This document shows positions 1 to 64,000 of a stretch of DNA of 64,000 nt, piece by piece. Every line of letters begins with the position of its first letter. The stretch's first letter is position 1. The notes beneath the pieces were generated by a model. That model saw only the letters and a list, made by a program, of their open reading frames with translations, was not told the DNA's origin and ran no database searches. The translations under genes were made by a program, and so were the position numbers. Source of the stretch: Tubiluchus corallicola (taxonomy: Eukaryota > Priapulida > Priapulimorpha > Priapulimorphida > Tubiluchidae); assembly GCA_030141605.1 (NCBI GenBank), contig JAQGDQ010000036.1, positions 682,001-746,000 on the forward strand. Reading direction: 5' to 3'.

Positions 1-406
1 GTAATTGATTATTTTAAAGAGTGTAAGTTGCTATTTTGTGAAGAGCTTTCTTAAAAGAGGTTTTGGCTAGCTTTTTTTAATGTATATTACTGGAATTATG
101 CTTACTAAAGCTTCATAACTAAATGATAAAAGAAACTCGAAAACATTTCCTTGATTTTACAACTAACTAACCAAGCAAGTAATTGTGCTTTAGATTATCT
201 TTGATTTACTGATCACAATTTGATAACAACTGAGATACAGTAGAAAGAAATTTATGTATGGAATGATTACTTAGATTTTTTACTTCTTCCTGTTGGCAAA
301 TGTATGCCTGCAATTCTATTTCTGTCATCATTAAGAAATTACTCTCATTTAAAAACTGGTATTCTAGTGCTCACCTTACACCTTTTCACTGGTTTAGCTC
401 TTTCAG
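1..406. other. Intron end upstream of first visible exon
   Basis: AT-rich sequence with no recognisable exon or repeat. It ends in the pyrimidine-rich acceptor at 393-406, so it is read as the 3' part of a PRPP synthase intron. Confidence 0.5.
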
Positions 407-507
407 TCAGCAAGGAAGAGGTGTGGTTAATGTGCCACAGCAGTACGGAACAGTTGGCGAAAAACATAGTTGAGAGGTGTGAAATTGCTGCTCAAACTAA
501 TGAATTG
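407..507 (+). CDS. PRPP synthase exon (first in window)
   Basis: The acceptor TTTCAG ends at 406 and the donor GTAATT begins at 508. The exon enters with two bases of a split codon and ends in phase 0. It encodes KEEVWLMCHSSTEQLAKNI and on to TNEL, aligning with the N-terminal strand and helix of plant PRS4 (KKKVHLFYCLECEELARNI). The real start codon must lie in an exon left of the window. The in-frame extension back to 304 is intron sequence. Confidence 0.82.
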
Positions 508-3500
508 GTAATTTGTTTTATTTATTCATCAATAGCTTTGAGACATTAATGACAAATGAGTAAAAAGTTCTGTCTTTATTTTTATATAAGCCAAGTGAGC
601 AATCATCGTGGAAACATTCCTTTTAGTACTTAGTATTAAGAATACTTATTAGGTTTCATGTGAACAAATTAGTTTCTCAGCTTCGCTGTAGTACTGCGTG
701 CATATAAACAAGTATACTAAGCTGACAATGACTTATTGCAGTGCAAGTTTAAAAAACTTTTAATTTTAAGCTATTTTTTTTAATTTTCATAAGCTCACAG
801 TATTCATCCTTGCTACATCTTTGTACTTTTACATACACATCTTGCTTTCTTAGATAGTAGCCTTTCAGCTTGGTAATATTTGTCTTTGTATGGCACTCGA
901 AATCTACATTTGCTTAATATCAAGTAAATTAATTTCTAAGTTCTCGTAGTTTGGGCTAGTATGTTTTTAGATTTTATCTTGCATTCTAGCTCTGACATAG
1001 AGAAAATTTAATTTGTGATTTTAAAAATTAATACGGATTAACTCTAATATTCCAGTAGTTTAATAATACTACTGTCTTAGTTTTTTTTCAGAATGTCAGG
1101 CGTGCAGTTTCTTTTAAAAAGATTATTCACTGGGACCATTTTGCTGATGGTTTTCCAAATATATTTATTGATGACGTGAAAGAAATGGCAGGAAAAGATG
1201 GTATGTAGACAATTAAACATGTGGTCAAATTTTATACTGCATAATCATATGAAACTTCGGGCAGTTTTAAACACTCTTTGACATTCGAGAGTAACAGATA
1301 ATTATCTAATAATTTTGAATTGCTTTTTGGCTAATTATTATTATTACATCTATATTTTTGATCTTTTATGGTTTCATGATTTTAGAAAATATGTTTTTTT
1401 CTTTGTTCAAGTTGTGTTTCTTGCCAGCTTTCATTCACCACAAGTGATATTTGAACAACTTTCCTGTCTGTATGCCATACCAAGGTAAGAGTTTCACTGT
1501 TGTTGCCTATTATAGGTTAACTGTTTTTTGCCACTAACTGAAATTTTCATCGATCAGCCTTTTCAGAATTTTGCTACATGCACACGCAGTTGCAGTAGGT
1601 CAATGGTTATATGTATCATTAGCCTGGAATGCCCCCACCTATACTATCAATGGTCTCGTACTAGCATTTAACAATAGCATTTAAATCTATAGTCAATAAT
1701 TGCATGATTACATTTCGAGTGTCAACAATAGGACACCTGACTCAAGTTTTTTGTACAAAATTTACTAGGCTGATAGCTAACTGAAATTGTTTATTTGTGA
1801 TCTAATCTAATCTAATTGTTTCTTTGTTTGAATGTAAATCGATTACGATACTCTTATCTGAATAGCATAACTAAATAGCAGAAGCAGATGGTGGGTGTAA
1901 ATAAATGTTTCTTCAAACACCATAACAACTAAAGCTTGGTGTAGTCCGTGCGCACAAACCATTACTAACGTTGCTAGGTACAAATAACCTTTGACCCTCT
2001 CAGGATTATCATTAACTGCTGAAACTCGGAAGCTTACTTATCATTGATGTGCATAAGTAACACTCTAACCAACACAAAATAAGTTTGAAATTCATTTTTG
2101 TATTATGTTTTGGTACATTGTACAAGAAGATTTTAATGTTCCTATTTGTTACATTTTTTCATGTTACAATGTTCTAAAATGCATGACTAATTTAAAAATT
2201 TTCTGCTTTTGCTATAGATACCTGGCTCGATCATTCTGTGTTATATTGCCCTATTTTGCAACAGGCATAATGGAAAAAATTGACAAAGAAGGACAGTGTG
2301 CTACTGCAAAGGTAATGTAAAGAATATTTTGTCTTAAATAGATCATCATTAGCATTAGTAAACTAATTATACACTTTTAGATACCCCGAAGTCACTAATT
2401 GCTAACAATATTTTAATTTATGCAATATTAAGCGTCGTAATGACAAGTTTAAGTTGTTCGTTTATAAGCATTGCAATTCTGTTTTTGCTTAGACACTGGC
2501 AACACTTTTATCACATATACCTCTGACAGCACGAGGACCGGCTACAATTGTGATGTTTGACATACATGCTTTGCAGGAGAGGTTTTATTTTGGTGAATCT
2601 GTGATACCTAGGTATGCTGTACAAACTACTTCTTAATTTATGCAATGACTTCATAGATAATCCACAGTCATGGTCAGTACATGTATTACATTACAAGATC
2701 TCGGACTTATTCTATTCACTTATTCATTGATAAATTCCTTATACATAGTATCACAAAATGTGTTTAATTTTATTCACTGTGTACTCTGGGACAGAATAAT
2801 TAAAATTGCAGGTGCTGCCCCCATTTGTATTCTAGATGAGTTCGATCAACCAGGATATTCGAACTACTTGAACTGATTTCACTACCAATAGTGCATATCT
2901 TGTGCCTCTTCTAATGACTTGTGTTAGACCTTTTATAGTTTACATGGTCTCAGCAAGGAAAGGTCATTCTTTATGTAACTTCTAAATCAGGTTGTAAAAA
3001 GAGACTATGAATAATTATTAATGTTTTATATAGATAATTACATATGCATGGTTACTACAGTGCAAAAATATAAACTTGGCTAACTAGACTTTTGTTTTTT
3101 TACAACTCATCATTAGTCCAGTAATTATAAAGTGTACCACTAGGAATGCTGCAGGACATTCCAAAAAAGCAGTTTCAAACTTGTGATTTGTTTTTTTGTT
3201 CATAAGTTAATGATAATTTTGACTATTTTTTTATTGTAACTTGTAATGAATCTGCAACTACTTAGACTTACTTTTGCCATTAGATTTGTGTCTAACTTAG
3301 TAATAAATTTCAAATGCAATTTTTTTAAGTCTATCTACCATGTAGGCTTCACAGTACAATAAAATACTGGCAGCATCTTCTTGTGATGGACATAATTAAT
3401 GCTCTATACTTGTTTAATGTTCACAAAATGATTAGAATTTTAGTAAAAGTTTGAATTTTCGTTTTGTAAGGAAACATTTTATCACTATCATGAAGCATAA

Positions 3501-6500
3501 AACACTAAAGTGCATAGTGATGAAGTTTTTGTGAATGCAAGTGAAATTTACTATTGCAAATTTTGAAGCAAAAATCGCTGATTAAGCACAATATCTCAGA
3601 CTGGCTGTGCGGTACATTTGTAATAGATATTTAACTCATATGATGACGAAAACTCACAGGCTAAAATGATGCATAGCCTGAAAAATTTCCTGTTTTTTTA
3701 ATGTAAGTGTGCTACTAGTACAGCGTCAGATCGTATAGAAATTAATAATTTTAATTAAAATTTAATTTAATAATTTTTAAATAGTTAATTGTGACAATGA
3801 GTTAATACAGGAAACAATTATTATTTTTTCTAGGCTAGTCTCAGCCATTCCACTTATACAACAAAAGCTAAAGAGTTTTGAAGCTAGTGCGTGGTGTATT
3901 GCATTTGCAGACGCTGGTGCCAAAAAACGATTTTCCTCTTTCTTTATCAATGACACAATTATAAGCTGTATAAAAGAAAAAGTCAGCAATGAACCTATAG
4001 TTAAACTTTCTGAAGGTAATTTTTTTTTTTAAATGGTAAAACTAAAGTTTAATAATGATTCCAGTAGTTACTGGTGAGTTAGTCGTATCAAGGCGGATAA
4101 TGACAACACATTCAGACGAATTGTCGTTACTTAACGATTTTGACTGGTGCTGTAATTATATACTGTTGTTAAAGGAAAGTATGATGTTTTTCAGTTCCTA
4201 TCTTGTTTTGAAAGAATGGTAAAAAAACCCATAATAATACCAAAACGTTTCTGATAGTTAAATATTAGCTTAGAAGCTTAGTTAATGGTTGGCAAGCTCA
4301 ATAAGAAAGACATCACAATTGAACATAATTTTTTAATTGCTGGAATGCGCATTTTGCAAAAATTAAAATTGAAATGCAGTGCTACTGTACAGCACTAATT
4401 ATGGTTTCACCAACTCTGCAAATTTGAAGTTTAAAAATTTAAATTCTAACTTTACCGCTGTGCGAACATGAGACTTCACTATAAACATGCACTATGTCAT
4501 AACTGACGTGATGAGATACAATGCCTGTTTTTTGTACAATGTATTTCCGAGATTTTTTAAGTAGTGAATGGCAACATAACAGCGAAAACAAAATTACGCT
4601 TATGCAGCAATAATTCTTTCATGTGACTTGTTCGTTAAGTCAACAAAGTAAAGAAACAATATTTTCTCCTTCAGTATTTTATATCTTAAGTCATTTTACA
4701 CCATGGCTTAAAATTGGGTCCTGTTTTCCTTTAATACAGCTTAAGCCATTTTGAATCTAATAGTGTAAATAATTAATAATTTGAGGCGCAGCTTAAGCTC
4801 AACATTACCAGACCAACAACACTGTAGTTTATAAAACATTGCTTTTTAAATTTTACCTCTTACCGTTCTTAGAACAGTGCTGTACATGAGAAATTGTTCA
4901 AAAATTGCACTAGAATTGTAAAATGTTGAACAGTATCATTTAGCGATAAGTTAAGAAAACTAATGAATAAAATGAACATGTCTGCGATCAGCTTATGTAT
5001 GAGCATTTTCAGGATTACTGCTGCTGCTTGCTGACACACAACGTACGATTTCTTCATAATATAATAATACTACTAATATGCTTCAAACATTGTTCATGTA
5101 ACTATGAAGCAACCTGAAACTACTAAAAATAAAGCATGCCATGAAATTTAGCATTCACAATAAGTAAGCATTGAAGTACTGACTAATTTCAATACTTACT
5201 GAAGTTATCACTGTTTTACCATTTTGATACATAACTTTATCTGTTTCACCCGCATAACCTTGTGATTTTCAATTGACTGGAGACATTTTTAGGTTGCTAA
5301 GTTACAAACCAGCAATAGAGCAGTAGCTAATCAGTATGTTTATAGAACTCCATATTTGGTTGCTGGCCTTTGTTAAAAAATTTTCTGGACCTATTTCATT
5401 TTCACACAATATGTAAGCTAGGCCTCACTTCCCACTTACGAAATATTTTGGCTGTATCCCAAAGCTTTGTAGGCAGTCAGAATTTAAAAAATTAGTAAAT
5501 TTTAGTAACTTGTCAAGAGCTAATTGTTAATTGTTAACACTCAGAGGTCACTGTCTGATTACTCCTTCCAGTGCTTCAATGTCAAGGTCACTATCTGATT
5601 ACTTCACCTACTAGTGTTTGCAATCACGAATTAAATTTTACTTGCATAGTGTCTTAGAAATACAATGCGAAGTACTTGAATCAGCAAATGAACAAATTAC
5701 AACTGGTACTCTTTTCAAGACATCCTTTTCAGTACAATAAAGATAATAATGGGTAGGCCCGTAATATGTGCTTCCAGTGAACTTATTTATTATTAAGTAT
5801 AGAAGTACCGATTGTTCTGGTTATGGGAATGACATTTTAATGTACAGCACTTATTTTCACAGCAATAAACTTAGCTGGAGGAAAGTGATACTCCATCAGA
5901 ACTAATAAAGACAATGTAGCAGAGAATACAGCCAAAAGTTATTTATCTCAGTATTTTCTTACTAATTTTAGATTTATTGTAGGCAACCCTATAGGCAAAC
6001 ATGTACTCATAGTGGATGATTTGGTACTGACTGGCAAGACATTAATTGCATGTGCAAAGGTAAGAGATGCTTAGAAGATATACAAAGTCTGCATTCTCAA
6101 AAAGGTAAAATGTTATCTAAGTTCTTTTACTCAAATCACAAAAAATAATTTCTGTAGTTAAGATCTTATCCAAGTATGCATTCATCAAAATCTCAGAATA
6201 CAAAAATCTTACAAAGAATAGTTTTGTGAAGCTTTTTTTGTAAACACACACATATATATATCTATGTACAGTATGACACTATTGTAGCTAACATGGTTTA
6301 CTGCGTATACATGGGTAATGCAAACTCACAAAAATGAACGAACGTTCATCACTTATTTAACTCATATAATAGCTTTGAATGCAGCATACTTGGTTATTGC
6401 GTATTGCAGACTTTTTGTCAGGCCTCATTGCCTACATTACTATATCTTTGTAAGTTTTTATGCATACTTTACCTTAGCCTGCTATTTCTAAATTAAATTG

Positions 6501-9364
6501 TAGTTAAATTTAACTCATTATTCCTGGTGCTGCAAATAAGTTGTTAGGCAATTGGCATGTTGCATTGGAGTTGTTAACCTGCATCGAAAGGTCATTTTGT
6601 GTTCTAGCTGTATGTATAAAAACAATGAGTCACTCAGTGGCTTGGTAATTTGCTATTTTACGTACATACACTGGCAACGCATGAAATGTTTATTGATTGT
6701 TTTTTATTGAAATCACAAAAAATATATTTTATTGAATTTGAATATATGTGCTGCAAAGTACTTGATACTTCTTAACATCTTCTAAAAGTATTTTCGTCGT
6801 TACTCTTCTGTTAAAACATGCATGGCCATTTAGTAGTCACATACATATGATTTGTCGCGTGTGCTTATAGAGTATCTCAGTTATAGGAGTAGAATACTTT
6901 TTTCTGGATCCTTAGCAAGTTTGCTAATAGGATGTTATGTATATATCATGCCCAGGATCTGATGCTCGTGCCTCAACAATAGATTTTCCCTTAACTGCGG
7001 CAAATGGCATCACCGTCAAATCTTATAGAACACGAAACACTACCTTGAATTTGGGTTTTCGTCTGTATAACTGGGAATTCGTGCTAACTAAAGTGTCTCA
7101 GCTCTAACTGGGTGCTGATTTTCTCAGAGGTAATGGTTTAGTGCTAGAATGCACCCAATACAATGCAATGTGCCATTTTTGACATGATACATAATTTGTC
7201 TCATCCGTCAATCCATGTGACAGAGGTGGTAATTGCATCAAAATTTGTATGGCATAGCCTTAACAAACAGGGCAAAAACATGCATACCATGTCAAACTGC
7301 TGAAGCGCATCGTCACACTTCAACTGTGCAAGGAGAATTTGCTTCACCAGCTCAATGTTTTGATCATGTACACATAATTATAGTGGGTCTGTTACCAATT
7401 TCCCCTGGATGCTCCTATTTATTTACGGTTATTGATCGTTTTACTAGATGGCCGGAAGCTGTTCCAGTGCCATCCATGGACACCAGTACTTGTGCTAGGG
7501 CCTTGATCACACACTGGATTTCTCACTTCTCGCCACTGGACATGTCTTCAGATAGAAGGGCCCAATTCACATCAAAATTGTGGCAGGACATGTCTAACAT
7601 CTTAGGCAAAAATTACACCACACAATGGCATACCATCCTCAAGAGAATGCGATCTTGGAGCGTTTTCATCGCCACTTGAAGGCATCGCTGATGGCGCGCT
7701 TGGTTGGTTCTTATAGGTTAGACCAGCTTCCTTGGGTGCCATTCGGAATTCGAACAATACGTAAAGAAGACTTAAAATGTTCATCTCCAGAACTAGTTTA
7801 TAGCGCACCCTTGACAGTACCTGGTAATTTTGTCTCCACAGGTGATAGTCACCAAAGTCAAGCAGATTTTTTGACGCATCTCAAGGAATACATACGAAAA
7901 ATGTAGCCTGCAAAAACTTTCTCCTATGGCACAAAGGCCACATTGGTAACCAAGGGTTTACATACAAGTGAATATGCATTTGTAAGGCGAGGAGCCATTT
8001 GTCAGCCTCTACGGAAACCATATGAGTGGTCATATAAGGTACTTGGATGTAAAGAAAAGACATTTCTGGTTCACATGGGTGGTTGCCATGAGTTGACATC
8101 AATTGACCGATTAAAGCCTGCTTGTGTTGAGAAAGCTTATGCATCAGATAGAACTTTAGTACCAAATCTAGGCTGACTTGAGCAGAAGAGGCGAAATAAT
8201 AAAAAACAGATCTCAGTCTGCGAAGATGGGTGCCCAGCTCACACCGAAGCAATGCACGTAAAATATGAACACCTCGAATATTTGTAGACCTCTGAACTAC
8301 CACATGTTAATATTGATAGAAATTCAGTTAAAGCATAAATATGACCAAAAAGGTTCATTATTGCTGCTCATAACTAGTGCTACCGTATAAGCTAAAACAA
8401 TTTGATATCATGTGGAGTTTAAATATTCCAGTAGATATCTACAAGCAGAAAAGTGAAACTTGACTTCCATGTAAACTTTATTGCTATTGTTTGCTTGACT
8501 GTTCGTCTGCACATTTGTATTTTTTTGGAAGTAAAATTCTTAATTGTCTGCTGTTGGAAGACTATGATGGAGCATAATAAGAATTGTAATATGTTGAGAA
8601 TTTGTTGATTAGTCACCTTATTCCCCCGGAATGTCGAAGAAATGAGAGGAAATTCGTGTTTGCTTAAAAATCTGAGCATATTATCCAGATGTTCAAGTAG
8701 TCAAAATGTTGCTGGTTGTAACATGTATGACTGGAAAAAACACCAGAAAAAAAATTGAATATTTCCAGTAATAAAAGGTGTGATTCTTTGAATTTATTTT
8801 AAAGGTTATTCTTGTGAACTAAATAAAACACAGACTTAGCCACAGTTTTTGGCCCACAAAATGTTAAGTGTAGGTAGTAGGTGATAGGTATTAATTTTTT
8901 GGGCAGATATGCAGTGACCCTAGAACAAAGTTAAAAATTGCCGCATGTGGCCCAATGCCAGCTCTACACAACTTGCTGTGTCAAATTTGGGCCAGGATGC
9001 ATTGCTGAGAAATTAGTGGCATAGTGCTACTTGTTGAACTGCTGAAAATATTCAAATTTTTTTAAAAAACTTACAACTGTCTTTCTTGTAGTGTGAATTA
9101 ACAACTATACACAATGCCAATTTATTTTTGTAGGTACTAAAGAAAGCTGGCGCGAGGAGCATTAGTGCCTATGTAACACATGCGGTCTTTCCGAATGAAA
9201 CTTGGAGGAGGTTTACTGATGGTGATGTAGTATTTGAAAATTTCTGGATTACTGATTCAATTCCTCATGCTGAAGAGATTTCAAAACACAAACCATTCAA
9301 ACTGCTCTCTATAGCCAGTGTAATAGCTGATGTACTTTGGGGATTTGATTTGAAATCAGTTTGA
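407..9364 (+). CDS. Class II (plant-type) ribose-phosphate diphosphokinase, 8 exons, 5'-partial
   Basis: Makes PRPP from ribose 5-phosphate and a nucleotide diphosphoryl donor, feeding purine, pyrimidine and NAD synthesis; probably cytosolic. Eight exons (407-507, 1092-1200, 1412-1484, 2218-2311, 2493-2611, 3834-4015, 5983-6059, 9134-9364) join in consistent phase to 327 residues plus a stop. All introns are GT-AG. Seen in order: HFADGFPN (exon 2), SPQVIFEQL (exon 3), LPYFATG (exon 4), DIHALQERFYF (residues ~148-158, exon 5), DAGAKKRF (~191-198, exon 6), the PRPP-binding loop DDLVLTGKTL (~237-246, exon 7), and AYVTHAVFP followed by FWITDS (exon 8). This order and spelling follow plant PRS3/PRS4, recalled at about 337 residues, not the class I PRPS1/2 family (DLHASQ, DDMxDTxGT). 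Only a short N-terminus is missing, left of the window. Identity is firm; enzyme kinetics are inferred from the family. Confidence 0.93.
1092..1200 (+). CDS. PRPP synthase exon
   Basis: A long T-rich acceptor ends at 1091 and the donor GTATGT starts at 1201; the exit phase is 1. It encodes the segment containing HWDHFADGFPNIFIDDV, equivalent to the plant NWRSFADGFPNLFINN segment. The shared FADGFPN block is the clearest early sign of the class II family. It is too short to stand out in an ORF scan. Confidence 0.9.
1412..1484 (+). CDS. PRPP synthase exon
   Basis: The acceptor ends in TTCAAG at 1411 and the donor GTAAGA starts at 1485. Encodes FLASFHSPQVIFEQLS and then LYAIPR, matching plant FLASFSSPAVIFEQIS and LLPR. 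It splits an arginine codon (AG|A) with the next exon. Confidence 0.9.
2218..2311 (+). CDS. PRPP synthase exon
   Basis: Acceptor GCTATAG ends at 2217; donor GTAATG starts at 2312. Encodes YLARSFCVILPYFATGIME and on to CATAK, ending in phase 0. LPYFATG corresponds to plant LPFFPTG, and to the YxR/ppR helix region in class I enzymes. Confidence 0.9.
2493..2611 (+). CDS. PRPP synthase exon with DIHALQERFYF motif
   Basis: Acceptor TTGCTTAG ends at 2492; donor GTATGC starts at 2612. Encodes TLATLLSHIPLTARGP, then VMFDIHALQERFYFG. DIHALQERFYF is identical to the plant class II motif and sits where class I enzymes carry D-x-H-A-x-Q, which contributes to nucleotide and metal binding. Splits an Arg codon with the next exon. 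Confidence 0.93.
3834..4015 (+). CDS. PRPP synthase exon with DAGAKKRF
   Basis: Acceptor TTTTTTCTAG ends at 3833; donor GTAATT starts at 4016, exit phase 1. Encodes LVSAIPLIQQKLKSF, then WCIAFADAGAKKRFSSFF, and ends IVKLSEG. DAGAKKRF aligns with plant DDGAWKRF, which lies by the pyrophosphate-contact loop. Confidence 0.92.
4016..5982 (+). other. PRPP synthase intron 6, nothing recognisable
   Basis: About 2 kb of AT-rich intron. No coding similarity, terminal repeats or tandem array were seen; short ORFs here are chance. Confidence 0.5.
5983..6059 (+). CDS. PRPP synthase exon with PRPP-binding loop
   Basis: Acceptor TTTATTGTAG ends at 5982; donor GTAAGA starts at 6060. Encodes NPIGKHVLIVDDLVLTGKTL and ACAK. 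VIVDDLVxxGxTL is the signature of the type I phosphoribosyltransferase fold. The final position before TL is Lys where plant enzymes have Gly (SGGTL); see findings. Confidence 0.93.
6955..8176 (+). mobile_element. Gypsy-type LTR retrotransposon relic: protease fragment joined to integrase
   Basis: It sits in the last PRPP synthase intron, sense to the gene. 6955-7152 reads as the C-terminal half of a retropepsin (LTAANGI, then LGADFLRG after an in-frame stop at 7105-7107). From about 7176 the zinc-binding start of integrase appears (IHNLSHPSI, later CIPCQ). 7233-7630 gives the catalytic core with DRFTRWPEA and DRRAQFTS. After a frameshift near 7620, 7625-7906 gives YHPQENAILERFHR, carrying the catalytic Glu. 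7926-8176, in another frame, reads as the C-terminal domain ending DRLKPA. Stops and at least three frame changes show it is dead. The expected reverse transcriptase and RNase H between protease and integrase are absent, and no LTRs were recognised. Confidence 0.88.
8177..9133. other. Intron remainder after the Gypsy relic
   Basis: AT-rich, with no further coding similarity. The retrotransposon's 3' LTR would be expected here but no paired copy is visible in the window. Confidence 0.4.
9134..9364 (+). CDS. PRPP synthase terminal coding exon
   Basis: Acceptor TTTTTGTAG ends at 9133, and the TGA stop is at 9362-9364. Encodes VLKKAGARSISAYVTHAVFP, NETWRRF, FWITDS, FKLLSIASVIADVL and a short tail ending LKSV. 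It matches the plant C-terminus (VLAAHGA, AYVTHGVFP, FWITDS, LSLAGSIADAL). No convincing AATAAA was found close downstream, so the 3' UTR end is unknown. Confidence 0.93.
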   Translation, partial: VLKKAGARSISAYVTHAVFPNETWRRFTDGDVVFENFWITDSIPHAEEISKHKPFKLLSIASVIADVLWGFDLKSV

Positions 9365-10355
9365 GCTAGATTATTTTTGTGGCTGTTATTTTTAACAAGT
9401 CTAAGTTTTTGCGAACAGCTAGTATCTGTAGCCATATATGACTCGGTGTTTACTGTATGTCTAGGACTTTTATTCACCATAGGCTTTTCATTGTATTATA
9501 TAATTATGTTCATTTCTCTTAACTTTAGGTGAGTGGTAGCATACTTAGCATACTGTGTGTAGCGGTAGCAATGATTAGCTGTAGTGGTTTTTGTTCTTTC
9601 TTGCTTAATTTCATTAAGTCAGGGTTTCACAAGGTTAACGACTTTTGGCACCTGTTCAAAAATTTCAACACTCGCCAAAATATGCTCCAAAAATTTGGAG
9701 TTGAAAAAATGACCATTTCGCCAAAACTTTTTCAAAGTGTCGTAAAGTTGTCTGAAAATGGGCCAAACCTGTGCAAATGTCGCTAATAATTTGTTTATCA
9801 GCAACTTCAAAATTCGCGAAAACTTGGAGAACTTTTCTCAACTCTAGCTATAACTATTGTCTACTTTTTGGCGACATATGTTGCAGAACCTCGGTTGTCT
9901 CACACTTTTTTCTGCAAAAATTCTGTGAAATGGTCATGAAATGATCTCAATGTTGCACAGCATTTGCCTTGTTGCATAAGTGTCGCAGAAGTCACTAAAC
10001 ATACGCAGACACGTTGTGCAACATTTCACCCCATAAAACAACCACAAATTCGACAAATGTGACAAAACCATGCAAAATTATTGAGCACTTCACACAAATG
10101 ATTTGTGGCCAAGGCAACGCAGTTGTGAGAATTTTTCTTGGATCGTACAAAAAACTGTTCTTGGATCGTACAAAAAACTCGTGGCCCTGCAAAATTCTTG
10201 CTTTAGGTGTTACTGCATTTTAATACATACAGCAGCTGTACAGCTGTAAAATGTAATGAAAAAAGTAATATAGAGATATATATTAAGCAATATTATCATC
10301 ATTTTTTTGCATACTGAGATCTTGAAGAGCAATTTCTAAAAAAATCTAGTTAATT
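9365..10355. other. Intergenic sequence after PRPP synthase, including a 23-bp tandem duplication
   Basis: Contains the 3' flank of the PRPP synthase gene. At 10135-10157 and 10158-10180 a 23-bp unit is repeated head to tail with one base difference. The 9600-10200 stretch is rich in TTTGC/GCAAAA words and looks like degraded repeat, but its family is not recognised. Confidence 0.45.
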
Positions 10356-10640
10356 AAATATGCCTGCTACACCAGCCGTTAAACGGGCTATTTAGCCATT
10401 ACCGGCACCATGCCCGGCACGTTCCCATTCTCCAGAGATAAGAGGTATAAGTTTTGCAAATTTTTGTAAAAAACGTGCAAAAAGGGCCATTTTCAGAGGT
10501 TTTTCATCCCCATTCCTCCCGCAGGGGAATCAACTATCAACGAGATGACACTAGGTTGATACCTTTTGTTTGATATATAGATCGCTGCAAATGGTGCAGC
10601 CGTTGGAGCTGTACCCGCGAATCTATGTATGTATATATAC
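10356..10640. repeat. Dispersed repeat, copy 1
   Basis: Shares a series of words in the same order with 12324-12589: a start near AAATATG, GGCTAT then TTACC, AATAAGAGGT, TAAGTT followed by TGCAAA, AGGTTTTTC, and TTCCTCCCG. Both copies end near a TA-rich stretch (here TATGTATATATACC). No protein coding and no clear terminal inverted repeat; probably a non-autonomous element. Family not recognised. Confidence 0.6.
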
Positions 10641-11363
10641 CACCTAACTTAATATATGTGTGCTTGCAGAGCAAAATCACCCATAAGCTTTTCTAGATAC
10701 TCACATAACCCGAATCTCCATTTCATGAGGATCATCTTGATGCCAAGCTCATCGCTCTATGTTATTTCTAAGCTGAGATAATCCATATTGAAATTTTGAG
10801 GTGCACGCTACACACTGAAAAACCTAATTTTGAGAAAATCGCTGTCAAAGTTAGCCATTGTTTTTTGTCGCGTCTGTACAAAACACTTAGCAACCGTACG
10901 AAAGTGTGGTTGCTATGGATTTTACAAGAGCAAATTGAAGTTACATTTAAATCCAGTAGATGGCTCTTCCTGACGAAGAAATGGTCTTGTCAACAGAAAA
11001 GACCCGAAGCAAAATGGCTGCTTCCACGAGCTACAATTGCAGTTAGAAAATGCAAGTTTTTTTTTGCTATTGCAGCACTAGTTTCTAAAAAGAAAAGTAG
11101 GTAAGGAGTTGTAAAATTAGGTTTCTGGCATTTTTTGGACATTTTCCTGATAATTTGATGCTGGAATATAAAAGTTCAATATATTTAGCATCTGTTTTCA
11201 TAAAAAAATAAAAAATTGACATTTGACCAAATTTTTTGTGCTTTCTACTTTGAAGCATCGTAATGTAGTTTTAACTATGCCGACTTATAGCTGGTTTTGG
11301 TTTGCAAACACACATATAGACTAGCCAAAACCTGCAAAAGAATTTTGCGCATAAACTCGCAAC

Positions 11364-11729
11364 AACAAGCCACACAACCACCTACACTACACCACATCAA
11401 CCCTGCCACACCACTCACTATATACCACCCACACCATACCATAACACAACACCATACCGCAACACCACACAACCCACACCATAGCACACCGCCCACAACA
11501 CCCTCCACACTACACCAGCACCACCCACATCTCGCCATTCTACGTCACACCACCTACACACTACCGTCCCACCGCATTATCCTCACCACATCACCCGCAC
11601 CACACCACCAATATAACGCCACACCACCCAATATTACACCAGACCCACCACACCACCCATGCCGCATTCAGCAACACCACACACTCCCTATCACCCTACC
11701 ACACCAGCGCAACAACCACCACATCACAT
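11364..11729. repeat. A/C-only low-complexity tract
   Basis: About 365 bases in which the + strand is nearly free of G and poor in T, built from irregular CACC, ACCACA and CCACACC words. The open frame across it (Thr/His/Pro-rich) is a by-product of composition. It ends at a GATGATGATG microsatellite. Confidence 0.85.
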
Positions 11730-11749
11730 GGTGATCATGATGTCAATAA

Positions 11750-11773
11750 CGATGATGATGATGATGATGATGA
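11750..11773. repeat. GAT trinucleotide microsatellite
   Basis: Direct run of GATGATG units immediately after the A/C tract. Confidence 0.85.
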
Positions 11774-12323
11774 CAAATATGAAGATGACACCTACAGCAC
11801 TAACACCAACAGCACAGCATTACAACGAAACCATTCAAAACATTTTGCACAAAGTCGAAACTGTGTGCTGTAACAAAGGCTCTTAGTCTGTCTGCCAATA
11901 ATTAATAATGCACGGACATTCTGCATAGTTTTGCTTACTGCTTTCCTGATCATAATAAGCGAACAGATATAACTTATATTTACAACCTGTAACACATTAG
12001 AATGGTGGGTGAAGGTAATGTCCATGATAGCAGCAGAATTTCTCTAGCTCAAAGACAATGGTTGTTCCAAACACTGTGCAGCTCTGGGGATTGAAAAACT
12101 TTGAAATACACTGTTCCCATTTCATCTAGTACAGCTGTCTCCCAACGATACTTTCACATCTTAGAGATTGTTTCATTCTCTTTCCGCAAGTGTGCTTATT
12201 TTTTCTCAACAAAAAAACAGTTACACAAGTCGAGTTTTCTTGTAGGCAGCTTTCTGCAAAATTTGCATGGTTGGGTCCGGAAAAACGGCAGTTACGGGAC
12301 GCCGTGGCCCTCCCGCGGAATCT

Positions 12324-12540
12324 AAATATGACTAAAACGTCCACTGTTGAACAGGCTATCTAACCGTTACCAGTACCACTCCCGGTTTGATCCCAACCTC
12401 TAGAAATAAGAGGTTTAAGTTCTGCAAAAAATGGTCAAAATATTTTTCAAAGGTTTTTCGCCCTGTGTTCCTCCCGGTGGGCCCAATTCTAAAAATAAAC
12501 CCCCAATTGCAAATCTGTGGGTGGAGACCTTTCGTTTGAA

Positions 12541-12543
<3 letters not shown>
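12324..12543. repeat. Dispersed repeat, copy 2
   Basis: Second diverged copy of the element at 10356-10640, same strand, about 2 kb away. It shares TTACC, AATAAGAGGT, TAAGTT, AGGTTTTTC and TTCCTCCCG in the same order and is followed directly by the long TA run at 12544. Confidence 0.6.

Positions 12544-12589
<46 letters not shown>
12544..12589. repeat. TA dinucleotide microsatellite
   Basis: An uninterrupted run of 23 TA units forming the tail of dispersed repeat copy 2. Confidence 0.95.
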
Positions 12590-12591
<2 letters not shown>

Positions 12592-12884
12592 AAGTACGAT
12601 TATGTAAATATGTACGATTAATGGTATTATTGCAATTATATCATTAATTTTGATACCAAACTGGAAAGATAGGAAAATGTGCAAAGTTGGGACATAACCA
12701 TTATTTAAACAAGGATCTTTGTCTTACAAACCTGGTGTTATAACCTTTAGGCCACTATGTCTTCAGTATTATGGCAGTCCTCCAAAGTTCATCTCACATA
12801 GCTGGTCAAAAATTTCAGCATTACTACTGTTAGATCGCTCACACTAGAATGATTCTAGCAAATTAGGTAATTTTTTTTAATATT

Positions 12885-12975
12885 TATAAAAACTGTGACT
12901 TACTGCTTATGGCATTGGGCTTGTAAGCCGAAGATCAATATTTCAACTCCAGGCTGTGCACAACTTCCTGTCTTT
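12885..12975 (+). repeat. tRNA-derived SINE head (candidate)
   Basis: Reads like the anticodon arm and T arm of a tRNA: GGGCTTGTAAGCCGAAGATC followed by a decayed B box in TTTCAACTCCAGGC. The acceptor stem cannot be folded, so this is not a working tRNA. Family unknown. Confidence 0.4.
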
Positions 12976-15900
12976 CGAGTTTAGTATCAAAATTTAATCA
13001 ATTGTGGGATTGTACCATCATTAATGATAATATTGACATTAAGAATATAAATAATTGAGTATTATATAACATTTTTGAACTAGTCAGTGATTTATCAACT
13101 TTTTATAACCTGGGCATTTACATGAACTGAATGTAAAGAAATTCTTCAATTAATGACACTTATTTTTTTATTTCATGTAGCTTTATTAGATTTTCTCAGG
13201 ACCTACATGGTTCTCAATGAAATTTATATACCTAGGAAGAGTAGTTTTAGTTTTTGCTACTTTTAGAACAAAATTGCAATTATTTTATCACTGTTAAAGT
13301 TGATTTTTGGATCAAATGGTTGACAGGCCTGGTATTGACTGTTGATAATGTACTTTATTTTCAGATTGTTTTCACATTTCATTGTTACTAGGCGGTAATC
13401 ATTAAAGTTTATTTGTTGTGATATTGACAAACTAAGTTGCAATACCATTACTTTATTGAAAAAAATGATTATAATAGTTGGTGGAAGAACAAGTGAATAA
13501 ATTTGAGGAAAGACAAAATTTTGCTTTCTAAAGCTTTTACTTAAGATGCATTCCATTTACAAATTTTTTACAAAAGTTTATTATAAGTGATTTTGTATAC
13601 ATTTGAACAAAATGTTATATTGAACCAGTCACCTTTAATTTTTATTTTAATATTTTGCTGCTATTTATTTGTTTGCAAGCAGGGAAAATTTGTAAAAAAG
13701 TTACGTAGAAATTTTATTGAAATCATACGCTTAGGCATATACACTTGACGTTGTTTATTTGATTTATTTTTGTAATTTTTATATAATAAAAAATTATAAC
13801 TAGATTTTATTTTTGCAGTTTTCTGTTGTATTGAATGAATCCAGTTAGATTCATGTCCGTGTACACTAGAGGATACTTAAATTACATATTTTTGTAATAC
13901 AAAAGTGTTATAACTAGAATATTTTTGTCTGTATAGTTTTCTGTTGCTTCTCTCACAGATAAATCTAGTTTCCTTTGATATTAATTCTGGTATAGCAAAC
14001 TGAGATAAGAATATATTGAGTTATGGAATTCCTGTAATGTTGTGGTAGTTAGAATATCAGCATGTCATGATTTTTAGTAACAATTTTTTAGTAAAACAGC
14101 TCATGCTGTGAAACTCCGCTATACCCTGGCGCCCTCTTGTGCGAATGTAGACAAGCGTAATTTCCACGCTCCCTGCTCTGTAGAAAATGCGCGTCATTCC
14201 CGCCGTGGTATGATGTAGTTCGCTGTCAAGTTAACAAGTTCAAGAACAACAGCTAAAACACTTTTTAAAATTATGGGCACTAACTGTTGTATTAGGTGTT
14301 TAGGAAAGTGTGCTTTAAAATAACTCACTGCTTTGGCCAAAAGTTTAAAAGGATTACGATTATCTTTTGCGACGTAACACGTTGTTTTAAACGGAGTTGT
14401 TCGGCTCCTAGAAAGTAGCAATACAGATGGGAAGTAATTTCAGGAATAGGAAAATATTCAAATTATGCCGGTAGTGTTGTTGTAGAAAATGTTTTTTTCG
14501 TGAGACGCCAAGAAGGTTTCTTATATGCGAAAATTTGGCTTCTGTTTTACTTACAAGAAACGGCGTTATTAAACGTGAGTATAATTTGTACATGACTTTC
14601 CATTTGTGTAATGTTGTATGTACGCGGCCATGTTAATCACGTGCGAGTTGCTGTACATGCACTAATACTCGTTATTTATCATTCGCAGCATTGAAAAGTC
14701 GACAGTTTATATATATTTGTCCATATTGTTTTCTACTATCATAATTTCCGTCAACACCATCATACCATTACATTTAGCTTACTAAAAGTAATACTATTAG
14801 TACTAATAGTCTTATTACTCTGCCAGATTTTAGTCTGGTATGATAAGATTAAAAATTTTAAATTCAGTCTTGGTTTTCCAGTCTGATTAATTTTGTGTAT
14901 GTGTTAGTGTATTTTGTTTCTACCATTGATACACTCGATCCTCTTCACCAAAGTTGGCGTGCAAACAAAAAGTGTCTCTGCAAGATAAATTACTCGAATT
15001 TACTTTGCTTGTAAATCACCTATATGGATCATTCACTTTGTCATGACTTCTTTACAGTTTCCTCGTCTTTGTTTACAATTTTAACTGCAATACTTCATTG
15101 ACATACATTTGAGCTGCTTATGTCCTGCACTGATGGGGCCCCATTTATTGACACATTGCTTGATGGCAATATTTTTTTTATATAATAGTTATTGCAATTA
15201 TGTATATCATGTAGCAGCATACCTAATGTTCTAGCAGTCTCACACAAGTTTTGAACGTTACTTAAACGTAAGCTAAGATTTTTGTATTACACATCCCTTA
15301 AGCCTTTTAATATAGTGTTTTTCTGGAGTCTACAAACAGTAAGTTTATCAAACCAAAGTAAAAAGTGGGTGATTTTGGGCACAAAGTATGATTCAAGCAT
15401 GACAAGTAAGGTTTTCTAACATTTCCCGAGAAATTAATTTTCCTTTTTCTGCTTTCCTGTACTTTTCTGTATTACATGAATTCTTTCTTTCTTGAGTAAG
15501 AAAGAAATTACATGAGTAATCTCATTTAATTATTAGGCCTACTTGTAAGCAACAATGTTAACTAGTTAAGTCACTATAACTCACTAAATACTCTACCTAT
15601 TAGTATAATAAATTCTTTAATTTTGTTCGGCAAGAACTTTGTCACTTGTACTGTAATGTATTGCAGAAAAGCACATTTAGAAATTGATGTGACCAAAACC
15701 AGAGATTATAGCAGAGATTTTTTTGTTCTTTCGCTGTGCTTGAACTTCCGCTAGCAGTATATTCTCTGTCAAAATCAAAGAATCTAAGCATGGCAGCATA
15801 CTGGGTATAAGTAGTTGGATAGCCTCTGAAATATACAGCAAAGAAATCTGGATAATTTAAAAGTCTTTGTCTTTCGTTTTTCCATTACGAAGTTGCTTGT

Positions 15901-18900
15901 CAGTTGCGGATTTTATTTATTTATGTTCCAAACAGTGAATTTTTGCTCACCCGATAGACAAACAGCCTTTGTTTTTGTAATTTTTATTTGCTGTGTGTAA
16001 TTGGTGATTTCTAAGCCTGATACAGCATATATATTCTCAACCACTTTTTGCTGTTCAACATAATACTTTAATTTAAGAAATTCGTTTGTTGACTAACTGC
16101 TAAAATTATGGGACTGAAGTAAATACTTGAGCTGGCTTAAACAGGTCTTCAATTATTCATATAATTTTGTCTGAATTTTTGGCATTTTAGCAATTTGTGG
16201 CATTTCATGCCATGCGCACTATATCATATGTATGTATACTGTTGTGTAGGTGATCCTTACGCAAAGGGTTGCCTTTGAATTTCAGTCACAGATTTCAAAA
16301 GCTTTAAAGGCAAACTGGATCCAATCTTAAACTGTAGATCAAAACAATCTACTCTTTAAAATATTAAAAGGAAACATACTATTTTTTCAAGAATGACTTT
16401 CGTGGAAGAATTATTACCGCACAAACGCAATTATGCGACGCGCTACGAGTTCTTTATTGTTACATGCATTTTGCCATGTGCTAGTTAGATGGGTGTTAGT
16501 TCCTGCATTTCGGAAATGCGTTGCACAAAAAACAAGTACTGTACCTTTCAGTTCAAATGTGTTTGGATGTTACGTATCACACATGTTCGACAGCTCATGC
16601 GTGAGCACAGTGGTAAATTTGAAATTTGAATTTTTATCTTAAAAATTGCTGAGTTTTAGCACAACACGCTGAATGGCATCTTCACTTTCGCAAATACGTT
16701 TAACACGCTTATGGAATGTTTCTTGCTGTTGGGGTAGAATATGAAAAATCATCCTGTCTTTCTCCAAGTGACACAACAATCGTGTTTTAAATATGTGAAG
16801 TAGAAGATTGTTGGACGTGGCACTGATACATATTCTTACTTGGAGAAAGCAAATGATTTGATTTGTTTATTTGGTCAGTAAAATAAAATTTTATCAGCTT
16901 ACAGAGAACTCAATTTAATTTACAGTAACGTGTAAAATGAGTAAAATGCATCCCACATAGTCAGAGGCCGACTGATCATTTCGTGCACTTGGCTAGAAAG
17001 TTAAGCAATTCAAAGCTTGTATAAGTAGATAGGTGACTGCTAAGAAGACCCATTTTAAGATTTTAAGCAGTTTCATCTCTGCCATACTGTCTTTTGGTCA
17101 ATTTGCTAGGAAGAGCATGTACTTCCAATTGTGATTAAGGCATATTTGATTTTCAGTTTGTCATCTTAGAAGATCACTGTTGATGATGAGTTAGGTCCAG
17201 ATTCCACACATTTATCTGCATGTGATAGGCTTTGCCACTGAGTGCTGAATACCAACTTGAGAAGTGTTGAACTATTTAAAAAAGATTTAAATAAAAGCAA
17301 ATGAATCTCATGATAAAAGATTTGCAGTTGTGAAAGCCTTAGTTTTTATTACAGTTTAGTTTCCATTTTTCAATCCACATATTGACTCCTTATCCAAAAT
17401 TTCTGTACAGGTAGTTAAAAAGAGTTCACACTGTTTGCAAATCTGTAGGTGATGCTATTTTATTTATTTTATGTTCATTAAAGTAATCAATAAAAAGGTT
17501 AATATTATTATAATAATTGTAATACCCATGAATGTGAAAGAGACAAAAAAGGCCCTATGTCTTTTAGCACTCTTCGTGGATTATTTTACATAAGGTGACA
17601 AAATCATTTGCTAATGTAAACTAACAATTTTAAAGAAAGACTGTTGTGCCTTCTGGATGAGTTTCACAGCTATATTATAAATGCCTTATAAAATATCTTT
17701 ATACAGGTTCTGTAACAAGACTAAATAGGTAGCTAGCTATGCATCTCTAAATGCAATGATGAACTCATACTGCGTAGAAATGAATTATTCGTATAATATT
17801 TAAATATTTTAAATACATAAATGTTATTGTTCCTAGTACTAAATTACGAAAGAACATGTATTTTTGTTATTCTTTTGGCTTTGGTAGAAATTTCAACACT
17901 ATATGCTTTGTTTTTAAATTTTCAGAAATCATTATATCTGTTGTTTTACAGAGATATTTTTTAATGTGTCAGCCGTGCTTATAGTTCAGCAAAGTTCACG
18001 TTTGTGACAATTCAATCTGCTAGCACTACTGTGCCTAAAAGGAGCTTAATGTTAGTAGAAAAAGTTCTTAGCACTAGTAACTTACATTTAAATACAACAT
18101 GTAGTTGCATCAAAGCCGAATATGCATTTCTACCATGCGTTACTAACTACAAAGATTACTATTATTACCAAAAATTGTTTTTTTTTATTGATGCGGTACA
18201 GTACATCTGAATGTGTGTGGGTTTCCGTGCAGCAGTATGTTCGAGTGTATATTTGAGCAAGTTTTGTGGTTTAGTTTTATAGTAGAAGCTTTCAATAAAT
18301 CACATTTCCTCAAGTGGATTCTTAGTTTGTTGGCCGACTTACTCACCAGTGGCTATTTGTTAAAGACTGGTCATTTTCGATCCATATATGCAGTTTTGGA
18401 ACTAAAACTTTTTTGGCATCGTATCACTTGTTGATTATTATTGTAGAAAAATAAAAATATATTATTTTTGAGCTTTTGAATTTAATTAATGTAATTGTAT
18501 GCCGTTATATCAGAACTGGTTAGATATAACTGGCATGTGCAGCTTGTAAGTTTTCAAATCGTAAAAACGTGTTCAAAGTAATAAAATTTTATATTGTGCA
18601 AACAAAGTTATTATTAGAATAGCATAATTTGCACAGTAATTGTTCCAGTAATGGACTAGTTATTTTATTGGGTCATCGTGTTCTGGAAACCTTGATTCGG
18701 GGCATTATTCCAGATAAATCGATTGAGGAAAAGATGTTCGAATGGTATGCTGTAGACTCAGACCGGTCGCCTGTATTGCAGCTTTCAATCCGCATTAGTG
18801 GAGGTAAAACATCAGTTTGTTTATACGGAAGTGTGTCTGTCGGTTTGTGCAATTGTAGCATCCTTGCTGTACGTGGCGCAATGAAGCAGAGCCACGTTTA

Positions 18901-18940
18901 CAAGTAATCTGGCTATTGTGCATCTCTCTTTCTGACTCTC
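12976..18940. other. Intergenic, no gene recognised
   Basis: Six kilobases of AT-rich DNA. Around 14100-14420 the sequence is richer in CpG words, but no exon or promoter could be defined. An open stretch at 18629-18907 was considered and not accepted. Confidence 0.4.
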
Positions 18941-18941
18941 A

Positions 18942-19024
<83 letters not shown>

Positions 19025-19091
19025 TCTCCCCTCTGTCTCCCTCTCCATCTCTCCCTCTCCATTTCTCTCTCTCTCTCTGTCTGTCTGTCTC
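18934..19091. repeat. CT/GA microsatellite
   Basis: Pure (CT)n runs for roughly 70 bases to 19020, then degenerates into CTCTCC and CTGT variants. It is a homopurine-homopyrimidine tract. Arg/Glu-rich and Ser/Leu-rich frames over it are artefacts. Confidence 0.95.
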
Positions 19092-19779
19092 GAACGTCTG
19101 TATGTCAAAACGAAGTTCGTACTGTATGCAAAGAACGTTAGTAGTCATTTCATGGCTAGATGTATAGTTGAAAGATACTTTTATTGCTATTAACACGTAG
19201 AGACATAGCTATCTGAAATAAATGACATACTTTTACAACACAAAAGAAAAATCATGTATCGTTATTTTCTATTTCATACGGTGTTGGATGAAATTTAAAA
19301 CTGTGTGTTGCTTAGTGTCTTTTATAATTTTCGCAATTCCGTGAACCCAAACTATTATTGCAATAAAAATAGAAATTTTAATATCTTGTATAGTAGTGAA
19401 TTAAACTGTGTTGCAGTTACAGACCTAAACTGAAGAAGCATATTAGTGTAGAAAAGAGTAGAATCGCATTGCATGCAATTGTTTATAGAGAGATCAGTAA
19501 AAAAGCACTTTCGACCAAAAGACTCGCAAAATAGATTTATAATCAATAACGCCCAAATGTTCAACATAGTATTTATCAATCTTTTTCACCATTAATTTTG
19601 GCGGTGGTAATAGACTGACAAGTATATACGTGCCAAGTCATCTTATAGTGCTATACACATTAACAAGGAAAGGCAGAGACTTTTACATGCGAGATTTTCT
19701 CGAAATGGAACCTGGAACTAACTCATAGTTGTGTGCTCAGGTGGAGATAATAAAAAAGAAGTACTTAACACTTACTCTG

Positions 19780-20110
19780 AGACCTCCACGAACGTTTTTT
19801 GTATGTGGCGTTCGGTCAAGTTTTGCGAAAAAAACAGTCAAAAAAGATTCCCATTTTGGCACTCTATACCTACCTTTCTTCACAAAGTTTCTTTGAAATC
19901 TGCTGGATGGTTTCTGCGTAATAGACTTACTGCCAGACAGACAAAGAAATTGTGTTGAAGCATAACTTCCTTGGCAGAGGTAAAAATAACTAAAACATTT
20001 ATCCACCACTATAGCTCTATTCCTAAACACATTTTACTAAGTGTGTCATTTTTACCTACTTTTGCATTTGTGCCATTTTTTCGTGAGCCATCTTTTTTCC
20101 TGTATCATTT
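19780..20110. repeat. Probable dispersed repeat with repeated GCCATTTTT words
   Basis: Starts with a GC-richer segment (CGAACGTTTTTTG, GCGTTCGGTCAAG) and reaches AACTTCCTTGGCAGAGGTAA at 19966-19985, wording that resembles interspersed repeats of marine invertebrates. From about 20045 follows a series of degenerate TGTCATTTTTACC, GTGCCATTTTTTC and GAGCCATCTTTTTTCC units. The second part resembles the hairpin at 34327-34390. Family assignment is not possible from one copy. Confidence 0.4.
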
Positions 20111-22267
20111 TTGCCTGCATTCGGTAGGCACATGACCGCATCTAATTCACTAGTATTTAGGGGGTAACGCTAATTTTTTTTATTCTACTTCAGCTTTTGA
20201 CCGCTGATCATGGCTTCGATAATGAATGGGCAAGGGCCTGCTTATATGTAGGCCTAGCGTGAACGCGCTTGGCATTTCAGTCAGCGTATGAGTTGTGGTA
20301 CTGTAGCTTTCCAAGTATCGCCTTACGCTATGCGCTTATGATAGGGACAGAACCGGCTAGGCACCACTAACTTGCGCGAATCTCTGGCTTCTTTTAGACT
20401 TGCCCGCGGTACATTCCATTCCACTTAAATTTTATAATGTTTTCACTGTTGTAAACTTTCCGCACACACCGTAGCGCGAGTATGACACTGCTGTTATATG
20501 GCTTTTCTGATAAAGTAATGTTAGTAAGTAAAGAATGACAGAGAAGCATTTTTTCTGATTCTATACAACTTCTCAATTCTCATAATAAAGATTTATAGAA
20601 TTCAGCATTATCATGTGTGTACTTCTTATTTTTTGCTTCCGTCCCACCGGAATGTTAACTGCCATTTTGCAACGTATATTCAAGGTATTTAACCTAGTGC
20701 TGTGCAGAGTTACGTGCGTATACCTTGCTATCCGAACGTTTTGTAAGAACTGACCTTCAGTGTGACCTTCCTTTGACCTTCAGCCAAATTTCACGAAAAT
20801 TTAACGTCCATTTGCTTCAAGAATTTTCAAGCTAGGATCAATGTATTTTTCCACATTATTTTTATTTTGCGTTTCTCCTTTTTTATTATGCTTCTGACTT
20901 TTTTAAAGCCGGTAGCAATTAGTAAATGTAATACTTATACTAATTAATGGAATAAGAATTGCTTTCGAAGTGAAGGCAGACTTTGAATACATTCTAATTT
21001 TAATGAGTGCTAAGTTAAAACCGGTAGCCTATGTAGTTCTTGTAATATCACAGACTGTCTGCTTATGAAATCGTGTTAGTGTAAAGGTCTGAAATTTCGT
21101 GTATCTTGGTCGTGTGTGCAAACATAGCCGAACATTCAGTGCAGCATGAAAAAATCGGGTATTTGGAAGAATGTTCACTTACACGTCCTCCTGCACAGAA
21201 TGCCTTAGACGGTCCTGGAACTGTTGTTATATGAGTTGCATTTCTATGGTATTCATGATAATACGAAGTCTTTTTTCATACTTAGCACAAGGTTTGAGGG
21301 TACATTTTACCCGTCAATTATTAGGAAGGCACTCGGTAATTACTACACAAATAAACGAATACTTCTGCAAGTTATTTTCATACTACTACAATACTAGTTG
21401 TTTATTTTCATTCATGTTTTTTTCTAGCTTTCAGTTAAGTATTATAATTCATCTATCACGCGTTTGTTGCCTGCACTCTGCCAACGCAGAGCCGGTGGAG
21501 CCCGCCAACTTTGCACTTTGGTCCATTTCTTTATCACACGTTTGTTAGGCGTATTACGTGTATGGGGCTATTAGGTTGCATTTAGTGACACGTGTCTTCT
21601 GTTTGGGAGATTTATCTTCTAAGCACATACACTAAAATTCATGAAGATGAGTTCATTCCGTTTTGTAATTTGATAGTATTCACGCAGCAAAAGCAACGTG
21701 CAATATGTTATCTGTTTTTAACTTTCGGTTAGAATTTCGGTATCGTCTCGGAGGAAGAATTTTGCTTAATGCTGATTGAATATAAGGTGTGTCCATGTTT
21801 GTGAACAGTTCGAACGTTATTTCATACTTTCTGGTTGTACGTTTTTTGATTGAATTTTTTAAAATTCAATATACGCGGTGTTGGTTGAACTGAATTTAAT
21901 TCTAGGATTGTCGGGATTGTCAAAATGCGCCATCTTAAAATGAAAATCATTCAAGATGCCCTTAAGAAATCAAATGTTATTTGAAGTTTACAGCTCAGAA
22001 ACATGGCCTAATGGAGTACTATTGTTAAAGCGTTGTTAACAGTTCATATATGAAAATTGATGGCTATTTATAATTGTAATAAAGACCAATTGCATTAAAT
22101 TTCTTTTTTCTGAAGTGTCTTGCTCCATTTTTTTTCATTCCAAATTACCTTAAATTATGCAAGATGATGCATAATTTCTGTAATTTAATTTGTGTATATC
22201 TCATAACTGATGTGTCACAGTCCTTAATTTCATGTTTCTCATTTTGTAAATTGTTTTTTTTTCACAG
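20111..22267. other. Intergenic or LARP4 5' region
   Basis: No exon identified. 20200-20500 and 21470-21560 are noticeably richer in GC and CpG than their surroundings and are possible sites for the untranslated first exon of LARP4, which must lie upstream of the splice acceptor at 22267. This is inference from position and composition only. Confidence 0.3.
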
Positions 22268-22361
22268 AAGAGAAAGAGAGAACACTTGTCATCTTTTTTT
22301 AAACCTCATGACATCAGATCAGGGGACGTCAGGTGCGGCTGATCTACAACTCGCCACGCAG
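22268..22361 (+). CDS. LARP4: LARP4 first coding exon (MTSDQ...)
   Basis: Acceptor TTTTTTTTCACAG ends at 22267 and donor CAG|GTTAGT follows 22361. ATG at 22308 opens [18 protein letters not shown], phase 0 to the exon at 48743. Human LARP4B, as recalled, also starts MTSDQ, and human LARP4 has a short first exon joined to the PAM2 exon at the same place. The acceptor means an untranslated exon lies further upstream. The short length keeps this below certainty. Confidence 0.75.
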
Positions 22362-25300
22362 GTTAGTTGTTTTGTGTTTGACTTGGTGTGGGAATATTAT
22401 CTGTTTAATGAATTATTTTCGAAGTTGTAAGGGAGAGAAACTTGCCGGTCAGTTTCAAACAAACTCAAGTGAGCTATAATAAAATCCCACAATGCAGTAT
22501 GCAATGTGAATAAAACAAACGGCGACTTCAAAGCAAACTGTCAGAACAACTAAGGAAGCAAGAACTATGCCGGGATGTAAAAATATACTTCTTGTTCAGC
22601 TACACTTTCAACAATCAACATGCATGTGCTCGCTAATATAGTGAGGCATTTCACATAATTTGCATAATATTGCATGGACCTAGTAGTACAACAATTCATT
22701 TTTTTCCTCCAATCCTGCTCAAGAATTACGTTATACTGTACTGTTTTCTTGAGGTCTTTTGGATGAACAAAGACAATCTCTAAAAGTCTCTCTATGGATG
22801 TATTACCATAACTGGTCCCTTACTCGGTAATGGGTTTTAAGGAGTATAACTACTTTAAAATGTTATTAAGCTAAACTATGTAAATAATGGTACTGTACAA
22901 AGTGTACATAAGTATATATGTTTTCAAAAATGTATAATTTGTCAAAATTCATTTTGTGCTTCTTGATGACTACATTTGGTTTGGGTAAAAACTATCATCC
23001 CCTGCTGAAATGAAGCTTTTGGATTTTATCTCAATCAAAATGCCAATAATATAAGCCAGTCAAGCATGTGGATGGCCAATCTAACAAAGGAGAGGCCTCA
23101 GTGACACATTTGACCGTGACATTGATCTTGGAGGTTTGTAGATTATTAATTTGTCGTATTATCGACTTGGGTAGCTTATCCCTGTCACTATGACACAATC
23201 TAAAATAGGCCTACTGATACATGATATCATCAATTATTATATAATTTGGCCATTTGTATATTTGTCATTGAGATGTAAAATTGAACATTAAATGAACTTT
23301 GGTGCGTAATTATGGTCATTTAATCATTTTTCATTGAAATTACATTGAGTTTTGCCCTTTTAACACAATGATATGATTTGTAACTACTCTAGCTTTGCCC
23401 ACAAGCTAAGGTTATAAACTACGCACTTCAAAAGAGGTGACGTACCCGTGCCCGTGGATAATTTAGAATTACTCGCTGCTTACATGAGAAGATAAACTTT
23501 TGAATCTAACAAATCCCGTTTTAGGTGACGTCTGGTCAAATTTTTTTTACTTTTTGCTCAAACTCATTTTTGGTCGTCTTTCTAGCATCCTGCGTGAGAG
23601 AATAGTATAGTGCTTCTCCATTTAATTCCAGTCGCAATGGTAAGGCGGCTTATCATTATAGAGAATGGTTTTGAGACATTAAGTAACAAAACAAAAAACA
23701 ATGCAGTAGCAGTGCAATGCAAGTTTGTGCAACATTAAACCTGTCAGAGTATCAGTCTCATACCTGGTTTGCTATTTTTAGGCTTGAAGAAACAATAACA
23801 CCGAAGATTTTCGAAATCCCCAGTGTTATTAAAACCGTTAGGGTCGTTTCTACCAATAACGAATAATTCTAAAGGCTAATACGTGCCAAATTCAAAAGTG
23901 TGAGATTTGAATTAATGGTCTGAATTTGAGATCTGAAGTTACCAAAATTGAAATTAAGTAATTCGTTTAGCTACCGCTTACAGAGCATAAATATGATTTC
24001 TACGTTATAGGACCCACGTAAAACTTCATGTATATAGTCACTATCATGACAGCAAAATCGCTCCAGTTCAGTTGTACTGGTTATGTGGTAACCAGTTTAG
24101 TTCACAGCCAAACAGAAAATTGAAATTGAGCCGTTTTCAGCTGTCATCTGCTAGTTTCTGCTCTTTTATAGGCTTTGCGCATCGCCACTGGTGTGCCTTG
24201 TATTGTAAATCGCTATAGAAAAGGTAGTTATTGGGCAAAATACATATCACCTACGTTAATTTTTCAAAACCACCCCATTGTTTCATTTCTCCTGTTCTTA
24301 GCATTGACTGCCTCCTCTGTCAAAACTTTAAACAGGTCGTTTTTTGGCGCTGCATTACTTTCAGCGGTTGTATTCGTGCCACTGTTGCACTCTTTGCCAC
24401 ATCTGTTTGGCTGTGTTAACTAAGCACTAAGTTCATATCTCATATTTGCATAAGGAAATACCTTTGCATACTGTAACAGTTCACTGATCATGACTGATAT
24501 ATCATATTCGAGTATGTCTTTAGAGTTAAGCTATTAGAAAGAGTAAAGCGGGTAATTTTTCTTTGTCTATATGTTTTTCATCTTTAGAAAAGCATTCCCT
24601 GCAAAGTCGTTGTTAAAGGAGAAATTTTCGGCTTCGGATAAACAAATTCAGCTGGAAGGTCGAAAAGCGTTTAAGCACTTCAGGGCTTCTTTGTGCAGGT
24701 CTTTGGTTCCTTGTGTAATGTTGTTTTATGGAGGAGCAATATTGGTCTGCTTTGCTATTTAAGCTGCTATTAATATTTATTGCCGTTTTAATGCTTTGTT
24801 CTGTTAATAACTTGAAAGGATTTTTAAAATTATTGTTACGTGTTTAAATAATGTCTTACTGTGTGTTACTTTACAAATTTATTCCAGACATTCAACAGTG
24901 AGTGCCGGTGTATTTGAATACTTTATACTGTACAAAATTTTAGTGAACAATTATTCAATGTGACTCATTACTGAAATTTCAGTCTCCTGAATAAATCGAA
25001 ACGCCCTGCTTTCATGTAATCTATTTGTTAGATTGCTAATTCGTGTTGTCAGCATTGCGGGGCTTCACTGTTTGATTCTTACTTAAAATATAGAATCGAA
25101 TTGAATATTTTTATTGCATTTATTAACAACTGAATTGCCATTTTACTGCTGCGTGAAACTTAACGTATAGATAACGTGTTTTGCCTGAAATGTTATCCAT
25201 TACAGAAATATCCAAAAGCCCATTACAGAATTGAAAATAAAATCAAATTGTTAAATCAAAAAATTAAGTAAATACAAACACCAGTAATACGCGAGTCAAT

Positions 25301-27470
25301 TTTGTATATCTGTTTAGCCATAAATTTAATTTTAGGCTCAGTACTTTTTCTGTGGAGGCTCGATACGCACGAGCATACAGTCCCCGAAACTTCTACTTCA
25401 TTGGTAGGTTCCGCCATCTACCAGCCAACATGGGTATCACATCCATAAAATGAAAATACGTCAGTCACGATGCTTAAGCAAATTCCTACTTACTGATCTG
25501 AAATGTTTCTAATTTTTTAGCGGCGTGTTTTTCTGAACACGAAGAAAGTGTCAGAAAAGTGCTGTTGTTGATGAATACTTAATGACATTTTTAAGTTACA
25601 AGTGTGCTAGTGGCTAAGGATTACTTTTAGTTTATAAATAGTGGTTTCCAGGTTGATTGTGATTTACCGCAGTTAGTTGCACCAAACGAAAAAGATGGCC
25701 TTGGCAAACATGACAGTATTTTCTTTTTGTCTTGTCTGGAAAATGAATTTACTTGAGCAAAAATCCTTTAAGAACCTACGTGTCTTGTTAACACTCTCAC
25801 CAAGCCGGTTCTAGTCATTTGTGATGATGTCTTCTTGATTGTGCCTGCCTAACATGGTTGTGGCAGGACCAATATCTAACTCATTATTAAGACTGCCTGT
25901 CAGACACTGATACGCATTATACGTCCTCTCTCTCTGCGAGGTAAACATTTGGCAGGTACTGCCTTAACGCAGCTTTCGTGGCGATCACCTTTCCTCGTGC
26001 TGACCAAATGACCAGACATCTGTTTTATATGCAGAAGGTCCCTGATTCAAATTTAGGCTGTTTCTTCAACTTTTTCGCTTTTCCTGTTTTTCAGTTTTCG
26101 TTCCAAATTTGTGTTTTTGTATCATTATTTATAAAAATTGTAAAATTATAAAAAATAAATCACATGGTTAGAGTTAGCGTTGCTTAATCGGTCGTTCCTT
26201 TCATGACGAAAGTGTTATAGTCGTGAAGCACGTATGCTGCACCCCCGCCAATCCCTGTCTGGCTGCATATTACGTTTATTTTTAGCGCATAGGAGCAAAA
26301 GAATGTCTGATTGACTGAAGTTTTTCCAAGGTCGCGGTATGAGTGCTGTGTTAGCACACGTACGCTGTGTGATTCATTCTAAAATTTGCATTTGTAAAAT
26401 AGTGTGAAATTATTACTACATTTGGATTGGTTCTTGAGTTTTCATTGTGAGTGTTACATAATATTATAGAACACAGCTATTATCTGCTAATATTTTTGCG
26501 CGAAATATTTGCAGTTATGTAAATTTTGTGCTTCGCTTTTTTGTCAAAAATTTCATTGTAATAACCGCTTGTCTCTTAGCCATTTGGTGCATGTACATTT
26601 TTGTACAACATCTACAAGCTCGCATTGGATGCCCTGGCATTTGGCGCAGCCGAAGTTCGATGCACAATAAATTCAGAAATCAAATATCCGAATTGAGGTT
26701 AAGTTTAAGACAGACAAGATTGTATCATAACGTGCACTCAAGGCTATCTAGGCGTGTGAGAATCTGTTGGTCTATGCCCAGGTGCGAGGTGTAAAGTAAA
26801 ATTTCAACATTTCCGTCGTCCACTGCAGTTTAGTTACGCTGTTGTTAAATACGTGATTTGGTGGTGAGCGTAAAATACACTCTCCTCCAGCATCCAGTTA
26901 CAAATTCTTGACGCGTATTAGATCGTTAAAAAATAAAAAATGCTACATGATTACGCAACGCTTGTTCAAGGTCAATTGTTCCACGTGGTATCTGTCTCGT
27001 ATTATATAAACGTGCAGAGCCCGAGAACGAGTTATTTGCGAGCTTTTTGATTTTTATCATGATAAGTTGATAATAAAGCTTTGTAATTTTATTTCGCTTA
27101 CAAGTGTTTGGAAATTAGAAGTCAGAAAGTCAGAAGAAATTTGAAATTTAGTAGTGTAATCAGCACTTGCAGTTTCCCAAAAACTAGCACCATATTAACT
27201 CAGTAATCTCACACGATCGTGTTGCTGATTTTCTGTGTATGAAGAAAAGTGCAGCAAGCCGGTTTAAAGGTCAAACCATTTAGAATATTTTGCTTAAAAC
27301 TTCCGTCTAGTTTTGTTACCAGTTAAATTGCTGTGAACTTATGCTAATCCAATGGGAACAATATGGTGCAAAGCAGTGTTCTGCACACCTGTATATCCTG
27401 TTCTTGGCTCACCTCCGTGCTATACAAGGCTCAAGGTAAATTATTTCATTTATATATATTATTTTTGTAC

Positions 27471-27506
<36 letters not shown>

Positions 27507-30500
27507 TCTAGTCATCCAGTCATAGTCTAACATTTCAAATATGGCTGTTCGCTGTAATGCTGTAATTTGAATACGTAGGTTATCTAGACACATTGGTTAT
27601 TTGGACACACATGCCATTCAAACACTAGGTGTTTGGACACATATAGGACTTTTGGACACTAGATATTTTATGCTGGTAGATCATTTGGACACTAAGTCAA
27701 AAGTTATTTGCATTTCGTATTTTTGGGCACACAAGTCCTTTACATAAAGATTATTTGTAACACGTAGGTAATTTGAAAATACATAAGTCGTCTTGGAAGT
27801 CGAAACATACGTAATATGGACACAGTTAGTTTTACCGATGAGCCAGGCACCGTAACTCATATTCAAAGTCAGTCCGGACTTTTTCATGTTTTCTTTGTGT
27901 CGGCCATGTTTGGTTCTAAAATTTAGTTACATCTCTAATTAGTTATTTTGAAATTAGGATTACAAACAAATTAAACCTAATTATTGTAATTTCAAAGCAC
28001 ATGATTTAGACACATTGGTTACTTAGGCACGTAGATAATTTATACACGAACTTTTTAGACAAGGTTTCATGAACCAGGACAACGTACCATTTAGCAACAT
28101 AAGTTACTGTAGCTAGATGTGTCATTTTCTTGCATAGGGACGACTGAATTTAAACCACTGTTTCTGTAAAAATCAAAGGGTTTCTGATGTCTCGAAAAAA
28201 CGTGGATCAAACAAATGATATATTTTCTGGTTAAATTGAATTTATAAGATGCGATTGTTACAGTACGGTGATTGCAGATGCGGGGCTATTTCTTACATCA
28301 GAAGAGAAGTTTCTCCTCGAAGATTTTTCTTTAGAAATTATTAAAATGGGCAATTAAAAAAACTAGTTTGTTCGGTTCGGCGTCTGATGAAGAATTGTGC
28401 TTGAACTAACCGTAGTCGCCGCAGGTATGAATAAGTTTCGGCATTCTCGCCATAGTACCGTACCTTGCAAGCATGGCTTCGCTAAAAACGATGTGCAATA
28501 ACAAGTGCATGGCTATGTGTCCAAAAACAGCAAGTGTCCAAATGTCTCTTATGTTGCCAAAACTCTTGGAATGCTCAAATAGTCTGTGTCTAAATAATCA
28601 ATGTGTCAAATGATCTATGTCACCAAATTACCTTTGTCCAAATTACTTGTGTCCAACATACATTGTGTCCGAATGTCTTTGTTGAAAATGAAATGTCTGA
28701 TCATCAAGTGCAGTGTGAAGTGCATTAGGTATCATTTTAAATTAATGAGTAATTAGCATAATTTCTCTCGCAGTATAAAAACTTGTATTCATGCTTGCTG
28801 AGTAAACTGACTGGTATCTTCCCAAACCAACTGTATGTCTGCGTACCTATATTGAATTAATAATTGCTTTATTTGTTGCTGCTACTGCTTATCAGTTAAG
28901 TATTTTTCCTGCTATTTAAGCTAACGTATATGTTGCTTAAAAGGTGCGTGCATTACAAAATATAGCGTGCTCTTGTTGAGAACATTTTCGTACTGCTTTC
29001 TAGCGTACAGTACTAGAAGTTGATTGTGTACTAATTTTCTTCTCACTGACGTTAAAGTAACACATCATTGTTGCCACACTCGCAAAAAAGCGACGGCAGT
29101 CACGATAACAGGTCAAGCTGTATATCGAAACCAACATAACCAACATGTGAGGCCTTTATTGTCTATATCAGGGGTGTGCAAATTATCTGACTAGCCGGGC
29201 CACATTAAACTTTCCCGCAATTCCTGCGGGCCACAGGCAGTTTGATCAAGAAGCCAAGTACAGAAAGGCCTAATAACGATTTTTTGCATCCGACCCGCGT
29301 ACATCATTACTACTGCACTCAAGAAACTATTTTAGAAGTTATTAAAATTTATATTACAAACCATATATTTCTACTTTCAGGACAAATAGTGGTAATTTCA
29401 TTGCAATGCATATTAGTAATGTGTATCACACAGTCTGTGTAGTACAGTGACATTAAGCTACAACCGTCTTGTAAGGGTTAATGGTATCCGATCTTGTAGA
29501 AAAAACTAACCGCACTATCTTTGGGATCATGGCACGGACTTCAGCTGGATACACTCAATTAATCTCGCCCGGGGCGCACTTTCATTAGGTTGACGAATGT
29601 CTTCGCGGGCCGCACAAATTCTCTCGGCGGGCCGCAAGTGGCCCGCCGGCCGCAATTTGCACACCCCTGGTCTATATAGTTCAAAAACGTTCCATGCAGT
29701 GCTTTGTAATATATGTACGTGTGCGCGCGCGTGTGTGTGTGTACTAGTTCCGTATTAAGAAACATTTGCCATTGTAATCTTGAGTCGAAAATCGAATTCT
29801 GTTGATGAACTACTATTAAAATTTAGTAAATCGTGCCAGTGTTCCTAGCTGCACTAAACGATCTACAGGCAGCGGCGGATTATGATTTTATGGGCCGTAG
29901 GCTTGAGCTTGGAACGGGCCTTTTAAATGTTGCTACACTGCTAAGCTGACGTGTTTTTGTGGAGCTCTCGTCGTTTGTAAAGGATGACAAATTAAACAAT
30001 TTATCACTGATGCATATTGAGTCAGATATGTTGAAAAAAATGGACTTTTGAGAAATTATGACTGACTTTGCCCCCAGAAAAATTCGGAAACTGAAATTTT
30101 GAACTTAAACTTAAACTGTGTAAACGTGAATTGTGTAAACTTAAATTGTGTAAACTTGATTTGTGTAAACCCGATTTGAAATATAGTGACTGACTTTTGA
30201 AAAAAAAACTTTTTTCTATATTTTATTTTGGCGGGCCCCTTGCTCTTTTGTCAATTTATTTTTTTTTTACAAAAAAAAATTTTTTTTCGTTTTATTTTGC
30301 CGGGCCCCTTTTGATCCCGGGCCTTAGGCTTCAGCCTATTCAGCCTATAGGGCTATCCGCTACAGTCTACAGGAAAGAAAAAACAGCAAAAACAGCAATG
30401 AAATTGAAGCTAACAAATGAGAACAAAAAATGCACAACCGTGGATGAGGTTTGATTTCGGTCTCGCTTTTTGGAAATCCAAAAAAATGTGGCAAGTCTAA

Positions 30501-33500
30501 TGACCGATTTAGCCGTGTTGGATTTCTGCGACACTGATCCATGCAGTAATTCATTAGTCACGCCGCCCCAGCTAGATCTGACTCCAACCACAAAACTTGC
30601 TTTGATTTATTGGGCGTTCAATAATAAATAACAAACGGCTAACTTTTCAACAAATTTGAATTTGGTACTGAAGTAAGAAGTTGCCAAACCTAATATACAT
30701 GATGCTAATTCCTGAGACCGTGAACTTAAATAATGAGATTCGCAAAAAATAATTCTTTTGCTTTCGTGTGGATGTTATTATTATTATTTTTTAGAACTTA
30801 CAACCGTTTTTACAAGAAAAAATTGCTTTTTCCCAAAAGCTATGACCTTTCGTAACTCTACCAGTCAAATTGGGCAAAACATATTTAATAAAAAAACTTT
30901 TTTATGCGTGCTATGGAAATCGTATAAAATTAAACTATCTGTTTTAAGAGTTTCCTGAGTCTTCTATTGTTTTGCGCAGGATTCTTCAAGACGACCTTGA
31001 TGTCTCATAGGCTAAGACTAATTGAACCCATTCCAAGAATGGAACCCAAATGGATAGTACTGTCGACGTGTCATCGTCGCTGTTATGGCCGCAATAAAAA
31101 ATCAGACCACAACAGTTGAATGTTCAGCCGGAATGCGTCCAAAGTATCTATGAAATCCTTGTAATATTGTCTATATATACTTGCCCTTTTTGTGCTTCCG
31201 TGTTACTTTTTATGTCCATAATTGTTCCCTAATCGTGTTTACCCTGTACATATGTGCTGTAATTATTGCCTAAGTCATGGACGCGTTTAGTCTTATTAAC
31301 GGTGCCTCATGATGTTAATCGTATTTATGACTACTATTTTTATTATGTGACATTTATCTTCTATGACTGAAAGGCTGTTTCGTCTTGCGCAAATTCACCT
31401 GTCTTACTTGCCTTCATTGATAATGGTTTCTAATAATACGCGCTATAATACAGTTCTGAGTCGTCTGACGTCATCCCACGTCGTGCGCTGGCCTCTGTCT
31501 TCTTCAGATAACTGTTGACCAGAAATGTATCTTTGAATTGGCCAATTAAAGATCATTCGAGGCAAGAGCTCAATAATTTACTCATTGCCAGGCGTTGTAA
31601 AGGCTTTACTACAATCGACTGTAAGCTGTCCTGGTTTTAAGAGATAATCACGCGATAAAATTGGATTCTAATAGCGTTTGCGTCTGACACACATACAATG
31701 AATTTCTAATTCCATTGTGTGGACAATGCCTTTTCGACGCCATGTTGCATGTTATTCATAAAGTAAACATCATTTATAAATAGCAAATTGGATGATAGAA
31801 AATGATTTTGTTGCCATCATTCCCATGCGATAATTTTTTGGGACTAAATACTACGGCAATCTTTCGAGTTTGCTAATTTAGTAGTTTAAATACCTTTTAT
31901 AAATGCCAAATTGTTTTTAGATTTAGTTGCATCCTCATTCCCATGGGGTTTGCTAACGTCATTTTTTTCGTTTTCCACTGTAGATATAAATACTGTTGTA
32001 GTTTTCTGAGTTTGTTAATTAGTAGTAGCCCCCCCCCCCCTGTATTTTCATGATGTAAACCCGAGGATCATCAGCAGAAATTGTTCCACATTGTATCTAT
32101 TCTAATGAGTTAAAGGGGAAGCAAATTAAATTTAAAAAAGTATGTGCCAAAAAAACTTTCCATACAAAGTTATATTACTTGGTATTACGCTTATCTGTTT
32201 GAAAGACTTATGGAAAGGAAAATTCTTAAACTAAAGGCCAAGCCTTCTGTGAAGTTAGGCTTATTTCAATGTTCGCGAAAAGTGTTTGAAAGATTTAGTA
32301 ATAAAACTGCAATAAGCGCCTCGTGTAACTAGTAAAATCACTTTAAAGTCGCGATCACTTCATGCTTGAACGCTCCCATTTTCGATGCCCATTCTTCTTC
32401 CAATGACGTTATTCGTCCTTAAGAAAAGTAGCGCACTGTCAATCTTCGTCAACAGTATAATAAGTTTTTACAAAAAATTAGATAGCTAACTTTGTAATAT
32501 TGTTGCGTGGACATTAGGTAAGTTGCAGAAATTTGAATTAGTTTAAGCAGTGCACGCACGCAACACGGAAGTCCAGGACGCGCTTACGAAAAGTCACGAA
32601 GTCCCTCAGTTACATCATGATTTTCAAACGAATGGCGGCAGTCACCATGCCTGAAAATTTCTATTCAGACGTATTGTAGTGTAGTTCAGATTTATGGTTT
32701 ATAGGCAACTTGTAGTTTATAGTTCTTTGCAAATTTTCTTTTTTATATTTTTCTAAGTTTAAGAAACAATAAAATAAACCTAACATACTGAGTGACTTGT
32801 TCGTTCCATTAATTAATAATTTAAAATATTCGCGGCACCTGAAAAAACGGTACTGCATCGCCTCCTCAGTTTGCTCCGTTGATTCAACAATAAAGTTGAA
32901 CTTATTATTGATCTTACTTAAACTTCTGTTTAGTTAGCGAAGAGTGTGGTTTGAAAACTCTGTATATTTTTTCAAATATAACGCACTGTTATCTACCTCA
33001 AACGACTTACCGTTAAAATGGCTATAGGACATCGCGGGAGTCTAAATTTATAAATTTTATGCAGCGTTAACTGCTAAAGCAAGCCCTATATGCACAGCTA
33101 GATGTAGTCAAATTTTAAAAATTTGTTTTAAATTGTATTGTTTATTTTATTGTTCATTTTGAATTATAATACTTTGCTTGCTTGATATTTGCCTAATCCA
33201 CTGAACTGGAATTATGTATCTAAATAGTAAAGCCAAACAAGTATTTTTAAACTCACCAGTATTATTTGCCAATAGTCCCTGTACTATCTATTGAAATTGT
33301 AAGATGCTGACTCTGATGATTTTATGGTCCTTCCTTCACCACATCGACTCTTTATATGTATTTATATTTTGCAAGTAATTGTAAAATTATTAGGTTTGAG
33401 TTTAAATAAACCTAACTAAAATCTGTTCACAGTAACTGCGTTCGTTAGAAAAGAGTGAAAATGCATCATGCCGTTGTAATAATTACGTTCCAGTTGTGAG

Positions 33501-36500
33501 AATGCAAAATGAATGTCAAACATATTAAATGTAGGAAAAGATTGCGCACTGTCACAAAATTCAGTTACATTGTGTAGTGTTTCAGTCGTTTAATAAAGCC
33601 ATTATGGCGAAGTCATTAAGTCTATTAATAATATCAAGTGTAAGATTTCACTAACTATAACGATTTCCCGACTATAAATGCGCTGTAATCTCAAGTGTGA
33701 TACATGAATTCCTGTCCCAGAACTTACTCATAAACGAGAAATTGGTTATTAGAAGCAGCGGTTGTTACACTGCTATTTACTGCTGAAGCACTTTGTCCGA
33801 CGAATAGCTTCGAGAGATTTTCGATCAGTTGGAAATGTCGCGTAGTGAATGAAAAATTCTGCTTGGCATTTACATGCTTGGTGTGCTGTGGCCAATCTGC
33901 TATTGTGCACACTGCTATTCTGAGCACAAAGTAATACCATATATGGTCACTGAGCAGTATCTATTAAATACGCATGCGCGTTTGTTTACCAGTTCGCCAC
34001 ATACAAGCTCACTGGTATTGAAGGCTGAAAGTATTTTCATGTTAAATGGGCATTAGTCAGACTTAAATCCCAAGCTTTACTCAAAGATTTGTATACCCTA
34101 AACTTTTATCCTAAACGGTTTACAAGGGTAATTTGTCACACATCGTCATTATAAATTAAACCCTTTAATGAACAACTTATTTTTGTTAATACCTAGTGAA
34201 TAGCTCATTCACCACATGAATTCACTGCAGAGGTAGCGTACTTGCTTTCCATGCGGAATGTTGTAGGTTCACTTCCTGGTGATGACTTCGGCAAACCCGT
34301 GCATTAAACTAACTATCGAAGTAAGTGCACGGTAAAGATGGCACAGGAAAAAGGCCATTTTTACCGTGCCATTTTTTCCTGTGCCATTTTAGCTACATTC
34401 ATCGAAGTCATTGTTAATTAGCTTGCGTTTGTTATCTACAGTTGTCAGCCTCGCCCAAGTTCAAGCTAATTGATGACCTCAAAAGCAACTTTAAATAAAA
34501 ATTATTATTTCTGTTGTCGTCATCGTCGTCGTTTATAAAGTTTTAAACACATAAGCGCTTTAGTTGTAAAATATTTTATTTTTCATTTACTTTGCAAAAT
34601 TTGGCAAACACAAACTCTTCTGTAATTCTAACTGGCTATTTTTAATTTTCTATTCGCGGTTCAAAAATCTACATTTATTTAGAGATGCATTTCTGTTCAT
34701 CTTAGTTTATAAAACTTCATTTTTCAATACTGTTATAATTATTGTGTGCAATATACTTCTTTTTATAACCCGTTCGTATTATCATAGAATCATATACGTA
34801 GAACCTGCCATAGCAATTACCAAGTTGAATCATACAAATGTAAATAGAAATCCACATTATAGTCAATCCACAAATTAGAAATAATTATTGGAACAAGAAC
34901 TTCGCTAATGTGCAGAATTTTTTTTAAATGAGCAAACATGTTTCGTTTGCTTTGAGCTATTACTTAAACTTGATAGTGACTAGTGCCACTTCACCTTTTT
35001 TTCTTAGGCGATATGGTTTTTGTTTTGTAAACTAATGTCGGTCTTACCCGCTAGCAATATATGCTTCTGATTGTTACGCCGTTAATATATTACATCAAAA
35101 TTTTATTCAATAAATCTACCACTACTGCTACTAACATGCAGCATAGCAACTGTGAATCATGCAAATGTAGCCTGTCATAGCAAATTTGAACCAAGAGTAA
35201 AATGTAACATAGCAAGTCATAAGTTTAAATTGTGGATAATATAGACTGCTTTTACCAATCAATATATCAACACAAAGCATTGTGTCGTTTGCCTCAGAAC
35301 AGGTAAATGTAATTGCAAAACCCACTTTTTGGAGGGACGGTATGAAATTTCATTCTAGCTTTTTGTAGTAGTACTAGTAAAAATATTACAACGAATTCGC
35401 GCCTATATGTTGTTGCTATGTAAAATATAAATTGCGTAAATGCTTTCCTCTAGCGTCATTGCTGTTTCCTTGTCTTCACTAAGCTTCTGTAAAAGGGCAG
35501 ATCTAAGTCTAGGCACCAAGTCTTTCAAAATGTGGACCATGCAGGTGCACAGCGCTTTGCGTTAAGTTATGGAAGCTGTTCAAGTGTCACTGCTAAACAG
35601 AGCATTATTTCAGCATAAGTTAAACAAACAATATTGAAATTCTGTAGTAACATGATGTCGTGCCTTGTGGGTGCAGAGGACGTGCTGTAAACCTACATAA
35701 TGCCTTTTGCTAAAACGCCTTATCTGTATATGAGAGTGAGCTCCTGGCCTAAATACGTTCAGCAAAACAGCCCCATGCTTTATCGCTACAACTCTCAGAG
35801 GATATTGGTGTTTCAGACGCCCCCGTCATGATTCTGCGTGTGAATGACTGAAGCCATCGCACTGCCTACATGCGTAGTAACTATGCTCTTCGCGCAGCTT
35901 TCAATTACTGTAAAGCGAGGAGGATAGTTGACGTCAGCCCGCAACAGTATTGAGCGGTGTGTGCAAACGACCTGTGCTACCATATGGTAGACGTGTTTTG
36001 GTGTTTTCCTACCTATTTTCCTTGATTAACAGGACCATGACATCTTTTTGTGAAGCTGCAGTGAGAAGATTAATTTGCTTCTTTCGCTGTTTGAAAAACT
36101 ACTAATAGCCATATTGCTGAAAAGCCAGATAGAAGACTTTCGTTCGCTGGCTAGATAGAGCTGAGCTAAACTGTGTGAATTTGGATTATCGAAGCTGCCA
36201 TGCGTCCATTGTTGATTCACAGTGACTTATCATTCCATATGGTACAAACCCCAGAAAAATATTTACCAATTGATTACCATCTTCACCACGATTTTAACAG
36301 AAAGCTGGCGGACTACACGAATCAATAAAAAGTGAACGAGCCAAGTAGCAATTTAACTCCATTAAATCGTTTGTCGGCGGTACCCTTATGTTGTGAATGC
36401 TGATAATATAAGAGACATATGGGCGATTTCTAAGTTGTTGCCATGGAAACTAGTATCGTGTGGTCGGTGGATGTTGTGCTTACCAGAGTTTCAGCCGCCA

Positions 36501-39500
36501 TGTGATAACAGGCGGAGATTTCCATATTGTACAAGTAGAATTAGCGTTGTAGGGCAGTTTAGTATCCTGTTTATCTTTACTTCCTCCGTATAACTGTAGT
36601 CTTCAGCTGTATCTTGTCATTTAGGTAAGAAATTAAGTTACATTTTAATTGTTCTTGTTACGTTTTAGACACATACATAGCTGTGTAAATTTTGCTTCAT
36701 TTTTCCTATTAAATTCATTATGAATCATTTAAAAACAAAAAACCTGACATTTTCTTGTTAAATGCTAATTAAACCTGATTAACCGTGCGTGTTTAATTTG
36801 ATTGTAAGTGTAAGTGTTTAATTAATGGCTGACATAACAATTAGTAATCCTTAAGAACTGCATATAAGTTGTGAGAATCAAATTTCCACTTGTTAGCCTC
36901 AGCTGATGCTCAAAAAATCTTGCTGATAGTAATTATTCATTAAATGAAATACAAATAAATACTTTTCAGTTACCAGATGTAGCTATATCCTAGGTAGTGT
37001 AAGGTAAAAGTTTCGGGGATTAAATAGTTTTTATAAAAAGAAAGTGTAGCTGCCTACTGACTTGTGCGCCTGGTTTACCACTTACTTTTACTAGATACAT
37101 TTGCAGCAAAAGGATGCAACTTTTACAAGCGTTTTAAGCTTGTTGTACCTCAAATTTACTTTTATTCGTTTTGAAAGAAAATTAACACAGATTGTGACTG
37201 ACTGTGATTATTGCAGGTAGATTTATCCTACACTTGCGCACTCAGGCTCACGCATGAGTGTGATTTTTAAAGAAACGAGCTGTACTAAGGCTCCTTAAAG
37301 ACAGCTTATGACGTCCGAAGGCTAAATATAAAATTTTTCCTGATATTGTTTTCATCGTTCTCGCTGCACGACCTATGTCACTCGGCTGTACTTGGATAGT
37401 AATGGACACTCGCCGGCTAGACAAGAACATTAAAACGCTTACTTTTTGTGCAACTGTTTTTGATTTTCTAATCAAAAGGTGGGCAAGCTCTCATCAGTCT
37501 CATGGCGGATAAAATTCCACAATTTTAGCTGCAGCTATTAAGTATGTATAATCATGAACGAGAAAATGTCTCTAGCGTCTAGACTGAGCAGTTTTCCACC
37601 CACACACATTGTTTGGCGGTGTGCCAAGTAGAAATAAATTAATTGCCCGTGATTCTGTAAAAGATAAAAAAGTTGATGTTGGTACCAACCAGTTAACACT
37701 GTGTTCGTACCATCGTTAATAATAATCTTTCAAGACGTAAGGATTATAACAGTTATTTGATAGAACGGTCTGAGTGCACTCTCCCTCTGTATGTGCCGTA
37801 AAAGAATTTATGCGTTTGGTTTAAACGTTTAAAAAAATATCGGTTGACATGTTGGTAGGATTGTAAAGTGCTGATGAAAATGTAAAATTGTGAACGAATA
37901 GAAACAATTTCCAAGCCTCAGTCTTCTGAAAGAACGTATTTTCTTTTATTTGTCAAACACTTTAAAACAGGAATTAATTTGTTTTCAAGTCCACAGTCGA
38001 ATTGCAGTGACATCAGTGTTGGCAACCCCGATCCCGAACACCCCTATTTTTGACAAAGCGGTGAGCTTTCTGACTGAATCACATATGGCAAGTTATATTT
38101 CGATATGGATTCATCATAATAATTAATAACGATTAATAATTTGACAGACCATGGTCGGCATTTTTTCTCTGTTGTGTCACACGCTGTACCATTATTGTTC
38201 GAGATTACCCCGTTACAGAATTATTTGCATTGTTAGGTTATACAAAGTTTATCTGAAAAGCTGCCTTAATATGGTTTTCCACATTGACGAAATTCATATA
38301 CGCAAATTTATAGAGCATGGCTTTAAAGTCACGTGGTAACGTTACTACAGATTTGGATACATCTACAGATTTAGATGGTTCATATTGTATGCTTAAAATC
38401 ATGTTTCCTATGCCGAAATTTAGACTTCTTCACACGCATCAACCAGGCAGTACTAAATCGGCAGCAATCTGGTGTATTCCTATAATCATAGTGCAAGCCA
38501 GTTAGTCGAAATCACTATTTTTTGCAGTTTATCAGAGTGATTAAGAAAAATGGTCCATCCTAAATGATTAAATTTTGTAATATTTTTCATGTGTCTATTG
38601 GGCAACTAACTCGTTGGTTTTATAATGAAAAACAGAGAAAGCTGGCTGCCTGTCACATGCCCTACTAATTGCGGGAAATTTTGTTTAAGTTATTAAAAAT
38701 TATTTACCAGCTTTTTGGGTACATAAACATCCTAGCTATAACAATCTTACATAATCCTCAAGAGGATGTCAGGTTTTATGTTTTAATTAAATTACTTTAC
38801 TGCTATATCTATGTGTGTACAAAATTGTTGTTACATATTGTAAAGAAATGTAATGTAATGTTGTAAAACGTGTATTTTGAACACTACAGACACATGAGGC
38901 TATGTGAAATACTTGTTAATTTTTGTCTATTTAAAAATTCTGATGTATCTTGCATAATTGAACTATCATGTATCTGTTTAAGCATGTTTATTTTGAAAGA
39001 TTTGTTCTCATAAGAATTAATTTACATTATATATTTATTTGCATTTATTAATATTGTCAAATGTTGCAGATAGTCTATGCTTTTTTGTCTGGATCATCGT
39101 TGAACGTTCCACTGAGCCTTGTTTCGGTTTTTTGCTTACCATTCAAACTTCAGTTGTATTAATCCACTGGGGAGAACTTATAGTGCTCATGAATAGATCG
39201 ACCTCGAATCTTCTAGTCACAAATTTTGAAGACAACAGTTACAATATAACTGACCATGATTAAAATCGGACTGAAGAACCACCTGGAAAAATATGAAGCC
39301 TGTCAGTTTGGATATATGCTATGTTGCCTTGAAGCGTTTTCGCTACGAACATTGTTTGAAATTGTAATTTCATTATTGGACATTCCATTATATTTTGTAT
39401 AACTGTTAATTTGCACAGAGTAGTTTATTTAATATATATTGTATTGAAGAGATATATATGTATATATGTTATTAACATCCGTCAGCTGGCCTGAAACGTG

Positions 39501-42500
39501 TCATTATATTATTGGAAATTCCTGCAAAGTTTCTGCTGGCAGCAGCTGGAAAAAACATTCTTATTACTTGGAACTGTGTGATATATGTTCAACATTCAAG
39601 AAAGAGTTTACTATTCAGTATTTATTTTATCTACACAGAGATCTCACCTTTAATATTTTTTTCTTTTGAAAACATTACTGACTTTTCACTTGCTTGGTGT
39701 AGCAAGTCAGTGACTACGAAACTCTAGACTACATATTGCAAATGATGACGATATTGTACATCATCATTAATTCTGAGTGATCAGACGGCTACTATATAAA
39801 CAACCGACAATCAGGTGTAGTTGTCAGATATTGATAAGAAGAGCAAGAGTTTCTTAAAGTTACTCTTAAACAGTTGGTGACTGTTTCTTTCTTCAAAAAA
39901 CTTTGTTAAATTGGATAGTCGTTCTACCATCAAGCTGGAGTGCGACCGAGAACCTGGTGCCAAGCATCCAGCCCCCCATGTAAAACGAACGCCGCCATGT
40001 ACTAAGAACTTAAGTCTTCCGTTATCGGTGGTAGTAGACACAGTAGCAAAAGTGTCGTTAAAGCGCCGTGTTCGTGCTTCCGTGGGTGGGTCTGGGAGAC
40101 GTGGTGGCAGTCCCATGCGAACAGGAGAGAAGCCTGCCACTTCTCCTATTGAAGAATTATTCCAGCCTGGCAGTGTGTACGTATACTGCACTAACCTCAG
40201 TCCGAGATGCTATGTCATCAAGAAGGTATGTACTTTCCTTTTAGAAAAATTAGCTAACTAAAAGTGGTTAATGCACAGCTATGATCTCTTGATAAGGTTG
40301 GATTATGGACATCCAAACTGAGAAGATTGTAGATGTGTAAAATTAACAGCCCAGAAGCATTGTAACATAATTTTCATATTGTCAGTTGCTGTAACATAAC
40401 AAATGAAGTAACTTTATATTATTAGCAAACATTGCTGTAATTGCAGTACGTGAGTCAATGACAGCCTATGCGTGAATGTGCTACAATAGTGATTGATAAC
40501 TATGGTATTTGCAGCTAAAGTGGTAGTAATAAACAACAGACTGCCAGGCTGCTGACCCTTAATAAAATGATAATATGCATAATAATATGCTAATTTTTTG
40601 GAAAGCTAGGTTAGCAGTTCCCCATAGTAAAGGTCTATAAGACTTTTGCAGAACTACATGCCCTTTGGGAGGTCATTGATTTCAACCATACATGGTAAGG
40701 ATGACTATGCGAAAGACCTGAAAATTGTCTGTATGATGGATGCATTTGCCATAGTACATGTTACAAAACATAGTGTTAATACAGCGTAGGTCCAGTGAAG
40801 GTAGGTCCAACATGGATTTTTGTTGGATACACAAATGGCCTTACTGTGTCACCAGATTTATCACACACAACGTCACCACACAATTTTAGTGTAAGTACCC
40901 TTGGCATCATAAAGTGAAGCACAAGTAGATGTGTAATACTGATGCACTCAACAATATTATCCCTTTGTTTTCATGTCAAGATGTATGACACTAGCCAGGG
41001 CTAAACTAATCTAGAATATGAAGCATCGTGTTATGCACTTATTGAGTTTTTTCTGCGCAAGTACCAAGTTTCCTATACTAACTCTGTGATGTCACAGTAT
41101 AAAAAATGACTGAAACTTGTTACATGGACAACAGCGAGAATGATGCTGGTTTCATGGTGAAACAGATCTCTTTATAAAGTTATACTGCTAGCGAGTAATC
41201 CAAAAATTTCATCTGTGTTGTCTATGTGTGTACATTTGAGCTGTCTGTAGTTTACGGCAGTTTCATGCTGCTCTAGTGGTCGAGCAATATCACTGTACTA
41301 GTAAATTAGAATGAAAATATCATTGCTACTTTAAACAAAATTTAGCATAGCTGTGAAGCCTGTGAAAAATATGTTGTTTAGAGTGAGAGTGGGTTTTTCA
41401 GCCAAGAAAGTTCAAAGAATTTTTTACCTGTGACGTAACTTGTGACGCAGTATTTTTTACCACACATTTTCACATTCAGACCATTTTGTTTAGACTTATT
41501 ATACGCTAAAGCAATTTTGGATAAAGCTGAATTATGATAAGAAGTTTTTACGTGAACAGTGAATATGTTATGTTACGTGAACGGTGGGCACATTATTTTG
41601 TTATGTATCTAACCCTTAAGGTAAATCACTTTTCGTTAATTGTTCTAGGCATTTTTGAAGTGGGATTGATTGCGGTGGGTATGCTTCAAACGTGTTATAT
41701 GAATGAACTGCCTATATGAATAATTATTGTCTCTATAGGCGTACGTGTATTGATTTCCGCCCACGTTGCCTGTGCCAGAAATGAATCAATATTACCCGTC
41801 CACGCGCTGGTCGTTTGACCTTTTCTGGGTGCGTTTTTACGCGAGTATAGCTGCGTAGCGATCCGTTTGTACGTATAATATGCATATTATATATTATAAA
41901 GGTATCTAAAAGGTATACTATATGACTGTTTAGCACCTGAGAGTAACTATTCAGATTTATTATGGCTGTTAGAGCTGCAGAGATAGCAGTCGTAAGTGCT
42001 TCACTGCTGAAGCTCAGGTGCTATGTTGATCAATGGTCATCCATAATGGACGATGACGCATCCGTGCATGTACATAATTGTGGCTTCAGGCATTTTAATA
42101 TGTTGCCGCAAAATTAAAAAGACAAAATTATTTATAATTTTCGCTGAATCACCGATTTTAATAACTGCTTATTTATACTCCTTCTTTGGAGAAACATTCC
42201 CTAATAAATTATCAAGATTGTTATTAATGATGGCACGAATTTATAATTAATTAAATTTGAAATCAAACTTAAAATACAAGAAATGCGAAAAAGTTGAAAC
42301 GTAGCTATGATTTGAACCAAGATCTTCTGCCTACAAAGTGGACAAAAATATCTGGTCTTTTGTCAATTGTTACTTCATTGAAGAGTATTTTATGAGGAAT
42401 CAGCTCGCCTGCATTCTGATGACATGTCGTGCCCGATGAAGATATGCAGTCACTGACAGTATTTCATGATGGTGGCTTGTCACGAAACACTGCTTCAGGC

Positions 42501-45500
42501 TTGGCTGTTTGCTCTTTCGAGGGTGCTGGTGATTAGTCCCAGTTTAAAGTTCAGGATGGACCAAAGCTTTTGCTAGGGAAAACGTTAAAACTTTTTGATG
42601 TCATAATAACAAAGAGACCAAGTTTCGCAACTGTAAAGCAAGGTTCAGATGACGACAACTTGAAATACCATGAATTTTCGAGTTTAACCCTTTGCTTTTA
42701 AAAAGCTGTTTCACAAGTTTTGCAAAGGCCACATGAGCCGCTTCGTTTCGATGCCCTCTACACATTATTCGGAAGAGCATTTGTAGGACAGCAAGCTTCA
42801 TAAGCATGGAGTGGTCCGTCAAAGAGCTTGTCAGAGGTGGCCAATGAAACGATGCCATTGCCAATAAAATAATAAAATCGCCAACTTTCTTGAACTGCTT
42901 GCTTAGTTTAAATACATTGACTAGATTGTTTTATGCATTCCATACAATGCCTAGGTAATATATATAAAATACCTAGGAAGAATTAAATTTAAACACGAAT
43001 ATGTTCATTTTACACTTTGCCAAAGTCACTTTACACCTTCTGCATAGATATTAGCTATTGTACACAAAGCATCTAGGTAAGGTGTAAAAGTGCCTCAGCA
43101 GAAACATTTATTTAATGAATTGACCACACTTTTCTCGAAATGCCTAGGTGTGATATGAAATTGTTAGGAATTTTGATAAAATATGTAAACTTTACACATT
43201 GCCTGTAACATATATGTATATGTAGAATTACTTTTGCATTTCGTGAAAAATCAAAGGTTAGAGAAAGGTTGAGGCGAGAGACATTCTTCATTCTAGATTA
43301 TGCTTGCATTTCATTAATTAGAAGAGACGAGTAACTGATTGGTGATTACATACCCTGTAAGTTTGTTGTGGGTTACAAAGAAATCACTTCATAGAACTTG
43401 GTGTAGAAAAGACTTATGGAAAGGACCTAAAATTATAATTGCTTCACGCTGGAAAGAGACCGAGAATTGGCCAAGCAGTTTGAGCTCAAGTTGCAAAAAA
43501 GGAAGAGTTTCAGATATTTGGCTTTTTTATTTTTTCGCAAAAAGTATGCACATTCTGTATCATGGTGATTAGACACAGTATCAAATAATACATACTACAT
43601 ACGGGTCGGGAGAAGAATACATTTACTCTACGAATTGGGCATGTAATGTAAAATAATAATATGCATCCGTTGCCTCATTATGTGTGCATACCAGATTTTT
43701 CACTGTAAACCAGATTTGTCAATAAAATGACAAAGAGATCAGAAGCTAATCTATAGAATCAATCAACCAAAGAGATCAGAATCAATCTATACTGGAGAAG
43801 AATAAAAATATATGATACATTTAGTACTGATTTTTTGTACTTTTACGTGTTTTGTATCATGAGAGAAAGAAAGGAAAAGACGTGTTACATTTTGTAGCTC
43901 TTCTACTAGCACTAAACTATTCAATATTGTGGTGATGTTCTTGTAACTATTAATTAAATAGTGTAGCTGAACTTCAGGTATATGTCATTTAAAAAGCCCT
44001 TCAGAATTCTGTGCTGTGTGCATTTGCGTAACCTTTACGTTCGTTGACAGGAATACGTGTGTCTCGATTTTAATTCTTACTGGATTCAACGCTTTGTCCT
44101 TTATGAAAATGCCAAGGTCATAGCCATGAAGAGAAATTTCCAAAGCTTTTCCGCCTGGGGTTTCTGGCGGTTTTTTAGGCAGGTAAACGTTCTTGCTATG
44201 AACGACGTTAATAAAAGTGTTTTTGTCAATAATTGCGATCGTTGAGTCAGGATAGCACATTTTGTTTTCTTGTATATTTGGCCCTGCGTCAAGATATGAT
44301 ATTGCCACAGTGTCAAAATTTAGCGGTGCTCTTATCTTATAAACGGTAAGGTGGTGGATTTTTGTACCGAAATCCATCTAGAAAAACCGTTAAGTAGGCA
44401 TAACCCACAAACAAACGATAAGAAAAGGCAATTTTAAAGTATGTTCCAAAATATACCATGCAAAATTTAGTTTGCATTACGCTTACCTGTTTGAAAGACT
44501 TGAGTAACTAGAAAAAATTTAAAATGTTGCGTTAACTGATAAAACTTCACTGACTCACCTTCTCAGTGTATACCACTGGCTCACCAAAAACACATTGAAA
44601 ACGTAAAGTAATTTATACTTTTGCTTAATTAGCGAAGAGTGTGCTACGAATGCTCTAGGTATTTTTTCAAACTTTACGCAATATCTGAACTTGTTTCAAA
44701 TGACACCGTCAAAATAGTTCTACCTACCAGTCATCGCCGGAGTTTATTCAAGTTTTATACAAGGTTACTGCCAATACAGCAATAAGGTTGGATGTAAGTA
44801 ATACAAAATTACAAGTCGGATTTATTTAACTTTATGTAAGTAAAGGGCTTCTTGTCCGTGTAAGGTACAGCGAGACTGAAAATATCCCTTAGGATTCTGC
44901 CTCCTCCTACATAGTGAACCCGCAGTGAATAATGTATTTTCTATTATTTTTCATGGATGCAAGTTTGCTTAGTCACTAGTGCATTGCCTAGCCTTCCTCT
45001 GTATAAACGCCGCATTCACATCTGGACAGTTTCATTAAAAGCTTACTCTTAAAAGGTGTTTTTGTTTTTGGGAATTTGGGTGCTAATCACACAAATCCAC
45101 ACCTGCAACAGACACAAATGGAGCGCGTGCCTACCTGTTAAGTTCCAAAATAACTAGTGTGTTAGGCGTTAGGTACTTTAGGAGTAGAATATTCACCGGT
45201 TTAGTATTTTGATTCCACTGTTAGCCTACAGAGATATTTATACGATTTGGGAAACCGTTATACAAGTCGGAACCTAGATCCAGGTAAACAGGTGGAAGCA
45301 GTATAGTGAATGAATCTTCCCTGAACGAGTGTTGGACCAAGTAGTTCACCCATCCGTTCACTAATTAGCTTTTTTGGTGTCGTTCCAAACTTTGGTCGCA
45401 CACTCGGCTATTTCCCTCGCTTCTAGTGCAGAAACGGTTACATTTTAGGCGAATGACCATCACTGCATTACGTTTTGTGATCCGTTTATCACCCTCTTTA

Positions 45501-48500
45501 ACCTTATCAAGTCAGACTGGTCGATTGTGACAACATGAATTGATTCAATTCGCCACGTAGGTGCTACACATCAGTTATCACTGCAATATTATTACAACTG
45601 TTTTCATTAAATTATGGACGACGTGTAGGCTCCCTTTATTCCTGTCCAAATCAGTAGCAACATCTAAGCGAGCTACCTACGTGTCTTCGACAAAATTTGC
45701 TCACTGCATAGATTATCTGTTTAATCTCAGAGGTATGTGGCTTTTATCAGACCTGTTGGCATCATTCCCCAACCGCCTAACATAATGGAAAACTAGTGCT
45801 AGCTCGCCGAATTGAAACTGTATTCGTGTGTGAATAAATGATAAATTGATGCGGCTTTACGAGCAAGGGTCACGCTAATGATTGTAGAATCGTTTCATTC
45901 TACAATTATTCATTAATGATTTCTTAAACCAAGACTTCGTCTGGAATACCATAGAAAACATTTTGGCGCCTTGTGTGTTTTTGGATAAAAACCTAGTAAA
46001 GTTTTGATGTATAGTAATTTGCATCTTGAGTGAAATTGTTCGCCGATTATGTTGTTGGTAATAGAGGCAGAAATGGAAAAGGGGTAAGAGTTTTTTAATT
46101 TTTGCCACATCTAGGTACAGATCATTATATTCATTTACTAGGAAATAAATCGTTCATGTCAACTTTGTTAAAATCTTCTAATCTTGCTATTCGTTTATTT
46201 AGAACTACGTTTAGTTTGCCCATATTCCCACTCTAAATTTTTGGATTATGAATTCGTATCACTTGATGCCAAGAAACTACTTAACAGTCAGTTTTTACTG
46301 CAACTGTTTAGCTAAAAATGAAAAAAATATTTTCAAAAATAGAGGTCTAAATTACGATTTGCCAATCACTGAAACTGGCATTTTAATTTTTGGTCGGTGT
46401 GACCTGTTGTTATTAAAGCAGTCAACAATAATAATTGTATCATGGTTGTAGTTGATAACATGCATGCACACACCCACTACAGGATCAATACATTTTAATA
46501 CCATACCAGTATTTATAGCTAACGTTTCGTAAAGGTCAGAAACATCGCAGATCAATTTCCTTGAGCAGGAAGCACTTTAAAATATATTATTTTCCTCATA
46601 ATTCATCATTTTGAATCAAAAGCTGTGAGACAGATATTAAAGAGTTGTAATTACAGCGGTTTAGTGGATAAATAGGCGAGCATCGCTAAAAAAATTCGTC
46701 ATATTAACGACTGCGACGATTTCAAGTTCTAAAAAAGAGCGTATTTTTAAGTGAGTTTGGTAGCTTCAATGAACTCACTTTAACAGGCTTCTTCAAAAAC
46801 AAAGCTTCCCTTTGTCCGTTTAATATTGGCAACATTCCCTTTGGCTTGTTGGATTTCTTGTGTATAAAGGTGTTATTGCCTGCTCCCCATTCACAGCTGA
46901 GCATTAAAAGATGTGCGTAGTTATTGCCATGGTAACCGTTTCCTAGGTAATATTTAAGTTAATGCAGCCATACAATTTAAATCTCGGCAGAAATTGCTTA
47001 TTAGGTGCGCTAGAATGTAAAATGGAGCGTAGTCTTAAATTAGTCTGTAGTAAAAGCAGATTACCTCCAAATGAATATTAAATTTATTTTAAAATGGCGC
47101 TTATTTAGTAGGTTCTATTGGTAGTGCTTAGCCTATGTGTAACGTGTTTTGTTATTATTTCGCGAGTTGCGAAAATTTCACACAATATATTTCAAATAAC
47201 CTATTCAATAAAATTATTAACAAATAAAAGGCTTCGAATAATCAAAAACAATTTGATTCAAATGAAACCACTCACTTTATGTACTCAAGTTGCAAAGTTT
47301 TAGTGCTTGGGCTTGCAAGGTGAAGCTATTAAGTTCTACGAGGATAATACGTGTTTTTCTATCCTGGCTAGTATTGTATAATTTTGCGTCATCGCTTCTA
47401 CGTTACATTAGCGCTATGGCAACTGTATCCAGGTTCTGCTGTTGTAATTTCCCTTTTAACTGAACCGGGCTTCCTTTCACTTTGTTTGCGTTTGTTTTTG
47501 CACTTGTGCCAGTGTAGTGACTGCTTTAATTGGTCTGCGTTTAGTAATATCACAGTAATATCTCGTGCGGAGAAACGTTAGAAGTAATTTATTTATCTGA
47601 CTCATGCGCAAGTTACTTGGTTAGTAGTAATTAGGTATTTTATTATACCTTGATAGATTTGTTTGATGTTGTTGCTATGAATACGTTTACAACGGCTGCT
47701 GCATTTGTTGCTGTTGAACGAAGCATGAATTTGTTTCTGTAAATCCTCTGCACGCTGTCATCAGTGAGTTTTGGGTACAGCGCCGCCGTCTTTGCTTCAA
47801 TTGTCGTTTTTAGAAGATTGTTGAAGTGTACCTAAAGCAGTCGTCCATGTAGTAGCTTCTAAGTCATTGTTTTCATGAATTTAATATGGAATTGTATGTA
47901 AATGTAATTTTCTAGGAATTTTATGTGGTGCTTTCTGCCGCAATTGGATATCTTTAACGATAAATGTGTCATGGATTTTGTTGTTAATTTCTCACATCAC
48001 CTTTATGTGCAACTCTTATTTGACCGTCTTGTTACTGTACATTCGTTGAACTAGCAATTATTATTAGTCACTTGTCAAGTCAAGAGAATCCATACCAGGA
48101 TTACACTAATAGTTATTGCAACTACTGAATTGATGGGAGAACAGTCCATGCGAACATTTCTTAATATTGACTTTGATAGACAAGATTAATGGTTTCAAGC
48201 AATATGTTACAAAGTTTCAAGATCCCAAGCCATTTGCATATTAGCTACCTGACTTCAAGTCATAAATATGAAATTTATTGTTATTGGATAGTTATGGAAG
48301 TTACTGTGTAAGTGGCATAGTTGTTGTGTAGTCATGAGTTTGGAACTAGCAACACAAATATAGAAACAATTTCCTTTCATAAAATAGGGGCGCATGCTCA
48401 TCCGTCCGCAGTTTTTACTACTTTGATTCCTACTACTTCACGTCCTCAAAAGGTCTAAAGCCACTACCTTTGTTAACCAAGTTGATTTCTTGATGACTGT

Positions 48501-51500
48501 AAGTGGGACAAGTGATGCAAAATAGATGAAGATATTTGAGCACGAGCATCCGAAACAGCACAGACCTGTCTTTCTAAAACTCGGTTGGACTTTCACGTTC
48601 ATTTATAGTTGCTTCCAAATTTACTCATGTTTAAATCATCCAAATCGCTATGAACCTAATCCACCACACTTTGATCTAATCTACCTTATTATGACAGCGA
48701 GTGTCTCAGTTTGGATATAATGAATTTATTATTTATTTATAGGTTACTCCAAAGAGCCAGGGTTTGAACCCAAATGCCAATGTCTTTCAGAGTTGCAAGC
48801 AAATAGATGGTAACACTTGGGGTGAGCCAGATCTGCTCACTTCACCAGTTGTCGCTCCCTATGATGGTAAGACATTTTAAAAAACTAGTTCAAGTTTTTA
48901 GGGTTTTGGTTATGTTTGTCTTTCCCATCATTATTTTTTATATATTTACTCCCCTAATAAGATGCACATACTCTCTATTTTCTAAGTGATCATTGAATTT
49001 ATTTGGTAGCCTAAGATGGTAGCAAAGAATGCAAACGCCAAAATAACGTGATCAAGGCACTATTAGGCAGCAGTCAGGCACTGAAGTTTTTCGAAATTCT
49101 TCTGTTGCAGCAATAAGAGATGCATTTTGTTGTGTCCATCAACCAAATATAAAACAAACTAAGGTATACTGTTGAGCTTGCACAATCTCACAGAGCTTTT
49201 AGTTTAGTGTTAGTAGTGTTAGCATTAAAGGCTTCTCCTAAGGGAGAATCATGTTTGGTGAGTCAGAGGTAAGGTTATGAACTTGTAATTTATCCAAGAA
49301 TGTAATCTGCACACATATTTAGCTAGTTGGGGCTGTGAGCAACCCTTGGTCTTATCAGGTTTTTATTGACAAACTATGCAGCAATTTGCTTGATACTGGA
49401 AAACCAATCGGGACTTGTTACCACTACCAATAACACTATCAGCGTGCATAACATGTTTGGCAAATGTGCCACAAGGTTCTTTGTCGTCTAGGAATTTATC
49501 TATAATGTAACAAAATAGCAGTTTCATTATACATTGTGTTGGTTTTGCTTTAACCAGTATTTTGTGATTAAGAAGTTATTTTTCGGCTTCTTGGGGATAT
49601 GTGTTTTTAATGTGTCTTTTCTTAATAGTAGGCCTGGACATCTATCAGAAAGCGAATTCGAATCGAATTTTCGACTTTCGAACTCGAATCAAACTGAATT
49701 TCGAGATTTCGAAACCTAATCGAATTCGAATCGCTGTCAAAATTTTCGAATAAATTTCTTCCTAGTCATTAATAAAAAGCAATCTCAAAAAGATCATGCT
49801 TATTATTTGATTTTATTCTGAAGGGAAAACACTAAAATTTGTTTAAAAATCACACACAGAATGTGACAGAAATCACAGCTAAATTGTGCTGATTGCATGC
49901 ATTTGCAAGCGTTTTAAGGAACTCCTGTAGTTGAAGTGCTGCATTGTTTGAATCTATAATTTTAGGTTCATATGGATTTCGATGTAAATAAACTTGTTTG
50001 ATGCTCACACCAACCAAACAGTAATTCATATTAAAAAACACCAGTTGACATTGTACTTGTTATAGGATATCCGATGAATGGTGACATCAGCAAATATCAT
50101 TCTGGCGTTGTTTTTCCACCAACACCTGATTCATCACCCATGCAAGTACTACCAACTGACTTCACTCAAAGCAGCGAAACAATGCAGCTTACGCCAACGG
50201 AATCGGGTAGCTATCCTATCACTCCTCCTCAGGGCGAGGCTACAGCTACTGCTCCAACAGGTAGGATTAGATTAATTTCTAGTTTTCAATAAAAGGCCAG
50301 AATTGTATACTTATTTGTTTGTATTTTGTCACAGTTTCAAATGTAACAAGTGAACATAACAATTTTATTTAAAAAGAAAAACTTAAGGATGGAAGTTTAA
50401 TAGATTGTCGAAAGTTTATTTGTGCAAATTGTCAAATTATTTGAAGCTAGATGAGAAGACATTCAAATTAAGTTCATTATTGAAATTTTAATCTGAAATA
50501 TTGCAATGTCTGGCATAGTGCCGAAAAAAAGCATGATGTGCTGAATCTTGCAAGATCTAGCAAGCTTCTGTAGCAGCTGAATATTTGACATTACTTGAAA
50601 CAGTGAAGAGTGTCTGTTCCATCTCCCACATATTGTAACAGAATGCGATTACCACACACTTCCACACAACTGCATAACTGGACATAGGGAATGGAAGAAT
50701 CTATGGGGTTAAATCTTGATATTGTTCACAATAACTGTAGTGAATCATCTGATACTTAGCTGATACTAGTTACATAGTTACCAATTTAAAATTTAGCTCC
50801 AGTAATAAAAGCTAAAAATACTAGTAATTCAAGTAGTTGCAAGTGAAATTTTTTATGTAATTTGCATAAATATTCTAACACGTCTCTTTGTCTTTCCCTT
50901 GCCTTTTTTACAAAGCATATTTTTTTCTCAAATCAAAAGAGCTGTTTTATTTTCTGTTTGTAATAATTTAGTAACAATTGCATATTTAGTAGTAGATTCC
51001 TGCAAACATTGTAACAGGAAAACAGCTCTTAAATAACTGTCATTTCATCTTCGTCCAAAATCCTCACAAAATCATTATTATTATGTCCCTGCCATGTTAA
51101 TGTAGATGCCTGTTAGATAGATGAGTTGCTTTAATACAATAATTGGCATCAAGGGAAAAAACGTATTGGTTTATCTCTCTGCCTCGTTATCAGGACATCA
51201 GCTTACCTTGAACAACAACTCTTTACTAATAATATCTAATCAGTAGATAAAATGATTGTGTTTTTTTTGTACATAAACATTTGCCGAGCAGCAGTTATTT
51301 TTACATGAAATTAAAATTTCAAGTAGTCAAAAAATGGCTTCATATAATTTAAGTAGAATTCAGTGCCAGAGTTTCAAAGAACTACAAATACGTGGACGTG
51401 TGTGTCAAATTGGGTGGTTGTTATAAAGGAACTAAGCCAATAAGCCTAACTTTAAGACAAGTGAGTAACAAAAATATTTATTAAGATCTCTTCGAACATA

Positions 51501-54500
51501 CGAACATATCAGATCTGCGACATATTTTTTCTACATTTAGCTGATCATGTGATCATCACCAAGCTTCGACTGTCCGAGATGTATAAGCCTCAGTGCTATC
51601 TTTTAACATGGTTATAGCCAGAAAAACGAACTACATATATTTCAAGAACTAATATTACATTGATATATTGTATAAATTTTGACTTTAAGAAGACACACTT
51701 GAATAATAAGAAGGCACCACGGAGATCTTATTGAGGTTTATAAAATACTGAACAGGAAAGAAAGCATTTTGCCTGAAAATGTCTTTAATTTAGTTGTTGA
51801 TTCAAAAACTAGAGGACATAGTTTAAAACTTTTTAAAGAGCTGTTACGTATTGACATTCGTATTTTCTGTCAGAGTAGTGAATGAGTGGAATAATTTGCG
51901 TGCCAACCCTAGTAAAGCTTAAATCTTTAATTGACAACTACTTTATGGAAATATTTGAGGTATCTATGAGGTAGACTCGCTTCATCCCCATTATCATGAC
52001 AGTATAACATGCCCGGCAATAAACAGCTGTTGCTCATGTTCTGAAAAGATAGCGATGCATAGCTTCCAGAGTCGTGTGGAAATCGAGCATGCTAATTGGG
52101 CATTCAGCAGAGCTTGAGTGAACATGATTGACGTTCTGCTTGACATGAATTTTAGAAGTCTGTTTTTGAATTCTTTGCTATCTTTATCAACTGTCTGTTC
52201 TCCTCTGGCATTGTTTCAAGTATGCAAGTTTTTGCTCTCGACATGTATATGCATAATAATTGTTTTTTTGATGGAGGTTACATAGTTATTAGAATTTAAC
52301 TAGCACCGCTATTAAAAAACAGATTACATAAAAAGATATCGGATAGTTTTTTACTTTTTTGGAATAATGTTTATAATGCCGTAGACAAGTCCAGTAGCGC
52401 CTGGACTGGTAAGGAACTGCAAAAAAGCAAAAATGTGAGTAGAGGTTCAGAAAATCAGAAATCTTATAACTATTTGGTAGTGATATGAACTGCCTGTAAA
52501 TGTCCTTCTTGAAACAAGTCTGGTTGTAATTAAATATGAGACAGTTTTACTCAAATTATTACTCCAAGCAAACTATTGCATTTAGGTACCAGTGACAAGA
52601 AAGCGTAAGAGCTTTTTCCATAAAAGCAACGATAAAAAAGACTTGGTGTAGCAGCAGACCTTTAGTGAGTAAGAGATTACCAGTTTCACTCCAACTAAAA
52701 GATTGGTTGATTCATCCCAAATCGAACATCAAACCGATTCAGACTAAGAATATGATTTTGCAAACTGTCAAGTGGTTATTCCAAATGGCATAATCTGTGA
52801 TGTTATAATTCGTCGTTAAACTTTGGCGCACAGTATGTTTTATGAAGCTCAGATTTGGAGGAGGTGGATCCAATTGTTTTAAACACTTGTAAACCTAACT
52901 AGTGTAAAAACTTAATTAGAAAAGTTGTTATGACTTATGTTGTACTTGAAATTTAGGTTGATTCATTAGATTCCTAAATGACGCATTTAAGAGATGATAT
53001 TCAAGTACTTAAGTATATGCATTAGCTAAAGGATATTATTATTTATATCTTGAATTTAGATCTTTTTTCAAAGCCCATTCAATTTTCAGTTCTTCATGCT
53101 GGCTAGTTTTTAATGCAAACACTTGTCTGCTTCAATGTAACTTTACTGAAAATTTGTATTATTTATGTATGCGAACTTTTTATACTGGTTTAGCCTGTAA
53201 CCACCTTTTAAATGTGTAATTGTATATTAATAATAATTACATACTCATTAATGGACGAAACACGTGAAGCTGTCCATGGTACATTGCGTTAAGCCTGATA
53301 ATAATAATTTGCGATGGGGCTAGCATGTTAAATTATTGGCTTGGTTGCACTTAAAGCCTGTTGTGGCTTGTGTACAAGCTAATAGGATAGATGATATAGA
53401 GATAAATTAGTTCATCATGAAAGTGCATTTTCCCTTGTGGCTGCAGGCTGGTGATCATAATAGACACTGGTATAATGAACTTGAAAATATCTCTTTGTTG
53501 CTTTTGGTTAAAATTAATTAAAGCTTTGTGTCATGTTACCTTTCTGTAATAAAACTTCTTGATAGTTTGGCCAGCAGTTTAATGTGCCTTTTGTGTGACA
53601 ATATATAAAAATATAATACACAGGTAGCTGCCTACCTGAAAAGATTGAAGTAGTTTTACATCTTATGTAGAATATTTTCTCTATTTTTGTTAACTTAGGT
53701 ATTAATTTAAAGTGCCATTTGCTGTGACAAATTAGCATGCTATAATTCGAGAATATTGTGACTGCTTGCTCCATTTACATTTATCATTTGAACTTCATAT
53801 TTTTATGCTTCGCAATATGTGACAGGGTAACGTTTTCGCTTATACACTTCAATTTTATTGGAATCCGGTTTTTTTACAGATGATAGAACACTAGACAAAC
53901 AGATTCCCTTGGAAGAACTGAAACAGTTGCTTCAACAACAATTAGAGTATTACTTCTCCAGGTATGTTATTATTTACATTCCTATATGGCTTAATGTTTA
54001 AGCTATGCTTATATTGTGATTACGTGCTATTGTATTGCACTGTGTGTCCTCCAGTGGAGGTTTTTTGGGCTCTTTCTCTGGGTTAGTCTCTTGTAACCCC
54101 CTGGGAGAGTTTGCTGTACTTAATTTTAATTATGCGTTTACCAGTGTTTGGTTTGTGATAGACGAATGACTGCTGCGCCATACATGAATGGAACGGACGA
54201 AATTTCAGGCATTTGTAATATTGCAGGAACAAAACTAATCAAAATTTGAAAAAAATAAAGACAATATTTGAAAAGCAACAACAACAAAAACTTACAACAC
54301 TATAGTAGATAGTTGATAATAATTAAAATTAGAATGTTTTTTATCGACATCGCCGACTGGAAGACACCATGATCAGTGGTGAACACAAAAACACTACAAA
54401 CAGAAACATGTGGCACCATCTGGTGGTCGAACAGACCACAAGGTGGATGCACACAGGAAATATTATTTAAAAAAAGACACTTTAAAGAAAACACCTCTAA

Positions 54501-57500
54501 TAAATTTATGATGCAATAAATGTCGTAAGGGAAAAATCGTCAGATTATATACTCACAAATGTGTTTTAGGTTCTGTTTATTAAATGTTTGTCAGGCCAGT
54601 TACTCAATCTTGGCATTCACGAATTACGAGAAAGATTTTTATTTTGTCTACCAAAATAGATAGAGTAAATGTTATGCAATGTATATATAGATACTTGTAG
54701 ATACTGAAGAAAGTAAATGGTAGGTAGATGCTGCAAAGTAGATGTAGATAAAAGGTAGATGAGGAAAAAAGTCGATGTTTTTCACATGCTGGCACTTAGC
54801 TAGTTGTTCGTCCATGCAGTCCTGCTTTTTCCTGCAAACACATATAAATTTATATCATTATTTCTTCTGTCTAGTTCATGTGGCATTCCAGAAAGTGGTT
54901 AAGTATGTTGAGATGAATAAAAAGGGTTTTTAGAGAAGTTTTTAAACTAAACTTTTATTCATAATTGGAGTCTCATGTAGAGTTTAAACATAGCTGAAAC
55001 TTTCTTGGATTTATTAGTGGAATTCAGGTATCGATCACATTCTGATTCACTAAAATGTTGAGTTCCAGCTCAGTTGTTAATAAATCTACAAGGCCCTTTT
55101 CGATTTAGGTGATCTGAAAGGAATTCTCTTGTCAAAAATGCTAACTGGTATTTTCTGTATTTCTGTTATTTTTGCTGTCACCAGTGCTAACAATCAATGA
55201 AGTAGTCATGCTTGCATTTGATTTTGGGAAATTTCACCTAAATATTACCTTTCAGATCAGTTATCAGTTGTGTATTGGCTCAGTTATTTTGAGTTCGCAA
55301 ATATGCTGAATTCACAAAGAGTAGTTCTTTGAGGCTGTGAATCTGCAAACCCTAACGATAATGTAGTCTACAATTCTGCAGGGTTCAGCAACAAGTAAAC
55401 AATTTCTAAGACTGAGACTCCTATTTAATTCGATTAGATCGTTTGTGTCTGTGAGGGTTTGTTCTGGCTACTGAGTAATGAGTTATGCATGTTTTTGGCT
55501 ACACATCAGAAAATAAGCTTTCTGGAAAACTTAATTACTGCAGGTTTAAGCTGGATCTTTAAAAAAATAGTTAAGAATTAGACTGGGCCAGCAATTCTGA
55601 TTTTATGGTACAGCTGTGTTACTTTGATATTTAAGTTAAATTAAGTGTCTGCTACATTTTTTTAACAAGTAAAAATATTATTTTTAATGCAATAACTACT
55701 GCAGTCTCATTTTCCAGACATCTTTATTATCATCCTACAAGTGTTTCACCCTGCTAATGGCTTTATCAAGGACTATAAAACAAATCAAAAATGATCATTT
55801 GCCAAAACACAGTTATACCTAAGTTACACAGGCTATGGATTGAGTATCAGTTATAAACATTTCAAAAAAAACTTACCAGAATTCTACATTTTGCAAAAAT
55901 TTTCATTGAATATTTTCACAGAATTAAGTAAAACTTCACACTGCCATAGCAAACCATAACTTACTAATTAGAAGGTAGGAGGTAGATCGTAACCTACCTT
56001 ACCAACACATTAAATGTTTATGCCCAAGTACTGGACAGAAGGAACCGTCTAGAGCCAAGACTAAACCCTTCAAAAGGCGATGGTGGGTAAACTTGTCCCT
56101 AGAGTTTAAAGCAGATGAATTCTTCTCTTATTATTATATAGCTTCCAGCACTCAAAAAAAGTCTTGACTTTAACAAGAATAGATAGGTCAAACTTGGTAT
56201 TGCAATTTGTTTATGCACACTTGTGACCCCAACATAGCAGACAGAACAAACCTGACACACAGACTTATAAACAATGCTACAGTTCATATAGCAATCAATC
56301 AGTGACTTCAACCCAAAAATGCTGGTTTTGTAAGAACAACACTAAAAGCTACACGTATATCAGGAACAAGTTATCTTGTCTTCCAGCTGAACTGATCTGT
56401 AAGATCTCCACGATACGGCAGCTTCAATCATTTTTGTATTTGTTCCTTTTGTTCCTGCTCCAATTCTTCATGCTTTCTCTGGCATGCCTTGATTTCTAGT
56501 GATTTTTTGCAAAGTCTTGCTGTTGACTGCATCGATGTAGCCGGAGGGATACTAGCTATTTCTCCACATGTTTTTGTTGATTCCAAATCAGCCATGAATG
56601 TCTTGTGATCCGATGCAATGGCTTATAACCTGAAAACTGTGCCTATGATAATCGAAAGTTTGTATTGTGCAGGAGCTGTAGCATGGAAATTAAGACTGAG
56701 GCAGTTATCTGTACTCTTGTGGTGCCAACTATTACTGACAGACTTGTCGCTCTAATGTAAAGCCCTTAGTGGAACACGTGAAGGATAGTAATAAAGATAC
56801 TATTTTTTCATTAATTTATAAAAATACTCTTTAAAATCACAAAATTTACAGTTTTAATAATGTTTGCTTTTATAAAACTGAATTAGTGAAAATGTACTTC
56901 TTGATAATATTTACTATTTTTCATAATTTCAGTAGTGCTAAAATTTTAGCTACAATTTTTTTAGTATGCCTATTTCTGATTTTCATGATTTTTGTCAATG
57001 ATATTTTCCATAAATTGGTATCAATGCTAGAAACAGTACTAATTGCAACTTTTGTTATCTGTTTCTCACCAGCAGCTATAAGCAAATCTGTGTTAGTCAG
57101 AAAGCGGTCTGTGAATACTTTCGTCCATTTACTAAAGTATTTGGAAATCATAACTTTGTTACAGTTGGAATTTGGTTAAGAGTTTGTTGACTCTAACTAG
57201 GTTTCCTAGCTTTGACACGGCCTTCATTTGGCCTCCAGACTACAGCAATTTCAGTACTGGCATCAGTAGTCAGTTTTCTAGACTTTAGATTTGCTTTCTT
57301 TTCCCACAAACACTTATTTATATTCATGATAATTTTTAGCATGATGCAGCAAGACAGATAATATTATTTATAATGATGCTAATTCTGTTTGCCTAATTAT
57401 AAGTACACGTAATGTGTAATCGCTAACTAGAAGTCAAGACATTGTATGTAAATGTATAGAAAATAGATATATTACAATTAATACATATTTTGTTATTTGT

Positions 57501-60500
57501 TGCACAGATTTAATTTTACATTAAATTGCTTTATTGTTAGTATTATTTTATACGTATTGGTTGAAAGTGAAATGTGCAGTTTGTTGAAATCTTCTGATTT
57601 GTTAAAGGTATTTGCGTCACTTTACAATATCCGAAGTCTGGCTGTAGTCTGTAGAACGGAGCAGATTAACTGAGAATGAGTTGACTCTTTATGTGTTTTC
57701 ACCATATTTTATTGTTGTAGTGTGCAATAAAACTTCCAAACGGGCCCAAGTATGTTTTATATGCTTGTCTCATTTTCTGTTAAAGTCTTAAGAGGATATT
57801 TTATCTGTAAAACCAATGAAACAGCAATAGGTGACTCATGTTACTAGCATTTTAAAGGCATCTCTTGAAAAAAATAAACGTTACACACTTTGTCCTACAA
57901 TTAATGGTTTGCCTGTTATTTTTTCATTCTAAATTGTCACCCAGTTTGGAAGCAAACCATAGTTTACTACCACAGTTTTCATGATTTCCAAATTAATGCT
58001 GATTCGCTTTCGTAATCGGTCTTTTACATTCACACACCAAGTTTCACTTTATATTTTACGTAATATTGGCAACTTTGTGGACTAAATAAGTGTTCGATAA
58101 GTGACTGAGATACATGTAATACGCTAACATTAAAACAATTCCTCACAAGACTGTAGACATGGAAATGAACACAAAGTTAAAATTGTACAAGTCTTAAGTA
58201 AATTGTGCAGTTTTGCTAGGTAGGTGTTCTCGAAAGAATTGCGCTGGAAATTTCACAAAGTTATCCAAATGTTTCAAAATCTACAAGCTGTCTTAAGCAT
58301 TGCAAACCTATTGTTACGTATTTCATTTTTATGCTGTTGTACAAAAAAATTTGTTATTGCATGAAGCTCAAAACATTTCTGAAGCAACAATGGTGAAAGT
58401 ATGCAAAAACTTGCAAATGAATTGAGAGTTACCTATCATTTAGATTTAAAGATATAGTTTATTGTACTTTTTTGCAAGGGTTGTACTGCTTTGTAGTTTA
58501 GGTGACACTAACTGCAGGAACCATTGCCCAGTAGAAGTTTCTGTACTTTATGAGAACTTTTCTTCTTTGATTTAACTTCATTTGTCTTGGGCTAAACTTT
58601 TCTTCAAACAACTCCTTACTTAAGTGTACTTGCAAAGTTTTGTAAAAGATACATTTTTCTTAAAAGAAATTGTAACTGAATCTGATCCACGAACACTTCT
58701 TAGTAATGAAAATTTGTAGACATTTGATGCAAAATCTTAAACGAGATCTTAACGTTTTTGATTAAGGCCCAGACAAAAATTCTCCCTACTGTGAGGTACT
58801 AATGGTTCAGACTTGAGACGAGAGAAGAAATTTTCTGAAAACTGCGACTAATTATTTATTATATGATTGGATATTAAATAAATGTAATTCCTTGCTTAAT
58901 TTTTCCACCAAAAATTTCAAATCAAATTATACCTAATAATTGTCAGGCAGTAATTCAGTCAGTCAAATAAAGAAAAAAATTTCAGAAACCACTGAATTAT
59001 GCTTAGTTCCCCCTTCCCTGTCAAGTGTTCTTTTTTTTGTTATAATGTTTCTCTTGAGACGAATCTCCATTTTCTTCTATAATGCCATAAAATTATACAG
59101 TGTAATTACCTGGTACACTACAGCTTACATCAGTTTTACATTCTTATATAGGGAAAATTTAGCCAGTGATTCTTACCTGCTTAGTCAAATGGACTCAGAC
59201 CAGTATGTGCCCATATGGACCATAGCAAATTTTAATCAAGTGAAAAAGCTCACATCGGATATCTCCTTAATTGTAGATGTTTTGCGGCGTAAGTCATATA
59301 GAATTTATGAACAAATTGTTAAAAATTTGCGGGAAAAAAGTTGCTAATGCATGAGTTCAAACATGTACATTTTTAGTAAAACAACTATTTTTGTCAATTT
59401 TCTTTTGGTTAAATGACTTGTAACATTATAACCATTTATAATGCTTCTGTATATATTACAACGTTTGTTGGTAAAATGTGATGCAAAATCAACTATTTTG
59501 TGGTATGACATGTACTTTTATTTTCAACAATTTTCTGATGAAATGGTGGTGCCTCAGTATATCACCTATTTTTTGTTGGAAATGTGCTCAAATTAACAAA
59601 TATAATATGGCCTAAACTGGACTGGAAAATTGCTACTATATTCTTGTATTTGTTTGTTCAAACAATCAGTTAAATATCAATACTCAATACTAAGAAGGTT
59701 TTTTCAACTTGTAAAGGTTTTTACTATGCTAAGGAATTTTGTTCTATTTACAGAATCTCCTTTTGTGAAGGTGGATGAAAAAGGAGAGAAAGTCAAACCA
59801 AACCATAAACGATGTGTTGTGATCCTAAGAGAAATACCTGATGAAACAACTGTAGATGTATGTGTATAAGCAAACTATAGATACCCCACTTTGTTTGTAA
59901 CTTTAAATTTCACCATCGTGTCTGCTGTCTAGCTACACATACTATTTTTAGCATCCCCATCGGTCGTCAATTCACCATTATCAGTCCTTATCGTCACTCT
60001 TCATTCTCATATGACTAACTGTCCTCACTCTTCAGCCTCATGTGACTAACCTGTTAAGTAGTGTTTGCATCCATATTCTGTACGGAAGTAATTATCTGCA
60101 CAGTTTATTACACGACGCTGATAATTCTACTGGGATAGCAAATTATTACGCATTATTATTTAAACTACTGTATTTTAGTTGTACAACTAGGGCATTGGCA
60201 CTGGCAACAAATTAAGTGTTTATCAATAGCAAGTGCATGGCAGATCAAATTAATTCATTTTGCCAAAAGGGCAAGTAGCACAAATAAAGAAAAACAAACC
60301 ACAATTTTTTTTACTGTAGAGTTTAGCCATCCAAACAAGTCACCAGCACAGGTGTCGATAAAGGGATTGTTAAATTTAACTGAACACAAGGAAAGGATGT
60401 AGATTTCATCTTTGGTGTGTAGGTCTCACTGCTCTGTGCACTGACTCTCATTGAGAAGGCATAGAAACTGAGAAGTCTAGCAAATAATGTGCCAAACAAA

Positions 60501-63500
60501 CACCTGAGTAACTGTGAAAGGCAGTGAAACTTCATATTTTATAAGGTGTAATAACTGAAATTGGCTGTTTTTGACTTGTTTATTGCCTACTCCAAAACTG
60601 ACCTGTACCAGTTGTTATTTTTATTTGCAGCTAGAAAATTTGTTAATCTTTTTACAGTTCCTCCCAGCCAGGTTGAACTTTACACAAGTTCAAGTTCACA
60701 ATTGGGGTTTTGATAAAGTTCCAATTTGGTATCTAAATGGTGCCACTAATGAATTTAGTGTGTAGGTCCTACACATGTAGTTACATTTGATTATGCATCA
60801 CTTGGTGCTCACTTCGCCAGTGATGCATTTCTCCAGGAGTGTGTTTCGTCACTTGTACATTTTGCCAGTTAAAATTCTTGGCGGTATTCATTATCATTTG
60901 CTTTTCTGTTTAACAAATGTTTCAGTTCGCCAGTGTACATTTCGTTAATAAAACTGTTGCAGTATGGTATTTTTACCTTTGTATGTTTGCTGTTATTTTG
61001 CATTTTATTTTTTATTTATTTGCTTTTTTGTTTCTACCTAGATTGCTATAATTATGTATAGATATTGTGTTCCAACATGGTCATTTTTGAAGCGGCACAA
61101 TCAGTAGACTTACCAAGTACTGATAAAGTGGCAGTTTGCTGATTACGAAACACAAAGTTTGTAGAAAACTGACAAGTAATGGGAAATACAATTCCAGTCA
61201 GTAGCACACATTTTTGTAAAACTGTTGCACTGCAGATGGGACTTCTATGTAAAAGTAGACATGTACTTTTTACTTAACAGTTCGTAATTAATTAATAACT
61301 AATTAATGTGCATGGGTATAGACGTAATACTTGCAAAATGTATTACTGGGGAACTGCACCACTAGCAAAATGCGGTCCTGGCAAATTGTATCACTGGTGA
61401 AATGTACCACTGGCGAAATGGTTAGACACCTAGTTATTTATCTAAGGGTCTGAAATTTGCATTATGATTTTTTTTCATTTCAGTACCTTATATGACCCTA
61501 CCTGACAATACCTGACAATATCGAATATAGGCAATATACTGGCAAATTTATTGCCATAATTTCTCGCAATTCAAGTAACAGAAATTATTTGTTTTTTCCA
61601 TTTTTTTCTCATTTCTAGTTTGCTAAGTAGACTAGCAATGTTAGTGGGCTAGGACTAAGTGGCTTTTTCAGCAAACTGGTTCACATTCAAATTCAAGTCA
61701 CCTTTTTCATTATTGTCAAATTTCTGAGTTCACAAGAAAGTGAATAAGTTTATCCCAGCACTGCTTCTTCACTGCTGCTGGATCTTAACAGTCGGTACCT
61801 TTATACCTCCCAGTCAATATAAGGAAGCAGGAACCCGAGCCTGATTTTTGCTACTCATATAAATACTATTATTTAATGTGTCTAGCTTCTAACATTTGTC
61901 TTCTTTTGCAGGAGGTCAAAAACCTTTTTGACAGTGAAAAATGTCCAAAAGTTGCCCATTGTGAGTTTGCACATAACAACAGTTGGTATGTTACATTTGA
62001 CAGTGACGAAGATGCACAGAAGGCCTATTGCTACCTGCGCGAAGAAGTAAAGACATTTGCGGGCAAACCAATATTGGTACCATGAAAGTTAATTTTATAT
62101 AAGTTCAGCATGACATAATACAAGACATAGGCTTTTTTTCAAGTTCACTATAAAAGAATTTAATTTAGAGTAGACATGTAAGTATTAATTACTTCAAGTG
62201 ACTAAAATTGATTTGTTTTCTATTTTTACTTTTACTACTGTTATTATTATTATTATTATTATGAGATTTATTTATTAAGAAATTTTTAACTGCACAAATT
62301 GTCAAAAGTTCTATGAAATAAATGCACAATTTGAAAATCCATGCACGCACACACACCGTTGTTGTACTGACTGCGTAGTTCTGTGCTGTGTATACATTAT
62401 GCATATCGAATACTATTGCAGAAGATGCAAAGGTATGAACTGAGTGTGAAAATTATTTTAACCATCCACAACCAAGTAGCTAAATTTTATCAAAGCAGTT
62501 CTTAGTAGTATGTTAAATTTAACACGTCACTCAATTAGTAGCCTATGCACATGACGAAAAATGGGTGTAATATAAATGAAAATGAGACTTGGAAGCATTT
62601 CTGGACATGCAAACGGAAAATCTGGAAAATCCGTTTTTAGAGAATCTCTTCTGTACTTAAGGCGCTTCATGGCAAGGCATCTGATTCCATTTGTGACATA
62701 ATTCATCCAACAAATTCAAACCGGCATAGTCTTAGGTCAAATGACAGCCTTTTGCTTACGGTTCCTAGAGTACTCTGTTCCACTATGGGTGATAGGTAAT
62801 TTGCTGTTGCAGGACCATCTCTATTAAATAGCCTGCCTATTCACATCAGGTCACTCTCGAACACTAACACTTTTAAAATACAGATTATAACATACTTATT
62901 TAAAATAGCATACAATCTTTAAAGTAGTCAAATCTTGATTTGTCTTTATATGTTTGTATTTTGTGAATCTGTGTGTTCCTTATGTATTTAGTTATTGTAA
63001 TTTTATGAAATTTAGTATGATTACTGTTTAATCTTGTAAACCTTTTATAAATCTGTCATGATGATTTTAGATACCTTTGTGAAGTGTCTTTGAATGATGT
63101 CAGTTGAGCTGTCTGTAGTTTTAGACACTATACAAAATAATAATTATTATTTTTTGTTTTTGTGGCAAAAAAACTTCTATTCTGTGCATTTAATGTTCAG
63201 CCTTTGTTGTGTTTTATCTTTTAGGCACGAATAAAGGCCAAGCCATTAGCAAGGTCAGTAATTGTACCAAAAAATGGATACAAATTGATGTCTCCATTGG
63301 GCAGTAGTGTGTATCAGCCAACGACTGTTACGGTCACACAGTCACAGACGAGCAGCCCGAGTGGTCAGCAGTCCCCACATAGTCAAACACAAATATTCGC
63401 CCAATCAACTTCTACTTCTTATGCCAGTGGACAAGTTCCTATGGATGGGTATTCAGGACAGGTGAATGAATCAGATTTTGCGTTTAACAGATTGTGATTT

Positions 63501-63848
63501 CATTCTTTCATTAACTTTTGTCCTAAATTTCTGAGGCTAATTCTATTTCTTTTTCTGATATTAAAATAGAGTAGAATAAAATTTTATTCTGGTATATATT
63601 TACCAATGAAAATCCTGTACATTGCAGTATAAGAGTCTATGAGTTAATTTCTTCATCTTAACTGGCACCATGTACGCATACCTACTACCATGTATATAGT
63701 AAGTATATGTGGCACTTGTTTTTTCTATTTTCAGCCAAACTTTAAATTTAAATATTTTATGACATTTCAGCAACAGTTTCCGTTTTACCCACCAAACATG
63801 CTTCCAACTGCATGGCAGACTAGTCCACCGTTATTTGATCCTGGAATG
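22308..63848 (+). CDS. LARP4: La-related protein 4 (LARP4/LARP4B orthologue), 3'-partial
   Basis: Cytoplasmic RNA-binding protein of the LARP4 family, known to bind poly(A), poly(A)-binding protein and RACK1 and to protect mRNA poly(A) tails. Exons: 22308-22361 (coding part), 48743-48866, 50066-50260, 53880-53961, 59152-59288, 59754-59857, 61912-62076, 63225-63461 and 63771-63848. Phases match at every junction, giving 392 residues before the window ends. PAM2-type motif LNPNANVFQ at residues ~26-34. La motif ~134-212 with [11 protein letters not shown] and [31 protein letters not shown] linker. RRM ~217-292 with [22 protein letters not shown] and [14 protein letters not shown]. Pro/Gln-rich continuation thereafter. 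A single orthologue of the vertebrate LARP4/LARP4B pair is likely; the start MTSDQ is shared with human LARP4B as recalled. The gene runs off the right edge. Confidence 0.95.
22362..25959. other. LARP4 intron 1, first part
   Basis: AT-rich. No exon or repeat recognised; open frames at 24175-24423 and 24571-24762 have no recognisable features. Confidence 0.4.
25960..26160 (+). repeat. tRNA-derived SINE, copy A
   Basis: Shares with the reverse strand of 42235-42420 the order GACCAGA, GCAGAAG, a decayed B box around TTCAAAT, TCAACTTTTTCGC, then an AT-rich tail. It is too diverged to be a tRNA gene. The paired copy in the opposite orientation supports a real interspersed family. Confidence 0.6.
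27476..27502. repeat. TA dinucleotide microsatellite
   Basis: Uninterrupted alternating AT run about 60 bp left of the fold-back element. Confidence 0.9.
27562..28690. mobile_element. Fold-back element built of degenerate 17-bp repeats in inverted arms
   Basis: The left arm (27562-27830, with more units at 28004-28065) repeats words of the type GGACACATNGGTNATTT: TTGGACACACAT, GTTTGGACACATATAGG, TTTTGGACACTAG, CATTTGGACACTAAG. The right arm (28499-28690) repeats the reverse complement: GTGTCCAAATGTCTC, GTCAAATGATCTATG, TTTGTCCAAATTACTTGTG, ATTGTGTCCGAATG. Spacing between repeat starts is 15-20 bases, mostly 17. The central ~430 bp carries no recognised coding. Neither a long perfect terminal repeat nor a target duplication was found. 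It is probably a non-autonomous DNA transposon with repeat-bearing termini; family not named. Confidence 0.7.
29169..29669. mobile_element. Non-autonomous hAT-type element 1 (501 bp)
   Basis: The termini are exact inverted repeats of 16 bp, CAGGGGTGTGCAAATT at the left and its complement at the right. Outside them is a perfect 8-bp target duplication GTCTATAT (29161-29168 and 29670-29677). The 8-bp duplication, the CAG...CTG ends and the GC-rich inner parts (GCGGGCC words at both ends) are hallmarks of hAT elements. No transposase is encoded. The clean ends suggest a moderately recent insertion into LARP4 intron 1. Confidence 0.92.
29709..29744. repeat. Alternating purine-pyrimidine tract (GT/GC)
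   Basis: 36 bases of strict purine-pyrimidine alternation: AT steps, then TGCGCGCGCG, then (GT)7. This is the composition that favours Z-DNA. It lies between the two hAT elements. Confidence 0.9.
29870..30365. mobile_element. Non-autonomous hAT-type element 2 (496 bp)
   Basis: Imperfect terminal inverted repeats CAGCGGCGGAT (left) and ATCCGCTACAG (right) are bounded by a perfect 8-bp target duplication TCTACAGG (29862-29869 and 30366-30373). Inner sequence includes GCGGGCCCCTT and GCCGGGCCCCTT plus long T and A runs. CAGYGGCGGAT ends and 8-bp duplications are typical of hAT. Not related in sequence to the element 200 bp to its left. No transposase. Confidence 0.88.
30374..32028. other. LARP4 intron 1, unassigned
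   Basis: No exon recognised. Slightly GC-richer around 31440-31620 but without a definable element. Confidence 0.35.
32029..32040. repeat. C homopolymer (12 C)
   Basis: Twelve consecutive C on the + strand in AT-rich surroundings. Confidence 0.95.
32095..33110 (+). repeat. Two-copy dispersed repeat, copy 1 (interrupted)
   Basis: Two blocks match 44400-44790 in order and strand. Block one at about 32140-32215 shares ATTACGCTTA, CTGTTTGAAAGACTT. Block two at 32860-33110 shares TTAGCGAAGAGTGTG, a TATTTTTTCAAA stretch, and GTTAACTGC-like words. About 500 bp more lies between the blocks here than in the other copy. No protein domain recognised. Confidence 0.6.
34215..34510 (+). repeat. SINE with tRNA-Gly-like head and LINE-like tail
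   Basis: 34225-34290 resembles the body of a glycine tRNA: GCAGAGGTAGCGTACTTGC, an anticodon loop TTTCCAT (TCC), and the B box GGTTCACTTCC. The acceptor stem does not close. The 3' end AAATAAAAATTATTATTT at 34494-34511 resembles the tails of CR1/L2-type LINEs such as the one at 62641-63160. A hairpin at 34327-34390 lies inside. Confidence 0.6.
34327..34390. repeat. Inverted repeat hairpin
   Basis: GCACGGTAAAGATGGC pairs with GCCATTTTTACCGTGC, and GATGGCACAGGAAAAA pairs with TTTTTTCCTGTGCCAT. The two pairings overlap because the sequence is a head-to-tail and inverted set of about 14-bp units. Confidence 0.75.
34512..39792. other. LARP4 intron 1, unassigned
   Basis: Five kilobases without a recognised exon or element. 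A perfect 14-bp palindrome CTACCATATGGTAG lies at 35977-35990. Confidence 0.35.
39793..39830 (+). promoter_or_regulatory. Candidate core promoter for the alternative LARP4 first exon
   Basis: TATATAAA at 39793-39800, followed after about 30 bases by an initiator-like TCAGATA at 39824-39830. It lies about 290 bp before the proposed alternative start codon. The GC-richer block 39940-40160 follows directly. Inferred from motif spacing only. Confidence 0.4.
39978..40005 (+). promoter_or_regulatory. Two minimal upstream ORFs (ATG-TAA and ATG-TAC-TAA)
   Basis: 39978-39983 is a start codon followed at once by a stop. 39997-40005 is a two-codon ORF whose ATG sits in the strong context GCCGCCATGT. 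These are the only ATGs between the candidate transcription start and the proposed alternative LARP4 start at 40115. Confidence 0.45.
40115..40225 (+). CDS. LARP4: Proposed alternative LARP4 first coding exon
   Basis: ATG at 40115 opens 37 codons ([19 protein letters not shown] and on to RCYVIKK), ending at a strong donor AAG|GTATGT at 40226. It exits in phase 0, the phase required by the PAM2 exon at 48743. The frame stays open upstream to a stop at 39878 but without another ATG. The region is GC-rich relative to its surroundings and has a TATA box upstream. No homologue of the peptide is recognised, so it could instead be an untranslated or unrelated exon. Confidence 0.4.
40226..42234. other. 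LARP4 intron, unassigned
   Basis: No exon, repeat family or promoter could be supported in this 2-kb stretch. Confidence 0.35.
42235..42420 (-). repeat. tRNA-derived SINE, copy B
   Basis: On the reverse strand: AAAAGACCAGATATTTTTG, GTAGGCAGAAGATCTTGGTT, the B box GGTTCAAATC, then TTTCAACTTTTTCGCATTTC and an AT-rich tail. The B box is intact here, unlike in copy A at 25960-26160. Confidence 0.65.
43732..43791. repeat. Short tandem duplication
   Basis: AAAGAGATCAGAA plus AATCTATA occurs at 43732-43755 and again at 43769-43791, offset by about 36 bases with small differences. Confidence 0.7.
43985..44377 (-). CDS. Unrecognised 130-codon open frame
   Basis: ATG (complement of 44375-44377) to stop. 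It is one of the longest ORFs in the window, antisense inside LARP4 intron 1. The peptide has a mixed, protein-like composition ([19 protein letters not shown] near the start, [17 protein letters not shown] later) with no signal peptide, membrane segment or known motif that I can see. The ATG is directly preceded by TTTTTCTAG, so it could also be an exon start. It abuts the dispersed repeat at 44400-44790, so it may belong to a mobile element. I do not recognise it; a chance ORF remains possible. Confidence 0.25.
   Translation of the reverse strand: MDFGTKIHHLTVYKIRAPLNFDTVAISYLDAGPNIQENKMCYPDSTIAIIDKNTFINVVHSKNVYLPKKPPETPGGKALEISLHGYDLGIFIKDKALNPVRIKIETHVFLSTNVKVTQMHTAQNSEGLFK
44400..44790 (+). 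repeat. Two-copy dispersed repeat, copy 2
   Basis: Matches 32095-33110 in two blocks: GCATTACGCTTACCTG plus TTTGAAAGACTT at about 44475-44505, and TTAGCGAAGAGTGTG with TATTTTTTCAAAC at 44629-44675. It lacks the ~500-bp middle of the other copy. Confidence 0.6.
44791..48742. other. LARP4 intron, unassigned
   Basis: AT-rich, with no exon or repeat recognised. It ends in the acceptor TTTATTTATAG used by the PAM2 exon. Confidence 0.4.
48743..48866 (+). CDS. LARP4: LARP4 exon with PAM2 motif
   Basis: Acceptor ATTTATAG ends at 48742; donor GTAAGA starts at 48867. Encodes [20 protein letters not shown] and on to [14 protein letters not shown] matches the PABP-binding LNPNAKVW of human LARP4 and LNPNAEVW of LARP4B, both recalled, with the aromatic residue being Phe. 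Exit phase 1. Confidence 0.92.
49628..49752. repeat. TTCGAA-rich repeat fragment
   Basis: Starts TAGGCCTGGACATC, then about eight near-copies of TTCGAAT/ATTCGAA. Many animal hAT-like MITEs begin with TAGGxCTGG and carry such words, but no matching right terminus was found. Confidence 0.45.
50066..50260 (+). CDS. LARP4: LARP4 exon, Pro/Thr/Ser-rich linker
   Basis: Acceptor TTATAG ends at 50065; donor GTAGGA starts at 50261. Encodes [20 protein letters not shown] and on to ATAPT. A low-complexity linker between PAM2 and the La motif, with repeated TPxxS and PITPP words that are potential proline-directed phosphorylation sites. It is placed by splice phase and position; the linker itself has little conservation. 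Confidence 0.85.
50261..51690. other. LARP4 intron, unassigned part
   Basis: AT-rich, no feature recognised before the LINE fragment. Confidence 0.4.
51697..52010 (+). mobile_element. Non-LTR retrotransposon 3' fragment (CR1/L2-like)
   Basis: Reads as the extreme C-terminus of a LINE reverse transcriptase [19 protein letters not shown], then [14 protein letters not shown], then after a frameshift near 51865 VVNEWNNL with stops beyond. The order G-D-L-I-E-V-x-K-I-L, T-R-G-H, VxxWN-L is typical. It is 5'-truncated, broken by stops, and sense to LARP4. Confidence 0.8.
52011..53879. other. LARP4 intron, unassigned part
   Basis: No exon or repeat recognised; it ends in the acceptor TTTTTTTACAG of the La-motif exon. 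Confidence 0.4.
53880..53961 (+). CDS. LARP4: LARP4 exon, start of La motif
   Basis: Acceptor TTTTTTTACAG ends at 53879; donor GTATGT starts at 53962. Encodes [20 protein letters not shown] then QLEYYFSR, the first helices of the La motif. YY matches genuine La (QIEYYF) rather than the FC recalled for vertebrate LARP4. Confidence 0.93.
53962..55690. other. LARP4 intron, unassigned part
   Basis: 54640-54780 is enriched in GTAGAT words (simple-sequence-like). 54395-54425 contains a short inverted repeat around TGGTGGTCGAACAGACCAC. Nothing else recognised. Confidence 0.4.
55690..56770 (-). mobile_element. Penelope-like element, 5'-truncated and decayed
   Basis: Reverse strand, in order: [18 protein letters not shown] then [14 protein letters not shown] (complement of about 56590-56730), matching the end of the Penelope reverse transcriptase (YRKPTxTGLxLNFHS, YKxxLIxTLxxR). 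Then [12 protein letters not shown], and at 56099-56311 [20 protein letters not shown], the Cys-rich start of the GIY-YIG endonuclease (Y..C..C...Y-[IV]-G). Near 55710-55790 the complement reads CTTGATAAAGCC followed by GGGTGAAACACTTG, typical wording of Penelope-like 3' regions. Several stops and frameshifts make it inactive. The 5' limit is uncertain. Confidence 0.8.
56771..59151. other. LARP4 intron, unassigned part
   Basis: AT-rich. Hydrophobic open frames around 56886-57179 and an opposite-strand frame at 56921-57151 have no recognisable domain. They might be remote remains of the Penelope-like element, but I cannot support that. Confidence 0.35.
59152..59288 (+). CDS. LARP4: LARP4 exon, core of La motif
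   Basis: Acceptor TTATATAG ends at 59151; donor GTAAGT starts at 59289. The first G completes the Arg of FSR. Encodes [20 protein letters not shown], then [16 protein letters not shown] and LIVDVLR. Almost word for word the La-motif core of vertebrate LARP4/LARP4B (SQMDSDQ[FY]VPI). Confidence 0.95.
59754..59857 (+). CDS. LARP4: LARP4 exon, La motif-RRM linker and RRM start
   Basis: Acceptor TATTTACAG ends at 59753; donor GTATGT starts at 59858. Encodes [19 protein letters not shown] and [15 protein letters not shown]. The linker [14 protein letters not shown] is highly diagnostic for LARP4. CVVILREIP is the first RRM strand. Confidence 0.95.
60795..61428. mobile_element. Fold-back element with inverted arrays of ~16-bp repeats
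   Basis: Left arm (60795-60950): TTCGCCAGTGATGCATT, TTCGTCACTTGTACATT, TTTGCCAGTT, TTCGCCAGTGTACATTTCG. Right arm (61325-61428): CAAAATGTATTACTGG, CAAAATGCGGTCCTGG, CAAATTGTATCACTGG, GAAATGTACCACTGG, then GCGAAATGG. The right unit is the reverse complement of the left unit (NACTGGCGAAATGTAN), with a period of about 16. The ~380-bp centre has no recognised coding. It sits inside a LARP4 intron. Confidence 0.68.
61912..62076 (+). CDS. LARP4: LARP4 exon, body of RRM
   Basis: Acceptor TTCTTTTGCAG ends at 61911; donor GTACCA starts at 62077, phase 0 on both sides. Encodes [34 protein letters not shown] and [15 protein letters not shown]. It follows vertebrate LARP4 closely ([27 protein letters not shown]). 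The donor is weak beyond GT, but the next exon's ARIKA continuation fixes it. Confidence 0.94.
62241..62262. repeat. TTA trinucleotide microsatellite
   Basis: Seven or so uninterrupted TTA units. Confidence 0.9.
62641..63160 (+). mobile_element. Non-LTR retrotransposon 3' end (CR1/L2-like) with A/T tail
   Basis: From 62641 one frame reads [16 protein letters not shown], then [16 protein letters not shown], an in-frame stop after MGDR, then [18 protein letters not shown] and [10 protein letters not shown] before a stop. This is the usual C-terminal layout of such LINEs (ALHGxAPxY, SLRSSDxxLLxVPR, GDRxFAVAGPxLWNSLP, YLFxxAY). The 3' end TAGACACTATACAAAATAAT with ATT-rich tail at ~63122-63155 is likewise typical. 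5'-truncated. Confidence 0.88.
63225..63461 (+). CDS. LARP4: LARP4 exon, RRM end and Ser/Gln-rich region
   Basis: Acceptor TTATCTTTTAG ends at 63224; donor GTGAAT starts at 63462. Encodes [20 protein letters not shown], then [20 protein letters not shown] and a Ser/Gln/Thr-rich stretch ending GYSGQ. ARIKAK...PKNGY[KR] follows the RRM in LARP4 and LARP4B; the Ser/Gln-rich part is lineage-specific. Confidence 0.93.
63771..63848 (+). CDS. LARP4: LARP4 exon, last in window
   Basis: Acceptor GACATTTCAG ends at 63770; donor GTAAGT starts at 63849; phase 0. Encodes [18 protein letters not shown], then PPLFDPGM. Comparable to the QQFPLYS...PQTWS...DPP segment recalled for human LARP4B. Further exons lie to the right of the window. 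Confidence 0.88.
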
Positions 63849-64000
63849 GTAAGTGTGCAGAAACCATACACTAACAATATAACTGTGCAATAGCTTTTTG
63901 CAGTTACTTGTGCAAATGTAAGGTCTTAAAAACAGAAATTTTAATAGGCTTAGCAGGCTTAAATTCATGTACACTTCTGTTTTAGCCCTTTCTATTACTG

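Follow-up and report, generated by a model that had tools for sequence, protein, structure and literature searches.

The window, by which we mean the whole stretch of 64,000 nucleotides of Tubiluchus corallicola DNA that was analysed, opens inside a nine-exon gene on the forward strand (hereafter A), which has eight introns and encodes a full protein of 342 amino acids belonging to the class II PRPP synthases (PRPS). Exons 2 to 9 (407-9364) contribute 327 residues with no internal stop and are bounded by AG acceptors and GT donors (Table 1). The start codon occupies C2214:681980-681982, just outside the window (21 bases upstream), and exon 1, which encodes MAHARQNVIDYFKE, was located by seeking a first exon of phase 1; it is supported by a second copy of the gene elsewhere in the genome (hereafter B), which has a matching first exon, MAGRPPFVYQNSIDFVID, of equal phase. 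Across its first 27 residues, exon 2 of A is 62.963% identical to B. An earlier, sequence-only reading of this DNA had picked out four motifs (FADGFPN, DIHALQERFYF, AYVTHAVFP and FWITDS) and an eight-intron structure. All four motifs do lie on the forward strand in open exons of A; exon 1 had been missed.

Table 1. Gene A and other features of the window, with positions counted from its first letter.
Feature	Position	Strand	Content or basis
A exon 1, 3' part	1-22	+	encodes the end of MAHARQNVIDYFKE; donor at 23
A exon 2 (SKEEVWLMCHSSTEQLAKNIVERC...)	407-507	+	splice sites, open frame
A exon 3	1092-1200	+	FADGFPN (1140-1160); FLAG region (nucleotide binding) lacking the class I glutamate
A exon 4 (VFLASFHSPQVIFEQLSCLYAIPR)	1412-1484	+	splice sites, open frame
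A exon 5	2218-2311	+	regulatory flexible loop TGIMEK; splice sites, alignment
A exon 6	2493-2611	+	active-site DIHALQERFYF (2559-2591) with the counterpart of human PRPS1 H130
A exon 7	3834-4015	+	ADAG motif and catalytic flexible loop; splice sites, alignment
A exon 8	5983-6059	+	ribose-5-phosphate loop DDLVLTGKT (TGKT 6030-6041); splice sites, alignment
A intron 8	6060-9133	+	contains a broken retroelement integrase fragment (about 7233-7903)
Integrase remnant in A intron 8	7233-8176	+	Pfam rve, 1e-9; spread over several frames
A exon 9	9134-9364	+	AYVTHAVFP and FWITDS, stop codon 9362-9364; open frame
Low-complexity stretch	11291-11734		CCACAC-rich; long meaningless open frame
Array	18923-19091		TC-rich
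La domain	58940-59347	+	Pfam La, 3.3e-17

The integrase remnant in intron 8 is an old insertion. Downstream of A, the La domain is part of a gene for a La or La-related RNA-binding protein, and Rfam and tRNA scans of the whole window came back empty.

The family of the encoded protein is given by three Pfam matches, each above its curated cut-off (Pribosyltran_N 1.7e-8, Pribosyltran 4.7e-10, Pribosyl_synth 2e-8), and by the NCBIfam model TIGR01251 (ribP_PPkin), whose cut-off of 113 bits A barely exceeds with 115.8. The closest solved structures are class I enzymes of weak similarity (best 1.3e-17), and human PRPS1, in a sequence that matches PDB 8dbc_A along its whole length, is 22% identical to A or B. 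Searching prokaryotic genomes with the pattern HALQxRFYF returned class II genes of Desulfobacterota and one Parcubacterium, while the same pattern found no class II gene on viral contigs. These bacterial proteins share the class motifs and are 42-48% identical to A and about 49-55% identical to B; their genes are intronless and, unlike A, nearly all have TGTMER and all have PD[DEQ]G and KxR.

Several features separate A from class I. In the FLAG region, where absence of the class I glutamate marks class II (PMC13252144), the alignment shows FADGFPN in place of the class I F-S-N/D-x-E. DIHALQERFYF is identical in A, B and every bacterial class II and CPR sequence that was retrieved. At the end of the alignment A lacks the class I C-terminal stretch ESVSxLF, as expected of class II, the role of the PRPS C-terminus in the filament interface being described in PMC13252144. 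It also has no RQD..K regulatory loop of the class I kind. In the corresponding TMER motif of class II, A departs from its own class as well, with TGIMEK against TGTMER in B and nearly all bacterial class II proteins; its class is nevertheless not in doubt, because the class I R96 is missing too. The tree, a check that the sequence-only reading had proposed, was built from A, B, bacterial class II proteins, class I proteins and a provisional Arabidopsis PRS4 sequence, A, B and this plant sequence being its eukaryotic class II rows. It groups A with bacterial class II and outside class I, the two classes being split with support of 100/100 by a very long branch. Within class II, A and B show no special closeness to one bacterial group, and the joining branches are long and weakly supported. 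The class split and the A+B clade both keep 100/100 when the plant row and those from CPR bacteria are dropped. An AlphaFold2 model of a bacterial class II protein (mean pLDDT 88.6) matches human PRPS1 over the whole length (Z 30.1, rmsd 3.1, 292 residues aligned), with the loop Lys/Arg on the strand pair 189-207, and the mapping of residues between the classes thus rests on structure as well as alignment. Gracilibacteria, in which TGA encodes Gly, were also seen to carry a class II-like PRPS with DIHALQERFYF; it sits on a long separate branch at 35-40% identity to the animal copies and is possibly the class IV of PMC13252144.

The second class II gene, B, has its exons between positions 212332 and 225538 of contig C448. 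Each copy was found once in the assembly, and both lie on large contigs (1.02 Mb for A and 0.50 Mb for B). Their intron phases are identical (1,0,1,2,0,2,1,0) and six internal exons are equal in length, which indicates that the duplication copied DNA and not a processed transcript. The two proteins are 66% identical and form a clade with support of 100/100, in which the branch to A (0.50) is about five times longer than that to B (0.098); among polarised changes, 38 fall in A against 13 in B (p = 6e-4). The non-synonymous difference between them is 0.22, and the synonymous difference of 0.80 is saturated, for which reason we give neither a dN/dS ratio nor an age. We also considered that A and B might be the class II subclasses 1 and 2 that predate LECA (PMC13252144), which seems unlikely given that, in a tree with these three eukaryotic class II rows, the two group together and the plant sequence stands outside. 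What is new here is that one animal has two class II copies, of which the copy in the window is fast-evolving and has a changed active-site arginine.

Twenty alignment columns show a single residue throughout the remaining rows of both classes; B differs at none of them and A at two, both within substrate-site motifs. One is P170 to A in the PDxG motif, which reads ADAG in A and PD[DE]G elsewhere, and the other, within the catalytic flexible loop, is R196 to K; the codon in A is AAA (Lys, 3979-3981) and the conserved Lys equivalent to K194 is encoded at 3973-3975. The loop defined by K194 and R196 of human PRPS1 (KxR) accordingly reads K-E-K in A and K-I-R in B. Beyond these columns, A has P at the second catalytic-loop Arg conserved in class II, carries I and K in the TMER motif of the regulatory loop, and has Lys in place of the Gly of the ribose-5-phosphate loop (TGKT), a loop that in bacterial class II reads T/S-G-G/A-T except for one CPR sequence with TGNT. 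B retains the usual residues at the positions changed in A. Kept in A are the catalytic His (H130), the first catalytic-loop Lys, the D of PDxG and, in the ribose-5-phosphate loop, DD and the last T. Since TGKT is also present in HPRT-type phosphoribosyltransferases, a Lys in this loop could be compatible with binding of ribose 5-phosphate.

Whatever we infer about the biochemistry of the two proteins starts from gene structure, class, duplication and residue changes, all of which are observed. With its full class II active site, B is likely a working enzyme, which would move the diphosphoryl group from a nucleoside triphosphate onto ribose 5-phosphate and be free of class I allosteric control. 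For A we lean, by a little over even odds, towards a protein that makes little or no PRPP and would serve as a partner subunit setting the assembly or activity of B. More tentatively, A may be a pseudoenzyme born of duplication, a class II counterpart of the PRPSAPs that joins and tunes its active sister.

About one chance in three, in our judgement, belongs to a different role, in which A would be an active enzyme with altered kinetics: a second class II PRPP synthase, with Lys replacing the catalytic-loop Arg and perhaps a different donor or tissue range. The replacement keeps the charge and is milder than the change to Ala tried in human PRS1. There, R196A had no detectable activity, consistent with R199A of B. 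subtilis (PMC4363470), and this complete loss speaks against the second-enzyme reading, as does the invariance of the Arg throughout the other PRPS sequences compared, of either class. In favour of that reading count the residues retained in A, namely the first Lys of the catalytic loop, the catalytic His, the DD and the PDxG Asp, but further active-site positions are changed and A is a fast branch. The K-E-K loop lowers the claim of A to be an active enzyme, without taking it away. The nine-exon open frame and the low non-synonymous difference suggest constraint, and we argue from them that A is still a selected protein. The same observations make it very improbable that A is a decaying pseudogene: its fast branch, its altered active-site residues and the transposon fragment within an intron could all be read as decay, but the nine exons contain neither stop nor frameshift, splice sites are standard at eight of eight introns, and non-synonymous change has stayed at 0.22 where synonymous change is saturated.

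The host is an animal, as seen from 82 Wnt exon matches in the 343.5 Mb assembly against none in 14 prokaryote controls; one of these exons aligns over its whole length to human Wnt-5a (234 bits), a match that led us to discard a sponge as the possible host. A search of the assembly for COX1 gave no match. Several of the Wnt genes are clustered within about 75 kb (C1030:434830-508314), and one Wnt gene recurs with identical scores on about 13 contigs (C2, C14, C457 and others). The genome also has an intron-bearing class I PRPS1-like gene whose exons, taken singly, are 67-88% identical to human PRPS1 and which the assembly contains in five identical copies (contigs C45, C2048, C2100, C2197 and C2212). 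Such repetition of PRPS1-like and Wnt exons with identical scores means that the assembly is redundant in places. An intronless PRS with a single open frame at C1677:254133-255203 was considered as a bacterial gene, a reading that was dropped: it is an animal PRPSAP2-like gene, 71% identical over 358 residues to a provisional human PRPSAP2 sequence. It is perhaps a retrocopy and the sole PRPSAP of the genome. Five more intronless PRS genes (on C755, C1761, C903, C2294 and C197, contigs of up to 874 kb) are of bacterial-type class I and point to bacterial symbionts or contaminants within the assembly. While these genes and the 49-55% identity of bacterial class II proteins to B might suggest that the class II genes came by recent horizontal transfer from a bacterium, perhaps a symbiont of the Desulfobacterota, or from DNA of plants or algae that the sample contained, we give this the smallest chance of all, given the eight introns common to A and B on their large contigs, the lack of any specially close bacterial group on joining branches that are long and weakly supported, and a published spread over most metazoans with conserved splice junctions (PMC12238573).

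We put at roughly 0.85 the probability that A is an authentic nuclear animal gene of class II which was inherited vertically, lost in vertebrates and duplicated at the DNA level. The sequence-only reading had suspected a plant-type class II gene in an animal genome, and had named a contig of non-animal origin as one thing that would undo it. That a true animal gene encodes a class II PRPS is borne out by the 100/100 split from class I, the Wnt-bearing genome and the eight introns, and the Wnt exons and intron-bearing class II genes also argue against a non-animal contig. Of the two origins which that reading had offered, an ancient gene kept in invertebrates and lost in vertebrates is the published view (PMC12238573). 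The term 'plant-type' is a historical label only: identity to bacterial class II proteins is about as high as to the provisional plant sequence. A shares the class motifs of plant PRS3/PRS4 (spinach, Arabidopsis, and rubber tree PRS4; PMC5412264) and is about 47% identical to the provisional Arabidopsis PRS4 sequence, but in the plant proteins the catalytic loop is still KxR. It is in plant enzymes that independence of phosphate and use of several donors were measured, and absence of ADP inhibition is a further mark of class II. Because A is the diverged one of the two duplicates and its otherwise invariant catalytic-loop Arg has changed, these properties carry over to it less safely than the sequence-only reading assumed.

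The presence of class II PRPS in an invertebrate animal is itself already known from two studies. The first (PMC12238573, Nature Communications 2025) found class II in most metazoans, Craniata excepted, dated the class to LECA, noted splice junctions common to holozoan class II genes, reported that most holozoans have, as here, a class I set of PRPS1-like and PRPSAP2-like genes in addition to class II, and called class II duplication relatively rare. The second (PMC13252144, a preprint of June 2026) obtained the class II enzyme of Branchiostoma in pure form and showed PRPP synthesis, proposed a bacterial origin of class II before LECA, for which Thermodesulfobacteria scored best as the source, and listed class II pseudoenzymes, Priapulus among them. 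T. corallicola resembles Branchiostoma lanceolatum (CAH1247366.1; PMC12238573, PMC13252144) in combining, as a non-vertebrate animal, class II with PRPS1-like and PRPSAP2-like genes of class I. It differs from amphioxus, compared here by description, in having two class II genes, one of which lacks the catalytic-loop Arg, where the amphioxus enzyme was shown to be active. A is also like the class II pseudoenzyme of Priapulus caudatus (PMC13252144), an animal class II protein with changed catalytic residues, but in Priapulus the gene was reported to have been converted directly to a pseudoenzyme, while here the change follows duplication and the intact copy B is retained. Finally, PRPSAP1 and PRPSAP2 are likewise duplicated PRPS with changed catalytic-loop residues, proposed as regulators of an active sister; they derive from class I, however, whereas A is of class II descent and much less degenerate.

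Class II in animals corrects the older view that class II PRPP synthases are plant-specific (PMC5412264), a correction which had already been published. To this the locus adds a class II duplication with one intact copy and one with an altered catalytic loop. If A and B are indeed partners, their association would contradict a published speculation, namely that only class I enzymes form mixed PRPS complexes. The pair thereby allows a direct test of whether class II enzymes, like those of class I, gain regulatory partner subunits.
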